Assembly: GCA_016872775.1 (NCBI GenBank)
Contig: VGZA01000004.1
Coordinates: forward strand, 62,001-126,000
Origin: Planctomycetota bacterium
GTDB lineage: Bacteria; Planctomycetota; Planctomycetia; Pirellulales; Pirellulaceae
DNA length: 64,000 nucleotides
Direction: 5' to 3'
Shown: one piece after another, positions 1-64,000 of the stretch
Layout: each line of letters opens with the position of its first letter
Numbering within the stretch: the first letter of the stretch is position 1
Position numbers and translations under genes: made by a program
Notes under the pieces: generated by a model
Seen by the model: only the letters and a program-made list of their open reading frames with translations
The model's database searches: none
What the model was told of the DNA's origin: nothing

Positions 1-1
1 C

Positions 2-784
2 ATCGGGATCGCCAATGATGCTCGCGGACCCAACAATACGATCCTGCAGGGCGAAGTTTCCAGCCTGCTGGCGATGATCGAGGGGGCGCGGATCCTGCAG
101 CGCGGCCATGCCGACGTGATGATCGTCGGGGGCACCGGATCGCGAATCAACGTCACGGCGCTGCTCTATCGTGGTGACTCGAATCTCTCCCATCGTCGGG
201 ACGAACCCGAAAAGGCCTCCCGACCTTTCGATGCCGGCCGCGATGGCATGGTGAACGGCGAGGGCGCAGGCGCGCTGGTCCTGGAAACGCACAATCACGC
301 TTTGGCGCGCGGCGGTCCGATTCTCGCCCGATTCCTCGGTGCCGGAATCGGATTCCACCCACGCGGCGAGGATCAGCCCCTTTCGCACCAGGGAATCTCG
401 CGATCGATCCAACTCGCCATGCGGGAAGCCAAATCCGCACCGGATCAGGTCGGCTTCGTCAAGGCGCACGGCGTAAGCACGGTCGTTGACGATATCCTGG
501 AAGCCCGGGCGATCCAGGAATGCCTGCCGGAAGTCGCCGTCACCGCCCCCAAGAGTTTCTTCGGGAACCTTGGTGCCGGCGGTGGAGCCGTGGAGGCGGT
601 CGGCGCGGTGATGGCCCTGCAACACGACCGCATTCCCGTGACGCTGAACTATTGCCAACCCGATCCGGCCTGCCCGGTCCAGGTGGTTCATGGCACGGAC
701 CAGCCCAACCGCCAACGTTCGGCACTGCTCTTGAACCAGTCGGGAACCGGCCAGACCGCCGCGATCCTGCTCGGTCCACCCTAG
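2..784 (+). CDS. Beta-ketoacyl synthase (FabF-like), C-terminal part
   Basis: The gene enters from outside the window, so only the last 260 codons are visible. The family condenses acyl-thioesters with malonyl-ACP in fatty acid or polyketide synthesis. The visible part is the second thiolase-fold half of a KAS I/II-type enzyme: a Gly-rich strand near the left edge (VGGTGSR), the block with the first catalytic His (VKAHGV, codon 467-469) and the block that normally holds the second His. In that second block the sequence reads KSFFGNLGAGGG, so the His of the usual GHLLGA is Asn (codon 566-568). The active-site Cys lies upstream of the window. Transaldolase follows after 19 bp on the same strand. 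Family assignment is firm; the physiological substrate is unknown, and a divergent KS paralogue rather than the housekeeping FabF is likely. Confidence 0.85.
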   Translation: MGIANDARGPNNTILQGEVSSLLAMIEGARILQRGHADVMIVGGTGSRINVTALLYRGDSNLSHRRDEPEKASRPFDAGRDGMVNGEGAGALVLETHNHALARGGPILARFLGAGIGFHPRGEDQPLSHQGISRSIQLAMREAKSAPDQVGFVKAHGVSTVVDDILEARAIQECLPEVAVTAPKSFFGNLGAGGGAVEAVGAVMALQHDRIPVTLNYCQPDPACPVQVVHGTDQPNRQRSALLLNQSGTGQTAAILLGPP

Positions 785-803
785 GTCTTGACGGAGCTCT
801 CCT

Positions 804-1847
804 GTGCATCCATTACGCTCGCTCGTTACCTGCGGCACGAAACTCTGGCTCGATTCGATCGACCCGGATCTGATCAAGGAGAACCTGGAATGGGACACAA
901 CCGGCGCAACGTCCAACCCGATTATCGTCGCCGACCTGATCAAGACCAGCCGTTTCCAGGCGGAAATTGACCGACTGCTCGATCAGGGACTTGACGCGAC
1001 ATCGATTGCATGGCAGATCACCGATCGGCTGGTCCGCGGCGCGCAGGACCAGTTTCTTCCGGTCTGGGAGCGCACCGCCGGGAACGACGGATATGTGAGC
1101 TTTGAGGTCGATCCGTTGCTGGAGGACGCGGGGAATACGTTGAGTCACGCCGAGCGTGTCGCCCGATACATTGGCCTGGGGACGCAGTGGGCCGCCGGCC
1201 ACCGCAATCGCATGATCAAGGTGCCCGCCACTCCCGCCGGATTGGACGCACTTGCCCCCCTGGTCGCCGCCGGCGTGACGCTGAATGTCACTCTGATTTT
1301 CTCGATGGACCAGTACCAGCAAGCCCGCGACAACATCTGGCGGGGCGCTCAGGCACGCAAATCGTTGAAATCATTCAAGAGCGTATACAGCATTTTTGTT
1401 TCGCGCGTTGACATCTACACGGAAAAGCACCTGCCTCAACTCTCGCCGGCCGCCCAGGGCCAGGTGGGTATCGTCAATGCGAAGCGGATCTGGCGCGCGA
1501 ATCAGGAGTTCTGGAGCACCAAACAGCTCCCCTTGCAACAAGAGATCATCTTCGCCAGCACAGGCACCAAGCGGCCGGAGGATCCGCCGACGAAGTATGT
1601 CCAGGCGTTCGCCGGCAGCGATATCCAAACTAATCCCCCCGCCACCAACGTCGCCGCCAGCCAGTCAGGCATTATCTTCCAGCGGCAGGTCGATGGCATG
1701 CCCGCACCGGAGGTACTCGCCGAAATCGACGCCAAGGTCGACTGGAAACAGATGGAACAGACGTTGATGGAAGAGGGACTCAAGAAATTCGCGGACCCGC
1801 AAAAAACGTTGATCCAGCTGCTCGCCGATCAAATCGCCCGTCGTTAG
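804..1847 (+). CDS. tal: Transaldolase
   Basis: Predicted transaldolase of the non-oxidative pentose phosphate pathway, moving a dihydroxyacetone unit between sedoheptulose-7-P and glyceraldehyde-3-P in the cytoplasm. The 347 residues match the TalA/B-type length. Visible signatures are WLDS (catalytic-type Asp about residue 17), GATSNP (34-39), and [10 protein letters not shown], where Lys139 is the expected Schiff-base lysine. The start is GTG with a GGAG-like sequence just upstream; I see no better ATG because homology begins immediately (TKLWLDSI). It lies 19 bp behind the ketoacyl synthase and may be co-transcribed with it. The next gene has its own promoter-like sequence. Confidence 0.93.
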
Positions 1848-1864
1848 GTCGTACCGTTTGCAGA

Positions 1865-1892
1865 TTGCGTGACGGTTGGCTCCACGTATAAT
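1865..1892 (+). promoter_or_regulatory. Sigma-70-type promoter for the 1932 membrane-protein gene
   Basis: A perfect -10 hexamer TATAAT (1887-1892) lies 16 bp after TTGCGT (1865-1870, 3 of 6 match to TTGACA). A start near 1899 would give a leader of about 30 nt before the ATG at 1932. Called by eye only. Confidence 0.5.
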
Positions 1893-1931
1893 GCAGCAGC
1901 AACGTGACGGATCACCCCTTGGGAGTGCTCG

Positions 1932-3248
1932 ATGACGGACCCGCATGGTATTTTGCGAGAAATTTCCTGGCGCGATCTGTGCCCCTGGCTGGTCCTGTTT
2001 CGCAGTGCCCGGCTCGCCTGTTCGCTCGCGGTGCTGGTATTGGGGACGTTCGGGGCTTTGCTCACGCCGATCGGCTGGCGAGTCAGTCAATGGTGTTTCC
2101 TTGACAACGCGAATGCTCCGCATGCGACCTCGACCGCGGTGTTGACTCGCGTGCGAAGCTGGCCATGGGAGTCGCCAGGCACCGGCTTGACGGCCCCCGG
2201 GGATCGTGCCAGCACCGTTGCGGATATTCCGGGTAGAGTTTTCCTCGATCGCGGCAGCCCGACCGAGGTGTACCAGGAATTCACGCGGCCGGTCGCGGAG
2301 CTGTTCGCACTGCGGCCGACCACCGCGTCGCAAGCCGCGTACCTCGTCGGCGGATCACTCTGGTCCCTTGCCGTCTGGTCGCTGCTGGGAGGGGCCATCA
2401 CCCGAATCGGCGTCATGGCGTTCGGCCGCGAAGAGAAGATCGGACTCCGTCGAGCCTTGGCTTTCGCTCGCCGAAGATGGCGCAGCTACCTGATCGCGCC
2501 GCTGTTTCCTCTGATCGGCGTCGCCGCATTGACCGTGCCCTGCCTGTTCGTCGGACTACTGCTCCGGCTGGATGTCGGGGTTTTGATCATGGGAATCCTC
2601 TGGTTGATCGTATTGCTCGCCGCGTTCCCGATCACCATGCTTCTGATCGGACTCGGATTCGGCTGGCCCCTGATGTGGGCGACGATCAGTGCTGAAGAAG
2701 ACGGCGACGAATTCGCCGCGATGCAACATTCCTTTTCCTACACGTTTCAACGGCCCTGGCATCTCGCCGCGTACATACTGCTCGCCACTTTCATCGGAGT
2801 CCTCGCGAACCTGGTATTTCATACTCTGGCCGAACAGGTCGTGCAGTCGGCGGCCTGGGCGGTTTCCTGGGGTTCGGGCCACCAGCGCCTGACCGAAGTT
2901 GTCCAGACAACTTCCGAACAAGGAAGTTCGGGTCCACTCTTGTGGGGCGCAAGGGCGATACAGTTCTGGAACAATCTGGCCTTGTCGGTGGTCAGCGGAT
3001 TCCGCGTTGGATTCTTCTGGCTATCGGCCTCCGCGATTTATTTACTGCTGCGCCAACAGGTTGACCGAACGGAATTCGACGAGATTTACTGCGAAGACGC
3101 GCCGCGGCCGGTCGCGCTGGCCGACCTGCCGGTCCCCACGCCGGGAAGTCCTTCCGGAGCAAGCGCTGGCACCCCATCGGTTGCGGGCACGACTCCGGCG
3201 GGCAGCGAAGCGCCGCAAGATACGTCAAGCCGGGGCGAGGCCGAATGA
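1932..3248 (+). CDS. Multi-pass membrane protein of unknown function
   Basis: 438 residues, not recognised as a named family. One hydrophobic segment lies near residues 28-48. After a soluble, probably extracytoplasmic stretch come several strong hydrophobic segments (about 145-165, 195-225, 225-260, 290-315 and 375-395). The C-terminal 60 residues are Pro/Ser/Thr/Gly-rich and probably disordered. The pattern of paired membrane helices with a charged central loop (RRALAFARRRWRSY) resembles uncharacterised planctomycete integral membrane proteins. The ATG at 1932 has GGGAG about 7 nt upstream and a promoter-like TATAAT before that. It converges on the end of the type II secretion operon. Function is unknown; a transport or envelope role is only a guess. 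Confidence 0.75.
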   Translation: MTDPHGILREISWRDLCPWLVLFRSARLACSLAVLVLGTFGALLTPIGWRVSQWCFLDNANAPHATSTAVLTRVRSWPWESPGTGLTAPGDRASTVADIPGRVFLDRGSPTEVYQEFTRPVAELFALRPTTASQAAYLVGGSLWSLAVWSLLGGAITRIGVMAFGREEKIGLRRALAFARRRWRSYLIAPLFPLIGVAALTVPCLFVGLLLRLDVGVLIMGILWLIVLLAAFPITMLLIGLGFGWPLMWATISAEEDGDEFAAMQHSFSYTFQRPWHLAAYILLATFIGVLANLVFHTLAEQVVQSAAWAVSWGSGHQRLTEVVQTTSEQGSSGPLLWGARAIQFWNNLALSVVSGFRVGFFWLSASAIYLLLRQQVDRTEFDEIYCEDAPRPVALADLPVPTPGSPSGASAGTPSVAGTTPAGSEAPQDTSSRGEAE

Positions 3249-3293
3249 CCAATTCGGAATCGCGAATCGCTCGAAGCCGACGCACCGATACCT

Positions 3294-3312
3294 GGCTTTG
3301 ACAAAGCACTAA
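3294..3312. repeat. Short post-stop repeat (copy A), related to the sequence at 63907
   Basis: The top strand reads TTTGACAAAGCACTA here, and the sequence around 63909-63924 differs from it by one base over 15. In both cases the final CTA is the TAG stop of a minus-strand gene, so the shared sequence begins at the stop codon and runs into its 3' flank. This copy contains a small GCTTTG/CAAAGC hairpin. Confidence 0.4.
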
Positions 3313-4631
3313 TCGCGCGGAGCGGGTGCCGACGCCGTGGTGCTTTCGGGCTGCGAACTCGCCTCCGGGCTGGCACCTTCCGTGTCCGACGGCTTCTTGT
3401 CCGCGGCAACCTTCTGCTCCAGCAGCTTCTCACTGCCTTCCAGCAGCGACTGTCCCAGCTGAACGGTATGGCGTTTGGTGTCGGTATCGAATGTAAGGCT
3501 TCCGGTCGTGATCTCGACGATCTTCCCGTTAATGCTGCCGATCGCAAACGCGTCGCCAAGGTACAGTTGCACCGTCTCCCCTGTCGGCTGGATCATCAGC
3601 CAAGCCTGGTGCCGGACCGTGGGTGACGCCTTGCGGTCGTCCCGTTCCTGCACAACGGCAGTCAACTTGGTGTACTTGGCATGATCGAATTCAAGTTTCG
3701 GTTTCGCCTTGACCGGCTCGGGCGGTGGGTCGGTGACTGAGATTCGCACGACTTGCGAATCGGATCGTGCCGGAATTCCGTTGTCGCTGACACTGACCGT
3801 GAATTCAAACTCCCCTTTATCGACCGGCGACCACTGGAACATGCCCGTTTTGGGGTCGAGTTTCGCGCTGGCCAACTTGGTGTCGTTCTCCATGCGATAG
3901 GTCAATTGATCGAGCGCATCCGCATCGGTGGCGCGAATACTGAATGACAACGGGCGATTAGGGTAGGCGGTCTGTGTTCCAATCGTAGCCAGTTTCGGCG
4001 CATGGTTGCCTGCCGCGAACAGGTTTCGATCGCCAATCACCTTCAGGTATTCCGTCAACTCCCCATGTTTCAGCCAGTCCGATTGGCGTGCCACGATCTC
4101 TTCGGTATCCTCCGCGCCGGGCATCGACAGGGCGTCGATCATCATGTTGATCGTGAGGTTCTTGGACGAGGTAACCGGTTGAATTTTCAACTGGCGAATC
4201 CGGTGCAGGCAATCCCGAGAGTAAAAAAGATGCAGAAGCCGGACCAGCTGTTCCAGATTTCCTTGCCCGTAGATGTTGAACGTCAACTGTTTGTGCGTGG
4301 TAATCCGATCATTGCCGCTGGCAGTCGGGGTCAGTTTCACGTTGGCGAATCCCGTCTGCTCCATCCAGCCCAGCAACAAAGCTTGATATTGTTGCGCGGC
4401 GCGATCCTTGCGGCCCGGCAGCGCGATTTCCTCGTAGACGCGACGGCGACGTTGAGCGCGCTGGGCGATCCTCAGTTTCGCTTCCTGTTTGCTGATGTCG
4501 GATTGGAGCCGCGCGATCCTTTGCTGGCGGCTTTCAAATGCGCCGAAAATTCCCGAGAAAGCATACCAGCCCGCGAAGCAGACAAGTATCGTACCGACGC
4601 TCAGTATGATCAAGCGTTCTCGTGGATTCAT
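3309..4631 (-). CDS. GspM/PilO-like assembly-platform protein with Ig-like domain
   Basis: 440 residues, last gene of the type II secretion operon. The N-terminus has one transmembrane helix (about residues 8-28) followed by a coiled coil (ESRQQRIARLQSDI, about 32-60) and a ferredoxin-like region. This is the architecture of GspM/PilO, the inner-membrane platform proteins that pair with GspL/PilN. Residues about 230-330 form a cadherin/He-PIG-like Ig domain (RATDADALDQLTYR, then MFQWSPVDKGEFEFTVSVSDNG), not part of classical GspM. A PilP-like beta segment follows, and the tail is Ser/Pro/Ala-rich. The start is the ATG at 4631, which overlaps the upstream stop as ATGA. The frame stays open further upstream, but that part only shadows the preceding gene. 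Assignment by position and architecture. Confidence 0.7.
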   Translation of the reverse strand: MNPRERLIILSVGTILVCFAGWYAFSGIFGAFESRQQRIARLQSDISKQEAKLRIAQRAQRRRRVYEEIALPGRKDRAAQQYQALLLGWMEQTGFANVKLTPTASGNDRITTHKQLTFNIYGQGNLEQLVRLLHLFYSRDCLHRIRQLKIQPVTSSKNLTINMMIDALSMPGAEDTEEIVARQSDWLKHGELTEYLKVIGDRNLFAAGNHAPKLATIGTQTAYPNRPLSFSIRATDADALDQLTYRMENDTKLASAKLDPKTGMFQWSPVDKGEFEFTVSVSDNGIPARSDSQVVRISVTDPPPEPVKAKPKLEFDHAKYTKLTAVVQERDDRKASPTVRHQAWLMIQPTGETVQLYLGDAFAIGSINGKIVEITTGSLTFDTDTKRHTVQLGQSLLEGSEKLLEQKVAADKKPSDTEGASPEASSQPESTTASAPAPRD

Positions 4632-6256
4632 GACGTGGCCTCCTTGCCGCTGGACCCGCCGCTCGATTTCGCGCTGGATTCCCCTGGAGCCGCTGGCGGC
4701 TTGTCCGGCGGCTTGGACTCGGCCGGTCGCTGCTCGGATTCCGTCGTTGACTCCGGCATCGGGTCGTGCTTTGCGTTCGGTGATTCCGCGGCAGGTTCCG
4801 ATCGATCGCGCGGTACAAATCGCAACTCCGGATCTTCGCCGGCGATCACAATCGCTTTGGAAAACCGCCACTTGAACAGGTCCTGTTTGTCGTCGAAGTT
4901 ACTTCCCGTATTGCTGACCAGGTGCCGGTCATCGCGAAGCCCTGTCAATAACTGGTCGAGCAGGTTCGATTGGCGTGCGAATCCGTCGATGGCCGCTTGT
5001 CCACCGCCCGTGCGTCCCGCGGCCATGAAGGTCACGTCGGTCACGATCGCGTCGGTGGCGGGCGGATAATTCGCCGACAGATGGTAAAGTTCATCGAGCC
5101 AATTCAGATCGCTTTTTGTGAATTCGTCGATCGGGAGGATGTCGCGTTCGATTTCGCTGAGTTTCTTCAGATTGGCGGCCAAACCTTTCGACTGTGTTTC
5201 GAGCGTGGCGATGCGGCGATCGAGGGACGCGAGTTCGTTCCAGACATAGAAGGCGATCGAGAGTACCAGGGCGGACCCGATTGCCGCCAACGTGAGGTTG
5301 CGCCGGCGATGGCTGACCGGTTCCGGTCGGCGCCGCGGATCGAGAAAATCGATCGCCGGCCGGTCACCGGCCGCGGCGTCCAGTACGAGGCCCAACAGCG
5401 GGGCGTAACGGCCGGGGTGTTCGGGCATCCGCGATATGCCCCCCGACGCGAATTCCAGACCCGAGAACGGATCGAAGTACTCGATGTCCAACGACAGATT
5501 CTGAGAGACCTGGGCGCGAAGCGGTGCATGTGCTTCGTTGTCGCCGCAGAACACAACCCGTTCCACCCTTTGACCGGCCAGCTGATTCTGGGCGGCCGCA
5601 ACGGTGCGGCGAATTTCGCCAATCAAACTGCGACTCAATTCGTCGTCACCGCCCAACGCTAGTCGGACCGTACGCGTGAAGACAACCTGATCCTCCGCCA
5701 GCACCGTCAAGTCGGCCTCGTCCGCCAACATGTCGACCATCAATGTGCAGCGACGATCGTGGGAGCGGCGGCGCCACAGCGATGCGGCGGCAAACGGGCG
5801 CAGGACGAGCCGCTTCGGCTCCACCTTGATCTGGCCACACACCGCGCGTATATGTTCGACCACGTCGGGGGCAATCGCGGCGGCCAGCACGCTGTTGGTC
5901 TCGGCAACGCCTTCCAGCGGGACGTAGTCGAGCGGCCAATTCTCACCCATCGTGGAGAATTGCTTCAGCGCCTGAAAGCGAACCATGTCGGGCAGCTCTT
6001 CGGGCGGCGCCGGGGGCAGCGACAACACGCGAAGTTCGATATTGGCGCGGCCGACAGCAACCACGGTGTCGACCCGGCGCAGATCGTGCACCCTCAGCGC
6101 AGCCACCAGCTTGGAACCGAGGTCTTCGACCTCGCCGTCCCGCCCCGACAGCTCGACCGAAAATGCCTGCTCAACCAGCACCTCCGCGCCTCGAGGTCGC
6201 GCAAGCACCACTCGAGCCTCCCGGCTGTCCCATTCCAATGCGAGAAATCGAGTCAT
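4628..6256 (-). CDS. PilM/GspL-like protein fused to a PilN-like domain
   Basis: 542 residues. The first about 330 residues look like the actin-fold cytoplasmic domain of PilM/GspL (FLALEWDSREARVVL at the start, later VDMLADEADLTVLAEDQVVFTRTV). A transmembrane helix (about 348-367) and coiled coil (LDRRIATLETQSKGL) follow, as in PilN. GspL is normally a single chain while type IV pili split it into PilM plus PilN, so this chain is GspL-like in layout. The role expected is linking the GspE ATPase to the inner-membrane platform. The tail is Pro/Ser/Glu-rich. I chose the ATG at 6256 because GAGGA sits 7 nt before it; a TTG four codons earlier is possible. It starts 9 bp after the gspK stop. Confidence 0.78.
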   Translation of the reverse strand: MTRFLALEWDSREARVVLARPRGAEVLVEQAFSVELSGRDGEVEDLGSKLVAALRVHDLRRVDTVVAVGRANIELRVLSLPPAPPEELPDMVRFQALKQFSTMGENWPLDYVPLEGVAETNSVLAAAIAPDVVEHIRAVCGQIKVEPKRLVLRPFAAASLWRRRSHDRRCTLMVDMLADEADLTVLAEDQVVFTRTVRLALGGDDELSRSLIGEIRRTVAAAQNQLAGQRVERVVFCGDNEAHAPLRAQVSQNLSLDIEYFDPFSGLEFASGGISRMPEHPGRYAPLLGLVLDAAAGDRPAIDFLDPRRRPEPVSHRRRNLTLAAIGSALVLSIAFYVWNELASLDRRIATLETQSKGLAANLKKLSEIERDILPIDEFTKSDLNWLDELYHLSANYPPATDAIVTDVTFMAAGRTGGGQAAIDGFARQSNLLDQLLTGLRDDRHLVSNTGSNFDDKQDLFKWRFSKAIVIAGEDPELRFVPRDRSEPAAESPNAKHDPMPESTTESEQRPAESKPPDKPPAAPGESSAKSSGGSSGKEATS

Positions 6257-6264
6257 GTTTGTCC

Positions 6265-8058
6265 TCAATAATCTTCCAGGTCGACACCCAAAGTCTCCAG
6301 GGCGTAACCTCGCCCCAGATGACTCATATCCCTCCAGCGTAATATCCGGGGAATCGACTGAGTAGCGTCAAAAATCACTTCCGCCCTGGATGCCGCTGAT
6401 CCATCCTGGAAATAGCCAATCACCTGAGCCCGATAAACGTCGCCGGCAGCGCACACAAATGGCAACAATTGCCGCATCTCTTCCTTGGTCACGATCAATT
6501 CCGTCAGCAACCAGGTTTCATACTTGCGGTTAGGATTCTGTCCATCCGGTTCCGTATCCCGGCGACTGAGGATCTCGTTGACCACCTCCTCCTTGATCCC
6601 CGGAATCCCCATCAGGATCTGTCGTGGAGCTTGATTGATGTTGACCCTCCCCGGGATAAACGGGGCGTCACTGCAGCAGCAATTGTCCATCAAAGCCGGC
6701 ATATAGACGCCGATGGCCAGCGGTTCCTCGACAAACGGCGACGTGACCACGGCAGGCGACGTGGTTCCAGGCAGCGTCACCTGCACGCTGGCCCCAATCA
6801 AATCGAGGATCTGGTTGAATTTGGTCTTCGACGGTCGGGTAAAGTCCATGGTCACCCCCGCCGCCGTCTGGGTTGGCAGGGACGTCCCTCCCTGGTTATT
6901 GTTTCCCGACTGCGAATTCGCTCCGCCCCCCGACGGATTTCCGCTACCAGACGCGGCGGAAGACGAGGTTCCGCTTCCACTCCCCCCGCCACTTCCCGAA
7001 TTGGAACGATTGCCACTCGTTCCCGCGGGTGAACCGCTGCCGCCACTCCCGCCCGCGGTGCCGCCGGTCGCGCCTGTCGCGGTACCGTTCTGCCGGTAGA
7101 GCACGATGAAATTCGCCCATTCCTCGGTAAAAACGGTCATCAAGTCGGTATGCAGTTTCTCCAGGTCGTCCTGGTTGAGATTGATCCGCGGCAACCCTAG
7201 CGAGGTCACATTTTTTTCCATGCTGAACAGCGTCAGAAACGCCGACCAACCCCGGTCGAGCGCACCGTCGCTGTTGTCGAAGCCATCGGGCAACGGCATG
7301 TCAATTTCATGCTGATCGACGACTCCATTACGATTCACGTCCCGTCCGAAAAGCGCCTCGGGTGTTACTCCGCGTATCAACAGCAATTCCTCGACCGTCT
7401 GGAAAGGCGCATTCCGCGGTGCGTACGCCGGCTCCAAACCCGCATAGTAGCCCGCCTCGGCGCCATACTCCCGCTGCTCATCATCCTCGTCCAGCCAATC
7501 CAGGATGGCATCCGCGACATCTTCGGTCATGCCTGGCAAGGCCATCAACAGCTGCCGGGCCGCGTTGGGGATCTTGTCCGCGATCATCAAGGAGTTCAGA
7601 TTCAGTCGCGCCGATTCATCTTCGATTCCCATCCGGGTGCCATTCAGATAACCGCTGGAATCCATGTTGGGTGCGATGACCGTAAACGAACCACGCATGC
7701 GCACATCGGTGTCGTCGATCACGATCACGTGGCGAAGCAGATCGGCATTGTCGTAGACACCCCCGTTGTCGATACGTGTTTGGCGGGACTGGGTCAGGAG
7801 CGTGCGAAGGTACTCCACCCCGGAATCGACGAGGCAGCGGGCCTGCAGCTGACGGCCCCCAAGATCGGTCGATTCCTTGTACGAGAACATCAGTTCGCTG
7901 AACGCGTAGGTCGCCAGCGCCAGCAACGCAATGACGATCAGTACGATGACGAGCACAAATCCACGCGGCGCTTCCGCCGCCGACCCCGCGGCGGTTCCCC
8001 GCGAACGGCGGTAACCGATCGATTTCACCTTGTTCCACTTCCCTCCTGGTCGCGTCAT
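6265..8058 (-). CDS. gspK: Type II secretion minor pseudopilin GspK
   Basis: 597 residues, large for GspK (about 330 is common). The N-terminal prepilin-like segment (RGFVLVIVLIVIALLALATYAFS, about 32-54) lacks the usual Glu5 of class III signals, a known trait of GspK. Helix-hairpin-helix-like elements follow (LLMALPGMTEDVADAILDWLDEDD; then ILMGIPGIKEEVVNEILSR). GspK caps the pseudopilus tip with GspI and GspJ. About residues 325-405 form a Gly/Ser/Asn-rich low-complexity insert that accounts for much of the excess length. A two-Cys pair (CCCSDAPF) lies after it. It overlaps the gspJ stop by 4 bp (ATGA), implying translational coupling. Confidence 0.88.
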   Translation of the reverse strand: MTRPGGKWNKVKSIGYRRSRGTAAGSAAEAPRGFVLVIVLIVIALLALATYAFSELMFSYKESTDLGGRQLQARCLVDSGVEYLRTLLTQSRQTRIDNGGVYDNADLLRHVIVIDDTDVRMRGSFTVIAPNMDSSGYLNGTRMGIEDESARLNLNSLMIADKIPNAARQLLMALPGMTEDVADAILDWLDEDDEQREYGAEAGYYAGLEPAYAPRNAPFQTVEELLLIRGVTPEALFGRDVNRNGVVDQHEIDMPLPDGFDNSDGALDRGWSAFLTLFSMEKNVTSLGLPRINLNQDDLEKLHTDLMTVFTEEWANFIVLYRQNGTATGATGGTAGGSGGSGSPAGTSGNRSNSGSGGGSGSGTSSSAASGSGNPSGGGANSQSGNNNQGGTSLPTQTAAGVTMDFTRPSKTKFNQILDLIGASVQVTLPGTTSPAVVTSPFVEEPLAIGVYMPALMDNCCCSDAPFIPGRVNINQAPRQILMGIPGIKEEVVNEILSRRDTEPDGQNPNRKYETWLLTELIVTKEEMRQLLPFVCAAGDVYRAQVIGYFQDGSAASRAEVIFDATQSIPRILRWRDMSHLGRGYALETLGVDLEDY

Positions 8059-9155
8059 CCGGCACCTCCGGCACCCGTCGTCCCTGATGTACCGCCGGTT
8101 CCCGACGAACCGCTGCTTCCCGATCCCGAGTCAGTGGAAGGTGGAACCCTGCCGAGTTGCGCGGCGGGAATGCGCACGACCAGCCGGTAGACGAGCGGCG
8201 CCGCCAGGGTGCCGGTGGTGCCCGCGGTGGATTCCAGCAAACCACCGCTCGCGCGGGCCGCGGTCTTTTCCGCGTGGGCCGAACGGACCATCAGCACGAT
8301 TTCGACCGCGATCGGCAGCCCCTGCATCTGCTGCGAATCCCATTGGCTCAACCACTCCTCGCCGCTGAAATAGCGAAACGTCATCCCGACGACCTCGGGG
8401 GCGATCAGATCGCCTCCCTGCAACAAGAAGTCGGAAGTACCGTTAGCGATTGCGTATTGCGAGATCGCTCGCGGCAGCTCCCTGCGGACCAGGCCGACCC
8501 CCTGGTTGTTCAACCCTGGCGTCACGTCGTCCTGCGGGGAACTTACTCCATCCAACGAATATTGGCGCACATAGTAGGCGACGGTTTTCAGGTCGCTCGG
8601 CATCTTGATTGCCCCTTCGGGGGTCGTAAACTCGCTGTATTCGTCGACGCGCGGCAAGCGGCTGACATCGATCTGAATTTCCGATTCATTGCCGTACAGT
8701 CCCGGCGTGTCGGGAGGAGCCTGCGATTCCGCGATGTTCTGCGTGTTTTCGGTCGGGCCTGATGTTAACGAATTACTGGATGCGCTTGTGCTTCCCGCTC
8801 CTGCGAGTCCTCCGACCGCTTCCATCAGCGCCCCGGCGTTCCCCGTCATCCCCGACGCCATCTGCTCGACACTGGAAAAATCGACGACTTCGTACTGCAC
8901 GGAGCCGCGCAGATCGTCCGCGATCATTCGCAGCACCGCGCGGGCCAGCTGCGATTCTTCGAGTTCGGCGCGGCGCGCGTCGAGCCCCTTGAGGTTGATA
9001 TGGATGGCCAGGCTGATCGCGGCCATCAGGACAACCGTCAGCGCCAGGGCGAGCAGCAGTTCCAGCAGACTCATCCCGCCTCGCACACGATCACGGCGAG
9101 AGCGCGCGGAGCGCCAACGAACAAGAAACCCCTGGATGCGGGCAGTGGAGATCAT
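8055..9155 (-). CDS. gspJ: Type II secretion minor pseudopilin GspJ
   Basis: 366 residues. A short basic leader precedes a prepilin-type hydrophobic segment (GGMSLLELLLALALTVVL, about 27-44) with Glu at the +5 position. A GspJ-like body follows (RAVLRMIADDLRGSVQYEV; MTFRYFSGEEWLSQWD). GspJ is a pseudopilus-tip minor pseudopilin. The last about 28 residues are almost only Gly, Ser and Thr, and a second Gly/Ser/Asn-rich loop lies near 115-150. The stop overlaps the gspK start (8055-8058), and its start overlaps the gspI stop. Confidence 0.85.
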   Translation of the reverse strand: MISTARIQGFLVRWRSARSRRDRVRGGMSLLELLLALALTVVLMAAISLAIHINLKGLDARRAELEESQLARAVLRMIADDLRGSVQYEVVDFSSVEQMASGMTGNAGALMEAVGGLAGAGSTSASSNSLTSGPTENTQNIAESQAPPDTPGLYGNESEIQIDVSRLPRVDEYSEFTTPEGAIKMPSDLKTVAYYVRQYSLDGVSSPQDDVTPGLNNQGVGLVRRELPRAISQYAIANGTSDFLLQGGDLIAPEVVGMTFRYFSGEEWLSQWDSQQMQGLPIAVEIVLMVRSAHAEKTAARASGGLLESTAGTTGTLAAPLVYRLVVRIPAAQLGRVPPSTDSGSGSSGSSGTGGTSGTTGAGGAG

Positions 9156-9691
9156 TGCAGACCTCCCGCACCGGCAGCACCGGACGACGTGCCGGAGCCT
9201 CCGGTCGAGCTGCTGTTGGAGCTGCCACTGCCGGACGAACCGGACGACGTCGAGCCCACCTGAATGTTGGTGTCATATTCGGCCGCCGGGTCGACGATCC
9301 AGCGGGTCAGACTGAAGGCAATGGTATTGGGAGTCTCCTCGGTCGCCGATTGCACCGTGACGCGCACGCTGATCAGCCCTTCCTGCGACGCGGCCTCGGA
9401 CTGCACCGAATAGTACCAATCGGGAAACTCAGGGAATTCGGCCAGGTTGTTCGATTCGGCAGGAACGATCCCGGAAGCGATCTCGTTGAGTTTGGATTCG
9501 CAGAGCATCTGAGCGGTCGCGCTATCGCGGGCGAAGCGCGCATTACGACTCCCCAGCCTCACTAACTGTCCGATCACGGCCAGCGACAGGCCCAGGATCG
9601 CGATCGCCAGGATCACTTCCAGCAGCGATAATCCCGCCGCGGGTTGCCGAGCCTGGCGCGGTGCCGTCGAGCGGCGAGCGACTGGCTTCAT
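9152..9691 (-). CDS. gspI: Type II secretion minor pseudopilin GspI
   Basis: 179 residues. A basic leader (about 19 residues) is followed by the prepilin segment GLSLLEVILAIAILGLSLA with Glu5, then a GspI-like body containing the typical AQMLCESKLNEI region. The tail from about residue 148 to the end is Gly/Ser/Thr-rich. Function: minor pseudopilin, expected to form the tip complex with GspJ and GspK. ATGA overlaps link it to both neighbours. Confidence 0.85.
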   Translation of the reverse strand: MKPVARRSTAPRQARQPAAGLSLLEVILAIAILGLSLAVIGQLVRLGSRNARFARDSATAQMLCESKLNEIASGIVPAESNNLAEFPEFPDWYYSVQSEAASQEGLISVRVTVQSATEETPNTIAFSLTRWIVDPAAEYDTNIQVGSTSSGSSGSGSSNSSSTGGSGTSSGAAGAGGLQ

Positions 9692-10287
9692 GGCGGCAAC
9701 TCCTGGGCGGTCACCAGGTCACTGGCCTGAGCGATACCGGTCAGACCGCGAAGGCTGAGCACCACGTAATAGTTGCGTTTCTCATTGGAAACAGCCAATC
9801 TGGCGGTCGACGTCGTACCATCCGGATAAAACAAGATTGGCCGCGCCTGCGTGGAATCCGGCGGCGCAAACGTGTTCTGCAGTTGGGCTCCTCGACTGTC
9901 GCTGGATGCATCACCACCGACGAAGACGATTCCTTCGGGCAGCGTGCGGGTATCCTGCATCGGATTGGATCCGGACGAACTGGCCGGCGCGCCGAAACGG
10001 ATCGTATCGTTCGTCGATTCCTGATCATCCGTGTCGGCGACCCAGGCCTGCAACGAGTATTCTCCGGTTTCATTGTTCGATCGGAAGACTTGAATACGTC
10101 CCGATTTCATCGCCCGCACTCGGGCTCGATTCCACTCGGCGCGGATCAAATCCGCGGACTTGCGCAGCCGCTGGTTCTCCAGAGGCCCGCGCAGCATCGG
10201 AACCGCGAGCGCGCCGACCACCACGACGATCGCCAGCACGAGCAACAGTTCGAGCAACGTCATTCCTCGTTGGGCATCGCGCGGCAC
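9688..10287 (-). CDS. gspH: Type II secretion pseudopilin GspH
   Basis: 199 residues. Short leader (MPRDAQR) and a classical prepilin signal GMTLLELLLVLAIVVVVGAL, with Gly-1 and Glu5. A GspH/FimT-like body follows (LIRAEWNRARVRAMKSGRIQVF), with a C-terminal part rich in beta-strand patterns. GspH links the major pseudopilin GspG to the tip complex. It starts 11 bp after the gspG stop and ends overlapping gspI. A FimT/GspH-type pseudopilin of a pilus-like system is the alternative; the operon order favours GspH. Confidence 0.82.
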   Translation of the reverse strand: MPRDAQRGMTLLELLLVLAIVVVVGALAVPMLRGPLENQRLRKSADLIRAEWNRARVRAMKSGRIQVFRSNNETGEYSLQAWVADTDDQESTNDTIRFGAPASSSGSNPMQDTRTLPEGIVFVGGDASSDSRGAQLQNTFAPPDSTQARPILFYPDGTTSTARLAVSNEKRNYYVVLSLRGLTGIAQASDLVTAQELPP

Positions 10288-10298
10288 GGATCACCTGG

Positions 10299-10769
10299 CT
10301 ATTGGCCGTTAAAGAAAATGTCGTCGCCGCCGTTTTCGATCTGGCCGTTGGGGCCGCCCGAGACGATCTCGTATTGCCCGCCGCTGGACTCGTACGAGAA
10401 ATCCATCTGCCAGGCATCGAGCGGAACGTCGCCTTCCAGATAGGGCCCTCTCCATTTGGAGACATTCCGTAAATCGCCAGGCGCCTCGATGAGCGCGGCG
10501 AGCCCCTGCTGGGTCGTGGGGAACGTCCCCACATCGAGGCTGTACTGCTGCAGGGCGCTCTTGAGGTTGGACATCTGCGCTTTGGTCGCGTCTTCCAGCG
10601 CGCGGCGTTTCGCCGACATGATCGAAGTGCCGACCAGGGACGCCATAATCACCAGAATCACCAATACCAGCAACACTTCCATCAGCGTGAAACCGCGTTC
10701 TCGCCCGCGTGAACGGAGGCGTCTTAACGCTCGGCGTGAAACCACTCGGTCGGCGCTCATTGCACTCAT
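10299..10769 (-). CDS. gspG: Type II secretion major pseudopilin GspG
   Basis: 156 residues, normal for GspG. The prepilin cleavage motif is RGRERG-FTLMEVLLVLVI, with Gly-1 and Glu5. The conserved GspG body is clear: LKSALQQYSLDVGTFPTTQQGLAALIEAP, KWRGPYLEG, VPLDAWQ, and a C-terminal GPNGQIENGGDDI region where GspG binds calcium. This is the major subunit of the periplasmic pseudopilus. The leader of about 26 residues is rather long and Arg-rich; an internal start cannot be excluded. It begins 83 bp after gspF. Confidence 0.92.
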   Translation of the reverse strand: MSAMSADRVVSRRALRRLRSRGRERGFTLMEVLLVLVILVIMASLVGTSIMSAKRRALEDATKAQMSNLKSALQQYSLDVGTFPTTQQGLAALIEAPGDLRNVSKWRGPYLEGDVPLDAWQMDFSYESSGGQYEIVSGGPNGQIENGGDDIFFNGQ

Positions 10770-10821
10770 ATTCCCATCCCCTCGAAAAAAGTGTTTTTAC
10801 TCTCGCCCGTGCTTCACGGCG

Positions 10822-10857
10822 CAGGTGCCATTCTTCTCACGTGCCATTCTTCTAAAT
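10822..10857. repeat. Short tandem direct repeat between gspF and gspG
   Basis: GTGCCATTCTTCT occurs twice (from about 10826 and 10842) with CAC between, directly before the gspF stop codon. No function can be assigned; it is the only notable content of the 82-bp gap. Confidence 0.5.
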
Positions 10858-12054
10858 TGCGTTGCCCATCTTGATTATCGGCAGCAAAAGCGCGATGACA
10901 ACCAGCAACACGACGACTGCCATCACCAGCAACATCATCGGTTCGATCAACCGCACCGCCAGGTCCAGTCGGCGGAAGGTTCGTTTTTCCAGGCCGTCGG
11001 CAATTTCGACCAGCACCCGATCCAACGTATTCGACTCCTCGGCCACCGCGATCATCTCGACCACCACGCGAGGAAAGTAACCGCTGCTCGCCAGCGGTGC
11101 CGCCAGGGACTGCCCCGAGGAGATATTCTCCGAAGCTTTCGCAATCGCGTCGGTCAGGACTCGATTGCCGCTTGCATCCTTACTGATGTCCAACGATCTT
11201 AGAATCGGCACGCCATTCGACAGCATCGTGCCAAGGACCCGGCAAAATCGGGCCACAGCCAGGCTCAGGAAAATTGAGCCGAGCACCGGGACCTTGATCT
11301 TGACCAGGTCGACCAGACGTCGCCCGCGATCGGTTTGTATCCGCGATTTGAACGCGACGAACAGGAACACCAGCGTCAGCAGCGCCACCCAGCCCCAGTT
11401 GCGGAGGAATTCGCTGAGCCAGAGCAGGCCTTCGGTGGCCACGGGCAATTCGCCTCGGGCGCGCAAACTCTCGAACAACTGGCCGAAGGACGGTACCAGG
11501 AATACCACCAGTCCGGTCACCACGCAGGTGCCCACAACGGCCAGGAAGATCGGGTAAGCCAAAGCGCCCATGGTGCGCCCCTTCAGATCTTCCTGCTGTT
11601 CCGTGAATTGGGCGATCCGATCCAGGGCGTCTTCGAGGAATCCGCCCTCGCCGCCGGCACGGACCATGTTGATGCTGATTTCGCTGAATACGCGAGGATG
11701 CCGGCACATTGACTCGGCTAAGGTTTTGCCCTCTTCGACATGTGTAAATACGTCGGCAAGGACCGCATTCATCGTCGCATGGGACGCCTGATCACGCAGC
11801 ACTCCCAGGGAACGCAGCAGCGGTACGCCGCTCCGCAACAAGGCCGACAGCTGACTGAACGTCGACGCCATCATCTGCCCGCTGATCCTACGTCCGCGAA
11901 TGATCGGCGCGTGGGGCAATTCGGGGCTCACCGAGACCGGAAACAACGACTGGCCGGTCAGCAGCGAAATCGCCTCGCGTTCGTTACCCGCAGCCAATTT
12001 GCCGGTAATCCGCTCCCCCTGCATGTTTCTCGCGATGTAGGCAAAATCTGGCAT
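10852..12054 (-). CDS. gspF: Type II secretion inner-membrane platform protein GspF
   Basis: 400 residues, the usual GspF/PilC size. It shows two tandem GspF helical domains with membrane segments near residues 165-190, 215-235 and 370-395. The typical N-terminus is PDFAYIARNMQGERITG, and FSQLSALLRSGVPLLRSL opens domain 1. GspF is the polytopic platform protein contacting GspE and GspL. I start at the ATG at 12054 because homology begins at once (MPDFAYIA); the open frame extends 22 codons further upstream but that part is unlike the family. No clear Shine-Dalgarno sequence is visible. It lies 86 bp after the gspE stop. Confidence 0.92.
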   Translation of the reverse strand: MPDFAYIARNMQGERITGKLAAGNEREAISLLTGQSLFPVSVSPELPHAPIIRGRRISGQMMASTFSQLSALLRSGVPLLRSLGVLRDQASHATMNAVLADVFTHVEEGKTLAESMCRHPRVFSEISINMVRAGGEGGFLEDALDRIAQFTEQQEDLKGRTMGALAYPIFLAVVGTCVVTGLVVFLVPSFGQLFESLRARGELPVATEGLLWLSEFLRNWGWVALLTLVFLFVAFKSRIQTDRGRRLVDLVKIKVPVLGSIFLSLAVARFCRVLGTMLSNGVPILRSLDISKDASGNRVLTDAIAKASENISSGQSLAAPLASSGYFPRVVVEMIAVAEESNTLDRVLVEIADGLEKRTFRRLDLAVRLIEPMMLLVMAVVVLLVVIALLLPIIKMGNAI

Positions 12055-12140
12055 GACGGTGGTCGAACCGGGCGATGAAGGAAGGGGGAAGGAAGATGGG
12101 TGTACGGGAAAGGTCAGCAATGCAGCCTATTTGGTCAGGG

Positions 12141-13856
12141 TCAATGTTTCAATAATCCGGGCTCGCGATCGCCCTTTGTCGCAGTCGTTATTTCGTCAAT
12201 GCTGGTCGTTCCCACCAGCACTTTCTGCCATCCGTCCATCCGCAGGGAGGCCATTCCCTGGGCCATCGCAGCCTGTTTCACCTTCCAACTGCTGGCCCGG
12301 TCATGCGCCAGCTGTCGTACGTCGTCGGTGGTCACCATCAATTCGTAGATCCCCAGTCGCCCCACGTACCCCAGATTGCGGCAAGCGCGGCAACCTTTCG
12401 ACCGATAGAGCGGTCGACCGGCCAGCTGGTCGACCGGAAAGTCGCGGGGCAGATCCCGCAAGGCAGGCTGGTACGCCTCTTTGCATTCCTTGCAAAGGCG
12501 TCGCACGAGCCGCTGCGCCATAACCGCCTCGACGGTACTCGCCACCAGAAACGGTTCGACCCCCATATCCACCATCCGGGTATAGGCGCCGGCGGCGTCG
12601 TTCGTATGTAACGTGCTGAAAACCAGATGCCCCGTCAACGACGCTTGGATCGCGTTTTCCGCCGTTTCCAAGTCGCGAATTTCGCCGACGAGGATCACGT
12701 CCGGATCGTGACGCAGAATGCTCCGAAGCGTGGCACCAAACGTCAACCCGATTTTCGTATGAACCTGGATCTGATTGATGCCGGCCAACTGGTACTCCAC
12801 CGGATCCTCGGTGGTTACGATCTTGATGTCCGGACTGTTGATTTCGACCAGAGCGCTGTAGAGCGTGGTTGTTTTGCCCGAGCCGGTCGGTCCCGTGACC
12901 AGGATGATGCCGTGAGGAAGCTGAATCAGCTCCTTGAACATCTCGTAGGTCGACTGCTCCATCCCCAGGTTGCGAAGATCGAATTTCATCGCCCCCTTGT
13001 CGAGGATTCGCATCACGATTCCCTCGCCGTGAATCATCGGAATCACGGAGACGCGGATATCGATTTCCCTGCCTTGGACCTTCAGTTTCATGCGGCCGTC
13101 CTGCGGCAATCGCTTTTCGGCGATATTCAGGCGAGACATGATTTTCAAGCGGCTGAGGATCGCCGACTGGAAACGGTTGATTTCCGGCGGCACCGGTTGC
13201 GGCAGAAGATTGCCGTCAATCCGATATCGGACCACAACGCCGCTCGCCTGGGACTCGATATGCACGTCACTCGCACGTGACTCGATCGCTTCCAGCATGA
13301 TCTCGTTCACCAGGCGAATGACCGACGCCTCCTGCGCCATTTCCGACAGCTCGGAGCCGTCCGTTTCGATATCGCCGAGCAGTTCGACGGCCGCGTCGTC
13401 GTCGGCCGTGGCGGCAATCATCCCTTGGACAGTTTCACTCCCGACACCGAGGTGTGCTTTGATCAGCTTGCCGATTTCCGCTCGGGCCGCCAGCACGGGG
13501 ATCACATTCAATCCGGTCGCGGCGCTCACTTCATCCAGCGGATAAAGGTCAAACGGGTCATTCGTGGCCACCACGATCGAACCGTTTTCGCGGCGGATCG
13601 GGAATAACGACTGGCGATGGATCAGTTTCTGGGGAAAATTTTTGAGCAGTCCCAGATCGATAGGAGTTGCTGCCAGATCGACAAAATCGAGCCCGACCTC
13701 TTCCCCAATCGCGCGCAACGCCGCTTCCTCAGAGACCATTCCTTTTTCCACGACGCTGTCGATCAGGCGCGTGGAATCCCCGGCGGAATTCCGTGCCAAA
13801 TCGAGCTGCTTCTGATTGATTAATCCTCGATGGACGAGGATCTCACCCGCTTCCAT
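12141..13856 (-). CDS. gspE: Type II secretion ATPase GspE
   Basis: 571 residues. N-terminal GspE-N domain (about 1-135), then the ATPase core: Walker A TGPTGSGKTT (321-330), Asp box region, Walker B-like VILVGEIRD (387-395), His box (LVFSTLHTND). A zinc-binding knob has CKEC (455-458) and CRAC (489-492). This is the cytoplasmic hexameric ATPase that powers pseudopilus assembly. First gene of the minus-strand operon; 110 bp of noncoding sequence precedes it. PilB or another GspE-superfamily member would look similar; the following F-G-H-I-J-K order settles it. Confidence 0.93.
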   Translation of the reverse strand: MEAGEILVHRGLINQKQLDLARNSAGDSTRLIDSVVEKGMVSEEAALRAIGEEVGLDFVDLAATPIDLGLLKNFPQKLIHRQSLFPIRRENGSIVVATNDPFDLYPLDEVSAATGLNVIPVLAARAEIGKLIKAHLGVGSETVQGMIAATADDDAAVELLGDIETDGSELSEMAQEASVIRLVNEIMLEAIESRASDVHIESQASGVVVRYRIDGNLLPQPVPPEINRFQSAILSRLKIMSRLNIAEKRLPQDGRMKLKVQGREIDIRVSVIPMIHGEGIVMRILDKGAMKFDLRNLGMEQSTYEMFKELIQLPHGIILVTGPTGSGKTTTLYSALVEINSPDIKIVTTEDPVEYQLAGINQIQVHTKIGLTFGATLRSILRHDPDVILVGEIRDLETAENAIQASLTGHLVFSTLHTNDAAGAYTRMVDMGVEPFLVASTVEAVMAQRLVRRLCKECKEAYQPALRDLPRDFPVDQLAGRPLYRSKGCRACRNLGYVGRLGIYELMVTTDDVRQLAHDRASSWKVKQAAMAQGMASLRMDGWQKVLVGTTSIDEITTATKGDREPGLLKH

Positions 13857-13966
13857 GATTAATATCCTGGCGTTTGCTGCCGGTTCGAGTCGCGGTGATC
13901 GTATCGCGGGGATCGTGGCGCGGTAACACCCCTGCCAACACGCGCGTTCAGGCCCCCCCCTCTAAC

Positions 13967-14785
13967 CTACTTTAGTTGCCGGAGCGGCCGGCACCACCAC
14001 GCCGCCCACCTTGGCCACCCCCGCCGCCGAATCCGCCTCCCGCAGCACCGGTGCCGCCGGCACCGCCGGCACCGCCGAAATCCGGTCGGCAACTGTAATT
14101 CAAACGGATCCCCGGCAAGGTCGTTATACTGGCTTTTCTGGTCGGGCGTCAGGACGCTTAATAGCTCCTCTTCCGCCTCCTTACGAAGCTTCGCGACCCG
14201 TTCCCGCAGTTTCTTCTCCACTTCCTCCGCCTTGGTCTTCAAACGGTCCTTCTGCGCGTCACTCAGCTTCAGAACTTCGCCCAGCCGGTCCCCGTTGAAC
14301 ACGGTATTGCCTCGCCCCCGGGTTTCCTGCTGAAAACTGATCTGTTTCAGCCGTTTCATCTGGTGCGGAAGCAAGACATTGTCGAGTTCGCTGCGGAATC
14401 CGTTGCTCAATTCGGTCATTCGCTCGCGAATACGATCGGCCTGTGCCTGCCGGTCGCCGCCGCCACCGTCCCGCAGTTCCTGGAACACCGTACGCATCTT
14501 TTCCTGCGCCGACGCGACCAGGTCCTCGATTTCGCGAACTTGCGACGGAATCACCTCCAGCGCCTCCTGAACCTGCGGATTGCTGATCAAGGTCAATTCC
14601 GTGGCGCCGCCCAACCCGCCGCCGCCAAAAAATCCCCCCCCACGGCCACCAAAACCCTGGCCCTTGCCGATCGCCGGTATCAATGCGATGGCTCCCGCCA
14701 TCGCACAGATCGCAAGCAACCTGGCGTCGTAACGGGGGCTATTCGGGCATTGCCGGCGAAAATTGGATCGGTTTGATTCGTTCAC
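13967..14785 (-). CDS. Secreted LTXXQ-like protein, Gly-rich tail apparently frameshifted
   Basis: 272 residues as read. The start is the GTG at 14785, which has AAGGAG 8 nt upstream; the frame is open further upstream without a better site. A signal peptide (LLAICAMAGAIALIPAIGKGQG) is followed by a Gly-rich stretch (FGGRGGGFFGGGGLGG). A helical charged body follows (about 70-240) with heptad-like KLSDAQKDRLKTKAEEVEKK and LLSVLTPDQKSQYNDLAG, the latter like the LTXXQ motif of Spy/CpxP-type periplasmic chaperones. After PFELQLPTG the frame turns into an Arg/Cys/Trp-rich tail. Removing one base at the TTT run (14078-14080) gives a smooth Gly-rich tail ending at a TAA (13972-13974). Function unknown. 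Confidence 0.7.
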   Translation of the reverse strand: MNESNRSNFRRQCPNSPRYDARLLAICAMAGAIALIPAIGKGQGFGGRGGGFFGGGGLGGATELTLISNPQVQEALEVIPSQVREIEDLVASAQEKMRTVFQELRDGGGGDRQAQADRIRERMTELSNGFRSELDNVLLPHQMKRLKQISFQQETRGRGNTVFNGDRLGEVLKLSDAQKDRLKTKAEEVEKKLRERVAKLRKEAEEELLSVLTPDQKSQYNDLAGDPFELQLPTGFRRCRRCRRHRCCGRRIRRRGWPRWAAWWCRPLRQLK

Positions 14786-15039
14786 AATACGCACTCCTTG
14801 GGGGAAGATGGTTGCTGTCCGGACAGTTTGGCATCCGTCATCTAACTTCATTTAACCCTCTGGCGGAACAGCAGGTTTCGACCCGTTTGGGCAAAATCAA
14901 GGAATTGGCCCGCCCGCCGCTCCCGACGGCGAGCCCGCCCAAAGGTGCAAGGAGACGCGTTCCTCGCAACTTCTAGCCATTCCAAGGGTTTGTACATTAC
15001 AATCAAAGTAACTTGCAGATACTTTTCGAGGATCGGCTT

Positions 15040-16206
15040 ATGCGCATCGCAACGCCTCGCGTTTTTGCATTCCTCGCCACCACCTTGCTCTTCGGCGGTT
15101 CCTCCACGTTCGGGCAGCGCCCCGAAGGCGGACGCGGGGGGTTCGACCCGCGCGTCTGGTACAGCCGCATGGACACCAACAAAAACGGGATTATCGAACC
15201 GACCGAACTGGACGATCGATCCCGCAGCTTTCTTAGCCGGATGCCAGGCATCGATATTTCGAAACCCGTGCCGATCGACAAACTGATCGAAGCAGGCAAC
15301 CAGATGCGGCAGAATTGGGGCAATGGCGAAGGCCGCAGTCGAGGATGGGGTTTTGGCGGCGGCAGTCGAGGGGGACCCAGTGGACGCGATGGTGGTCGCG
15401 ATGGCGGCTCGCGGGAAGGACGCGATGGCGGGCGCGATGGTGGCTCGCAGGAAGGACGCGATGGCGGGCGCGATGGCGGCTCGCGGGAAGGACGCGGCGA
15501 CGAGCGCGGCCCCAGTGAAAACCGCGGTTCGAATGAGAACAACGGCGACAGCAATAATAACGCCAACTCGTCAACCCCGGCACGCAACGCATTCGGAGAT
15601 CCGAACGCCAAGGCGCGTCCGGCATCCGGCTTTGGCAATTCGACCGATACGGCAAGTGGAAACAACAATCGCAGCGATCGCACGGAACGTCGTTCCGAGC
15701 GAGGCGAGAGTGACCAACGGAAATTCCGCGAATACGCTCAAAGCCTGATGAACCAGCACGACAAGGACAAGGACGGAGTGTTGCGGAAATCGAGCGGCGA
15801 ATGGGACGAACTCAAGTCGGACCATCAGACCGCGGATACCGACTCGAACGGGCAGATCACCGTCGATGAACTGACCACTTATTTCGGCAAACTGGCGAGC
15901 AAATCCGATTCGGGCTCTGCAAGTGGCAGTCGTTCCAGGTCCACTTCGTCCGGAAGCAAGCCTGCCCAATTGATCAAGAGCTACCGCGGCAAAACAGCGA
16001 CCGAACGCTTGCCTTCGGGTTTGCCGGACTGGTTTCTGCGCAATGATGCCGATGGCGATGGACAGATCATGATGTCGGAATACGCCGCATCCTGGACCGA
16101 TGAGAAGGTCAATGAATTCAATTCGTTTGACGTGGACGGCGACGGTTTTATCACCGCCAAGGAATGTTTGAAGAAATCCGACCGCGAATCGTCACGTCGC
16201 AAGTAA
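15040..16206 (+). CDS. Secreted EF-hand protein with RDGG repeats
   Basis: 388 residues from the ATG at 15040 (GAGG about 9 nt upstream). A signal peptide (RVFAFLATTLLFGGSSTFG) leads into an EF-hand-like loop (DTNKNGIIEPTE). Next comes a low-complexity region with three near-identical 12-residue units (GREGRDGGRDGG type), then a Ser/Asn/Gly linker. Four more calcium-loop candidates follow: DKDKDGVLRKSS, DTDSNGQITVDE, DADGDGQIMMSE and DVDGDGFITAKE. Likely an exported calcium-binding protein of the kind common in planctomycetes; partner unknown. It is divergent from the LTXXQ-like gene, with a 254-bp shared upstream region. Confidence 0.8.
   Translation: MRIATPRVFAFLATTLLFGGSSTFGQRPEGGRGGFDPRVWYSRMDTNKNGIIEPTELDDRSRSFLSRMPGIDISKPVPIDKLIEAGNQMRQNWGNGEGRSRGWGFGGGSRGGPSGRDGGRDGGSREGRDGGRDGGSQEGRDGGRDGGSREGRGDERGPSENRGSNENNGDSNNNANSSTPARNAFGDPNAKARPASGFGNSTDTASGNNNRSDRTERRSERGESDQRKFREYAQSLMNQHDKDKDGVLRKSSGEWDELKSDHQTADTDSNGQITVDELTTYFGKLASKSDSGSASGSRSRSTSSGSKPAQLIKSYRGKTATERLPSGLPDWFLRNDADGDGQIMMSEYAASWTDEKVNEFNSFDVDGDGFITAKECLKKSDRESSRRK
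15392..15500 (+). repeat. 36-bp coding tandem repeat, about three units
   Basis: Three near-perfect copies of a 36-bp unit beginning around GGACGCGATGG encode the Arg/Asp/Gly repeats of the EF-hand protein. The high identity at DNA level suggests recent duplication or recombination. Confidence 0.75.
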
Positions 16207-16224
16207 GGTACTGCCGGTAACGTC

Positions 16225-16684
16225 TCAACGAAGGTCGCGCAGCAGCGGGATAGTCAACGCGCTAAGCCGCAGATGCTGCTGACCGTTTTCCTTGAAATTG
16301 GACGGCGCCAGGAACAGCTCGCAGGCCGAGCGAATCGCCGGCCAATCCTTGTCGATGATCGCATACCAGGCCGTGTCGCGAAGACGTAGCATTGGCAACG
16401 ATCGCGTAAAATAGCGGATCGTCTGCCAGGCAATTCGCGCTCAACCAATCACGATATTCGTCCCATTGAACGAACGGTCCGTAGGGCAGGCATGTCCATT
16501 CCGCGAGCGAATGCAGGCCGCAGGTCGCAGCGAACAGCGGCTGTCCATGCTCCGGAATGGACACCGGTTCCAGCCGGCACCATTGTCCAGGAATCGGCGA
16601 CTTGCCGGGCAGCGGCGGCGGCGACCAATCCGCAAGCGGTTCGCCAATCGGCTGTCCCCATAAACTGTGTAGGTCGGAAGTCAT
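16225..16684 (-). pseudogene. GNAT acetyltransferase pseudogene, central part deleted
   Basis: The first part, from the ATG at 16684, reads like the N-terminus of a RimJ-type GNAT family protein ([18 protein letters not shown], then ADDPLFYAIV). After about residue 100 the frame loses similarity. In another frame the family's C-terminus appears intact (LRDTAWYAIIDKDW, LFLAPSNFKENGQQHL), ending at a TGA at 16225-16227. The acetyl-CoA-binding middle, which should be about 80 residues, is missing between these two parts. The junction is near 16395-16420. So this is a gene with an internal deletion plus frame change, or an assembly gap. It could not make an active acetyltransferase. Confidence 0.75.
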
Positions 16685-16871
16685 CGGCGGGCCCTTTTTC
16701 GTTGGGAAGTCGGCCTGCTTCCGGCAATCCCGTGGACGGGTGGACAGGCCGGCATTGCAAAGCAACGGCAGTACCGGCACGATATCGAGTTCACGTTCTT
16801 ATCCATTTCCGTTGAAACTGGCGTGTCACCGCGACGGTCGATCGCCAATTTTGGGAACAAGGACCGGTGCA

Positions 16872-17789
16872 ATGCAACTGGGGTTCGTCAGTGCGATTCT
16901 TCCCGATTTGAATTTGAAGCAGGTTGCTGAATTCGCGCGCCACGCGGGATACGATTGTGTCGAGTTGATGTGCTGGCCGCCCAGCAAGGCCGAACGCCGC
17001 TACGCGGGGGTTACGCACATCGATGTCACCAATTTCTCCGACGAACATGCTCGCGAAATCAACAATATCATGGCCGACGCCGGCGTGGCCATCAGTGGAC
17101 TGGGATACTATCCCAATCCGCTCAGTCCGCAAGCCGACGAAGCAAAGCTGGCCGTGGGGCACATTCGCAAGGTGGTTGAGGCCACCGCCCGGCTGGGACT
17201 GACACGCATGAATACGTTCATCGGCCGTGACTGGCATCGGTCGGTCGAGGACAACCTGGTGCGCTTTCAGGAGGTTTGGAGGCCGATCGTGGCGTTCGCC
17301 GAAAGCCTGGGGGTTCGAATTGGCATCGAGAATTGCCCGATGCTGTTCACCAACGACGAATGGCCAGGTGGGAAGAACCTGGCGACCTCGCCCGCAATCT
17401 GGCGGAGAATGTTCGAGCTGATTCCCAGTCCGTCGCTGGGCCTGAATTACGACCCATCGCACATGGTCTGGCAACAGATGGACTATTTGAAACCAATCCG
17501 GGAATTCGCATCCCGCATCGTCCATGTGCATGCCAAGGACGCGCGCGTCGATCGCCACCGCCTGGATGATGTGGGGATTTTGGCGACCCCGCTGCAATAC
17601 CACGTTCCGAAACTGCCCGGCATGGGTGACGTCGATTGGGGCCGCTTCTTTTCCGCACTCACCGACTCAGGATACCGCGGTCCGGTTTGCGTGGAGGTGG
17701 AAGACCGGGCGTACGAGGAATCCCTGGAACGGCGCCAGGCCGCGTTGCGGCAATGCCACACGTTCCTGCGCAACTACATGCCTCGTTGA
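16872..17789 (+). CDS. Sugar phosphate isomerase/epimerase (xylose-isomerase-like TIM barrel)
   Basis: 305 residues from the ATG at 16872; the frame is open upstream but there it only shadows the antisense pseudogene. The protein has the AP-endonuclease-2/xylose-isomerase-like barrel signature: [13 protein letters not shown] near the start, [11 protein letters not shown] with a metal-type Glu, [12 protein letters not shown] with Asp/His, [10 protein letters not shown] with His, and [12 protein letters not shown] with Glu at the end. These fit the metal-binding Glu-Asp-His-Glu set of the family. Substrate unknown; many planctomycete paralogues exist in sugar catabolism. Its stop abuts the stop of convergent glgC with no gap. 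Confidence 0.85.
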
Positions 17790-19043
17790 TCAGGCGACGC
17801 GTTCTTCTGGTTCGAGATACTCGACGCCATCCGCCTTCGCGATGATCACAATCCCATTGTCGGAGATCGTGAAGTTTCGGGCTCGGTCCTCCTCGGGATC
17901 GCACCCGATCTGCACGCCGGGTGGAATCCGCACGCCCTTGTCGATGATCGCTCGGCGAACCCGAGCGCGGCGGCCGATGTCGACGCCGTCGAACAGGATC
18001 GAATCCTCGACCTGAGCGTAGCTGTTCACGCGGACCCGGGTTCCAAGGATACTGCGGATCACCGATCCGCCCGAAATAATCGAACCCTGGCAGACGATAC
18101 TGTCGATTGCCCGCCCGATCCGCTCATCGTTGGACTGGCTGCCAAAAACGAATTTGGGCGGCGGCAGATTGGGCTGGTAGGTACGTACCGGCCAGATATC
18201 GTCGTACATATTCAGTTGCGGATCGACCGAAACGAGGTCCATATTCGCTTCGTAGTAGGCGTCCAGCGTGCCGACGTCCCGCCAGTAGGCCGCCCCTTTG
18301 CGGTTTTCGTCCCGAAATGGAAAAGCGAATACGCGGTGGGAGTGGATGATTGACGGAATGATATTGCGGCCGAAATCGTGTGCGCTATCGGGCCGCGTCG
18401 CATCCCGGCATAATTGCTCGAACAGGAACCGGGCGGTAAAAACGTAGATCCCCATCGACGCCAGGCAGTGCCCCGGATCGCCTGGGATCGGCTTCGGCTC
18501 GCGTGGTTTTTCCTCGAACCCGACGATGCGGTCCTGATCGTCGACCTGCATGATCCCGAATCGCGTGGCATCCGACGCGGTAACCCGCAAGGCGCCAATC
18601 GTCAGGTCCGCGCCGACCTGCCGATGGTACTCGACCATGCTGGCGTAGTTCATCTTGTAAATATGGTCGCCGGCCAGGATCAACACATATTCGGGTCGGT
18701 TTTTCTCGAGCGCGTAAATATTCTGGTACACCGCGTCGGCCGTTCCCTGATACCAATTTTCGTCGATCCTTTGCTGGGGTGGAATGACATCCATGAACTC
18801 GTTCAGTTCGCGGTTAAAAAAATGCCTCCAGCCGATGTTGATGTGCCGATCCAGACTCATCGCCTTGTACTGCGTCAGCAGTACCAGCTTGCGGATGCCG
18901 CTGTTCAAGCAGTTGGAGAGCGTAAAGTCGATGATCCGATACAGCCCGCCAAAGGGCACGGCCGGCTTGGCGCGGTCACGAGTAAGAGGCTCAAGCCGGG
19001 ATCCTTTCCCACCCGCGAGTATTACCGCCAACGTGTTGTGCAT
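17790..19043 (-). CDS. glgC: Glucose-1-phosphate adenylyltransferase
   Basis: 417 residues, the usual GlgC size. It makes ADP-glucose from glucose-1-P and ATP, the first committed step of bacterial glycogen synthesis. Signatures: [16 protein letters not shown] (pyrophosphorylase motif, 7-22), [17 protein letters not shown] (allosteric and active-site Lys/Arg region), [27 protein letters not shown], and the glucose-1-P site [13 protein letters not shown]. The C-terminal part is a left-handed beta-helix ([19 protein letters not shown]). No other glg genes are nearby. The gene ends directly against the convergent isomerase gene. Confidence 0.95.
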
Positions 19044-19134
19044 GCTCCAAAACTCCGTTCCTGATCCTGCGTCGGATCGCGTGCTGATCGATTGAGCGGA
19101 TTACCGGTGAAGCGACTCCGCGTCGCGGAGTTCT

Positions 19135-19162
19135 ATTCTAGGGCTCCCGCCGCGTCTGGAAA
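19135..19162 (-). promoter_or_regulatory. Possible sigma-70-type promoter for glgC
   Basis: On the minus strand TTTCCA (19157-19162) and TAGAAT (19135-19140) are 16 bp apart, about 90 nt before the glgC ATG. The -10 is good, the -35 is weak. Confidence 0.3.
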
Positions 19163-19209
19163 AGTACAACAAGCATGACGCGCCGCCGCTTGACACACAT
19201 CGCCGTGCC

Positions 19210-19995
19210 ATGCACCATGCCGCCATGTCATCTCCAATCGCGGCAATCGTTTTTCTGGCAATCCTGCCCGTTGTATGGCTCGGCTATGCCGCGTGGCGCT
19301 GGCAAAAGACCTCCTTCACACTCCTGGAATTCAGCGTCCATTTCCTGGCGACACTGCTGGTCCGGTTTCTGTGGCGAGCCCAGGTCGCGCCGTTCCCGTT
19401 CCCGCGCGGCACGGGAATGGTCCTGATCAGCAACCACCGCAGCAGCGTCGATCCCCTGTTTTTCGGGATCTCCATGCACTGGCCGGGCCATTGGATGGTC
19501 GCCAAGGAATATTGCGAGCACCCCAAATTCCGCTGGTTTCTGAAACTGGCCCAGGTGATCCCCACAAACCGGGGCGGCATCGATACCGCGGCAACCAAAA
19601 CGGCAATCCGCTACGCCGCCCAAGGTGACGTGGTCGGGATGTTTCCGGAAGGAAGAATCAACATCACGCGCGAGTTGATGCTGCCCGGCCGCCCCGGCGC
19701 TATTCTCGTGGCACTCAAGGCCAAGGTACCGATTCTGCCCTGCTACGTCGAAGGCGCACCGTATGGCGGGACGGCCGGGAGTCCGCTCTTGATGCCCGCA
19801 CGCGTCCGCGTTCGGTTCGGCCCCTTGATCGACCTTTCCCCCTACTTCGACCGTGAACTGGACAACGGAGAACTCGGCCAACTGATGCTGCGCTGCCTCA
19901 AGGAAATCGCCCGCCTCGCAAGACGCCCCGACTTCGAACCCCAAATCGCCGGACGACAATGGAAGCCCGCCTCGCAAGACGCCATCCTCGGCTGA
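19210..19995 (+). CDS. Lysophospholipid acyltransferase (PlsC-like)
   Basis: 261 residues. Predicted 1-acyl-glycerol-3-phosphate acyltransferase-like membrane enzyme. Signatures: NHRSSVDPLFF, containing the catalytic HX4D (His-Arg-Ser-Ser-Val-Asp), a binding block IPTNRGGID, and GMFPEGRINIT (FPEG phosphate-binding motif). One to two N-terminal membrane helices (AAIVFLAILPVVWLGYAAW and LLEFSVHFLATLLVRFLW). The start may be the ATG at 19210 or the ATG at 19225 (MSSPIAAI). No companion lipid genes are adjacent. Confidence 0.88.
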   Translation: MHHAAMSSPIAAIVFLAILPVVWLGYAAWRWQKTSFTLLEFSVHFLATLLVRFLWRAQVAPFPFPRGTGMVLISNHRSSVDPLFFGISMHWPGHWMVAKEYCEHPKFRWFLKLAQVIPTNRGGIDTAATKTAIRYAAQGDVVGMFPEGRINITRELMLPGRPGAILVALKAKVPILPCYVEGAPYGGTAGSPLLMPARVRVRFGPLIDLSPYFDRELDNGELGQLMLRCLKEIARLARRPDFEPQIAGRQWKPASQDAILG

Positions 19996-19997
19996 CC

Positions 19998-20078
19998 GTA
20001 ACTCAAAACTTGTTTTGAGCCGCGTCGCCGAAAAAAGGCCTCGATTGTCGTAGAGACACGAAACAAGTTTCGAGTTAC
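19998..20078. repeat. Inverted repeat element, two 22-bp arms that are themselves palindromic
   Basis: Left arm 19998-20019 (GTAACTCAAAACTTGTTTTG...) and right arm 20057-20078 are near-perfect inverted copies, with 37 bp between them. Each arm also folds alone (CTCAAAAC-TT-GTTTTGAG; CGAAAC-AA-GTTTCG). The element fills the gap between convergent genes and includes the stop of the Cys-rich gene, so it could act as a bidirectional terminator or be a MITE-like unit. A six-A run lies in the spacer. Confidence 0.7.
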
Positions 20079-20860
20079 TGCCGCAACGGATTCGACGGCG
20101 CCAAACGATCTGCACCGCTTTCGTTGCTGGCGCGGCGGACGATCTTCTTAGCGGGTTCGACTGCCGAGGAATAACTAGCGGCGGCTTGCGCCGAGTCATC
20201 CTGTTCCAGCTTCAGTTTGCGAGGTGTTGCTTTGGTCGGAACGCCTTTCCTGACGGTGGTGGCCGACGCGGCTCGGCGACTGGCTGTCGACGGGGACCGC
20301 TGGATGCTGGAAGGCATCGTCGTTGAGTCGGGAGACCATTTGCGGTGAGCTCCTTGCCCCTTGTCCGGGACGGGGATCGGCGCATCGTGCATCCCCTCGA
20401 TTCCTTCCGGAATCTGCATTCCACCGCACGGACCGCTGCAGTTTCTGTAGGCCGGCGTCCAGAGGTCGCGGCAGCAGGTCTGCGGGCAACAACCGTCCCA
20501 CAGAGGCTGGCAACAGGCCCAGCGACGGTGATAACACGGAAACAGGCAGCTCAACCTGTCCGCAACATGGTCGGCTACCGCGTGGATGCTGCCGGCAATC
20601 GCCGGGATCACTCGAGGACCGCAGTAACCACAGCTGAAACAGTCGCCGCACCCGCCGCATTGACCGCAGCTACCGCATTCCGAACCGCCGCAGGTGCTGC
20701 ATCCACCGTCATGATGGAGATGACGCGCTGAGACCTGCGTGGCAGGCGTGCGGCTGCCCGAAATCGTGCGAACAGAGTTCGTCGCTCGACCTTGTCCCCA
20801 CGCGGTGCCGGCAACCAGCATTCCCAGCGTGGCCAACGTTGCCAATCCTATCCGTGTCAT
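20075..20860 (-). CDS. Exported Cys-rich protein
   Basis: 261 residues from the ATG at 20860 (AGGAAAG just upstream); the longer open frame is not used. A signal peptide (LATLATLGMLVAGTAWGQG) is followed by a short linker and a dense Cys/Gly cluster (CSTCGGSECGSCGQC, GGCGDCFSCGYCG). A hydrophobic or amphipathic stretch follows, then a second Cys-rich part (CLFPCYHRRWACCQPLWDGCC). The C-terminal 110 residues are Ser/Pro/Lys-rich and likely disordered. No known family recognised. The Cys content suggests disulfide cross-linking or metal binding outside the cytoplasm. Divergent from the 21235 gene, which also carries a CGGCGGC motif. Confidence 0.75.
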   Translation of the reverse strand: MTRIGLATLATLGMLVAGTAWGQGRATNSVRTISGSRTPATQVSARHLHHDGGCSTCGGSECGSCGQCGGCGDCFSCGYCGPRVIPAIAGSIHAVADHVADRLSCLFPCYHRRWACCQPLWDGCCPQTCCRDLWTPAYRNCSGPCGGMQIPEGIEGMHDAPIPVPDKGQGAHRKWSPDSTTMPSSIQRSPSTASRRAASATTVRKGVPTKATPRKLKLEQDDSAQAAASYSSAVEPAKKIVRRASNESGADRLAPSNPLRQ

Positions 20861-21234
20861 ACGCTTTCCTTTCCTGGCGGCGATTCCGATTGCAAATTCC
20901 CGATGCTTGTTGGAATTGATCGAACCGTTGCAACACGAATACGCAATACTTCTTGCATTGTCGGCAAAGTCTGCCTGACTTTCCTGGCTTTTCGTTCTGC
21001 AAGGAGCGAGGAAAACGCCCCTTCGCGAACGCCTCATTCGTCGGGCGGGCAGTGTGGGCGGCCTTGGCAGGTGAGGAGGGTGGCGCAGTTCGAGTCAGAT
21101 TTTCCGATTTTCACGACTTTGCCGAAAGTTCCGTTGGGGCAATCTCCGATCATACGCCACAACCGGAAACCTCGTCGTCCCGCCCCATCGTTACCGATGC
21201 CGCGGCGCGACCGTTCTCGCATAAGGAGCGCACG
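20861..21234. other. 374-bp divergent intergenic region
   Basis: It separates the two divergent Cys-rich exported-protein genes. Apart from the AAGGAG ribosome binding site at 21223-21228, I see no clear promoter, hairpin or short gene. Both genes must be transcribed from here. Confidence 0.6.
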
Positions 21235-22662
21235 ATGTCGATCCGTTTTCGAATCCTCGCCAAGGTACTCGTTTTCAGTGCGATCATTACGTATAGCTGG
21301 TCCGGCGTCGCTGCCGGCGGCACGGTCGCGCGCACCGCGGTTGCGCGACCGTCGCAACGCGCCATCGTCGACGACGAGGACGACCCAAGCGACGATCGCG
21401 GTGAGGTTGCCCCGGGGAAAGCCTCGCCGCGCGACGCGGTTGGGAGCGGAGTCAAGAAGCAGCGCATACCGGCCCGCCCTACCCCCGTCAATCGCACGGG
21501 GCCATCGCAAGGCGACGCGCAAAAGGAAGAACTCGGACGGGCCGTTCGTTCCGACAACGGCACGAAGACACGAACGAATGTGGCGGATTCCGGACGCCGC
21601 GGGACGGCGGAGCCATCGCCGGCGCCCACGCGGCAGGTGGAACAGGCCTCGCATGTGAACCGCCGCGCCTTTCCGCGTCAGCCGATCCTTGGCGAAGACA
21701 TTTCGCCCGGGATGCGTCGCGATCGCCATCGCTCGATGGTGATCGAAGGTGACTCGATCTGGGACGAAACGCCGATCGAACTCGACGGGAGCAGCGAATG
21801 TGGCGGCGGCGGCTGTGGCGGCTGTGGCGGCTGCGTCGACTGCTGTCTGGTGCCTTGCCCGCGGATTCCGTGGGAGAACCTGCAGTTATTTGCCGGCGTC
21901 CAAGGTTTTACAGGCCCGGCAAATCGAGGAGAAAGCGGCAGTTTTGGATTTCACGAGGGGGCGAATATCGGTGGACAATTGCCATGGACGCCTTGCGGAG
22001 AAATCGGCTGGCAACTCGGCGTTCGTACAACACAGAACAATCTATCGCGAGCTTCGTTTTCCCAACTGGAACGCGATCAGACGTTCGTTACCTCAGGGCT
22101 GTTCCGACGCGTGGACTGGGGATTGCAGGGCGGCGTCGTCGTCGACTGGTTGAACGAGAACTGGTACTTCACGGGGAATTTTCTGCAATTGCGGGGCGAG
22201 TTGAGTTGGGTTTTCCCCTGCCGGCATGAGCTCGGGTTCTGGTTCAGTTCGCAGGTGGGCGATGACCAGGTGCGCTCGACGGTCACCGTCAACAACCAGG
22301 CGGTGCTACTCCAGGAATCGTACGGCTCGACCGACTTGTACGCATTTTTCTATCGGCGCCGGTTTGGCGAATGTGATGCTTCGCTTGCCCGCATATTCGC
22401 CGGCTTCAGCGGCGATGGTGATGGACTGATTGGGGCCGACACGATCGTGCCGATTTGCGGCAACTGGGGTTTCCAGGCGGCGTTCAGCTATCTGGTGCCG
22501 AACGAAGGCCAAGGCGTCGGCATCGCGGCCGGTCATGCCCAGGAATCGTGGAACCTGGCTCTGAGCCTGGTCTTTACGCCGGGGTGCTTCACCTCTGAGA
22601 ATTACTTCCGACCGCTGTTCGGGGTTGCCGACAACGGGAACTTCATGTTGGACCGCAACTAA
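21235..22662 (+). CDS. Planctomycete exported protein with Cys/Gly motif and barrel-like C-terminal part (DUF6666-like)
   Basis: 475 residues from the ATG at 21235, which has a strong AAGGAG 6 nt upstream. Signal peptide (RILAKVLVFSAIITYSWSGVAAG), then about 150 residues rich in Arg/Pro/Asp/Ser, then a short Cys motif (SECGGGGCGGCGGCVDCC). The C-terminal about 270 residues alternate hydrophobic and polar residues with many aromatics (LQLFAGVQGFTGPANRG, GLQGGVVVDWLNENWYFTG, NFLQLRGELSWVFP). That fits an outer-membrane-type beta-barrel as in planctomycete-specific families; I recall DUF6666 but could not verify it. A GNAT gene follows after one base, so the two are translationally coupled. Confidence 0.72.
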   Translation: MSIRFRILAKVLVFSAIITYSWSGVAAGGTVARTAVARPSQRAIVDDEDDPSDDRGEVAPGKASPRDAVGSGVKKQRIPARPTPVNRTGPSQGDAQKEELGRAVRSDNGTKTRTNVADSGRRGTAEPSPAPTRQVEQASHVNRRAFPRQPILGEDISPGMRRDRHRSMVIEGDSIWDETPIELDGSSECGGGGCGGCGGCVDCCLVPCPRIPWENLQLFAGVQGFTGPANRGESGSFGFHEGANIGGQLPWTPCGEIGWQLGVRTTQNNLSRASFSQLERDQTFVTSGLFRRVDWGLQGGVVVDWLNENWYFTGNFLQLRGELSWVFPCRHELGFWFSSQVGDDQVRSTVTVNNQAVLLQESYGSTDLYAFFYRRRFGECDASLARIFAGFSGDGDGLIGADTIVPICGNWGFQAAFSYLVPNEGQGVGIAAGHAQESWNLALSLVFTPGCFTSENYFRPLFGVADNGNFMLDRN

Positions 22663-22663
22663 G

Positions 22664-23128
22664 ATGGCGAATGCCAAGATTGACATTGTCGGACCGTCGG
22701 AAATACCGCTGATCGCTACCCTTTACGGGCACTTGTACCGCCCGACCAAGCCGGCCGAGTTTTTTCAACGGCGATTTCTCGGCCGCTACAACCCGCTGAT
22801 GATGGTCGCCAGCATGGACGAGCAGCCTGTTGGTTTTTTTCTGGGGTTTGAACTAAAACCGAGCACATTTTTCGCGTGGCTTTACGGCGTGCTCCCCGAA
22901 TGCCGGCGGATGGGAATCGCCAGTCAACTCATGGACGCCTCGCATAGCTGGATTCGCGAGCGGGGCTATGGATGGGTGCGATTCGAGTGCCACAACGAAC
23001 ATCGGCCGATGTTGCACATGGCCATTTCTCGAGGGTACGACGTGGTTGGCGTTCGCTGGGACCCCGACCGTGTGCAGAATCTAGTGATTTTCGAGAAAAC
23101 GCTGACGGAAGATCCCTACGGGATTTAA
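22664..23128 (+). CDS. GNAT family N-acetyltransferase
   Basis: 154 residues. The acetyl-CoA-binding motif A is seen as YGVLPECRRMGIASQLMDASHSWIRERG (about 73-100), preceded by MMVASMDEQPVGFFLG. A C-terminal motif B region follows (NEHRPMLHMAISRGYDVVG). Substrate unknown. The ATG at 22664 is one base after the previous stop. An open frame begins 13 codons earlier inside the previous gene but is not needed. Confidence 0.85.
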   Translation: MANAKIDIVGPSEIPLIATLYGHLYRPTKPAEFFQRRFLGRYNPLMMVASMDEQPVGFFLGFELKPSTFFAWLYGVLPECRRMGIASQLMDASHSWIRERGYGWVRFECHNEHRPMLHMAISRGYDVVGVRWDPDRVQNLVIFEKTLTEDPYGI

Positions 23129-23153
23129 GGGGTCAACTCTTAGAAGTGGCATA

Positions 23154-23174
23154 CGACGGACTTCCCGTCCGTCG
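23154..23174. repeat. Perfect 8-bp hairpin after the GNAT gene
   Basis: CGACGGAC and GTCCGTCG are separated by TTCCC. It may terminate the upstream two-gene unit or be a small interspersed hairpin repeat. There is no T-run after it. Confidence 0.4.
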
Positions 23175-23328
23175 CAAAACACGTCGCGTAACGGACTTGG
23201 TCGGCTGCTGTGCCGGCGGCCGGGCGACTTTGTTGAGTTCATGGCCGCTTGCACCTATGATGGGATAAGCGTCGTCCGGGGTACCGAATCGACGCCGCAA
23301 GGTCGATTGATTGTCTGGATGCGTAGCC

Positions 23329-25164
23329 ATGTCGCCCGAATTCCACGCCTATCACGAATGGCTGAACCTCGATCGAGCCAATACGGCTCCGCATTTCTAC
23401 GATCTTCTGGGCCTGGACTGTTTTGACGGGGATTACGAGCGAATCGCCTCGGCGGCGGAACGAGCCTCGTCGCGGGTCCGCAACCATCGCCCTGGCCCCC
23501 ACACCGCTCGATGGGCAGATTTGCTGGACGAGATCGAGCGGGCCAAGCAGACCCTCTTGGATGCCAGCCGCAAGCGAGCGTACGACAGCCAACTCCGGCA
23601 ACAATTGGAACAGTCGCCGAAGGGCGAGAATGCGGATGGCACGCATGAAGTTCAGACGACGGTGCACCGGGCACCTTTGAACCCGGACCTTTATCCGCCA
23701 GGATTCCTGCCGCATGGCGACGTGGCCGACCCAATGGCTCCCGTCACGAACGCCTGCCAGATCACGCACCAGGCGGTTCTCGCGGCGGCCGCAGCAGGGC
23801 TGTCGGCCGCACCCGCAGCTAGGGGGATTGAGGCTTCAGCGGATCCCCTGAGCAGCGCCGATCCGATGGCGCCCGTTCCGCTGGCGCGGATCGTCGCGCC
23901 AGCACCCGCCGCGGCGACAATTCCCAGAGGCATTCCCCTGGCTGCGCCGACCGCGAGCGATCACGACGTTGCCTCGCCGTCACAGTCCCCGGGGTCGCAT
24001 CCGGCACCTTCGCCAACGGCAAAACCCACCTTACCCCACGCTCCGCATCGTTCCAACCATGCCGCCTCCACACATCGGATCGAGTTGCGAAAGAAATCGA
24101 GTGCTGGCCCGTTGATCACCGCGATCGCCGCGATCGTCATGATGGCCACCTGTCTTGGCGCGGTCTATCTTGCGTTGCGCGCCGGCAGGAACCGCGACGC
24201 GGCCAACGAGAATTCCACGGACGCAGCCCGCAAGATCGCGTCCGCACCGAATCGCAATGATCCTGGGAGCGCGGCTGCAGGAAACGGCAAACAGGCGGCG
24301 ACGCCGGCCTCTGGGAGCGGTCGCAGGCCTGCGGCGACACGTGGGAGCAATGCGCGATCGGCCGCGCCACAACGGTCGGCTGCTTCAAGCGATTCTGCAC
24401 CGAACGCCGCCGACACCAGCGAAGCTCAGAGCCACGATGCACCGCATCCCGAAACCAGAAGTCCGCAACCGCCGACTCCCGATTCGACCGTCGACATTCC
24501 TGTGCCCCTAGCGGTGCCCCAACCGGAAAACAGACCTTCCACCGCACCACCTCCGCCGTCGAAACCCGATGCAGCACGACCGGTGCCGAGCGAGCAGGAA
24601 CTATTGCAGCTCTCGACGACGTTACGCAAGGCACGAGGTCTTGTGGGGGACGGATTCGCGAAGCGAGCCAAAGCGCTTCTGGACAGCGTGGCGTCGTTGC
24701 CGATGTACCCGGCGCACGCAGAGAAATATGATCGACTGGCGCGGCTGGCGGAGCATTGCGCCAATTTCGAGACACTCCTGGACAAGGCACTCACCGTATT
24801 CCGCGGCGGTTCGGAGTTGAAAATCGGCAATTCGTTTGTGAGCGTAGTGGAGATCACGGCGGACAACGTCATTATCCGGGCTGCGGGAATGAACCGCCGG
24901 TATTCCCGCCAGGAAATGCCCCTCAAACTCTCGATTGTCTTCCTGGAAACGGGGCTGGTCGAAGACGATGTCGTACGGATGGCCAAGGCGTTGCGCGTCT
25001 TGAGCCTGGCGGACGCCCCGGAAAACTTGCGTAGCGAGGCTCGGAACTGGCTGGAACGGGTTTCACCGGCGCTGGCCGATGAGGCCAAAGAACTGGCAGC
25101 GGCCGTTTACGAGGATTACGATATGAAACTCGAGCCGCCACCCGCCGAATCACCGGCATCCTGA
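23329..25164 (+). CDS. Membrane protein with degenerate J domain and C-terminal SHD1-like region
   Basis: 611 residues from the ATG at 23329. Residues about 15-85 resemble a DnaJ J domain (HFYDLLGLDCFDGDYERI; ERAKQTLLDASRKRAYDSQL). The HPD loop that activates DnaK is absent; the equivalent place reads NHRPGPH. A long Ala/Pro/Ser-rich linker, one transmembrane helix (about 260-282, LITAIAAIVMMATCLGAVYLAL), another disordered Ser/Pro/Ala region and a folded helical C-terminal domain (about 430-605) follow. Similar J-like plus transmembrane proteins are common in planctomycetes. Without HPD it is unlikely to be a true co-chaperone and may be a scaffold. Confidence 0.75.
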   Translation: MSPEFHAYHEWLNLDRANTAPHFYDLLGLDCFDGDYERIASAAERASSRVRNHRPGPHTARWADLLDEIERAKQTLLDASRKRAYDSQLRQQLEQSPKGENADGTHEVQTTVHRAPLNPDLYPPGFLPHGDVADPMAPVTNACQITHQAVLAAAAAGLSAAPAARGIEASADPLSSADPMAPVPLARIVAPAPAAATIPRGIPLAAPTASDHDVASPSQSPGSHPAPSPTAKPTLPHAPHRSNHAASTHRIELRKKSSAGPLITAIAAIVMMATCLGAVYLALRAGRNRDAANENSTDAARKIASAPNRNDPGSAAAGNGKQAATPASGSGRRPAATRGSNARSAAPQRSAASSDSAPNAADTSEAQSHDAPHPETRSPQPPTPDSTVDIPVPLAVPQPENRPSTAPPPPSKPDAARPVPSEQELLQLSTTLRKARGLVGDGFAKRAKALLDSVASLPMYPAHAEKYDRLARLAEHCANFETLLDKALTVFRGGSELKIGNSFVSVVEITADNVIIRAAGMNRRYSRQEMPLKLSIVFLETGLVEDDVVRMAKALRVLSLADAPENLRSEARNWLERVSPALADEAKELAAAVYEDYDMKLEPPPAESPAS

Positions 25165-25192
25165 ACTCAAACCGGCCCGCTCGGCACTCCGA

Positions 25193-26050
25193 TCATAACC
25201 GGCAATTGGTGATCGGCATCTCGAGAATCGCCGATGCGCCGATCGCTTCCAGCCGCTCCATCACTTCGATCACATCCTTGCGTCGCACCATGACCTGCAC
25301 GGCGCACCAGGCGGGATCCTCGCAGCTGTTGATCGTCGGGGAGTTGAATCCGGGCGCGATCTGCTCCGCCTGCGTCAGTTTGACGCGCGGAATGTTGAAT
25401 TCGAGCAGCGAGTAGCCGCGCGCGATGACGACGCCCTCCAGCCGGCGGACGACGCGGTCGGCCAGTTCGCCGAACTGGCATTGTCGGTTCTGGATCAAAA
25501 CGGTTTGATAAGAACCGATCTGGTCGAGTATCCGCAGTTGATTCGCCGCCAGCGTGCTGCCGGTCTCGACGAGATCAACAATGGCGTCGGCGACCCCCAG
25601 CGCGATCATGACTTCGACCGAGCCGGAGAGCGGGACGAGCCGCACGGGACTCTGATGCCTGGCGAAATATTCGCCGGTGATGCGGCAGAAACTCGTCGCG
25701 ATGCGGCTTCCCGCGAGGTCGCGCGGGGATTGAGCCGGCGAATTCTCGGGTACGCATACCGTGAGCCGACAGCGGCCGACGCCAAGTTCGAGTCGGGAAA
25801 TCACGTCGACACCGGCTTCCGTGACCAGGTCACTCCCGGTAATGCCCATGTCGATCGCACCCTCGGCGCACAACACGGGAATATCGTCCGTGCGCAGGAA
25901 CGTGATGTCGACCGGCATTTCGCTGACCCGCGCGAACAGGCTGCGTTCCTGCCGGCGAAAATGCAGCCCGGCCTGGATCAGCAATTCACCGGCCTGCTCG
26001 GAGAGACGCCCTTTGCTGGGGATACCGATCCGCAGGTTGCGTACGCTCAT
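25193..26050 (-). CDS. hisG: ATP phosphoribosyltransferase, long form
   Basis: 285 residues, the HisG long form that carries a C-terminal ACT-like regulatory domain. It joins ATP and PRPP in the first step of histidine synthesis. Signatures: LRIGIPSKGRL (N-terminus), DIPVLCAEGAIDMGITGSDLV, the PRPP loop VPLSGSVEVMIALGVADAIVDLVETGSTL. The regulatory domain starts about residue 210 (NIPRVKLTQAEQIAPGFNSPT). The start overlaps the hisE stop by 4 bp. Feedback inhibition by histidine is the family trait. Confidence 0.94.
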   Translation of the reverse strand: MSVRNLRIGIPSKGRLSEQAGELLIQAGLHFRRQERSLFARVSEMPVDITFLRTDDIPVLCAEGAIDMGITGSDLVTEAGVDVISRLELGVGRCRLTVCVPENSPAQSPRDLAGSRIATSFCRITGEYFARHQSPVRLVPLSGSVEVMIALGVADAIVDLVETGSTLAANQLRILDQIGSYQTVLIQNRQCQFGELADRVVRRLEGVVIARGYSLLEFNIPRVKLTQAEQIAPGFNSPTINSCEDPAWCAVQVMVRRKDVIEVMERLEAIGASAILEMPITNCRL

Positions 26051-26382
26051 GAGGAACCTCGCGCGGCTTTTTCGTCGAGCCCGGAAATGCCGAATCGTCG
26101 AGCCAACTCCGCCTCCACGGCATCCCAGCCCACGTCGCGGTGCCCGAGCATCACGCAGAGATGAAATACCAGATCCGCCGCTTCATGAACCAGGTGAGCC
26201 GATGCCGCGTCCCCCGTTTCCTCGGCCGCCGCGATCAGTTCCTCGGATTCTTCCCGGATTTTCTCCGCGATCTTCGCGGTTCCGCCACGAAACAACGTGC
26301 TCGTATAGGAATTGGCCGGCGCGTGGTTGCGACGCGATTCGATGACGGCCATCAGCCGTTGCAGGATGGGAGGGTGGGACAT
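26047..26382 (-). CDS. hisE: Phosphoribosyl-ATP pyrophosphohydrolase
   Basis: 111 residues from the ATG at 26382. It carries out the second step of histidine synthesis by hydrolysing PR-ATP to PR-AMP. MazG-like four-helix signatures: KIAEKIREESEELI (EExxE metal motif) and HEAADLVFHLCVML (E..D motif). It is not fused to HisI, as in many non-enteric bacteria. It forms an ATGA-coupled pair with hisG. The open frame upstream of 26382 is not homologous. Confidence 0.92.
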   Translation of the reverse strand: MSHPPILQRLMAVIESRRNHAPANSYTSTLFRGGTAKIAEKIREESEELIAAAEETGDAASAHLVHEAADLVFHLCVMLGHRDVGWDAVEAELARRFGISGLDEKAARGSS

Positions 26383-26535
26383 AAGCCAGATACCGCGGTA
26401 AATCCAATGGGTCTCGACCTGCCCGGGCGGAACGGGCGCGCCGAGGCGAACATGCAATCCGCTTTGACACCGGTCCTTGCGGAACCGGGCGAAAACAGGA
26501 ATAACTTATCGTAAACAGCCCTTCTGCCGCTGACA

Positions 26536-27642
26536 ATGACCTCCCACGACCCCGCATCCGCTTCCACATCCAGATCCGGTGAAGCCTCCGCTTCGGCGTC
26601 GGGCGCCACCTGCGACAGGACTTTCCCGCCTCTGCGCGATGTCTGGTATCTTTCCGGGCCCACCGCCAGCGGCAAAACCGCCGTGGCGATCGAACTGGCG
26701 CAGCGCATCGGCGCTGAGATCATTTCGATGGATTCGATGGCCGTTTATCGCGGCATGGACGTCGGAACGGCAAAGCCCGGACCAGCGTTGCGCGAACAGA
26801 TTCCGCACCACCTGCTCGACATCGTCGACCCCAACTGCGATTTCAGCCTGGCCAGCTTCGTGCAACTGGCGCACGCGGCCGCCGCGGAAATCCGCGGTCG
26901 CGGCCGTCAGGTCCTGCTCGTCGGCGGGACCCCGCTGTATCTAAAAGCCCTGCTGTGTGGCGTGTTTACCGGTCCGGCCGCCAATTGGGAATTCCGGCTG
27001 CAATTGGAACGGGATATCGAGAACTTCGGCGTCCAGGCGCTCCACGAACGGTTACAGCTGGTCGATCCGCTGGCCGCCGCGAAGTTGCATCCCCACGACA
27101 AGAGACGGATTGTGCGTGCCCTGGAAGTCCGTCGGCAGGTCGGTACTCCGCTCAGCCACCTTCAAACACAGTTCGACGAATCCCAGTCGCGCCATCGCCC
27201 CAAAGTGTTCGCGCTGCAGTGGCCGCGAGCAGTGCTTCATCAGCGCATCGACGATCGTGTCGAAGCAATGTTCCAGAACGGCATGGTCAACGAAGTCCGT
27301 GGATTGCTTGAAAAGCATGATGTGCTGAGCCGCACGGCGGTCCAGGCGGTCGGTTATCGTGAGGTGCTCGAGTTCTTCCGCGGGGAACGGGATCTGGCGG
27401 CGACCAAAGAGAAAGTCAAAGCCCGCTCCCGGCAGTTTGCCCGCCGCCAGGAAACCTGGTTCCGCAGCCTGGACGAATGCTGTCGGATCGACATTACGCA
27501 GGCCATGCAGCCCGCCGAGATTTCGCAGCGGATTCTGGATCAGTCGGACATGACGATGCGACCCGATCTCTCGACCGAGCGCAATCTGCCGACCAAAGAC
27601 GAACACCCCGTTCCCAAGCCAACCAACCGCCCGACGCATTAA
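26536..27642 (+). CDS. miaA: tRNA dimethylallyltransferase
   Basis: 368 residues. It transfers a dimethylallyl group to A37 of tRNAs reading UNN codons. Signatures: [16 protein letters not shown] (P-loop, about 39-54), [19 protein letters not shown] (DSxQ-type catalytic region, here DSMA), [14 protein letters not shown] (GGTGxY variant with P in place of the third Gly), [12 protein letters not shown], and RRQETWFR. The first about 35 residues are Ser/Ala-rich and not part of the family, so a later start is possible but has no obvious better site. It is divergent from hisE/hisG. Confidence 0.92.
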
Positions 27643-27686
27643 AGCGACCTGCGGCCCGCCGGTCGGCAGCCGTCGCGACGACTGCC

Positions 27687-27715
27687 TTGCGGCCCTATGG
27701 GGCCGGTTCTATAAT
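27687..27715 (+). promoter_or_regulatory. Sigma-70-type promoter for sucCD
   Basis: A perfect TATAAT (27710-27715) lies exactly 17 bp after TTGCGG (27687-27692). The expected start near 27722 leaves a 40-nt leader to the sucC ATG. Confidence 0.6.
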
Positions 27716-27761
27716 CCGCGATTCTGATTTATCCCAATTGCAACGGCAGGGGAATTCCCGC

Positions 27762-28949
27762 ATGAAAATCCACGAATTTCAAGCGAAGCAGTTGCTGCGC
27801 AAAGCCGGCGTCGCCGTGCTCGACGGCGAAGTCGCCGAAACCCCCGCGGCCGCCGCCGCGGCATTCCAGAAACTCGGCGGTTCACTCGCCGTCGTGAAAG
27901 CCCAGATCCACGCCGGGGGACGCGGGAAAGGAACGGTCAAAGAACACCCGCAGCAGCGCGGTGTGGAGCTGGTCCGCAGCGCCGTCCAGGCCGAGGCAGT
28001 CGCAAAAAATCTGCTGGGAAACAAGCTGGTCACGATCCAGACCGGACCGGAAGGCCAAACCGTTCGCCGGGTCTTCGTGGAAGCCGGCTGCCAGATCGCC
28101 CGCGAGCTTTACCTCGGTTGCGTTCTCGATCGCGCAGTAGCGCGCCCCGTGTTGATGGTCTCCAGTGAAGGCGGCGTGGAAATCGAAAAAGTCGCCGCGG
28201 AGACCCCGGAGAAAATCTTCAAAGAACATTTCGACGCGCATGTGGGACTCCTTCCGTTCCAGGTTCGGAAACTCTGCCAGAAACTCGCGCTGACCGGCAA
28301 CTCGGTGCGCAGCGCCGAGAAATTCATGCGAACGCTTTGCCGGGTGTTTGTCTCGCACGACTGCAGCATGCTGGAAATCAACCCGCTGGTCGTCACGCAG
28401 GCCGGCGACCTGGTGGCCCTGGACGCCAAGATGACGTTCGACGACAACGCATTGTTTCGCCATCCCGATTTGCAGGAACTGCGCGACTTGAGCGAAGAAG
28501 AGCCCGCGGAAGTTCGAGCCGGTGAGGCCGGCTTGAGTTACGTGAAGCTGGAGGGAAATATCGGCTGTCTGGTAAACGGGGCGGGGCTGGCGATGTCGAC
28601 CATGGACATTATCAAATACCATGGCGGTCAGCCCGCGAATTTTCTCGACGTCGGCGGAGGAGCCAACGCCAAGCAGGTGACCGAAGCATTTCGCATCCTG
28701 CTCTCCGATCCGAACGTCAAAGGCGTGCTGGTCAACATTTTCGGCGGAATCATGCGCTGTACGACGATCGCGGAAGCGCTGGTGGAAGCCTACAAAACGG
28801 TCGGCTTCAGTGTGCCGCTGGTGGTTCGGCTTGAGGGAACCGAAGTCGAACAGGGACGAAAAATACTCAAAGAGAGCGGCGTGAACATCATCGCGGCAGA
28901 CGGGCTGACCGACGCGGCCAAGAAGATCGTGGCTGCCGTGGGAATCTAG
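27762..28949 (+). CDS. sucC: Succinyl-CoA synthetase, ADP/GDP-forming, beta subunit
   Basis: 395 residues from the ATG at 27762. ATP-grasp type subunit of the TCA-cycle enzyme that makes ATP/GTP from succinyl-CoA. Signatures: [17 protein letters not shown], the nucleotide-binding block [35 protein letters not shown], and the C-terminal [17 protein letters not shown]. The frame is open far upstream but the ATG at 27762 fits the family. It is followed by sucD after 25 bp. Confidence 0.96.
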
Positions 28950-28974
28950 CCGATCGCAGCAAAGGATTCGTCAA

Positions 28975-29853
28975 ATGAGCATTCTGGTCAATAAGAATAC
29001 GCGAGTGATCTGCCAGGGAATCACCGGAAAGGTCGGTGAATTCCATACCAAGGGCTGCAAGGAATACGGCACCCAAATGGTCGGAGGCGTCACGCCCGGC
29101 AAACGGGGCGAAACGGTGCAGGGCCTGCCGGTGTTCGATACCGTCATCGAAGCGGTCGAACAGACCGGCGCGGATGCGACCATGATCTTTGTCCCGCCCG
29201 CTTTCACCGCCGATGCCATCCTGGAAGCACTGGACGCGGGGATCAAGACGATCGTCGCCGTCACCGAAGGAGTGCCCGTCGTGGACATGATTCATGTCTA
29301 TGAAAAAATCCGCGCCAGTGATTCGGTCCTGATCGGTCCCAACTGCCCCGGTGTGATCACGCCCGGGGAATGCAAAATCGGAATCATGCCTGGCTATATT
29401 CACCAGCGCGGCAAATGCGGAATCATGTCGCGCAGCGGCACATTAACCTACGAAGCGGTCTGGCAGACAAGCAACCTGGGGCTCGGGCAAACAACCTGTG
29501 TCGGACTCGGCGGGGATCCGATCGTCGGTACTTCGTTTATCGACCTGCTGCGTCGCTTCCAGGATGACCCCGAGACCGAGGCAATCATGATGATCGGCGA
29601 AATCGGCGGCTCTGCCGAAGAGGAAGCCGCGCGGTTTGTCAAGCAATACGTCACCAAGCCCGTAGCCGCATTTATCGCGGGGCGGACGGCGCCTCCCGGA
29701 AAACGAATGGGACACGCGGGAGCGATCATCTCGGGAGGGAAGGGAACCGCCGCCGAAAAAGTCGCCGCACTCATGGATGCCGGAATCGAAGTCGCCGACA
29801 GTCCGGCCGATATGGGCGTCGCGATGCAGCGAGCGATCGCAAACAAACGGTAA
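28975..29853 (+). CDS. sucD: Succinyl-CoA synthetase alpha subunit
   Basis: 292 residues, normal length. The CoA-binding Rossmann domain starts with [17 protein letters not shown]. The ligase domain has [35 protein letters not shown] and [14 protein letters not shown], in which His247 is the expected phosphohistidine. It forms the heterodimer with SucC. It shares the operon and converges on the zinc-ribbon gene. Confidence 0.97.
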
Positions 29854-29906
29854 GCGTCGGCGGTCAAATTGCGGGTGCGAGCGTCCCGACCCGGGAACCG
29901 ACGCGA

Positions 29907-30776
29907 CTAATCCCGCTCCTCGCTCTTCCGCAGCGATCGACCCCCTGGCAAATCGCCGCTTGGATCGTCGACCGCCGGCTCCGGAATCGGAGCATCTGCC
30001 GCTCCAGCCCGGTTGCTGTCATCGCGTTTTGAGGCACTTGGATCGCTGCTTGGTTCCGGCTCGCTGCTTGGTTCCGGCTCGATGCTTGGTTCCGGATCGC
30101 TGCTCGGTTCCGGATCGAAACGCGAAAAGTTTCCGAATCCAGTCTTTTCCGATTTTTCCTTGCGTTTCGGCTCGACCGATCGGGATTCGGTACCCGGTTG
30201 GATGACCCGCCCTGAATCCGCGTCAATCAGTGTCTCGGCGTCTTGCTCCGAACGATTCCATTCGCCGTCGCCCCTCAACTCCTTCGGCACCACTCCCGGA
30301 ACGAATTCCGCGATGCGCGGTGCAATCTGCAACGGATCGCGTTGTCGACTCGAGAAATTCCCAGGCACCCAGAAAAGGATCATCTGCGCCAAGATCAATC
30401 CCGCCACTCCACCGCCGACGATCTTACCAAATTCGACCAGCGGATTCCTTTCGCGACTGCGGCGGCGTGGCCCGGGCAACATCGTCGGAGTGAACCCGCC
30501 CTGGGGTAACACTCCCCCGAATCCCGCAGCCTGATCGATGCCCGATCCTTGTGCAGGGAATCCTTGTGCAGGGAATCCTTGTGCGGGGAATCGATCGAAT
30601 CGCTCCTCCACGTCGCCGACTTCGTCCAGCAGTTCCAGCATACGGGGCAACCGCGCGAGCACTTCGTCCAGCCGGAATTCTTCCCGGCAATGCGGGCAAC
30701 GCACGCGAGAACTGGCGTGCCCGCCCGAGGGCAACCTCACCAACTCGTTACAACGTGGACATTGTGGACTTGTCAT
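29907..30776 (-). CDS. Zinc-ribbon membrane protein with low-complexity repeats
   Basis: 289 residues. N-terminal zinc ribbon with two CxxC pairs (CPRCNELV, about 6-9, and CPHCREEF, about 27-30), similar to MJ0042-type ribbons. The linker contains FPAQG in three copies, followed by a Gly/Pro/Phe region. One transmembrane helix (FGKIVGGGVAGLILAQMILFW, about 118-138). The C-terminal half is acidic and holds a Glu-Pro-Ser repeat (EPEPSSDPEPS-like). The DNA under both repeats is nearly identical from unit to unit. Similar zinc-ribbon plus transmembrane proteins are frequent in planctomycetes; function unknown. Confidence 0.75.
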   Translation of the reverse strand: MTSPQCPRCNELVRLPSGGHASSRVRCPHCREEFRLDEVLARLPRMLELLDEVGDVEERFDRFPAQGFPAQGFPAQGSGIDQAAGFGGVLPQGGFTPTMLPGPRRRSRERNPLVEFGKIVGGGVAGLILAQMILFWVPGNFSSRQRDPLQIAPRIAEFVPGVVPKELRGDGEWNRSEQDAETLIDADSGRVIQPGTESRSVEPKRKEKSEKTGFGNFSRFDPEPSSDPEPSIEPEPSSEPEPSSDPSASKRDDSNRAGAADAPIPEPAVDDPSGDLPGGRSLRKSEERD

Positions 30777-30866
30777 CTTAGGAATCTTAACACCACGCGA
30801 ACGAGTCGGGAAGAGAAATCCCTCGGCGACCGCGATCGCTCGGTCCCGGGTTCGAGCAGGGCGCGC

Positions 30867-31520
30867 TCAGTGCGGTATCTTCAGTGGCTGGACCGAAATC
30901 AATCGAGCCTGAATCTCGCTCAGAATTCCTTGTGCGACCTGCTCTTTCGGGCCCTGCAGCTGCTGGACGACCTGGCCCGTGCGGTCGAGAATCTCCACGG
31001 CATTGAACTCGGAATTCATCGCCTGCGGACCGTTCACGACCATCAGGTCACAGCTCTTTTTCAATAATTTCGTGAGGCCCCGGAACCTCTGCTCGTCGGT
31101 TTCGAGCGCGAATCCAACCGACCATTGCCGCTCGGTTTTACTCGCGCCAAGACTGGCGACGATATCGGTCGTTTCCAACAGCTGCAGCATCAGCGGCGCC
31201 CCGGTTTTGCTGATTTTGTGCTCCTCGATACGCAAAGGTCGATAATCGCACGGCGCCGCCGCACCGATCACGCCGTCACATCGAGGGAAGACGGTTTGGC
31301 AAGCGGCCAGCATTTCCTCGGTGGTAACGACATTGATTCGTTCACACCCGTCGGGATACAGAACATGCACCGGTCCGGATACAAGGACGACATGATGGCC
31401 GAGCCGCAACGCGGCATCCGCCAACGCCGCGCCCATCCTTCCGCTCGACCCGTTGGTAAGATAACGGACTGGATCGAGGTATTGTCGCGTCGGACCGGAC
31501 GTGATCAGGATGCGGGCCAT
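30867..31520 (-). CDS. coaB: Phosphopantothenate-cysteine ligase (stand-alone CoaB)
   Basis: 217 residues. It ligates cysteine to 4'-phosphopantothenate in CoA synthesis. The N-terminus has SGPTRQYLDPVRYLTNGSSGRMG, like the CoaB signature. AAPCDYRP stands in place of the usual AAVADY/F, and KISKTG follows. It is separate from CoaC rather than fused as in most bacteria. It starts inside the end of coaC (16-bp overlap). Being last in the block yicC-gmk-omega-coaC-coaB agrees with the usual gmk-rpoZ-coaBC order. Confidence 0.88.
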   Translation of the reverse strand: MARILITSGPTRQYLDPVRYLTNGSSGRMGAALADAALRLGHHVVLVSGPVHVLYPDGCERINVVTTEEMLAACQTVFPRCDGVIGAAAPCDYRPLRIEEHKISKTGAPLMLQLLETTDIVASLGASKTERQWSVGFALETDEQRFRGLTKLLKKSCDLMVVNGPQAMNSEFNAVEILDRTGQVVQQLQGPKEQVAQGILSEIQARLISVQPLKIPH

Positions 31521-32056
31521 GGGCCAAGTGCTTCCAGAATGATCGCGGCAATCGACTCCGGTGCTGCCATTCTTCCCGCACCGCGCGTTCGGCAGCTCAG
31601 CCAGCCTTCTTCCGGATCAATGATGCTGACGCCGTCCGCGCGCAGTTGAGCCACATTGCGTTGGACGGACGGTTTTTCCCACATCTGACAGTTCATTGCG
31701 GGCGCCATAAACACCGGCCCGGTAAATCCCAGATACAGCGTCGCCAGCAGATCGTCGGCCATTCCCAGCGCCGTTCGTGCGAGAAAATCGGCGGTCGCCG
31801 GAGCAATGCAGAGCAGTTGTCCGCGCTGGGATAGTTCGATATGCGCTCCCAGGGGATATGCTGGATCGAAGACCCTGGAGGCCACGGGACGCGCCGTGAT
31901 CGCGGCAAATGTCGCCGCACCGATGAACTGTTCCGCGGCCGGGGTCATCACCACCGATACGCCATGCCCGGCCTGGACAAGCTGGCTGGCCAACGCCGCC
32001 GACTTGAACGCGGCAATTCCTCCACTCACTCCGAGGATAATCTCATGACCCGCCAT
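31505..32056 (-). CDS. coaC: Phosphopantothenoylcysteine decarboxylase (stand-alone CoaC)
   Basis: 183 residues, the FMN flavoprotein of the HFCD family. It decarboxylates phosphopantothenoylcysteine. Signatures: GVSGGIAAFKSAALASQL, the catalytic-type His in GAHIELS, PATADFLARTALGMADDLL, APAMNCQMWEKPSVQRN (PAMN substrate motif) and a C-terminal clamp CRTRGAGRM with Cys. The start codon at 32056 gives MAGHEIILGVSGG. It overlaps coaB by 16 bp and follows the omega gene by 16 bp. Confidence 0.92.
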   Translation of the reverse strand: MAGHEIILGVSGGIAAFKSAALASQLVQAGHGVSVVMTPAAEQFIGAATFAAITARPVASRVFDPAYPLGAHIELSQRGQLLCIAPATADFLARTALGMADDLLATLYLGFTGPVFMAPAMNCQMWEKPSVQRNVAQLRADGVSIIDPEEGWLSCRTRGAGRMAAPESIAAIILEALGPWPAS

Positions 32057-32072
32057 GCACGATCCCGATGCG

Positions 32073-32333
32073 TCAGTCGCCCAAGTCGAGATCCGGCCCG
32101 TCCTGGCTGATCGGCAGATCGCCAGTAATCCGCACTTCGTTGGACGTATCCAGGAAGATCTTGTCCTGGATGATCTCCTGCAGCACGATTTTCATCATGT
32201 CGCTTGTTTCGAGGTCCACCAGCGCCGGCCCGCCTTTGTTGAGTTGCACCAGCCGCTTCTGGATCAGCGTCGACAATTTGAAGCGACCACCGACTTTGTT
32301 GACAATCTGTTCTTCTTTCAATTCTTCCAGCAT
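32073..32333 (-). CDS. rpoZ: RNA polymerase omega subunit-like protein
   Basis: 86 residues from the ATG at 32333 (GAGGA upstream); a TTG five codons earlier gives a longer form. The central part [24 protein letters not shown] resembles the omega core helix-loop-helix that clamps beta-prime. Similarity to E. coli RpoZ is limited; the assignment rests on that core and on position between gmk and coaC, the usual rpoZ place. Confidence 0.8.
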
Positions 32334-32377
32334 GCTCGGAGTCCTCAACCTTCTGGCAAAATGGAACCTTCAGCAAA

Positions 32378-32947
32378 CTATTGGTAAACTCGCAGAATCC
32401 GATCCAGCTCCTGGATCGCCCTGGCAGCATCGTCGTTGATGACTTGGTGCCGGTACTTCCCGACAAAGGTCATTTCGCGCGCCGCCACCTGCAGTCGTCG
32501 CTGCAGCGACGATTCGTCCTCGGTACCCCGCCCCCGCAGTCGACGCTCCAGTTCCTCCGCGGTGCCAGGGTGGATAAAGATCGATATGCTCTCCGGAAAC
32601 TCGCCGATGACCGCCATCGCCCCTTCGACATCGATCTCTAAAACTACCCATTTTCCCTGACGAAGGCCAGAGTACACCGCGGCGCGTGGAGTGCCATAAA
32701 AGTCGCCCCGTCCGAAGACTTCCTTCCATTCCAGGAAATCTCCCTCGCGCCGACGCCGATCGAATTCCGCGTGATCCAGAAAAAAATAGTTGACGCCGTC
32801 AATTTCCCCATGCCTCGGGGACCGGGTGGTGGCCGAAACACTCAATTCCAACGGTAAACTGCTGGTCCGGAGCAGTTCGCGAACCAACGTCGACTTCCCC
32901 GCTCCAGAGGGGCCTGAAATAATCACCATTTTGCCAGAGTCCGCCAT
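32378..32947 (-). CDS. gmk: Guanylate kinase
   Basis: 189 residues. It phosphorylates GMP to GDP. Signatures: VIISGPSGAGKSTL (P-loop, 8-21), SVSATTRSPRHGEIDGVNYFF (GMP-binding), and YGTPRAAVYSGLRQGKWVVLEIDVEGA. It lies between the YicC gene (6-bp gap) and the omega gene. Confidence 0.96.
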   Translation of the reverse strand: MADSGKMVIISGPSGAGKSTLVRELLRTSSLPLELSVSATTRSPRHGEIDGVNYFFLDHAEFDRRRREGDFLEWKEVFGRGDFYGTPRAAVYSGLRQGKWVVLEIDVEGAMAVIGEFPESISIFIHPGTAEELERRLRGRGTEDESSLQRRLQVAAREMTFVGKYRHQVINDDAARAIQELDRILRVYQ

Positions 32948-32952
32948 AACGT

Positions 32953-33837
32953 CTATTCCACGTTCTGGACCATCTCACGCATCCGCTCGATCAGGCTCTT
33001 CATTTCGATGACCGAGCGGGCAATCGCCGCATCGCTGGCTTTCGAGCCGATCGTATTGGTCTCGCGGAACATCTCCTGGGTGAGAAAATCCAGTTTACGC
33101 CCCGAGCTTTCCTGGCTGGATAAATACGATTCGAACTGGTCCAGGTGACTGCGGAGCCGGACGATTTCCTCCCGAACGTCGCAACGTTCCGAAAACAACC
33201 CGACTTCGCGCAGCAGGTCGGCGGATTGAATCTTGAGGTCAAATTGCATCAGCCACTGCCGCATGCGCTCCTCGCAACGCTGTCGATACGATTCCACGAC
33301 CAGAGGACTTCGAGCGTCGACCTCGTCGAGCAGCCGGCCCAGTTCGGCAAGGTTTTTTCGCAGATCGGCCGCCATGTTCTGACCTTCATCCGCGCGCATG
33401 CGGGCCAGAGCAATCAAGGCGTCTTCGATCGAGGCATGGATGATCGGCCAGTCGTGTTCGGATCGAGCGCTGGAAGCAATGTTCTGCTGAACGACGCCGG
33501 GCAGTCCCAGCAGCGACTCCCAGCGTACAGCTTCCCGCGGCAACTGGTGTTGTTCCATCGCCTCGAGCTGGCGCCGATAGCCGGCCAGGACGACTTCGTT
33601 GAGTCGAAAATCGTCGGCGGACGACGGCTGTTCCACCCGCAGCGTCACATGCACGGTGCCGCGACGCACGGACTCCCGCACGACTGCCTCGACTTGCGAC
33701 TCCAGCGCCAAGTACTCTTCCGCCGCGCGCAAGATCAGTTTGAAGTACTTGTTATTGATCGAGCGTACGTCGACATGCACCACCCTTCCTTGATCATGGC
33801 GTCTCGCCTCTCCGTGACCCGTCATGCTAAGCAGCAA
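32953..33837 (-). CDS. YicC family protein (endoribonuclease-type)
   Basis: 294 residues. Signatures: LLSMTGHGEARR at the N-terminus, DVRSINNKYFKL, and the C-terminal KLDFLTQEMFRETNTIGSKASD, which is the most conserved YicC block. E. coli YicC has been described as an endoribonuclease; the role here is not known. I place the start at the TTG at 33837, which gives the usual short lead before SMTG and has GGAG 7 nt upstream. An ATG at 33825 also exists. Followed by gmk, a typical arrangement. Confidence 0.88.
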   Translation of the reverse strand: MLLSMTGHGEARRHDQGRVVHVDVRSINNKYFKLILRAAEEYLALESQVEAVVRESVRRGTVHVTLRVEQPSSADDFRLNEVVLAGYRRQLEAMEQHQLPREAVRWESLLGLPGVVQQNIASSARSEHDWPIIHASIEDALIALARMRADEGQNMAADLRKNLAELGRLLDEVDARSPLVVESYRQRCEERMRQWLMQFDLKIQSADLLREVGLFSERCDVREEIVRLRSHLDQFESYLSSQESSGRKLDFLTQEMFRETNTIGSKASDAAIARSVIEMKSLIERMREMVQNVE

Positions 33838-33901
33838 ATGGTGGCTCCGACCTGAAAGAATCAACGGTGGAATGGATCAAAGAGCTGTCCCTGGGGAACG
33901 C

Positions 33902-34396
33902 TTATGGGTTCGGCGATTCGCTGGGCGTATCGCCCGTCGGGTCCTTGTTGTCCGCCGCGGAACTGCCGGATTCTCCTGCCGGCTCCGCACCGTCCTTTTC
34001 GGATTCCGTCGTTGACTTCTGATCCTGGTTTGCGTCGCCCGATTTTACACCACCGATGCCGTTCTCGGAGGACGAATTGAGGTCGTCTCGGGAAGTGCTT
34101 CGAGCGGGAACTCCCGGCGAATCGTCGTCGCTGGCGAATGGGCGATTGGGCGTGCTAAGCACCTTGACAGCGCCGACACATAGCAACAGCCAGACAGCAG
34201 CAACACCGACCGTGATTCGCGTGAAGACGTCTCCCGCTTTGGACCCGAACGCACTTTGTCCTCCCATCCCACCCAGGGCGCCGGAAAGGCCGCCACCTCG
34301 ACCGCGCTGGACGAGCACAAGCAGGATCAAGAACACCGCCAGAAGAAACAGCGGAATACCGAACAGATAATGCGCGAAACTGGAAAACAATAACAT
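33902..34396 (-). CDS. secG: Preprotein translocase subunit SecG with long acidic tail
   Basis: 164 residues versus about 75-110 in most bacteria. Two transmembrane helices ([18 protein letters not shown] and [20 protein letters not shown]). The SecG signature lies between them ([23 protein letters not shown]). The C-terminal 75 residues are Asp/Glu/Ser/Asn-rich and probably disordered. SecG stimulates SecYEG-dependent export. It lies 80 bp after tpiA, a common tpiA-secG pairing. Confidence 0.92.
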
Positions 34397-34476
34397 CGGT
34401 TCTTATCCCTCGTCTTGGTCGTTCGTCCTTTGCACCACGGTCCGACGAAGCAACGAACCGCTCGCCGCCAGTCCGA

Positions 34477-35238
34477 TCATGCCGCCCCGGCGATGATCCC
34501 CAGAAAACCTTCCGCTTTCAGCGATGCTCCGCCGACCAGGGCACCATCGATGTCCGTCTGCCTCAGCAGTTCGCGGGAGTTATCCGGTTTGACGCTTCCA
34601 CCGTACAGCAGTCGAATCTGCTCCGTCATGGCGTTATTGTAGCGAACTTCGACCATTTTGCGTAGCTGAGCGTGAACCTGCTGGGCCTGCTCGGGCGTGG
34701 CGACCTTGCCCGTCCCGATGGCCCATACCGGCTCATACGCGATGACCAGACCGCCCTCGATGAGTTGTGCGGCCGGGACGCCGGCCAGCGAACCGCTGAA
34801 CTGTTCCTGAATGATATCGGCCGTTTTCCCCGCTTCACGTTCCGCAAGCGTTTCGCCAACACACACAATCGGCCGGAGGCCGGCGGCCAGTGCGGCCTGC
34901 AGTTTGCGATTCACGATCGCGTTGGTTTCGGCCAGCAACTGCCGCCGCTCACTGTGCCCCAGAATAACGTACTTGCACCCGACATCGACCAGCATGGCTG
35001 CGCTGGTCTCACCGGTGAACGCACCATTCGGCTCGAAATAGACGTTTTGGGCTCCCAACGCAACGGCGGACCCGGCGACGGCTTGTCCTACCGAATCGAG
35101 CCATGCGAAGGGAGGGCAGACAACCACTTCTGCGCCATTTCCCGAGGCTACCGACGCGGCCAACTGCCGCGCCAAAGCGAGGCTCTCGCTGCGCGACAGG
35201 TTCATTTTCCAGTTTCCGGCGATCAACGGGCGTCGCAT
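34477..35238 (-). CDS. tpiA: Triosephosphate isomerase
   Basis: 253 residues. It interconverts dihydroxyacetone-P and glyceraldehyde-3-P. Active-site residues are visible: Lys11 in GNWKMN, His95 in LGHSERRQ, Glu169 in [11 protein letters not shown], and the phosphate loop [11 protein letters not shown]. The start overlaps the aroF stop by 16 bp, giving an unusual aroF-tpiA coupling. Confidence 0.97.
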
Positions 35239-36272
35239 GTCTCGGCTCCAGGCAAGGGGGCGATCGATCGGCCAAACAGGGCCGCCAACCGGCTGATCTG
35301 TGTCGCCAATTCAGCGTATTCGTGGGGCAGGAGAGCCTGGGGACCATCCGACTTGGCCTTTTCCGGGCAATCATGCACTTCAACGTGCACGCCGTCGGCG
35401 CCGACGGCGATCCCCGCCAGCGCACAAGGCGGAATTAACTCGGGTCGCCCCGTGGCATGACTCGGATCGACAATCATCGGCAGGTGCGAAAGGCCTTTCA
35501 CGACGGCAACCGAAGCCACGTCGTAGAGATTGCGCGTCGCCGTGTCGAATCCCTTGACGCCCCGTTCGCACAGGACCACCTGGGAATTCCCCTGGGAAAG
35601 CACATATTCCGCGCTCATCAGCAGGTCGTTCACGGTCGCGCTCATGCCCCGTTTCAGCAGCACCGGCTTGCGCGTCCGCCCGACTTCCGTAAGCAGCACA
35701 AAATTCTGCATGTTGCGCGCGCCAACCTGGATCATGTCGGCGTATTCGGCGACCACCTCGACACACCGAGGATCGGTGACCTCCGTGACGACCGGCATTC
35801 CGAACTCGTCCCCCACTTCCCGCAATACCTGTAGTCCTTCCTCACCCAGACCCTGGAAGGCATACGGACTGGTTCGGGGCTTGTAGGCGCCGCCACGAAG
35901 GATATTCGCCCCGGCGGCGCGAATCGCCCGCGCGATCGAACGCATCCGATCCTGGTCCTCCACCGCGCACGGCCCCGCAATCATCGCCAGTTTCCCGCCG
36001 CCAATTTTGACTCCGGCGACATCCACAACGCTCGGCTGCGGATGGGCTTCCTTGCTGGCCAGCTTGTACGGGGGCAACACCGGGATCACGTCCATCACGC
36101 CCGGAATGGCTCGCAGCGGTTCCGACCGCAATTGCTCTTCGTCGCCGATCACTCCGATGATCGTGCGATACGTACCCTGACTCAAGTGCGCTCGGAGCCC
36201 CAGTTCCTCGACCCGTTTTACCACGTGGTCGACCTGGTCCGGAGTCACACCCGATCTCAGAATGATGATCAC
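35223..36272 (-). CDS. aroF: 3-deoxy-7-phosphoheptulonate synthase (DAHP synthase, ferredoxin-like regulatory domain type)
   Basis: 349 residues from the GTG at 36272 (GAGG 8 nt upstream; begins [10 protein letters not shown], as usual). An ATG-like start 15 codons earlier is possible. N-terminal ferredoxin/ACT-like domain (about 1-75), then the barrel: [73 protein letters not shown]. It condenses PEP with erythrose-4-P in the first shikimate step. pheA lies just upstream on the same strand. Confidence 0.95.
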
Positions 36273-36379
36273 TTCAAGTACCTCGAGCGAACGCAGGGAT
36301 TCAGGCCTGCGGGACATCCGGCAGGCAGGTTCCGCGGCGCAAGTTTAGCACAGGCAATTCGTCGCCGTCGAGGGCACGC

Positions 36380-37507
36380 TCAGCGGATCGGAGCCGCTTT
36401 GGGGTACGAGCCGAGCACTTCCAGGCGCACGGTGCGCTTTCGCAGCGCGGCGAGCGCCTTCGCGACCTTGGCATCCCGAGCGTGTCCTTCCAGTTCGACG
36501 AAAAACAGGTACTCCTTGCTGGTACCGGGCATCGGAAACGACTCGATCCAGGTCAGGTTCAATCCTTGCGATTTGAACACGGTCATCGCGTCGGCGAGCG
36601 AGCCGGGGCGGTGCGCCAGTTCAAACATCAAAGCGGTCTTGTCGTTGCCCGATGGTTCGGGAGGTTCGCCCCCGATGACCGCGAAACGCGTGAGATTATC
36701 CGGGTTGTCCTCGATATTGGCGGCGACGATATTCAAGCCGTAGTTCACTGCCGCCTGCTGGCTGGCGATCGCCGCGACACCCGATTTCTCCGCCGCCAAT
36801 TGGGCCGCCGCCGCGGTACTCGTCATCTCCACGATCCGCGCGTCCGGCAGATGGCGGGCAATCCAGACTCGACATTGGGAAACCGCCTGCGGCTTGGAAT
36901 ACACTTCCCGAATCGCCTGCCGTTCGCAGCGTGCCAACAACTGGTGGTGGATTCGCAATTGCACTTCGCCACAAATGCGCACCGGATACCGTGCAAACAT
37001 TCCCAACGTGTCGACAATCCTGCCATCGGTGGAATTCTCGATCGGCACCAGTCCGAAGTCGGCATGTCCCGCTCGAATCTCGTCGAAGACGCCGGCGATG
37101 GTCGTGACCGCCGCCAACTGAGCCGACGTCCCGTATCGCTCCACGGCCGCCTGGTGGCTGTAACTATAGGCAGGCCCAAGGTAGGCAACTCGCACCGGAC
37201 AAAGCAGCGCCTGGCAACCGCTGCGCAACTCGCGCAGAATCGCCTGCAGACTCGAAGCTGGAAGCGGTCCCGAACTTGCCGCCAGCCAGCGGGCTTCCTC
37301 CTGCGTTCGCCATTCGTCCGCCGCCCCGGAATCGACCGTCCCGCGCAAACGGGCCAATTCCCAGGCCGCACGTTCGTTCAAGAGTCCAACGATTTCGCCG
37401 TCTAACCGCGACAGATTCTTTGCTGCCTCATCCGTCACCGCTCCATCCGCCGGTCGGCGTTCGGCGGGCCCCCGTCCCGTTGGCCCCTTCTCGCGCCCTT
37501 TCGCCAT
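36380..37507 (-). CDS. pheA: Chorismate mutase/prephenate dehydratase (P-protein)
   Basis: 375 residues. Start at the ATG at 37507, which has GGAGG 6 nt upstream. Layout: AroQ-type helical N-terminus (LSRLDGEIVGLLNERAAWE), prephenate dehydratase (VAYLGPAYSYSHQAAVERYG, VPIENSTDGRIVDTL), and ACT domain (FELAHRPGSLADAM). The usual ESRP phenylalanine-sensing motif is ESFP here. It converts chorismate to phenylpyruvate. With aroF it supplies the phenylalanine branch. Confidence 0.92.
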   Translation of the reverse strand: MAKGREKGPTGRGPAERRPADGAVTDEAAKNLSRLDGEIVGLLNERAAWELARLRGTVDSGAADEWRTQEEARWLAASSGPLPASSLQAILRELRSGCQALLCPVRVAYLGPAYSYSHQAAVERYGTSAQLAAVTTIAGVFDEIRAGHADFGLVPIENSTDGRIVDTLGMFARYPVRICGEVQLRIHHQLLARCERQAIREVYSKPQAVSQCRVWIARHLPDARIVEMTSTAAAAQLAAEKSGVAAIASQQAAVNYGLNIVAANIEDNPDNLTRFAVIGGEPPEPSGNDKTALMFELAHRPGSLADAMTVFKSQGLNLTWIESFPMPGTSKEYLFFVELEGHARDAKVAKALAALRKRTVRLEVLGSYPKAAPIR

Positions 37508-37806
37508 CTTGCACCTCCAATTACTTGATTCCGATTGCGTCGCCCCACAGCGATTCACTCGCGGCCGGCCTGGATCCACGAAAAACGCCGGCCCACGGGC
37601 CACCCGCCTCGTGCCCGCTTCTTGTAGTTCGATCCGCCGCCGGTTGTCAACTTGGCGAATGGGCAATCCATCTTGTCAAAATGGCAGAACCTTAATCCGC
37701 CTTCCACGTGCCCGAACTAGCGGAAAACCGATCTGGCCGTTCCCGCTCGGCGTTGTACCTGTCCAATTACGCGAATTGTACTCGAAATTCCGCTCCATTC
37801 GGTCTC

Positions 37807-37822
37807 TGGCACAAGCTTTGCT
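37807..37822 (+). promoter_or_regulatory. Sigma-54 (-24/-12) promoter upstream of dnaK
   Basis: The 16-bp sequence TGGCACAAGCTTTGCT fits the TGGCACG-N4-TTGCW consensus with one change (G to A). GG and GC are exactly 10 bp apart. Transcription starting about 12 bp after GC would leave a leader of about 114 nt before the dnaK ATG at 37946. An imperfect palindrome around 37766-37784 could be an activator site. Confidence 0.55.
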
Positions 37823-37945
37823 TCCTTCGCAAGGCATCAGGAAATCACTGTCCTAAGCAGAGCGAGACGGCAAAACACGAAATCGAATCACCGCGACCCG
37901 GTCAGGGGGGTGAATCGAGCATTTCTTTTGAAAGGAACCTCAACA

Positions 37946-39868
37946 ATGGCCCAAGGCGAAAAGATCATTGGTATTGACCTGGGAACGACCAATTCCGTCG
38001 TGTCAATCATGGAAGGAACCGAGGCGAAGGTCATTGCCAACGCCGAGGGCAATCGGCTCACGCCGAGCGTGGTCGCCTTCAACGACAAGGGGGAGACGCT
38101 GGTGGGCGAGCCGGCGAAGCGGCAGGCGGTCACGAATCCGACACGCACGATTTACTCGATCAAGCGGTTCATGGGACGCCGGCACAACGAAGTGGAATCG
38201 GAAGAGAAAATGGTGCCGTACAAGGTCGTTGGCGGCGTTTCGGATTACGTCAAGGTCCGTATTGGGGACAAAGAGCATACTCCGCAGGAGATTTCGGCGA
38301 CCGTTCTGAGGAAGCTCAAGGAGGCCGCCGAATCGTACCTCGGTCACAAGGTGAACAAGGCGGTAATCACGGTTCCCGCTTATTTCAACGACGCGCAGCG
38401 GCAAGCGACGAAAGACGCGGGGCAGATTGCCGGCCTGGAAGTCGCGCGGATCATCAACGAGCCAACGGCCGCCGCGCTGGCGTACGGCCTGGACAAGAAG
38501 AAGGACGAGAAGATCGTCGTCTTTGACCTGGGCGGCGGAACGTTCGATGTTTCGGTGCTGCAGGTCGCAGGCAGCGGAGACGACGGCAGTGAAACGAAAG
38601 TCTTCGAGGTCATCAGCACCAACGGCGATACGCACCTGGGCGGTGACGATTTCGATCTGGAACTGATCAACCATGTCGCTGATGAATTCAAGCGTGAAAA
38701 CGGCATCGATCTGCGAAAAGATGTGACGTCGCTGCAGCGGCTGCAGGAGGCATGTGAAAAGGCGAAGAAGGAGCTCAGTTCGCTGCCGCAAACCGACATT
38801 AATCTGCCGTTCATTACGGCCGACCAGACCGGCCCGAAACATCTGCAGGTTTCGATCACCCGCGCGAAGTTCGAGGAACTGGTCGACAAACTGATCGAAC
38901 GGTGCCGGAAGCCGGTGCTGCAGGCATTGAAGGACGCCAAGCTGAACCCGAGCGAAATCGATGAAGTGGTCCTCGTCGGCGGTTCGACGCGCGTCCCCAA
39001 AGTCCAGCGAATGGTCAAAGAGATTTTCGGCAAGGAACCGCACAGGGGAGTGAACGCGGACGAGGTCGTCGCCGTCGGCGCCGCGATCCAGGGCAGCGTC
39101 CTGGCGGGCGATCGCAAGGATCTGCTGCTGCTCGACGTCACGCCGTTGACGCTCGGGATCGAAACGGAAGGCGGCGTCATGACGGCGATCGTCGAACGAA
39201 ACACGACGATTCCGGTGGAGAAGAAAAAAGTCTTCAGCACCGCCGCGGACGGTCAGACGACAGTGACCGTACGCGTGTTCCAGGGCGAGCGGACGATGGC
39301 CCAGGACAACCGGTTGCTGGACCATTTTAATCTCGAGGGAATTGAATCGGCTCCGCGCGGCGTCCCGCAGATCGAGGTGAAGTTCGACATCGACCAGAAC
39401 GGCATCTTGAACGTCACGGCCAAAGACCTGGGTACGCGCAAGGAGGCCAACGTCAAGATCCAGCAGTCCTCCGGCCTGTCCGACACGGAAATCGACAAGA
39501 TGCGCAAAGACGCCGAGTCACATGCCGACGAGGACCGCCAGAAGCGGGAATTGGCGGAGGCGCGGAACCAGGCGGAGCATATGTGCTACGAACTGGAAAA
39601 GCAGATGAAAGAGCATGCCGACAAACTGCGGGATGCCGACAAGGAACCGTTGACCAAAGCGATCGAAAAAGTCCGGCTGGCCGCGAAAGAAACCGACGCC
39701 GCCGCGATCAAGTCCGCCGTCGACGAACTGCAACAGGTTTCAAGCGCCCTGACCAAACTCCTCTACCAGAAGGCCGATAGTCCCGAACCGGCGAAATCGG
39801 CCGCTGCAGGGACGGCCAAACCGGCGGGCGACGATGCGATTGACGCCGAGTTTGAAGTGAAAGACTGA
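37946..39868 (+). CDS. dnaK: Molecular chaperone DnaK
   Basis: 640 residues from the ATG at 37946 (AAGGAA upstream). Hsp70 signatures: [53 protein letters not shown]. The C-terminus is an acidic lid tail ending DAEFEVKD. The cytoplasmic chaperone acts with DnaJ and GrpE, neither of which is adjacent. A sigma-54-like promoter and no CIRCE element precede it. A strong terminator follows, before clpB. Confidence 0.98.
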
Positions 39869-39914
39869 GTCGCGCGTTCCACTCCGGGAAACGGGCGATC
39901 AAACGGAAATTACC

Positions 39915-39961
39915 AGGGTGAGCTTTCCGACCTCCGCGGCCGGAACCTCACCCTTGTTTTT
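39915..39961 (+). terminator. Rho-independent terminator between dnaK and clpB
   Basis: Outer stem AGGGTGAG (39915-39922) and CTCACCCT (39947-39954), inner stem TTCCG/CGGAA, followed by TGTTTTT. clpB begins 17 bp later, so termination here could be partial. Confidence 0.75.
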
Positions 39962-39977
39962 ACACGGGAGGTGACCC

Positions 39978-42629
<2,652 letters not shown>

Positions 42630-42798
42630 CGATCGTGCTGCGATAGCCAAAGCGCGCCCTGCCCGACCGATGAACTTCGCGAACCGGCGCCACCAGATTT
42701 TCGATCTTGTGCGCGATGGTCGATCGACCCGATTGAGACACTTCCCTTACCCGGGAACCGTCGCGCCACGATCGTGCGCTCCTCTGAACGCGCCGAGA

Positions 42799-44745
42799 TC
42801 ATGGGCTCTCCTTGGCGGGTCGATTAGGGGCCTGTGGTTGCCCATTCGTCGAAATCGGAGGCGGCAGAATGCGATAGCGGATCACGCTGGCATGGTCCGG
42901 GGAACGCAGGACTCTCTGCGTCGCAACCTGGAAATCCTCAGAGCGGGCGAAGTAGATATTGGGCACAAACTTCTGCGGATTCCGGTCGACGAGCGGAAAC
43001 CAGGAGCTTTGCACCTGGATCATGATTCGGTGCCCTTTGCGGAAGCGATGCAGCACATCGAGCAGTTCCAGTCGGATGCGGGTTGGCTGTCCTGGGACGA
43101 GTGGCTGGGGGTGTTCAAAACTGTCGCGGAATCGGGCCCGCATGACCTCACTGCGAACCATCATCTGCATGCCGCCCTGCGCCGCCGCGTCGGGCGAGTC
43201 GGGAAAAACGTCGATCAGTTTGACCACGAAATCGGCATCGGTTCCGGTGGTGGTAATCCATAACTCCGTATCCAATGGACCGGCGATCACGATCTCCTGT
43301 TCGAGTGGGCTCGACTGGTACGACAGGACATCCGGCCTGCGCGAGGCGAATCGCTGGTCGTCGACCATGTATTCGATCGCCATGTTAGCGACAATTCGAT
43401 CGGTGAACGGAACCGGCCGGGCGGGATCGCTCACGTATTCGTCATAGCCCGCGGCTGCCGGCGGCGACTCGTCCAGCGTTCCCGCTTCGCGCAGATAGAG
43501 CTGTCGCGATTGCGCCTCGCGAGGCGGCCAGGAGCCGAACGTTCGCCACACATTGCCCCCCGTTTCGAAGACCGTTGCTTCCGAGAGCGCGGGATGCGGC
43601 TGGTCCTTCAGATACTTCTCAAAGAAAGGGAACTCGATTTCCGCCCGATAGAAAGCCGCTGTCTTGGATCCGAACGAGATCGGTCCCAGTCGATCACCAT
43701 CTTGGGATGCCCATCCTCCGTGGTGCCATGGTCCGACGACCAGCACGTTGTTGGCCTGCGGATTCATCGCCTCGACCGACTGATAGGTCTTGAACGACCC
43801 ATAGAGATCCTCGGCGTCAAACCAGCCGGTGACGACCATCACGGCGGGCGCAACGCGTTTCAGGTGCGGCAGGATCGCGCGGCGCTGCCAGAACGCATCG
43901 CGATTGGGATGCGCCATCATCTCATTCCAGAATGTGAGCTGATCCTTGAAATACCGTTTGCTGATGTTCTCCATCGAACCGGCTTCGAGGAACATCTTGT
44001 ATCCGTCGACGGTGGAATAGGTAACGGGGGGCGGCTTCTCGGTGGTGGGCGGGGGCTGCTTGCTGGCGTTGTTGCCGAGCCAGCGGTAGGCGTGCGCCAG
44101 AAAGAAGGCGCCGTTATGCAGAAAATCGTCGAAGTACCAATCCCCCACCGGCGCCTGGGGCGAAACGGCGAGCAGCGCCGGATGCGCGTCGATCATCCCG
44201 GCCGATGCATAGAAGCCGGGATACGAGATGCCGTACATGCCGGCGCGGCCATTGTGTCCCGCGACGTTCTTCAACAGCCATTCGATGGTGTCGAAAGCGT
44301 CCGTGCTTTCGTCGACGTCCGTGGCCAGACGCTTCTCCGGCTGGTGCGGCGTCACCTGCTGAAATTCTCCCTCCGACATGAATCGGCCACGGACATCTTG
44401 ATTCACAAAGATGTAACCGGCTTTGGCAAAATGGTCGCTTGGCCCCAAGGAGCCCGGGTATTTTTCGACGCCATAGGGCGCTACAGAGTAGGGGGTACGT
44501 TTGATCAGCAAAGGGTATTTCCGCGTTGTGTCGCGCGGCAAATAGACGGCGGTGAAGAGTTGGACGCCGTCGCGCATCGGAACCAAGTGTTCCTGCTTCT
44601 GGTAGTGCAGCCGCAGGTAGCTCTCGCTGACGCCGCTTTCCTGCGCCACAAGCGCCGACCGTCCGCCATGGGCAAGCAGTCCCAGTGTGAGCACCAGTTG
44701 CAACAGGACCGAATATCGGATGCACAGGTTCGAAGTGCGGTTCAC
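42799..44745 (-). CDS. Exported CocE/NonD-type hydrolase (X-Pro dipeptidyl-peptidase family)
   Basis: 648 residues. Signal peptide (SVLLQLVLTLGLLAHGGRSALVAQ). Alpha/beta-hydrolase core with GISYPG (Ser174 nucleophile), Asp310 in GWFDAED and His341 in GPWHHGG as the likely triad. A C-terminal jelly-roll region (about 480-640) is typical of the X-Pro dipeptidyl-peptidase/cocaine-esterase family. Substrate (peptide or ester) unknown; the periplasmic location is inferred from the leader. Divergent from the lactonase gene, with a 289-bp gap in which I see no clear site. Confidence 0.85.
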   Translation of the reverse strand: MNRTSNLCIRYSVLLQLVLTLGLLAHGGRSALVAQESGVSESYLRLHYQKQEHLVPMRDGVQLFTAVYLPRDTTRKYPLLIKRTPYSVAPYGVEKYPGSLGPSDHFAKAGYIFVNQDVRGRFMSEGEFQQVTPHQPEKRLATDVDESTDAFDTIEWLLKNVAGHNGRAGMYGISYPGFYASAGMIDAHPALLAVSPQAPVGDWYFDDFLHNGAFFLAHAYRWLGNNASKQPPPTTEKPPPVTYSTVDGYKMFLEAGSMENISKRYFKDQLTFWNEMMAHPNRDAFWQRRAILPHLKRVAPAVMVVTGWFDAEDLYGSFKTYQSVEAMNPQANNVLVVGPWHHGGWASQDGDRLGPISFGSKTAAFYRAEIEFPFFEKYLKDQPHPALSEATVFETGGNVWRTFGSWPPREAQSRQLYLREAGTLDESPPAAAGYDEYVSDPARPVPFTDRIVANMAIEYMVDDQRFASRRPDVLSYQSSPLEQEIVIAGPLDTELWITTTGTDADFVVKLIDVFPDSPDAAAQGGMQMMVRSEVMRARFRDSFEHPQPLVPGQPTRIRLELLDVLHRFRKGHRIMIQVQSSWFPLVDRNPQKFVPNIYFARSEDFQVATQRVLRSPDHASVIRYRILPPPISTNGQPQAPNRPAKESP

Positions 44746-45034
44746 GGGAGCGGCTCCAGACGAGACCGGGGTATTTCGACAGCGAATCGCGGACCGAAAT
44801 CATCGAGTCGACCGCGCCGATCCCCTAATTGTAGAAGCCCGGCTATTCGGCTGACAGACGGCTCCGACAAGCGCCACGATGGCCGCGCGAGGGTCGACCG
44901 ATGGCATCGGAGCGGTTCCAGCAACAAATCCGCGGCAACACTGGTTGGCGCAGCGTGGAGGAACCGCACAATACAGCTCGATCGCTTCGCGACCTTGAAC
45001 GTATCATGATCGTATCCTGCAGGAACCGCTACCG

Positions 45035-46177
45035 ATGAAACAGACGCACTTCCCCACGCTCCTCGGCCTCTTGATTCTGGTTGCTTTGTCCCTGACCGTT
45101 CGCTCAACGGATGCCGACGACCCGATCGTATTCGTGTCGGCATTCGAGCCCGGCGAGCGGGGGGGGATTCAGGCCTACCGTTTCGACTTGAAAACTGGCA
45201 ACCTTGCGGCGCTGCATCGAACGGGGGAGATCGAGCATCCTTTTTTCCTCGCACTGGCGCCGGACGGCAAGCATCTCTACTCGATACATGCTCGAAATTT
45301 CGGCGGTAAGGAGCCGGAGGAAATCGCGGCGTTGGAACTGGAGGGCCGTACGGGCAAACTGCGTTTACTCAACCGCCAATCCGCGCGCGGCACCGCCGCC
45401 TGCTACTTGCAGGTCGACGCGTCCGGAAAAACGCTGGTGGTCGCCAATTATTCGTCGGACAGTGTCGCGTCGCTGCCGATCCAGCCGGACGGTTCCCTGG
45501 CGCCGGCGGCAAGCTTCTTTCAACACAGGGGCTCAAGCATCGACAGGTCGCGGCAGAGCGAAGCCCATGCGCATTGTTTTGTGATTGGCCCGCATAATCA
45601 TCTCGCGTTCGCCGCCGACCTCGGCCTTGATCAGGTGCTGATCTATCAACTGTTGCCGGACGCCAAACTGGGGCCGCATACACAGCCGTTTGTTCGCACA
45701 CTGCCGGGTGCGGGGCCGAGGCACTTGACCTTCCACCCGAACGGCAAGTCGATGTATGTGATCAACGAACTGGCGAATTCCGTTACCCACTTTCACTACG
45801 ATCCGGTTGTCGGCTTCCTGAGCGAACGGCAGACCGTATCGACTTTGCCGCCGGACTTCGACGGCACGAGCTATTGCGCCGACCTGAAAATTACTCCGGA
45901 CGGTCGTTTTCTCTATGGAACCAACCGGGGTCACGACAGCATCGCCGCGTACCGGATCGACGCCGAGGGACAGCTGGAATTGATTGCGATCGAACCGAGC
46001 CGGGGAAAAGGGCCGCAGAATCTCGCGATCACACCGGGAGGCAAGTGGCTGATCTGCGCCAACATGCCGGGCAATAATCTGTCGGTATTCGGCATCGATC
46101 CGGCCAGCGGTACGCTGAAAATTGCGGGGGATACGACCGCCTTGCCATCCCCTTCTTGTATCCAGATCCTGCCCTGA
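45035..46177 (+). CDS. Exported lactonase, 6-phosphogluconolactonase (YbhE) type beta-propeller
   Basis: 380 residues. A signal peptide (LLGLLILVALSLTVRSTDAD) precedes a seven-bladed propeller with repeated FLALAPDGKHLYS, YLQVDASGKTLVVANY, HLTFHPNGKSMYVIN, LKITPDGRFLYGTNRG and NLAITPGGKWLICAN. The family includes Pgl (YbhE), which hydrolyses 6-phosphogluconolactone, but the export signal makes a cytoplasmic pentose-phosphate role unlikely. Possibly an extracytoplasmic lactonase or 3-carboxymuconate-cyclase-like protein. Confidence 0.85.
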   Translation: MKQTHFPTLLGLLILVALSLTVRSTDADDPIVFVSAFEPGERGGIQAYRFDLKTGNLAALHRTGEIEHPFFLALAPDGKHLYSIHARNFGGKEPEEIAALELEGRTGKLRLLNRQSARGTAACYLQVDASGKTLVVANYSSDSVASLPIQPDGSLAPAASFFQHRGSSIDRSRQSEAHAHCFVIGPHNHLAFAADLGLDQVLIYQLLPDAKLGPHTQPFVRTLPGAGPRHLTFHPNGKSMYVINELANSVTHFHYDPVVGFLSERQTVSTLPPDFDGTSYCADLKITPDGRFLYGTNRGHDSIAAYRIDAEGQLELIAIEPSRGKGPQNLAITPGGKWLICANMPGNNLSVFGIDPASGTLKIAGDTTALPSPSCIQILP

Positions 46178-46767
46178 GCACCGGCGCAACACAAATTGCT
46201 GTTACGACTGTTCAAAGATTCTAAAGTCAACCCCTCGTACGAATCGACATTAACATTCGGATGACTTGCGCTTTGATCGTATGAATTGTGGGGAACGCCG
46301 GCAAACGCCGGCAAACCCGCGAAAACAACGGCAAAGTGCAGGTTACTCCCGGGGGGAATTCATGCCGGGGTGCTTTGCGCCCCAGGGAAGGTCGGTGGCT
46401 TTCCAGCCGCCAGGACCGTCCGCACGTATTACCCCTTCCCGCAGGATCGTACCTCGCCGGGTATACCTGTTCCGATTTTGGGAGAGCGTTGCGGAGGGAA
46501 AACATGAAGTTTCCCATTCTGCGGATTTTCTCCGACTTTCGGGACTTGCCCTGCCGATGTAGAGCGTATGGCGCGGATCAGAGGGAACTGAGCCTAAGCC
46601 GAAGAAGAAGCAATTTACCGTCCCCGACCCAGATGTTTGTGTCCGACCGAAGTTGACCCACAGTCGTTACATCAGACGATGTTCGGTCACGCAGACAAGG
46701 GGCTGTCAGCTTGCCGCTCCGGCGGCAGGCCTTGAAATCTCAATGAATGAGTAATGGAGAGCCTGCG
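46178..46767. other. 590-bp noncoding region with stable hairpins
   Basis: No convincing gene. Notable content: GCCGGCAAAC twice in a row (around 46303-46322); a 7-bp hairpin with arms 46367-46373 and 46377-46383; a second hairpin around 46391-46420 formed by a GGTCGGTGGC arm and a GCCGCCAGGACC arm. The region ends at the GGAG (46756-46759) before the HTH-receiver gene. Confidence 0.5.
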
Positions 46768-47340
<573 letters not shown>

Positions 47341-47366
47341 ACTGAGAACGCTGCTTCAAGCATAAC

Positions 47367-47395
47367 CCGTCCTGACGGACCCTCAGGACGGCTTT
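47367..47395 (+). terminator. Intrinsic terminator after the HTH-receiver gene
   Basis: A perfect 9-bp stem CCGTCCTGA/TCAGGACGG with a 7-nt loop, followed by CTTTCATAT. It lies 27 bp after the stop. Confidence 0.6.
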
Positions 47396-47431
47396 CATAT
47401 ATCGATGGGCAGTCGAACGAATCGACGATAC

Positions 47432-47474
47432 AAGGGCACCGAAGTTCCCGGCTTCGGTGCCCTTCCCATTTTCT
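47432..47474 (+). terminator. Second terminator-like hairpin
   Basis: A perfect 13-bp stem AAGGGCACCGAAG/CTTCGGTGCCCTT with loop TTCCCGG, followed by CCCATTTTCT. It lies between the regulator and moaC and blocks readthrough. Confidence 0.65.
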
Positions 47475-47633
47475 GACCTTCCCATTTCTCAACGCTGTTA
47501 AGCCCGCCCCGTTCCTGCGGTTAACTCTGGGGTTTGAGAATCGACTCGCCGCCGCCACCGTCTCGACCTACAATCGAATCCGTGGTCGGGTCGAAACCGT
47601 GGCGGATTGCCGTGGAGTCTCAAGGAGTGTGGT

Positions 47634-48122
47634 ATGGGCGAGGGCACAGGGGAAATGAGTCATTTCGACGAGCAGGGCGCCAGTCGCATGGTCGATGTGG
47701 GCGGAAAACCGATCACACGCCGGGTGGCCCGTGCCTCCGCCGTTGTCGGGATGGCCGAAACGACACTGCTGCGTATTCGCGAACGGTCGCTGCAAAAAGG
47801 CGATGTTGTCGAGGTCGCTCGACTGGCCGGCATCATGGCCACGAAACGAACCAGTGAGCTCATTCCACTTTGTCACCCGTTACCGCTGGAGACTGTGACC
47901 GTCGACATCAGCTTTCCCGACTCCACATCGGTACGCATCGTCGCTACGGTCGCAGTCACCGGCCGCACGGGGGTCGAAATGGAGGCACTGACGGCCGCCT
48001 CGGTTGCAGCGCTGACGATTTACGACATGTGCAAGTCGATTGACCGCGGCATGGTGATCCAACGAATACAACTCGAAGAAAAGGAAGGCGGACGCAGCGG
48101 TCACTACCGCCGCTCCGTTTGA
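47634..48122 (+). CDS. moaC: Cyclic pyranopterin monophosphate synthase
   Basis: 162 residues from the ATG at 47634, with AAGGAG 7 nt upstream. It acts with MoaA in the first step of molybdenum cofactor synthesis. Signatures: [39 protein letters not shown], and [23 protein letters not shown]. No other moa gene is adjacent. Confidence 0.96.
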
Positions 48123-48130
48123 TTTTGCCG

Positions 48131-48860
48131 ATGCACGCCGCCGATCCACTTCCCCCACCGCTCCAATGGCCCGCGCGTGGGACGCTGACCGACCTTCGCA
48201 CGTTATTCCAGCCGATCGCCGAGCCGTTGATGCGAACGGATTCAACTCTGCGTGCCGCGTTGAAATCTTGCGATCCGGTCGTAAACGAATTGGCGAATTA
48301 TGGCTGCCTGCCGGGCGGCAAGCGTTTGTGCCCGGCACTGTTGCTGCTCGCAGCTGAGCGAAACGGACTATTTTGCGATTGTCGACGCCAAAACCGCCGA
48401 ACTCTGCGCCGTGAGTTGCCGGCTGGGAGCCTATTTCGCTGGGGCCACACCCGATCAGGTGGAAAGGCTCTCCGAGTTCGGTCGAATGCTGGGCGTTGCT
48501 TACCAGGTCGTGGACGACCTGATCGATCTTGCCGGTGATCAGGATGCCACCGGTAAGTCGCTGGGGACGGATTTGACGCAGCAGCGCCCCACATTGCCGC
48601 TCATTCGAGCCCTGGTGGAACTGCGCCGATCCCAGCGGGCGACTTTATTACAACTACTGCAGGCTCCGCCCGCAGAAAACGGCTCGTCTAGGCGGGCGGT
48701 CGCCGACCTGCTGCGGGCCACAAACGGATTCGATTCCACCGTCGAAACGGCACGGGAGTTGGTGCGGTGCGCCGTGGAATTGCTGGACCTGACTTCGCAT
48801 TCACCGTCGAAAACGACGCTGACGAATCTGGCTGAAACCGTGGTGGCGAGCGTCGAATAA
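48131..48860 (+). pseudogene. Polyprenyl synthetase pseudogene, central part deleted
   Basis: The first frame (ATG at 48131) reads as the N-terminus of an isoprenyl diphosphate synthase (LPGGKRLCPALLLLAAE). From about 48351 a second frame carries the rest (SETDYFAIVDAKTAELCA, LGVAYQVVDDLIDLAGD with the second Asp-rich motif). Missing are about 90 residues that hold the first Asp-rich motif (DDxxD). The two frames meet inside GCAGCTGAGCG, which suggests deletion between short identical sequences. An intact gene would be about 1 kb; this one is 730 bp. It begins 8 bp after moaC. Non-functional unless this is an assembly error. Confidence 0.8.
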
Positions 48861-48929
48861 CCCCCGGTTTCGCCAGTTCCTGGACGACGCAAATTATCCA
48901 GCGAGAGAGATTAGAGGCTGCGGAACGAA

Positions 48930-49020
48930 TGTTGGCCGAAGGCCATTTTCACCGTAGCCTAGGGCATCGCCCTGGGAACGAAATTGTAGGGTGCGCCCAT
49001 TGGCCGACGGCCATCGAAAT
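48930..49020. repeat. Short hairpin-rich element, probably interspersed repeat
   Basis: Three small palindromes in a row: TTGGCCGAAGGCCA, CCTAGGGCATCGCCCTGGG and ATTGGCCGACGGCCAT. I recall similar GGCCGAAGGCC-containing elements between genes in planctomycete genomes, but cannot verify copy number here. Confidence 0.45.
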
Positions 49021-49073
49021 TCGGTGGTGCGGCGTTGAGTACGCCGGGGTCGGGCTCACCAATTCCAGCGTCC

Positions 49074-49107
49074 CAACAAAAAACCCGATGGTTTGGGCCA
49101 TCGGGTT
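49074..49107 (-). terminator. Intrinsic terminator of the DUF1559 gene
   Basis: A perfect 10-bp stem CCATCGGGTT... on the minus strand (arms 49098-49107 and 49082-49091) runs into TTTTTTGTT. It lies about 50 bp after the minus-strand stop at 49155. Confidence 0.75.
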
Positions 49108-49154
49108 CGGTACTTTCGCGGCTGGTTTGCGTCCTGCGACGCAATTTCAACTGT

Positions 49155-50195
49155 CTAAAAATCACTTTCCCGCAGCGGATACGCGGGAAATGGAGCCTGC
49201 GACTGCCGATGGAACGGCGTCATCAATTGCTGGTAAACGTGATAGTCAATGCGTTCGCTGAGTCCCTGATTGTGGCCATCACCAAACCCGACAACGACAA
49301 CTCCCGGATGCTCCGACGATGGCCGAAGCGTGAGATGGGTTCGCGTCGTCACCGATGCCTTCATTCCGTTAATCTTGGCTTCGGACTCGACCGGCAAGCA
49401 ACTCGGCGGCGCAACGTTGGGTGCCGCGATATCGTAACGATACAACCAGCAGAACACCGTCCCGCCCATCTGATAGGGCAGAGTATTGTGCGCCTGCAGT
49501 GCACGCTGCTGCGCCGAGTTCGGAATGCCATAGGGCATGTAGGTGTCCGTGTGGAAAGCGTATTTTCCGTAGGCGTTCCAGGTACCAGCCAACAGGTTCT
49601 CCGAGATCAGAATCGTGTTCGCCGAGCCGTCGCGCAAATTTGTGAGGTTGACGCGGGCTGGAATGTGCGGTGGCGCCAGAGTTGGATCCGGGATCAGGTT
49701 CACGAATACGCCATTGTTGGGGCTCTCGAACTGGGGGGCCCAAACTTCGTTCGCCGGATCGATAATGCGACCGGCATTGGCCACGTACGAGTTTTCCGGC
49801 AGGGTTTCGTTCCGCTGCGGGTTACTGGGGCATTTCAAAATCTTGATGAATGCGTAAAGTCGCGGGTCATCCGCAGGAACGGTCGGGTCGTTCCAAAGGT
49901 CGTACATATCGAGACGTTCGACGTTCGGGAACAACATCACCAGCCAAGTGGCGGTTTTTTCCCCTGACTTACCGACTTGCAACCGTTCCATATAGCCCGG
50001 ATACCGCTGTTGGCTCGTTTCGAACGCGGCCGTCGCCAGCGAAAGTTGCTTAACATTGTTCAGACACTGGGTGCGTCGAGCCGACTCGCGCGCCGCCTGG
50101 ACCGCCGGGAGGAGGAGGGCCACAAGGATCCCAATGATGGTGATTACCACCAACAATTCGACCAGCGTAAATCCTCGACGTTGAAATCTTGCCAT
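49155..50195 (-). CDS. DUF1559 pseudopilin-like protein
   Basis: 346 residues. A prepilin-type N-terminus ([36 protein letters not shown]) with Glu5, followed by the DUF1559 pattern ([18 protein letters not shown]; a GDGHNQGLS box near the end). This family is greatly expanded in planctomycetes; the proteins are processed by prepilin peptidase and may be exported surface or pseudopilus-like subunits. The ATG has AGGAG about 11 nt upstream. Divergent from the TonB-like gene; an intrinsic terminator follows. Confidence 0.9.
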
Positions 50196-50443
50196 AGTTG
50201 CTGCTTCTCCTGTAATGGTTTAATGCAACCATTGTGGCCAAAATGACCGCCAAAGTCCAGTCTTTAATCGCTTTCCATCCACGGCAACTTCCAAACCATG
50301 AATCGGTCGCTTGATCAAGTCCTGCTGATGAGTAGGCACTGTTCGTCCCGCGATAAAACCGGTACGGTTAAATCACGAAAAGTACGAAACAAGTAACCTC
50401 AATACTATTAAGCACCGGCCTGGGCCGACGACCATCAGCAAGT

Positions 50444-51517
50444 ATGCGTTTTCCTTTAATCGTAATCGGCCATACGCTAAATCCAAAAGGGGGAATCACT
50501 TCGGCCACCCGTCGCGTCGGGATCAGCTTGGCGGTCAGCCAAGCGGTCCAGGTAGGACTCTTGGCCACCTTGTCCCTGATCGGGCACCGGCAAACAGGGC
50601 CCGGAGTCGAATCGCCTCCACCGGGTTCCCATGCTGGCTCTCCGAGCTGGGTTTGGAATTCGGACGCTGCCGATTCGGGCGTACCAACCGAAGATCGTGC
50701 CGAAAAAAGTGCCGACATTGCGACAGGCCGTCATCCCGATCCGATGGGAGCCGCCTCCGTTGGGGTTCTTGAAGGCATGGAAGATCCCCCGACGACGCCC
50801 GTCCCTACGTCGACGATCTTTGCCTCCACCGGCAACGCGTCCGATACGTTCGGACGAATGGTCGATTCCATGGTCAGCGAAAGTTTGGGTGCGGAATTCG
50901 AGTCGCCGCGGAAATCAGCAGCCGCCCAGCGGCAGTCATTGACGCTGCAACGATCGCCCATTCACGATCGGGACCGTTGGCGGGATCCCGTGTTGGTCGA
51001 TGCGCTACCAAAGTTGCCTCGCGCTATGTCACGATCGGACGCATTGTCGACGACCGTCCGAGCCGAGCAGTCCCCGCTCGCACCGGAACACTCCGCTTCC
51101 ACGGATGCCTCCAGCGCCGCTTCGAATACGGCACCTTTCGGATCCGAGCTGGCGGGCGCGGAATCGATTGCCTCGCCGCGGCGTGAAAGAAATGCCGAAC
51201 CAGACTACCCGGCGGAACTGCTCGCGCGCGGGATCGAAGGCCTGGTGAAAATCCGCGTCGAAGTGTCCGCCAACGGCAAGGCGACGCGGGCGACGATCGA
51301 AAAACCCAGCGGACACCGGCAATTCGACGATGCGGCCGTCGCGGCGGTGCGCAACTGGCAGTTCGAACCCGCGCTTCGCAATGGCCGACCGATTGCCTCG
51401 ACGATCGTGGTGCCGGTGCGATTTCGCATCGAACGTCAATCGGCGATGCCGTATCGGACGATGCACCATAGCGCGTTGAACAAGTCCCGCAGGCCGATCT
51501 TCTTTCCCTCCGCGTAG
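50444..51517 (+). CDS. TonB-like C-terminal domain protein
   Basis: 357 residues. A hydrophobic segment (about 26-47, ISLAVSQAVQVGLLATLSLIG) anchors the protein. A long Ser/Pro/Ala/Thr-rich linker follows, then a TonB C-terminal domain (about 250-335: YPAELLARGIEGLVKIRVEV, FDDAAVAAVRNWQFEPALRNG). TonB transmits proton-motive energy to outer-membrane receptors; ExbB/ExbD are not nearby. The last about 25 codons run 82 bp into the convergent GT2 gene. The 248 bp upstream are shared with the divergent DUF1559 gene and hold no clear promoter. Confidence 0.82.
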   Translation: MRFPLIVIGHTLNPKGGITSATRRVGISLAVSQAVQVGLLATLSLIGHRQTGPGVESPPPGSHAGSPSWVWNSDAADSGVPTEDRAEKSADIATGRHPDPMGAASVGVLEGMEDPPTTPVPTSTIFASTGNASDTFGRMVDSMVSESLGAEFESPRKSAAAQRQSLTLQRSPIHDRDRWRDPVLVDALPKLPRAMSRSDALSTTVRAEQSPLAPEHSASTDASSAASNTAPFGSELAGAESIASPRRERNAEPDYPAELLARGIEGLVKIRVEVSANGKATRATIEKPSGHRQFDDAAVAAVRNWQFEPALRNGRPIASTIVVPVRFRIERQSAMPYRTMHHSALNKSRRPIFFPSA

Positions 51518-52302
51518 CCACGGGCCTGGTAGCGAATCGGGACTTCGGTTATCCGCAGATTCCGCCGCGAGAGTTTTGCGGTGATTTCCGGCTCGAAACC
51601 GAATCGATTCTGCTTGAGCACGATGCCGTCGAGCGCCGAGCGGCGAAATGCCTTGTAGCACGTTTCCATGTCGGTGATCGGCAAGCCCGTGAACAGATTC
51701 GATGCCAGCGTGAGAAACTGGTTGCCCAGCCGATGCGTTAACGACTTATCCTGCGGTTCGTCTCCAAGGAATCTCGATCCGAACACGACATCCGATGCGT
51801 TCTCCACCAGCGGCTTGACAACCGCCGGAATATCCTGGGGATCGTATTCCAGATCGGCATCCTGTACGACGATGACATCGCCGCTGGCGAGGCTGAATCC
51901 GGTTCGCAATGCGGCGCCCTTGCCCTGATTGACCGGCTTGTAAAACACAGTGAACAGGGGTGAGCTCTCCAGCGACTGCAGGATCTCGCGCGTGCCATCC
52001 GTACTGCAGTCGTCCACGATGATCACTTCCTTGGGCAGCGGCACGCCGATCACGCGGCCGATAATCGTGCGAATGGTGGCGGCCTCGTTGTAGACCGGCA
52101 CGACGATCGAGAGCTTGAACCCGGCCGGTACCGGGTACGGAGTCTCTGTTACGGCAACGGGACGCTCGCACCCTAAAAGGCCGACAAGCCGATCGAGCTC
52201 ATCCAGTACCGACGAGACGGTCGCGGCACAGTCGGGAGTCGCCGCCGAGTGCACGACGACAGGAATGCCAGTTGCGGTCGGGTCGCTGAGCGAAGGAATC
52301 AT
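51436..52302 (-). CDS. Family 2 glycosyltransferase (dolichol-phosphate-mannose-synthase type)
   Basis: 288 residues from the ATG at 52302; a longer frame continues upstream but is not homologous. GT-A fold with SIVVPVYNEAATIRTII, IIVDDCSTDGTRE, and the metal/nucleotide-sugar DAD of VVQDADLEYDP. Then GSRF, QFLTLASNLFTG, and the C-terminal QARGYAEGKKIGLRD. It probably loads a sugar onto polyprenyl phosphate at the inner membrane. The start overlaps the stop of the membrane protein 52299-54143 (ATGA). The C-terminus overlaps the TonB-like gene. Confidence 0.88.
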   Translation of the reverse strand: MIPSLSDPTATGIPVVVHSAATPDCAATVSSVLDELDRLVGLLGCERPVAVTETPYPVPAGFKLSIVVPVYNEAATIRTIIGRVIGVPLPKEVIIVDDCSTDGTREILQSLESSPLFTVFYKPVNQGKGAALRTGFSLASGDVIVVQDADLEYDPQDIPAVVKPLVENASDVVFGSRFLGDEPQDKSLTHRLGNQFLTLASNLFTGLPITDMETCYKAFRRSALDGIVLKQNRFGFEPEITAKLSRRNLRITEVPIRYQARGYAEGKKIGLRDLFNALWCIVRYGIAD

Positions 52303-54143
52303 GGTCGAGCCTTTCGGTGGTGATGGGATTCGAGTTGGACGACATCCGCGCTGGTCGGGTGCTGTTGAAATCGGGGCAGTGCAGGCCAGGGGACGTTTCC
52401 GGTCTGGGGCCGGAAATTGATCAGGCGATGGTCGGGAGGCAGGTAGCAGTCGGACGAGGCGTCGTCGAAACGCGCGGCCGAACCCCACAGTTCGGCAACT
52501 TGATCCTGATATAGCAGGACCCAGCGTGCCGACGACGACGCGACCGCTTGAACCGCATGGGACTTGTCCCGGTGCAGCAGCAGCAGGTCGGGGGATTGGT
52601 ATTCAAGCACGCGGCAGAAATCGACCGGTGGCGAATCGGGATCACGATATCGCCCCCACGGGAAATTAGCCCCCAACTCAAAATCAAAATGTTGATCGAT
52701 GATTCTACGGGGATAGCAGGTGTCGAACCGCCCGTCAAAATGGACGTAACTTGGGTCGCGATCGGTACCGTTCTCGGCACTCAACGCCATGATGGCGTAT
52801 TGTGCCCAGTCAAAGGCCACGACCAGTTTCCCATGCAGTCGATGGTCGGCGATAAATTGTAACGCGGTAACCGGATACAGGTCGCGGCGCACGGGAAGGT
52901 GCCGGGTCTGCTCCCACAGCACCATGGCGATTGCGGCTACCGGGACGCATAACAGCGATGCGACAACCGGCTTCCATCGTCGCGGGACAATCCGGTCGAG
53001 CGGGAGGTTCGGTTGCCCGAGCCTCCAGCAGGACAGCAAACCGTCGAGAAGCGGCGGCAGCCAGAAACTGGCCAGGATCGCCGCCAGTGCAATATGCCGC
53101 CGGTGCTCGATCGCCTGCCAGTAAACGATTGCCAGGATCACCAGTTGGGTGGCGTCGAGGGGACGTAACCTCGCGTTCCCCGCCAACCGGCATCCGGATC
53201 GCTGGCGAATGCGCGGCAAAGCGCTCACTAATGCCAGGAGTGTCAGGCCGAGCAAGATCCAGAACGGAATCCAGGCCAGGCTGGTAATGCGCAACGCAGT
53301 TTCCGGCGGCAGCCACTCGACGATTTCCGGACGCGGATGGCGGACGCTGTCGATCAGCCATTGATGCAGGCCGGGACCGTACGGATTGAGCATAGTGGCC
53401 GCCGTAGCCGCCGCGGCCAGCAGCGCGAAACGCCGCACCAGTCCGCTTGCCGATCGGCCTCGCACCCACAACGCCTCGATCGAACGCATTCCCAGGTACA
53501 CACCATAAATCAGCAGGCCGGCCAGAAAGGCGCCATGCGTATTGGCCCAGACGAAAAACAGCGGGCAGGCCCACCAGAGATAGCGCATGCGACGCGGTTC
53601 ATACTCGGGTTCCGATCCCGATCGGATCGCGCGACTTGTCAACCACCAATGGCCGCTCCACCCTGCGAAACACCACTCCAGCAACGCGATCAGCAGCGCA
53701 AAAAGCAGATAGGAAAAGAGCTGCGGACGCAGGTTCCAGAAGAAAACAAGATTGGCTGCCGTCAAGACAACGGTTCCCGCGGCCGTCAGGCGATTGGCCC
53801 CCCCTTGAATCGCTCGACGCAAAATCATCGTCAATAATGCCGCGCCGCACAGCACCTTCAGCATCAGCATCATGCGCGTACCGAACTGATCGACGCCTGT
53901 CGCCAGGAAGATCTCACTGAGGATCTCGTGGTTGACCCAGGGGTGCCCCGTCGCGGTAAAGGTGTATGTCGGAGTGGCGGGGAGGCCATCGTGGAGCATG
54001 TCGCGGCCGAATTGCACATGGCCCCACAAGTCCGGGTCGGGGATATTGTTCGAAAGTACCAAACAGCCCGCGGCGATCACGACCAGGAAAAAGAGCCGGT
54101 CCAGTGGATTGCGAGACGGTTGGGGGGTTTGCGAATTCGACAT
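52299..54143 (-). CDS. Multi-pass membrane protein, candidate GT-C glycosyltransferase
   Basis: 614 residues from the ATG at 54143. About ten hydrophobic helices across residues 15-420, then a soluble C-terminal part with VAFDWAQYAIMAL and FDGRFDTCYPRR. The first loop holds NNIPDPDLWGHVQFG; a D-x-D in this position is typical of GT-C enzymes that use polyprenyl-phosphate sugars. The neighbouring GT2 could supply that donor, so a lipid-linked glycosylation pair is inferred. I did not recognise a named family. The gene is first of its pair; the 332 bp upstream are noncoding. Confidence 0.7.
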   Translation of the reverse strand: MSNSQTPQPSRNPLDRLFFLVVIAAGCLVLSNNIPDPDLWGHVQFGRDMLHDGLPATPTYTFTATGHPWVNHEILSEIFLATGVDQFGTRMMLMLKVLCGAALLTMILRRAIQGGANRLTAAGTVVLTAANLVFFWNLRPQLFSYLLFALLIALLEWCFAGWSGHWWLTSRAIRSGSEPEYEPRRMRYLWWACPLFFVWANTHGAFLAGLLIYGVYLGMRSIEALWVRGRSASGLVRRFALLAAAATAATMLNPYGPGLHQWLIDSVRHPRPEIVEWLPPETALRITSLAWIPFWILLGLTLLALVSALPRIRQRSGCRLAGNARLRPLDATQLVILAIVYWQAIEHRRHIALAAILASFWLPPLLDGLLSCWRLGQPNLPLDRIVPRRWKPVVASLLCVPVAAIAMVLWEQTRHLPVRRDLYPVTALQFIADHRLHGKLVVAFDWAQYAIMALSAENGTDRDPSYVHFDGRFDTCYPRRIIDQHFDFELGANFPWGRYRDPDSPPVDFCRVLEYQSPDLLLLHRDKSHAVQAVASSSARWVLLYQDQVAELWGSAARFDDASSDCYLPPDHRLINFRPQTGNVPWPALPRFQQHPTSADVVQLESHHHRKARP

Positions 54144-54475
54144 GGCGACTTCCGCAACGCGCAGGCGGGCCTGGCAGGCAGGTTGGCAACAGGGCGGGAT
54201 TGATTCGTCGGCAAGTTCGATTACCGGGCGCGGCCGAAATGCCGGACAGGCGCTCGGAAAACGATCGTGGACTCTGGGGAAATATAGGTCACTCCCATCG
54301 CTCGGCACCCAACACTCCGTCGCTATATTCGTTATAGTTGGCCCTGGGCGTCGCACCGGACGGACCGACCGATCCGAAGCCGTCCCCGTGCATGGTGGAG
54401 GCTCCGGCGAACCAGCCATCGATCGATCAGGAACTCGACATAGATACTCGACATAGAAAAAGGTGACAGCACCCC
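54144..54475. other. 332-bp divergent intergenic region
   Basis: It separates the membrane-protein pair (minus) from the ATPase cluster (plus). It contains a small palindrome CTATATTCGTTATAG around 54323-54337 and a 13-bp tandem direct repeat at 54433-54458. No clear -35/-10 pair is visible. Confidence 0.5.
54433..54458 (+). repeat. 13-bp tandem direct repeat before the ATPase cluster
   Basis: ACTCGACATAGAT is followed at once by ACTCGACATAGAA, directly before the AAAGG ribosome binding site of the 54476 gene. A regulator site or a replication slippage product. Confidence 0.5.
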
Positions 54476-55492
54476 ATGACAGGCCACGGGAAACACGAAC
54501 TCCAGAATGTGCAGATCGGTGGAGTGCGTCTGATGCTGGGCGGATTCCACGAGGCTCCGGGCGAGTGGATCGGCCAGCAGGAGATCCTCCAGCAGCTTCT
54601 GGCGTGCTGGCTGGTCGTCGACAAGAACGACCTGCCGCTGGCCCCGCGGATCGTCGGGACTCCAGGGATCGGCAAGACGGCCTTGGCGATGGCTGCGGCC
54701 CGGAAACGCCGCCAGGAACTTTATATCTATCAGTGCACGGCCGATACGCGCCCGGAAGACCTGCTGGTGACGCCGGTACTCGCGGAGAGCGGTCGGATTG
54801 CCTACCACGCATCGCCGCTGGTGACCGCCATGATTCGCGGCGGCATCTGTATCCTGGACGAAGGCAATCGCATGAACGAAAAATCGTGGGCCAGCCTCGC
54901 GCCGCTGCTGGACCACCGCCGCTACGTCGAGTCGATCGTCGCCGGGATCACGATCCCGGCCCACGCCGATTTTCGTTGCTGCGTGACGATGAATCAGGAC
55001 GAATCGACCTACGAAATTCCCGACTACATTCTCAGCCGCCTGCAACCAACATTGCCGCTGGGCTTCCCGAACCGGCAAGACGAAATGGCGATCCTGAAAT
55101 ACCACCTGCCGTTCGCGGAGTCGGACATGCTGGCGATGACGGTCGATTTCCTGCAGCACGCCCACGAGTTGAAGCTCGATTTTTCCCCGCGCGACGGGCT
55201 GAACCTGCTGCGCTACGCGATGAAGCGGTTAGCGCAGCATCCCCAGCATCCGCTGTCGAAGGATCAAACGTGGCACGAAGCGCTGCAGCGATGCCTCGGC
55301 GACGACGCGCTTGATCTCGAAGCGCTGGCGGAGCGTCGCAAACGGTCGCTGGGAGGTGACGCAGTACCTCTGGGTCTGGGCGACTTTTTCTTTCAGCCCG
55401 ACGATCCTCTGCACCCGGATCGCGACGACGACGACCAACATTCGGACGAGGAGGACGACGACGGCGGCGAGGGTGAAAGGGACGACGACTGA
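54476..55492 (+). CDS. MoxR-type AAA ATPase
   Basis: 338 residues. Walker [11 protein letters not shown] (61-70), Walker [11 protein letters not shown] (123-132), sensor 1 CCVTMNQDE (168-176), and a sensor 2-type helical lid ([17 protein letters not shown]). It resembles MoxR/RavA-like ATPases that usually remodel a VWA-domain partner. The last about 20 residues are almost all Asp/Glu. First gene of a same-strand run; the next gene starts 10 bp later. No VWA protein is adjacent, so the next gene product is the likely partner. Confidence 0.85.
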
Positions 55493-55502
55493 CGAGGCGA
55501 GT

Positions 55503-57377
55503 ATGGCTGGGGACCTGGATCGCGTCTTCGCATTAGGATCGCGCATCCGCATCATCCCGATTATTCATGGCAGCGCGGACTGCGCGGTCGAAGTGCGCCG
55601 CCGACTGCTTGCCCGGCGATTCGACTGCCTGGCCGTGCCGTTGCCGCCATCGTTCCAGTCGTCCGTCGAAGCGGCGATCGACTTTCTGCCGTCGCCCTGC
55701 ATGGTGACGCAGCGCGCGACCGGGTACGTGCTCGGGGACGCGCCGGCCACGTTGAGTTACGTACCGATCGACCCCTGCCAAGGCGTTATCGCGGCGCTGC
55801 GATTGGCGCTCCAGGAACGGGTCCGGCGCGCGTTCATCGATCTGGAAACCGATCGGTTCCAGCCGGTTTCGCGGACGTTGCCCGATCCGTATGCGTTGAA
55901 GCAGGCGCCGTTGGAGCGATTCGCCGCCGCGGTGCTCCCGTCCCTGGGCCCGCTGCCCGCCGGCCAGCCGCAGAATCGGGTCGAATGGATGGCCCAACGG
56001 CTGCGCGAGCTGGAACGGCGCTACGAGTCGATCGTCCTGGTCTGTTCGCTGACCGACTGGCCCTGGATTGTGAATGCGTATCTGGACCAGAACGCGCCAA
56101 CCGCCGAGCCGGATGAAGTCGAGCCGGATGAAGTCGAGGATGTGCAGGCCTGGCGCGTTGATCCGGAGTCGCTGCTGTTCCTGCTCGGCGAACTCCCATT
56201 CGTTACCGCATTGCACGAACGGGCACGCGCGGAACTCGACAGTGACGAAAACCTGACCGTGGATGGCATCAAGGAGTTGCTGATCGCGGCGCGGACTGCG
56301 TACAACGCCGACTTGAAGGACCGAGCTCGAAAAATTCCGCCGCTGCTGCTTTCACAGCTGTTGAATTATGTGCGCAACCTCACGCTCCTGGAACGCCGCT
56401 TGACCCCAGACCTTTACACGCTGGTGACAGCGGCAAAGCAGACGGCCGGCGACCAGTACGCCTTGCACCTTGCCGAAACTGCGGCAACCTATCCGATCTC
56501 GAACCCGGAGCCACCGCCACTTCCGGTCGTGAAGGTCGGCATCAACAAAGGGCGGCTCAACGATGGAGAACTGGTCAAACTCGTCAGCCGGCTGCCCGGT
56601 CCGCCGGTGCAATGGCGCAGCTGCAAACTCAGCCGGCGTCCCCCTTTTGCCGATCGGATCCGCTGGCGCATGGCCTGGAATCCTTTTTCGCAATGCAGTT
56701 GGCCACCGGAGGACGAGCAGATTGAACAGTTTCGTGCGCACCTGTTCGAACGTGCGCGCCAGGTGATCGGCGCCGACCTGGTTCGGACCGAGAAATTCAC
56801 GACGAGCGTCCGGGATGGAATCGATATTCGAGAGACGATGCGGCACTGGCACGACGGTGAAATCCACGTGAGGATCTTGCCGCGCAGCCAGGGGCGTCTC
56901 GACTGCGCCGTGATGCTGTTCGACTCGCCCGCCGAACCGCAGAAGTATCCCTGGCGCACGACCTGGTTCGCCGAACACAAGGAGGAGTCGACACTGGCGT
57001 TTTTCGCCAGTGATTACCGTCGCGAGCCGGTCGGGCCGGGAATCTGCCTGGCGACCTACGGCGGCGCGATGTTCTTGTTTCCTCCGCTGCCGATTCCCGA
57101 CATCTGGACCGACCCGCGCCTCGACTTTACCGAAACGTTGGAGGAACGATTGATCGCCGCTGCTTGCCTGCACAGCGCCTGCCGACAGATCGCCTTGCTG
57201 AGCACCGCGGCGCCCGGCGCCGGTTGGCGCCGGCTGGCCAGGAAATTCCGCAAAACACTGGTCCATGTTTCGCTGTCAAATTTCAGCGATGCGACGATCC
57301 AGCAGCTGCGAATGGTGCATGTACTTAATGGTCGCGAGATCCGCAGCTTCGCCGCGCATTTCATTCGCAAATCGTAA
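55503..57377 (+). CDS. Conserved-looking protein of unknown function, paired with the ATPase
   Basis: 624 residues from the ATG at 55503; the longer open frame shadows the previous gene. No domain recognised with confidence. The N-terminus (RIIPIIHGSADCAVEVRRRLLARRFDCLAVPLP) loosely recalls proteins with an HGS..C-type motif such as the TraB/EreA-like group. A repeated EPDEV pair (15-bp DNA duplication at 56106-56135) lies in a linker. Residues about 290-400 are helical. The C-terminal part is mixed alpha/beta with many Trp/Arg (WRTTWFAEHKEESTLAFFASDYRREP). No signal peptide or membrane helix, so cytoplasmic. The short gap to the ATPase suggests a complex. Confidence 0.7.
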   Translation: MAGDLDRVFALGSRIRIIPIIHGSADCAVEVRRRLLARRFDCLAVPLPPSFQSSVEAAIDFLPSPCMVTQRATGYVLGDAPATLSYVPIDPCQGVIAALRLALQERVRRAFIDLETDRFQPVSRTLPDPYALKQAPLERFAAAVLPSLGPLPAGQPQNRVEWMAQRLRELERRYESIVLVCSLTDWPWIVNAYLDQNAPTAEPDEVEPDEVEDVQAWRVDPESLLFLLGELPFVTALHERARAELDSDENLTVDGIKELLIAARTAYNADLKDRARKIPPLLLSQLLNYVRNLTLLERRLTPDLYTLVTAAKQTAGDQYALHLAETAATYPISNPEPPPLPVVKVGINKGRLNDGELVKLVSRLPGPPVQWRSCKLSRRPPFADRIRWRMAWNPFSQCSWPPEDEQIEQFRAHLFERARQVIGADLVRTEKFTTSVRDGIDIRETMRHWHDGEIHVRILPRSQGRLDCAVMLFDSPAEPQKYPWRTTWFAEHKEESTLAFFASDYRREPVGPGICLATYGGAMFLFPPLPIPDIWTDPRLDFTETLEERLIAAACLHSACRQIALLSTAAPGAGWRRLARKFRKTLVHVSLSNFSDATIQQLRMVHVLNGREIRSFAAHFIRKS

Positions 57378-57468
57378 GCGATCGGAAGGCGGGGGGTCAA
57401 ATTCCGGAAAAAACCTGTTATGATCTAACCCGTTGATCCGGCGATTCCGCCGCTGTGGGAGTTGAGGC

Positions 57469-57840
57469 ATGAATCAATTGAAGAAATTCGAAAATCTGCT
57501 GGTAATGGCGATGGCCGACGGCGGAATTTCCGAACGAGAAATCAAGTTCTTGTCCGAACGTTGCGAACGGTGGGGACTCAGCGACAGCCAGTTTGCCGAA
57601 GCGATGCAGTTCGCCTTGAACAATCCGGGGCAACTGGAGATTCCCCAGCGCCGTTCGGAACGGATCGAAATGCTGCAGGACCTGATTCGCACGATGGCCG
57701 CTGACGGTCAGCTTTCGGAAGTCGAGAAGCGAGTGTTCGCCACCGCTGCAGCGGTGATGGAAATCTCGTCCGAGGACGTCAACCGATTGATCGACGATTT
57801 GCTGCTCAAGGCCGAGCGCCAGCGCGAACCGCAAAAATGA
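57469..57840 (+). CDS. TerB-like protein
   Basis: 123 residues, all helical, two EF-hand-like acidic turns: VMAMADGGISEREIKFL and IRTMAADGQLSEVEKRVF. These fit the TerB fold of tellurite-resistance and phage/stress systems. A TATGAT (57419-57424) in the 91-bp gap could be the -10 of a separate promoter. Its stop overlaps the start of the multihaem gene (ATGA), so the two may be translated together. Confidence 0.8.
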   Translation: MNQLKKFENLLVMAMADGGISEREIKFLSERCERWGLSDSQFAEAMQFALNNPGQLEIPQRRSERIEMLQDLIRTMAADGQLSEVEKRVFATAAAVMEISSEDVNRLIDDLLLKAERQREPQK

Positions 57841-60800
57841 CGATCCAACGCGGACCGACTGCCCGGGCTCGCCTTGCCACGGCTTTCTCCGCCTTGGCTC
57901 GCCCTGGCGCGGTTCGCTGGCCTGGAATGCTTCCGGCGGATCGGGGCGGATCGAAAGTACGCTTCGCCGTGGGGCGATTCAGCCTGCTGGCCGCCAGCCT
58001 TCTATGGTCGTTTGGCTTCGGTTCCAGTTCGGCCCAGGACGACATGGATGAGTCGCAAGCGACGCGTCGCCTTCCTGGCTTGCTGGCCACCGTGACGTTC
58101 GATGCGGGGGAAGTCTCCACGCAAATCGTCGATCGCATCGACACGCGCGTCCTGGCCGGCCCCTGGAATGCCGCCAATACCGACAGAAATCGCGCGAAGG
58201 TTCCACGCTCCATCCGCTGGCGCGGTTACCTGCATCCGCCGCATGCCGGCAAGTTCCGGATCGGAGTGGCCGCGTCCGGTTCGGTGATGCTGCGCCTCGC
58301 GGGCGAAGGTCTACTGCGGCAGACGTCGCAGGACCTGTCCTGGATGACGACGGAATTACGGGAACTCGATTACGCCCCCCATGAATTCGAACTTGAATAT
58401 CTGCCGCGGGATCAAACGCAACTGACGGTCTACTGGGAATGTTCGGAGTTCCGTTGGGAACCGCTGTCCTCGGCGGCACTCTTGCACGCGCCATTGGCCC
58501 CAACGCCCTCGTCGGATATCGTTCGCGGCTATCAGTTGGCCAAGGCACTGCGCTGCCGCGCCTGCCATGGCGGGTTCCCGAACGATCGTAGCGAACTCGC
58601 GAACGATCGACCTCACGAAACTCCCTCCGCCCTATCCGCAGATGCCGCCGCCCCGACCTTGGTAAATGTCGCGTCCAGGCTGCGTCGTGAATGGCTCGTG
58701 ACGTGGCTGACGGAAGGAAACAGCAGCGCCGGCTACCGCGCGCCGAACTCCGAAACCCGCCCCCCTCCCGCCTCGCCTGATCCCACACCAGTCCCTGCGC
58801 GCAAAATGCCCCGCTTCGCACTCGACCGCGCTCAAGCCGAATCGTTGGCCGCTTACCTGTGGACGCCCGCGAATCGTCCAGCGGATCGGTCCGACCGACC
58901 CGGCGCGAACGAGCCAACGAAGGCCACCGGAATCGAATCCAACGGTGATGCCGAGCGCGGCCAGAGATTGTTCCTGTCGCTTGGGTGCCTGGCCTGCCAT
59001 TCCTGGAATCGGATCGGCAAGGACGGCTGGTTCGGCGGCGGCGACCTCTCCCGTGTCGCGCGGAAACGTCCCGCCTCTTTCTTCGAACGCTGGCTGCGCG
59101 ATCCGGGCAGCCTGATCGCCAATCACCGAATGCCCCGCTTTCCGTTGCGGGGGAGTGAGGCGGCCGATCTGGCCGCGTTTCTGCAGCGCCAAGATTCGGA
59201 TTCCGATTCGTCGTCAGGTCCGCCCGTCCGGTCGGACGCCGTTCAAGAAGATGCAACGCACGACAACGATACCTTGCGCGAACAAGGGCGGCAGTTGTTC
59301 AAGTCCCTGCGATGTAACGCCTGTCACGAAACTGCGACGGAACACGGCGCGGATCTCGGTAAGGAACTGCATGCCGGCTCCTCTTGGAACATTGCCTGTA
59401 CCTCCCCCGTTCCTTCATCGCCACGAAGACCCTCGTTCGACCTGAATCGCGACGATCGCCAGGCGATCCAGACTTACTTTGCCTCGGCAGCGGCGGAGGC
59501 TGCTCGCTTGCTGCCGAGTGGCGAAGAACTGATCCTCCAGAACAACTGCCTCGGATGCCACGAACGGGATTCGCACCGGGGATTGGCCCCCGCCTTGAAT
59601 CACGCGGCCCGTGAATTCTCCGAGCTTGGAGATCGCGTCTCGGCGATGACGCCGCCCAGCTTAACAGGTGTGGGCGCCAAACTGACCGACAACGAATTGC
59701 GGCGGGCAATATTACGCGACGGAGCCGACCGTCGGACCTACCTCGACGTCCGGATGCCCGTCTACCCGCGATCGGAAACGTTGGCTGCCGTTGTTGGCCA
59801 GCACTGGCGCGAACTCGATCGCACGCCGGAAGAAATCTCCGGACAGAAAATTCCCAGCCCGTTATCGACGATCGAACTTCCGGCGTCCGCCGCGCAGGCG
59901 GGCGCGAAGCTGGTGACGGCCGACGGGTTTGGCTGCACCAGTTGTCACCAGATCGGAAATTACCTTCCGACAAAGGCTCCCGTAAATGCCCGCGGTCCGA
60001 GTTTGTCTGGGATCGGCAGCCGCATCCGTCGCGAATGGTTCGAACGATTGCTGCGCAACCCGCTCAGAGTATTGCCAGGCGTCGAGATGCCGAGTGTCCG
60101 GATTCCCGTGGCAGGCGTTTTGGACGATCGCCTGGATACGCAGATCGCCGCGCTCTGGCAGATCTTGAATACGCCGGGGTTCGAGCCGCCCGATCCGCAA
60201 CCGGTTCAAATCCTGGCACGCTCGGGCATCCAGGAACGCCACGAATCGGCCGTGGTGCTCAGCGACGTGATTCGCGCCGATGGAAAAACCGTCACACACG
60301 GTTTGCTGCTGGCGCTTCCGAATCGTCACAATTTCTTGTTCGACCTGCGCGGAGCGCGACTCGCCCGCTGGTCAATTGGCGACGCGGCGCGGCAGCGAAC
60401 GCAGGGCAAATCCTGGTTCTGGGAAGCCTGGGGCGATAACCGGCTGGCGCGGGAAGGGGAATTCGAACCATCGTCGCTTTTGACGATCGACGGCTGGCAA
60501 CCCGTCGCGTACCCTCTGGGCCTGGCGGCTTTGGAGGAATGGTCACATTCGGGCCCGGATGGCGCGGGAGTATCCGTGACCTGGCGGCAGCAGTTCCGCG
60601 CACCGGACGGAACCATTCGGCAGTTTCGCCTGCATGCCGAGTGGCGCCCTATGCCGGGCGCGCTTTGGGCGATGGGATCCGCATGGACACTCCATCTCCG
60701 TTCGATCGACGACACGGACCAAGCGCTGAGCATGCTGACGCCCGATCATCTCGCCGCGGAGTTACGGCCGTTTCTGAAATCATGGCAACAAGCGGACGGC

Positions 60801-62306
60801 GGCTGGCAGGCCCGTTTTGAATTCGTGTCGCCGGCGTTGGCGGAGTCCCGCAATGCAGCGGTCGATGAGTCGCCGCGCATCGGCGTGGCGGAATCGATCG
60901 AACTGGCCCCGGGCATCGTCGGCGAACGATTCGCGCTTTCCAACCACCTCATGCCGACGGCGTTGGCATGGGACCAGGGCGGGCGGTTGTACCTGTCGTC
61001 GCTGCACGGGCCCGTGTTTCGCATCGAAGGGAATTCGGGCGCCTGGGAAAACTTGCAGCAGGTGTCCGACCCCCTGGCCGCTCCTTTCGGGCTTGCTGCA
61101 GACAAAGGGTCATCCGCGACCGCGATCGACGTCAGCACCAAGTTCGCGTTACTACGATTGCTCGACGCGGATGGTGACGGCCGATTTGAACGCTGCCGCG
61201 TGATCGCATCGGGCTGGGGTTATACCAATGACTACCATGACTGGGCCGTGGGGTTGCCGAACGACGAACAGGGAAACTACTACCTGGCTTTGGCCTGCCA
61301 ACAGGACTCGCGAACCGCCGAGGAGGCTCGCTTGCGCGGCACCGTCGTGAAACTCGTTCCCCGTCAGCCGACGCGCGATGACCCGCAACTGTTCAACGTC
61401 GAACCGCTCAGCAAGGGACACCGGTTCCCGATGGGGATCGCGCGAAACCGGGCCGGCGAATTATTCGTCACCGACAACCAGGGCAATTACAACCCCTTCA
61501 ATGAACTCAACCATGTGAAGGCCGGCAGACATTTCGGCTTCGTCAATGCGATTGACGCCCGGTCACCGCCGCTGCCTCCCGAATCGGTCGTGGCGGCCGC
61601 GATTGAGATCCCACATCCCTGGACCCGCAGCGTTAACGGCATCTGTTTTCTCGAGGGCAGCGCGGCGGCTGAGGCTCGTTTTGGACCTTGGGCCGGGCAT
61701 CTCGTCGGCTGCGAGTACGATACGCGACGCTTGATCCGCATGAGCCTGCAGCAGGTCGGAGACGTTCTGCAAGGTGCCGCATACCCGTTGACCGTCGATC
61801 AGCCGCGGGACGAGACGGCGATGCTGGGCCCGATTTGCGCCGCGGTGAGCCCCGAAGGTCGGTTGGTAATCGGCAGCCTGAGGGACAGCGGTTGGGGCGC
61901 GGGAAATAATCTTGGTGAAATCGTGCGTGTCGACATCGACGCGCGACGGCTGCCGGCCGGAATCGCGGAAGTGCGAGCGATTCGCGACGGCTTTCGCATT
62001 CGTTTTTCCCAACCGGTCGATCGCGAGCGGGCGCTGCGCCACGAAGCGTACTCTGTTTCCTCGTACCGCCGCATTCCCACACCAGCCTATGGCGGTCCCG
62101 ATCAGGATCGACGCGAAGTAATCGTTGCGAATGTGTTGCTGTCCGACGACGGACTGCACAGCGATCTGATTCTGGAATCGGGAGCGATGCGCGCCGGATT
62201 TGTATACGAGATCCATCTGCGAAACATCGTTCCTGATCGCCAGCCGTTTTTTCCCGCGGACGCTTATTACACGCTGCGGAAACTGGTAGACTCCGAAACA
62301 AGGTAG
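57837..62306 (+). CDS. Very large multihaem protein: PA14-like, five CxxCH motifs, beta-propeller
   Basis: 1489 residues. A signal segment (FSLLAASLLWSFGFGSSSAQ, about 48-67) follows a basic N-terminal part, so a later start is possible. Layout: PA14-like beta region (about 80-165), five c-type haem motifs CRACH (240), CLACH (384), CNACH (493), CLGCH (571) and CTSCH (700), a long central region, then a propeller (about 1020-1390: LAWDQGGRLYLSSLHGP, MGIARNRAGELFVTDNQGNYN) and a C-terminal beta domain. Typical of planctomycete exported cytochromes thought to act in sugar or polymer oxidation. Each motif-bearing region has a distal Met candidate. Role not known. Confidence 0.85.
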   Translation: MTIQRGPTARARLATAFSALARPGAVRWPGMLPADRGGSKVRFAVGRFSLLAASLLWSFGFGSSSAQDDMDESQATRRLPGLLATVTFDAGEVSTQIVDRIDTRVLAGPWNAANTDRNRAKVPRSIRWRGYLHPPHAGKFRIGVAASGSVMLRLAGEGLLRQTSQDLSWMTTELRELDYAPHEFELEYLPRDQTQLTVYWECSEFRWEPLSSAALLHAPLAPTPSSDIVRGYQLAKALRCRACHGGFPNDRSELANDRPHETPSALSADAAAPTLVNVASRLRREWLVTWLTEGNSSAGYRAPNSETRPPPASPDPTPVPARKMPRFALDRAQAESLAAYLWTPANRPADRSDRPGANEPTKATGIESNGDAERGQRLFLSLGCLACHSWNRIGKDGWFGGGDLSRVARKRPASFFERWLRDPGSLIANHRMPRFPLRGSEAADLAAFLQRQDSDSDSSSGPPVRSDAVQEDATHDNDTLREQGRQLFKSLRCNACHETATEHGADLGKELHAGSSWNIACTSPVPSSPRRPSFDLNRDDRQAIQTYFASAAAEAARLLPSGEELILQNNCLGCHERDSHRGLAPALNHAAREFSELGDRVSAMTPPSLTGVGAKLTDNELRRAILRDGADRRTYLDVRMPVYPRSETLAAVVGQHWRELDRTPEEISGQKIPSPLSTIELPASAAQAGAKLVTADGFGCTSCHQIGNYLPTKAPVNARGPSLSGIGSRIRREWFERLLRNPLRVLPGVEMPSVRIPVAGVLDDRLDTQIAALWQILNTPGFEPPDPQPVQILARSGIQERHESAVVLSDVIRADGKTVTHGLLLALPNRHNFLFDLRGARLARWSIGDAARQRTQGKSWFWEAWGDNRLAREGEFEPSSLLTIDGWQPVAYPLGLAALEEWSHSGPDGAGVSVTWRQQFRAPDGTIRQFRLHAEWRPMPGALWAMGSAWTLHLRSIDDTDQALSMLTPDHLAAELRPFLKSWQQADGGWQARFEFVSPALAESRNAAVDESPRIGVAESIELAPGIVGERFALSNHLMPTALAWDQGGRLYLSSLHGPVFRIEGNSGAWENLQQVSDPLAAPFGLAADKGSSATAIDVSTKFALLRLLDADGDGRFERCRVIASGWGYTNDYHDWAVGLPNDEQGNYYLALACQQDSRTAEEARLRGTVVKLVPRQPTRDDPQLFNVEPLSKGHRFPMGIARNRAGELFVTDNQGNYNPFNELNHVKAGRHFGFVNAIDARSPPLPPESVVAAAIEIPHPWTRSVNGICFLEGSAAAEARFGPWAGHLVGCEYDTRRLIRMSLQQVGDVLQGAAYPLTVDQPRDETAMLGPICAAVSPEGRLVIGSLRDSGWGAGNNLGEIVRVDIDARRLPAGIAEVRAIRDGFRIRFSQPVDRERALRHEAYSVSSYRRIPTPAYGGPDQDRREVIVANVLLSDDGLHSDLILESGAMRAGFVYEIHLRNIVPDRQPFFPADAYYTLRKLVDSETR

Positions 62307-62502
62307 ACTCGCCGAACGGCTAGACTTGCACCCCGCGGAGCGAACCTTTCCCGCGCGGACGGCGTCTGAGGCGCTAGTGCTTTCCGAAAGCACGGCCCTC
62401 GGAAACCGCCGCACTCCAGAACCACGCCAATCGGAAACGGGCCACCATCCGAACCCCGCACCGTAACCGCACCCGCCGCTTGTCCCCTGAACGATCGAGC
62501 TC

Positions 62503-63762
62503 ATGCTTGACAACCCACCACGCACCGATTCAACGAATGGAACGGCGGGCCTGTTCCTGCTGGCCGTGGTCTCTGGCAGCCACCTGTTTGTCGACCTGGT
62601 CGCAAGTCAGTTAAATCCGATCTGGCCCGACCTCAAACTTCATTACGGCATTTCGTCCACGTCGGGCTGCCTCCTTACCTGGATGGTCGCCACTTCGGTA
62701 TTTCAGCTGCTGTTTGGACTGATTGGCGACGCCTGGCACAGCCGCTGGCTGCTGGTCGCGGGACCGGCGATCGCGGTCGTCAGCCTGGCGATGATCAGCG
62801 TTACCAGTTCACCGTGGGCCCTCTATGCCCTGCTGCTCCTCGCCGGCATGGGTGTGGCCGCGTACCACCCGGAGGCAGCGGCGATGAGCGGCGGCATCTG
62901 GCCGGCACAGCGCAGCCGGGCCATGTCGATATTTTCGCTGGGAGGCTACATCGGCCAGACGCTTGGTCCGTATTGCAGTGGCTTTGTTGTGGATCGATGG
63001 GGCCTGCCGGGACTCGGCTGGGGCGCCCTTTTTGGACTGGGTGCAGTGGCATCGTACGGATGGGCGATTCGCGGGGTTGCGCTCCCGGAACGCTCGACCG
63101 CGACACCTGAAGCAACACCCGAAGCGAATGCGCTCGCTCGTTCGCTCCCTACGACAACGAGCGACGGTCGTCGGCTTTCGACGGTCCTGCGCGGCGGCGG
63201 CGGTTGGACCGTCGCCCTGCTTTTGACGATCGGATCATCGCGCGTGATCGCCGCCGCGGGAGTTCCCTTAGCGATGGGTTATCTCCTTCAACAGCGGGAC
63301 TGGTCGAAGGAGAGCGTCGGTCTGGTGCAGTCGGCATTCATGGCGGGAATCGGCCTGGCCGGGTTGGCATGTTCCATCGCCAACGTGACGCGTTGGGAGC
63401 GGGTTCTGCTTTGGTTTCCTTGCTTGTTGAGCGTCCCTTTGATCGTGGCGATACCGAAGCTTGACGGGCTGGTGTTGGGTGCGGCGATGACGGCCTGCGG
63501 TTTCTCGATCGGGCTGGGGCTGCCGGTCTTTGTAAGCACGGGGCAGCGACTGCTGCCCGCGAGTACACGGGTCGCCAGTTCCATTACGATGGGAGTCAGC
63601 TGGGGGATCGGCGGCGGAATCGTGTCGTTGGTGATCGGCTGGTGCGAGCAACGCGACGCATTCCTTGGCGCCTTCGGTTTGTTCGCGGTAGCGGCTTTGG
63701 CGTCGTGCGGATTCTGCTATTGGATCCCCAAGCCGTCCCGCAACCCAGAGAATCTGGTCTGA
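62503..63762 (+). CDS. MFS transporter, fosmidomycin-resistance (Fsr)-like
   Basis: 419 residues, about 12 transmembrane helices with a central loop around 190-225. It opens GLFLLAVVSGSHLFVDLVASQLNPIWP and carries GVAAYHPEAAAMSGG in the first half, which is typical of the Fsr branch of MFS. The family exports drugs or metabolites; the substrate here is unknown. The 196 bp between it and the multihaem gene hold a hairpin GTGCTTTCCGAAAGCAC near 62378-62394. Confidence 0.82.
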   Translation: MLDNPPRTDSTNGTAGLFLLAVVSGSHLFVDLVASQLNPIWPDLKLHYGISSTSGCLLTWMVATSVFQLLFGLIGDAWHSRWLLVAGPAIAVVSLAMISVTSSPWALYALLLLAGMGVAAYHPEAAAMSGGIWPAQRSRAMSIFSLGGYIGQTLGPYCSGFVVDRWGLPGLGWGALFGLGAVASYGWAIRGVALPERSTATPEATPEANALARSLPTTTSDGRRLSTVLRGGGGWTVALLLTIGSSRVIAAAGVPLAMGYLLQQRDWSKESVGLVQSAFMAGIGLAGLACSIANVTRWERVLLWFPCLLSVPLIVAIPKLDGLVLGAAMTACGFSIGLGLPVFVSTGQRLLPASTRVASSITMGVSWGIGGGIVSLVIGWCEQRDAFLGAFGLFAVAALASCGFCYWIPKPSRNPENLV

Positions 63763-63811
63763 AACTGCCCTTTTCCCCAAAATGCGACTTTTCTGTTGCG
63801 ACATTTCCTTT

Positions 63812-63874
63812 GCGACTTGGCGTCTTCGCGAGAGGTCCGATTCCTGGATCGTTCGCGCGAAGGCGCAAAGTCGC
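63812..63874. repeat. Imperfect inverted repeat, 19-bp arms
   Basis: GCGACTTGGCGTCTTCGCG (63812-63830) and CGCGAAGGCGCAAAGTCGC (63856-63874) match in 17 of 19 positions with a 25-bp loop. I recall similar AAGACGCCAAG-type elements in many environmental genomes; copy number not checked. Confidence 0.6.
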
Positions 63875-63906
63875 CGAGAAGAACAGCAACCGCTACCCGA
63901 ACTTCT

Positions 63907-63924
63907 GGGTTTGACAACGCACTA
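63907..63924. repeat. Short post-stop repeat (copy B), related to the sequence at 3294
   Basis: GTTTGACAACGCACTA matches copy A at all but one of its last 15 bases, and again ends in the TAG stop of a minus-strand gene. Confidence 0.4.
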
Positions 63925-63999
63925 GGGCTTGGCTTCCGCCACGACGCGTTTGATTGTTGCCCGCGCGAGTTCCGCGATCTGTTGCCGAGCTTGCTCGCG
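63922..63999 (-). CDS. End of a minus-strand gene, product unknown
   Basis: 26 codons ending in TAG read [19 protein letters not shown] at the C-terminus. The helical, Ala/Arg/Lys-rich pattern is protein-like, but too short for a family call. The post-stop repeat follows. Confidence 0.4.
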   Translation of the reverse strand, partial: REQARQQIAELARATIKRVVAEAKP

Positions 64000-64000
64000 C

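Follow-up and report, generated by a model that had tools for sequence, protein, structure and literature searches.

A conserved sigma-54 promoter and a palindromic enhancer upstream of dnaK suggest an activator-dependent chaperone regulon in planctomycetes

The chaperone genes dnaK, grpE, dnaJ and groESL are coordinated by HrcA with its operator CIRCE and by sigma-32. The sigma-54 holoenzyme requires an activator, and DNA looping and the ATP-driven opening of the promoter belong to the established biology of this sigma factor. In the NtrB/NtrC and ZraS/ZraR systems, an activator with REC, AAA and Fis domains (REC-AAA-Fis) acts on a -24/-12 promoter from a palindromic enhancer located about 100 nt upstream. 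The enhancer-binding proteins (EBPs) of Pirellula were reportedly treated by Studholme and Dixon in 2004. At the planctomycete locus described here, the gene set coordinated by HrcA/CIRCE and sigma-32 elsewhere would be coordinated by positive control from an enhancer. If this is true, positive, enhancer-driven control of chaperones joins the known sigma-32 and repressor modes.

Control of chaperone genes by sigma-54 is already known at the level of gene families. In Flavobacterium psychrophilum, promoters with a sigma-54 motif (SM4) were mapped by their 5' ends at groESL, dnaK, grpE-dnaJ, htpG, clpB and lon, a set that overlaps for the most part with the genes proposed to be under sigma-54 here (PMC9723704). 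This species belongs to the Bacteroidota, and the accessible part of the paper names no enhancer sequence and assigns none of three predicted EBPs, whereas the present study puts forward an enhancer together with a single candidate activator. Carrera-Reyna et al. (2025) described, at the COG level, an enrichment of sigma-54 promoters for DnaK, DnaJ, GrpE, GroEL, GroES and IbpA in Planctomycetota (mainly Planctomycetia and less so Phycisphaerae) and in Bacteroidota (PMC12316311). For its Planctomycetia regulon, the main text of that paper contains neither 'UAS' nor 'palindrom', and, according to its authors, EBP specificity was not available for all of the organisms. According to the accessible parts of two further reports, a tandem sigma66-sigma54 promoter lies 5' of hrcA-grpE-dnaK in Chlamydia (PMC8762339), and heat induces dnaK, groEL, clpB, grpE, dnaJ and hsp20 in Rhodopirellula baltica, with rpoH, rpoE and rpoN reported as not regulated (PMC2754498). 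An activator-dependent sigma-54 promoter would explain the induction of chaperones at a constant level of the sigma factor. Judging from sequence comparison, the enhancer, the set of operons and the candidate activator seem to be what is new beside the known sigma-54 chaperone promoters; in our literature search, the scope of which left out most subscription papers, no paper named the enhancer or the activator.

The window, i.e. the whole stretch of 64 kb that was analyzed, carries the -24/-12 promoter TGGCACAAGCTTTGCT at 37807-37822 on the plus strand, separated by 123 nt from the dnaK ATG at 37946. The first-pass annotation had located this site correctly and had given it one mismatch and a distance of 124 bp; we count zero mismatches to TGGCACN5TTGCW, a pattern with no other exact match in the 64 kb scanned. 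The mismatch meant was likely at position 7 (A for G); among the 57 upstream regions compared below, G occurs there in 35 and A in 19. Transcription is predicted to start at 37833 (plus strand), as judged from the usual spacing to the GC of the -12 element, and a Shine-Dalgarno-like GAAAGGAACC lies ahead of the start codon at 37930-37939 (plus). The dnaK gene (37946-39868, plus) encodes an Hsp70 of 640 aa (Pfam HSP70, 841 bits), which among the titled DnaKs compared is most similar (79% identity) to those of Planctomycetaceae/Planctomycetota. Downstream, clpB occupies 39978-42629 on the same strand (Pfam ClpB domains), and its co-transcription with dnaK is uncertain. Between the two genes, at 39915-39961 (plus), the sequence can fold into a hairpin ahead of a run of T residues (-23.6 kcal/mol, z -2.0; an equally good fold in 6 of 200 shuffles), a possible intrinsic terminator or attenuator, and clpB may thus be attenuated or separately transcribed. 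This hairpin was absent from the list of a simple terminator scan; its loop is larger than the limit of 8 in that scan.

By itself the -24/-12 motif is near chance in the window, where 34 matches at two or fewer mismatches were found against 26 expected, and the case therefore rests on conservation. A dnaK match was found in all 60 genomes of the order that were searched, including the source genome. We compared 57 upstream regions of 400 bp from 56 of these genomes, G009 being counted twice; G005, G016 and G034 (no near-full-length dnaK match), G007 (match beginning at a contig end) and the extra G024 copies were left out. With GG and GC in place, the site was found in 57 regions at three or fewer mismatches, in 56 at two or fewer, in 49 at one or none and in 24 exactly, in genomes that are related and are not independent samples. 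The corresponding values were 21%, 5.3%, 0.44% and 0% for dinucleotide shuffles (n = 1140), and 10, 1, 0 and 0 regions for the reverse strand. The GG and GC are constant by construction because the search demanded them, while three further bases, the C that follows GG and the TT that precedes GC, were invariant in 57/57 regions though not demanded. When the regions were aligned on the promoter, two T/A-rich bases directly 3' of the site stood out, and no further element at a fixed position was seen in the 57 regions. RpoN was found in the source genome (1.2e-62), in 57 of the 60 genomes of the order and in 53/53 of the good ones; the first-pass annotation had stated that planctomycetes carry it. 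Judged from its conservation, the window motif is a sigma-54 promoter. The first-pass annotation had proposed this promoter for dnaK and had suggested a comparison with the upstream regions of relatives, which bore it out; its caution about a chance match is valid for the motif taken alone and does not hold once conservation is counted.

An EM search for palindromic motifs 5' of the -24 element in the 57 dnaK regions yielded the core TGYCANNNTGRCA. At the window dnaK the palindrome reads TGTCAAAATGGCA (37674-37686) and is the proposed binding site of the activator, an enhancer (UAS) situated 120 nt from the -24 element. It is the sole match to TGYCANNNTGRCAG in the 64-kb window, where 0.07 would be expected, and one of four places in the 5.85 Mb of the source genome that fit the strict pattern TGYCAWNWTGRCA, compared with one for the backward control. 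Scores above 12 were obtained in 53/57 dnaK regions and in 0.5% of shuffles, the motif having been trained on these same regions. Sixty-six of 67 enhancer sites lie 77-166 nt 5' of the -24 element, and a second site is present in 14 of the 53 regions, spaced 37-40 bp from the first in 11 of these 14. The spacing between enhancer and promoter follows a period of 10.3-10.4 bp (R = 0.41), and phasing as strong was seen in none of 20,000 jittered sets, a test that overstates independence because of the kinship of the genomes. Helical phasing is as expected for a looping activator, and the position of the palindrome at enhancer distance and in helical phase argues for the dependence on an EBP that had been proposed from the window alone; the enhancer, further chaperone operons and a candidate for the activator were absent from that proposal.

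The enhancer was also tested on regions outside the training set, namely those of another order, of other classes and of groES. Both elements were present at dnaK in 7/7 regions from one family of another order and in 22/40 regions of other classes; in the other 18/40, one or both were missing at the thresholds applied. The dnaK set outside the order comprised 48 regions from 104 phylum genomes with a match, of which 28 were taken by score and 20 were hand-chosen; one of them (L158) duplicates the order, leaving 47.

A second palindrome, approximately CGTAAG-N17-CTTACG, was observed in the same material, with scores above 8 in 36/57 dnaK regions compared with 20/2850 shuffles, again for a motif trained on the same regions. 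It lies mostly 16-17 or 23-29 nt 5' of the -24 element, and is present in other classes too (examples are L362:5850-5878 and L059:1398-1426). At the window dnaK it is absent (score -10.2). The element is placed like an IHF site, yet it is symmetric.

The usual regulators were searched for in the genomes of the order. HrcA was found in 0/60 genomes by a search that was positive in 7/14 control genomes. No protein passed the RpoH cut-off in 40 genomes (best 165 bits vs 323), the model being proteobacterial, so that a diverged analogue is possible; the source genome has nine sigma-70-type matches to this model, all under the cut-off. Whereas rpoH is reported for R. baltica (PMC2754498, accessible part), the RpoH model gives no support in the 40 genomes tested here. 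As the first-pass annotation had noted, there is no CIRCE near dnaK, with 0 matches at three or fewer mismatches across the window. A sigma-70-type site was not found in 37500-40000, a scan in which 0.4 would be expected by chance and which did not cover other sigma types. Within the order, the enhancer-promoter arrangement thus seems to be kept in relatives for which the search for the usual heat-shock regulators was negative.

The same pair of elements precedes other chaperone genes. Of the four strict enhancer places in the source genome, two precede dnaK and groES, the sigma-54 site at groES having two mismatches. At the remaining two (L060 and L061), no sigma-54 site with two or fewer mismatches is present, and both are likely chance matches. 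The groEL-groES-groEL-dnaJ-grpE operon of the same genome has an exact sigma-54 site (L362:5818-5833, minus strand) with a slightly looser enhancer upstream. In the order, both elements were found at 23/30 groES loci, and a pattern match was located about 2 kb 5' of a second groES in at least 16 genomes. As the pair is common to dnaK, groES and the groEL operon, the main folding machinery would form one small sigma-54 regulon.

We also scanned the genome collection for the composite enhancer-promoter element without any protein input and obtained at least 117 loci. The gene was taken to be the longest ORF with a start no more than 700 nt downstream; DnaK and GroEL were recognized by signature motifs, and Hsp20, ClpB and GrpE by Pfam. 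Among the 117 loci listed, 77 have a chaperone gene (DnaK 29, GroEL 38, Hsp20 8, ClpB 1 and GrpE 1) and 40 have no recognized chaperone (35 another ORF, 5 no ORF). Titles were available for 80 of the loci listed: 49 are from Planctomycetota, 40 of these being chaperone loci, and the other 31 include 13 chaperone loci. These 13, beyond the Planctomycetota label, are distributed over Poribacteria (4), Gemmatimonadetes (2), Zixibacteria, Eisenbacteria and Bacteroidaceae (1 each) and unlabelled entries (4).

For the activator, we compared ten EBPs of the source genome, which has 11 clear ones, L102 being left out. Extraction by motif missed some EBPs in G030, G043, G101, G132, G151 and G161, which makes the comparison incomplete. 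Among the EBPs compared, one clade, here called family A, was the only one with a member in the source genome and in all eight small genomes of the phylum. A plain reciprocal-hit test with the source copy (L093) recovered it in seven of these eight, and the G060 member (L219) was placed in the family by the tree. The source copy (G000:C1:205159-206520) lies between a histidine kinase gene and mutL, with pnp upstream. Two scanned members have the REC-AAA-Fis composition (PF00072, PF00158, PF25601 and PF02954); in the family, RTLYRK is invariant in the recognition helix and the receiver domain is more variable. Scores of at least 620 bits were found in 56/59 genomes of the order, 80 genomes having been searched overall. 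Six other EBPs of the source genome (L092, L094, L095, L097, L098 and L100) had no reciprocal match in five genomes of other classes, L101 likewise had one in none of five, and L099 had one in two of five.

Linkage to dnaK points in the same direction. Outside the order, 11/47 dnaK loci have an EBP gene as their immediate upstream neighbour in the same orientation. An enhancer scoring above 12 is found at nine of these, in the gap or across the end of the gene, and the other two score 10.3 and 11.1; a sigma-54 site with two or fewer mismatches is present at eight and absent at three. Rooted on L097, a tree of 83 EBPs joins the 11 dnaK-adjacent proteins and family A in an exclusive clade of 24 (support 0.92). 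By best BLAST match, eight of the 11 go to family A, two are nearer to L099 and one is nearer to L096. From these sequence relationships, the dedicated activator is most likely this single REC-AAA-Fis family.

Co-occurrence with the enhancer agrees to some extent. Scores of at least 560 bits for family A were found in 10/11 enhancer-positive and 2/6 enhancer-negative genomes (Fisher P = 0.028), which is weak support, because the positives were chosen by hand and the cut was set after the scores had been seen. Four of the six enhancer-negative genomes are without family A (493-527 bits), and the other two, G067 and G158, have it (649 and 598 bits) with no enhancer at the dnaK examined. G014 and G169 show the reverse, an enhancer with no high-scoring member (490 and 512 bits).

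Family A resembles NtrB/NtrC and ZraS/ZraR in its REC-AAA-Fis architecture and in the histidine kinase that adjoins it in several genomes, but differs in its proposed chaperone targets, in the proposed half-site TGYCA and in a kinase without a recognized sensor domain. The kinase gene adjoins the activator gene in 4/8 loci (the source genome, G030, G038 and G101), and pnp is beside or near it in 5/8 (the source genome, G030, G101, G151 and G161). With a strict pattern, a kinase motif was found upstream in 15/28 distinct genes. In the source genome, HisKA and HATPase are the only domains of the linked kinase. The phospho-acceptor Asp of the receiver domain is present in 26/28 distinct genes. 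It is gone from the activators of G151 (L355:4576-5949) and G161 (L357:4673-6034), beside which no kinase gene was seen, and another input must therefore act there. Unlike the GAFTGA of NtrC-type proteins, the loop reads GAFTDA, GAYTDA or GAFTHA in 23/23 family A genes of the order (e.g. L353:5118-6527), and the same sigma-54 contact loop is GAFTGA or GSFTGA in 5/5 genes from other classes. Autoregulation was examined in 28 distinct genes, 5/38 loci without a protein being left out, and an enhancer was found upstream of only one. This gene, in G038, has an enhancer scoring 23.2 that starts 57 bp upstream and no sigma-54 site with one or no mismatch.

We suggest, with a probability of roughly 80%, that dnaK, groES and the groEL operon form a sigma-54 regulon with the TGYCANNNTGRCA enhancer, which is most likely served by family A. 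The sequences establish that the promoter is conserved, that an enhancer stands in phase with it, that both recur at three operons for chaperones, and how the activator family is distributed and linked. The RpoN holoenzyme would wait at the -24/-12 promoter, and dnaK would be silent until an NtrC-type activator acts. The activator would occupy one or more palindromes about 120 nt upstream, the DNA would loop, and ATP hydrolysis by the activator would open the promoter; the same enhancer-promoter pair would drive groES and the groEL-groES-groEL-dnaJ-grpE operon. Binding of family A to the palindrome is presumed here, phosphorylation by the linked histidine kinase is the simplest guess for the activating input, and the signal would be protein-folding stress. 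A wider proposal, to which we give slightly less than even odds, is that Planctomycetota, together with scattered lineages (Poribacteria, Gemmatimonadetes, Zixibacteria, Eisenbacteria and a Bacteroidaceae among them), share a third, ancient type of heat-shock system, neither sigma-32 nor HrcA. In such a system, one dedicated sigma-54 activator and a conserved TGYCANNNTGRCA enhancer would switch dnaK, groESL, grpE-dnaJ, clpB and hsp20 jointly, and the sensory part would have been exchanged or lost while the DNA site stayed fixed.

Other explanations differ in which part of this arrangement they question. The sigma-54 promoter might add only a second input, most of the dnaK expression coming from a housekeeping or ECF-sigma promoter arranged in tandem with it. 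We regard this as rather unlikely, although tandem promoters are reported in Chlamydia (PMC8762339, accessible part), a basal need for dnaK without stress can be presumed, and the source genome has the nine sub-threshold sigma-70-type matches. The lack of a sigma-70-type site in the interval scanned argues against it weakly, given the chance expectation and the sigma types outside the scan; the lack of any other fixed-position element in the 57 promoter-aligned regions also speaks against it. Alternatively, promoter and enhancer may work as described with a different EBP, for instance that of the REC-AAA family on G000:C17 (L096) or the sensor-less one on G000:C5 (L097). L096 has reciprocal best matches in all eight small genomes, with 49-69% identity in six, and L097 is highly conserved within the order (61-71%); moreover, 27/28 family A genes have no enhancer of their own, and some EBPs escaped the motif-based extraction. 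However, the L096 matches in G132 (44%) and G151 (40%) fall outside the L096 clade of nine (support 1.0), and both genomes nevertheless have the full dnaK module. L097, like L095, has no reciprocal match in G132, G101, G151, G161 and G060, and all 11 dnaK-adjacent EBPs cluster with family A. An activator other than family A is improbable in our estimate, at odds of about one in six.

Two readings would deny the enhancer or the promoter its role. The palindrome could be an operator for a repressor, or could bind a regulator that is not an EBP and lie upstream by coincidence; repressors also use palindromes of such size, and the second palindrome is nearer to the promoter in 36/57 regions. The confinement of 66/67 sites to 77-166 nt before the -24 element, their helical phase and their occasional doubling suit looping oligomers better, and the sigma-54 holoenzyme needs an activator in any case, which makes an operator of this kind very improbable. 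That the -24/-12 match is functionless and due to chance, as the near-expectation count of looser matches in the window might suggest, is already contradicted by the comparative data (the 57/57 conservation, the strand specificity and the phased enhancer) and can practically be dismissed.

Some of the pair-scan loci precede genes of other kinds. By eye, the pair is seen before a GspC-like type II secretion gene at L283, L286, L296, L320, L324 and L350; L283 matches no Pfam family, and the three of these loci with titles are from Proteobacteria or Deltaproteobacteria. A similar site may serve another activator. A methylenetetrahydrofolate-reductase-like gene follows the composite element at L247 (Pfam MTHFR) and, by eye, at L339 and L348. 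The element also precedes HtrA-like trypsin-PDZ protease genes at L244 and L257 (both by Pfam) and at L346 (by eye), which would suit a regulon for protein quality.
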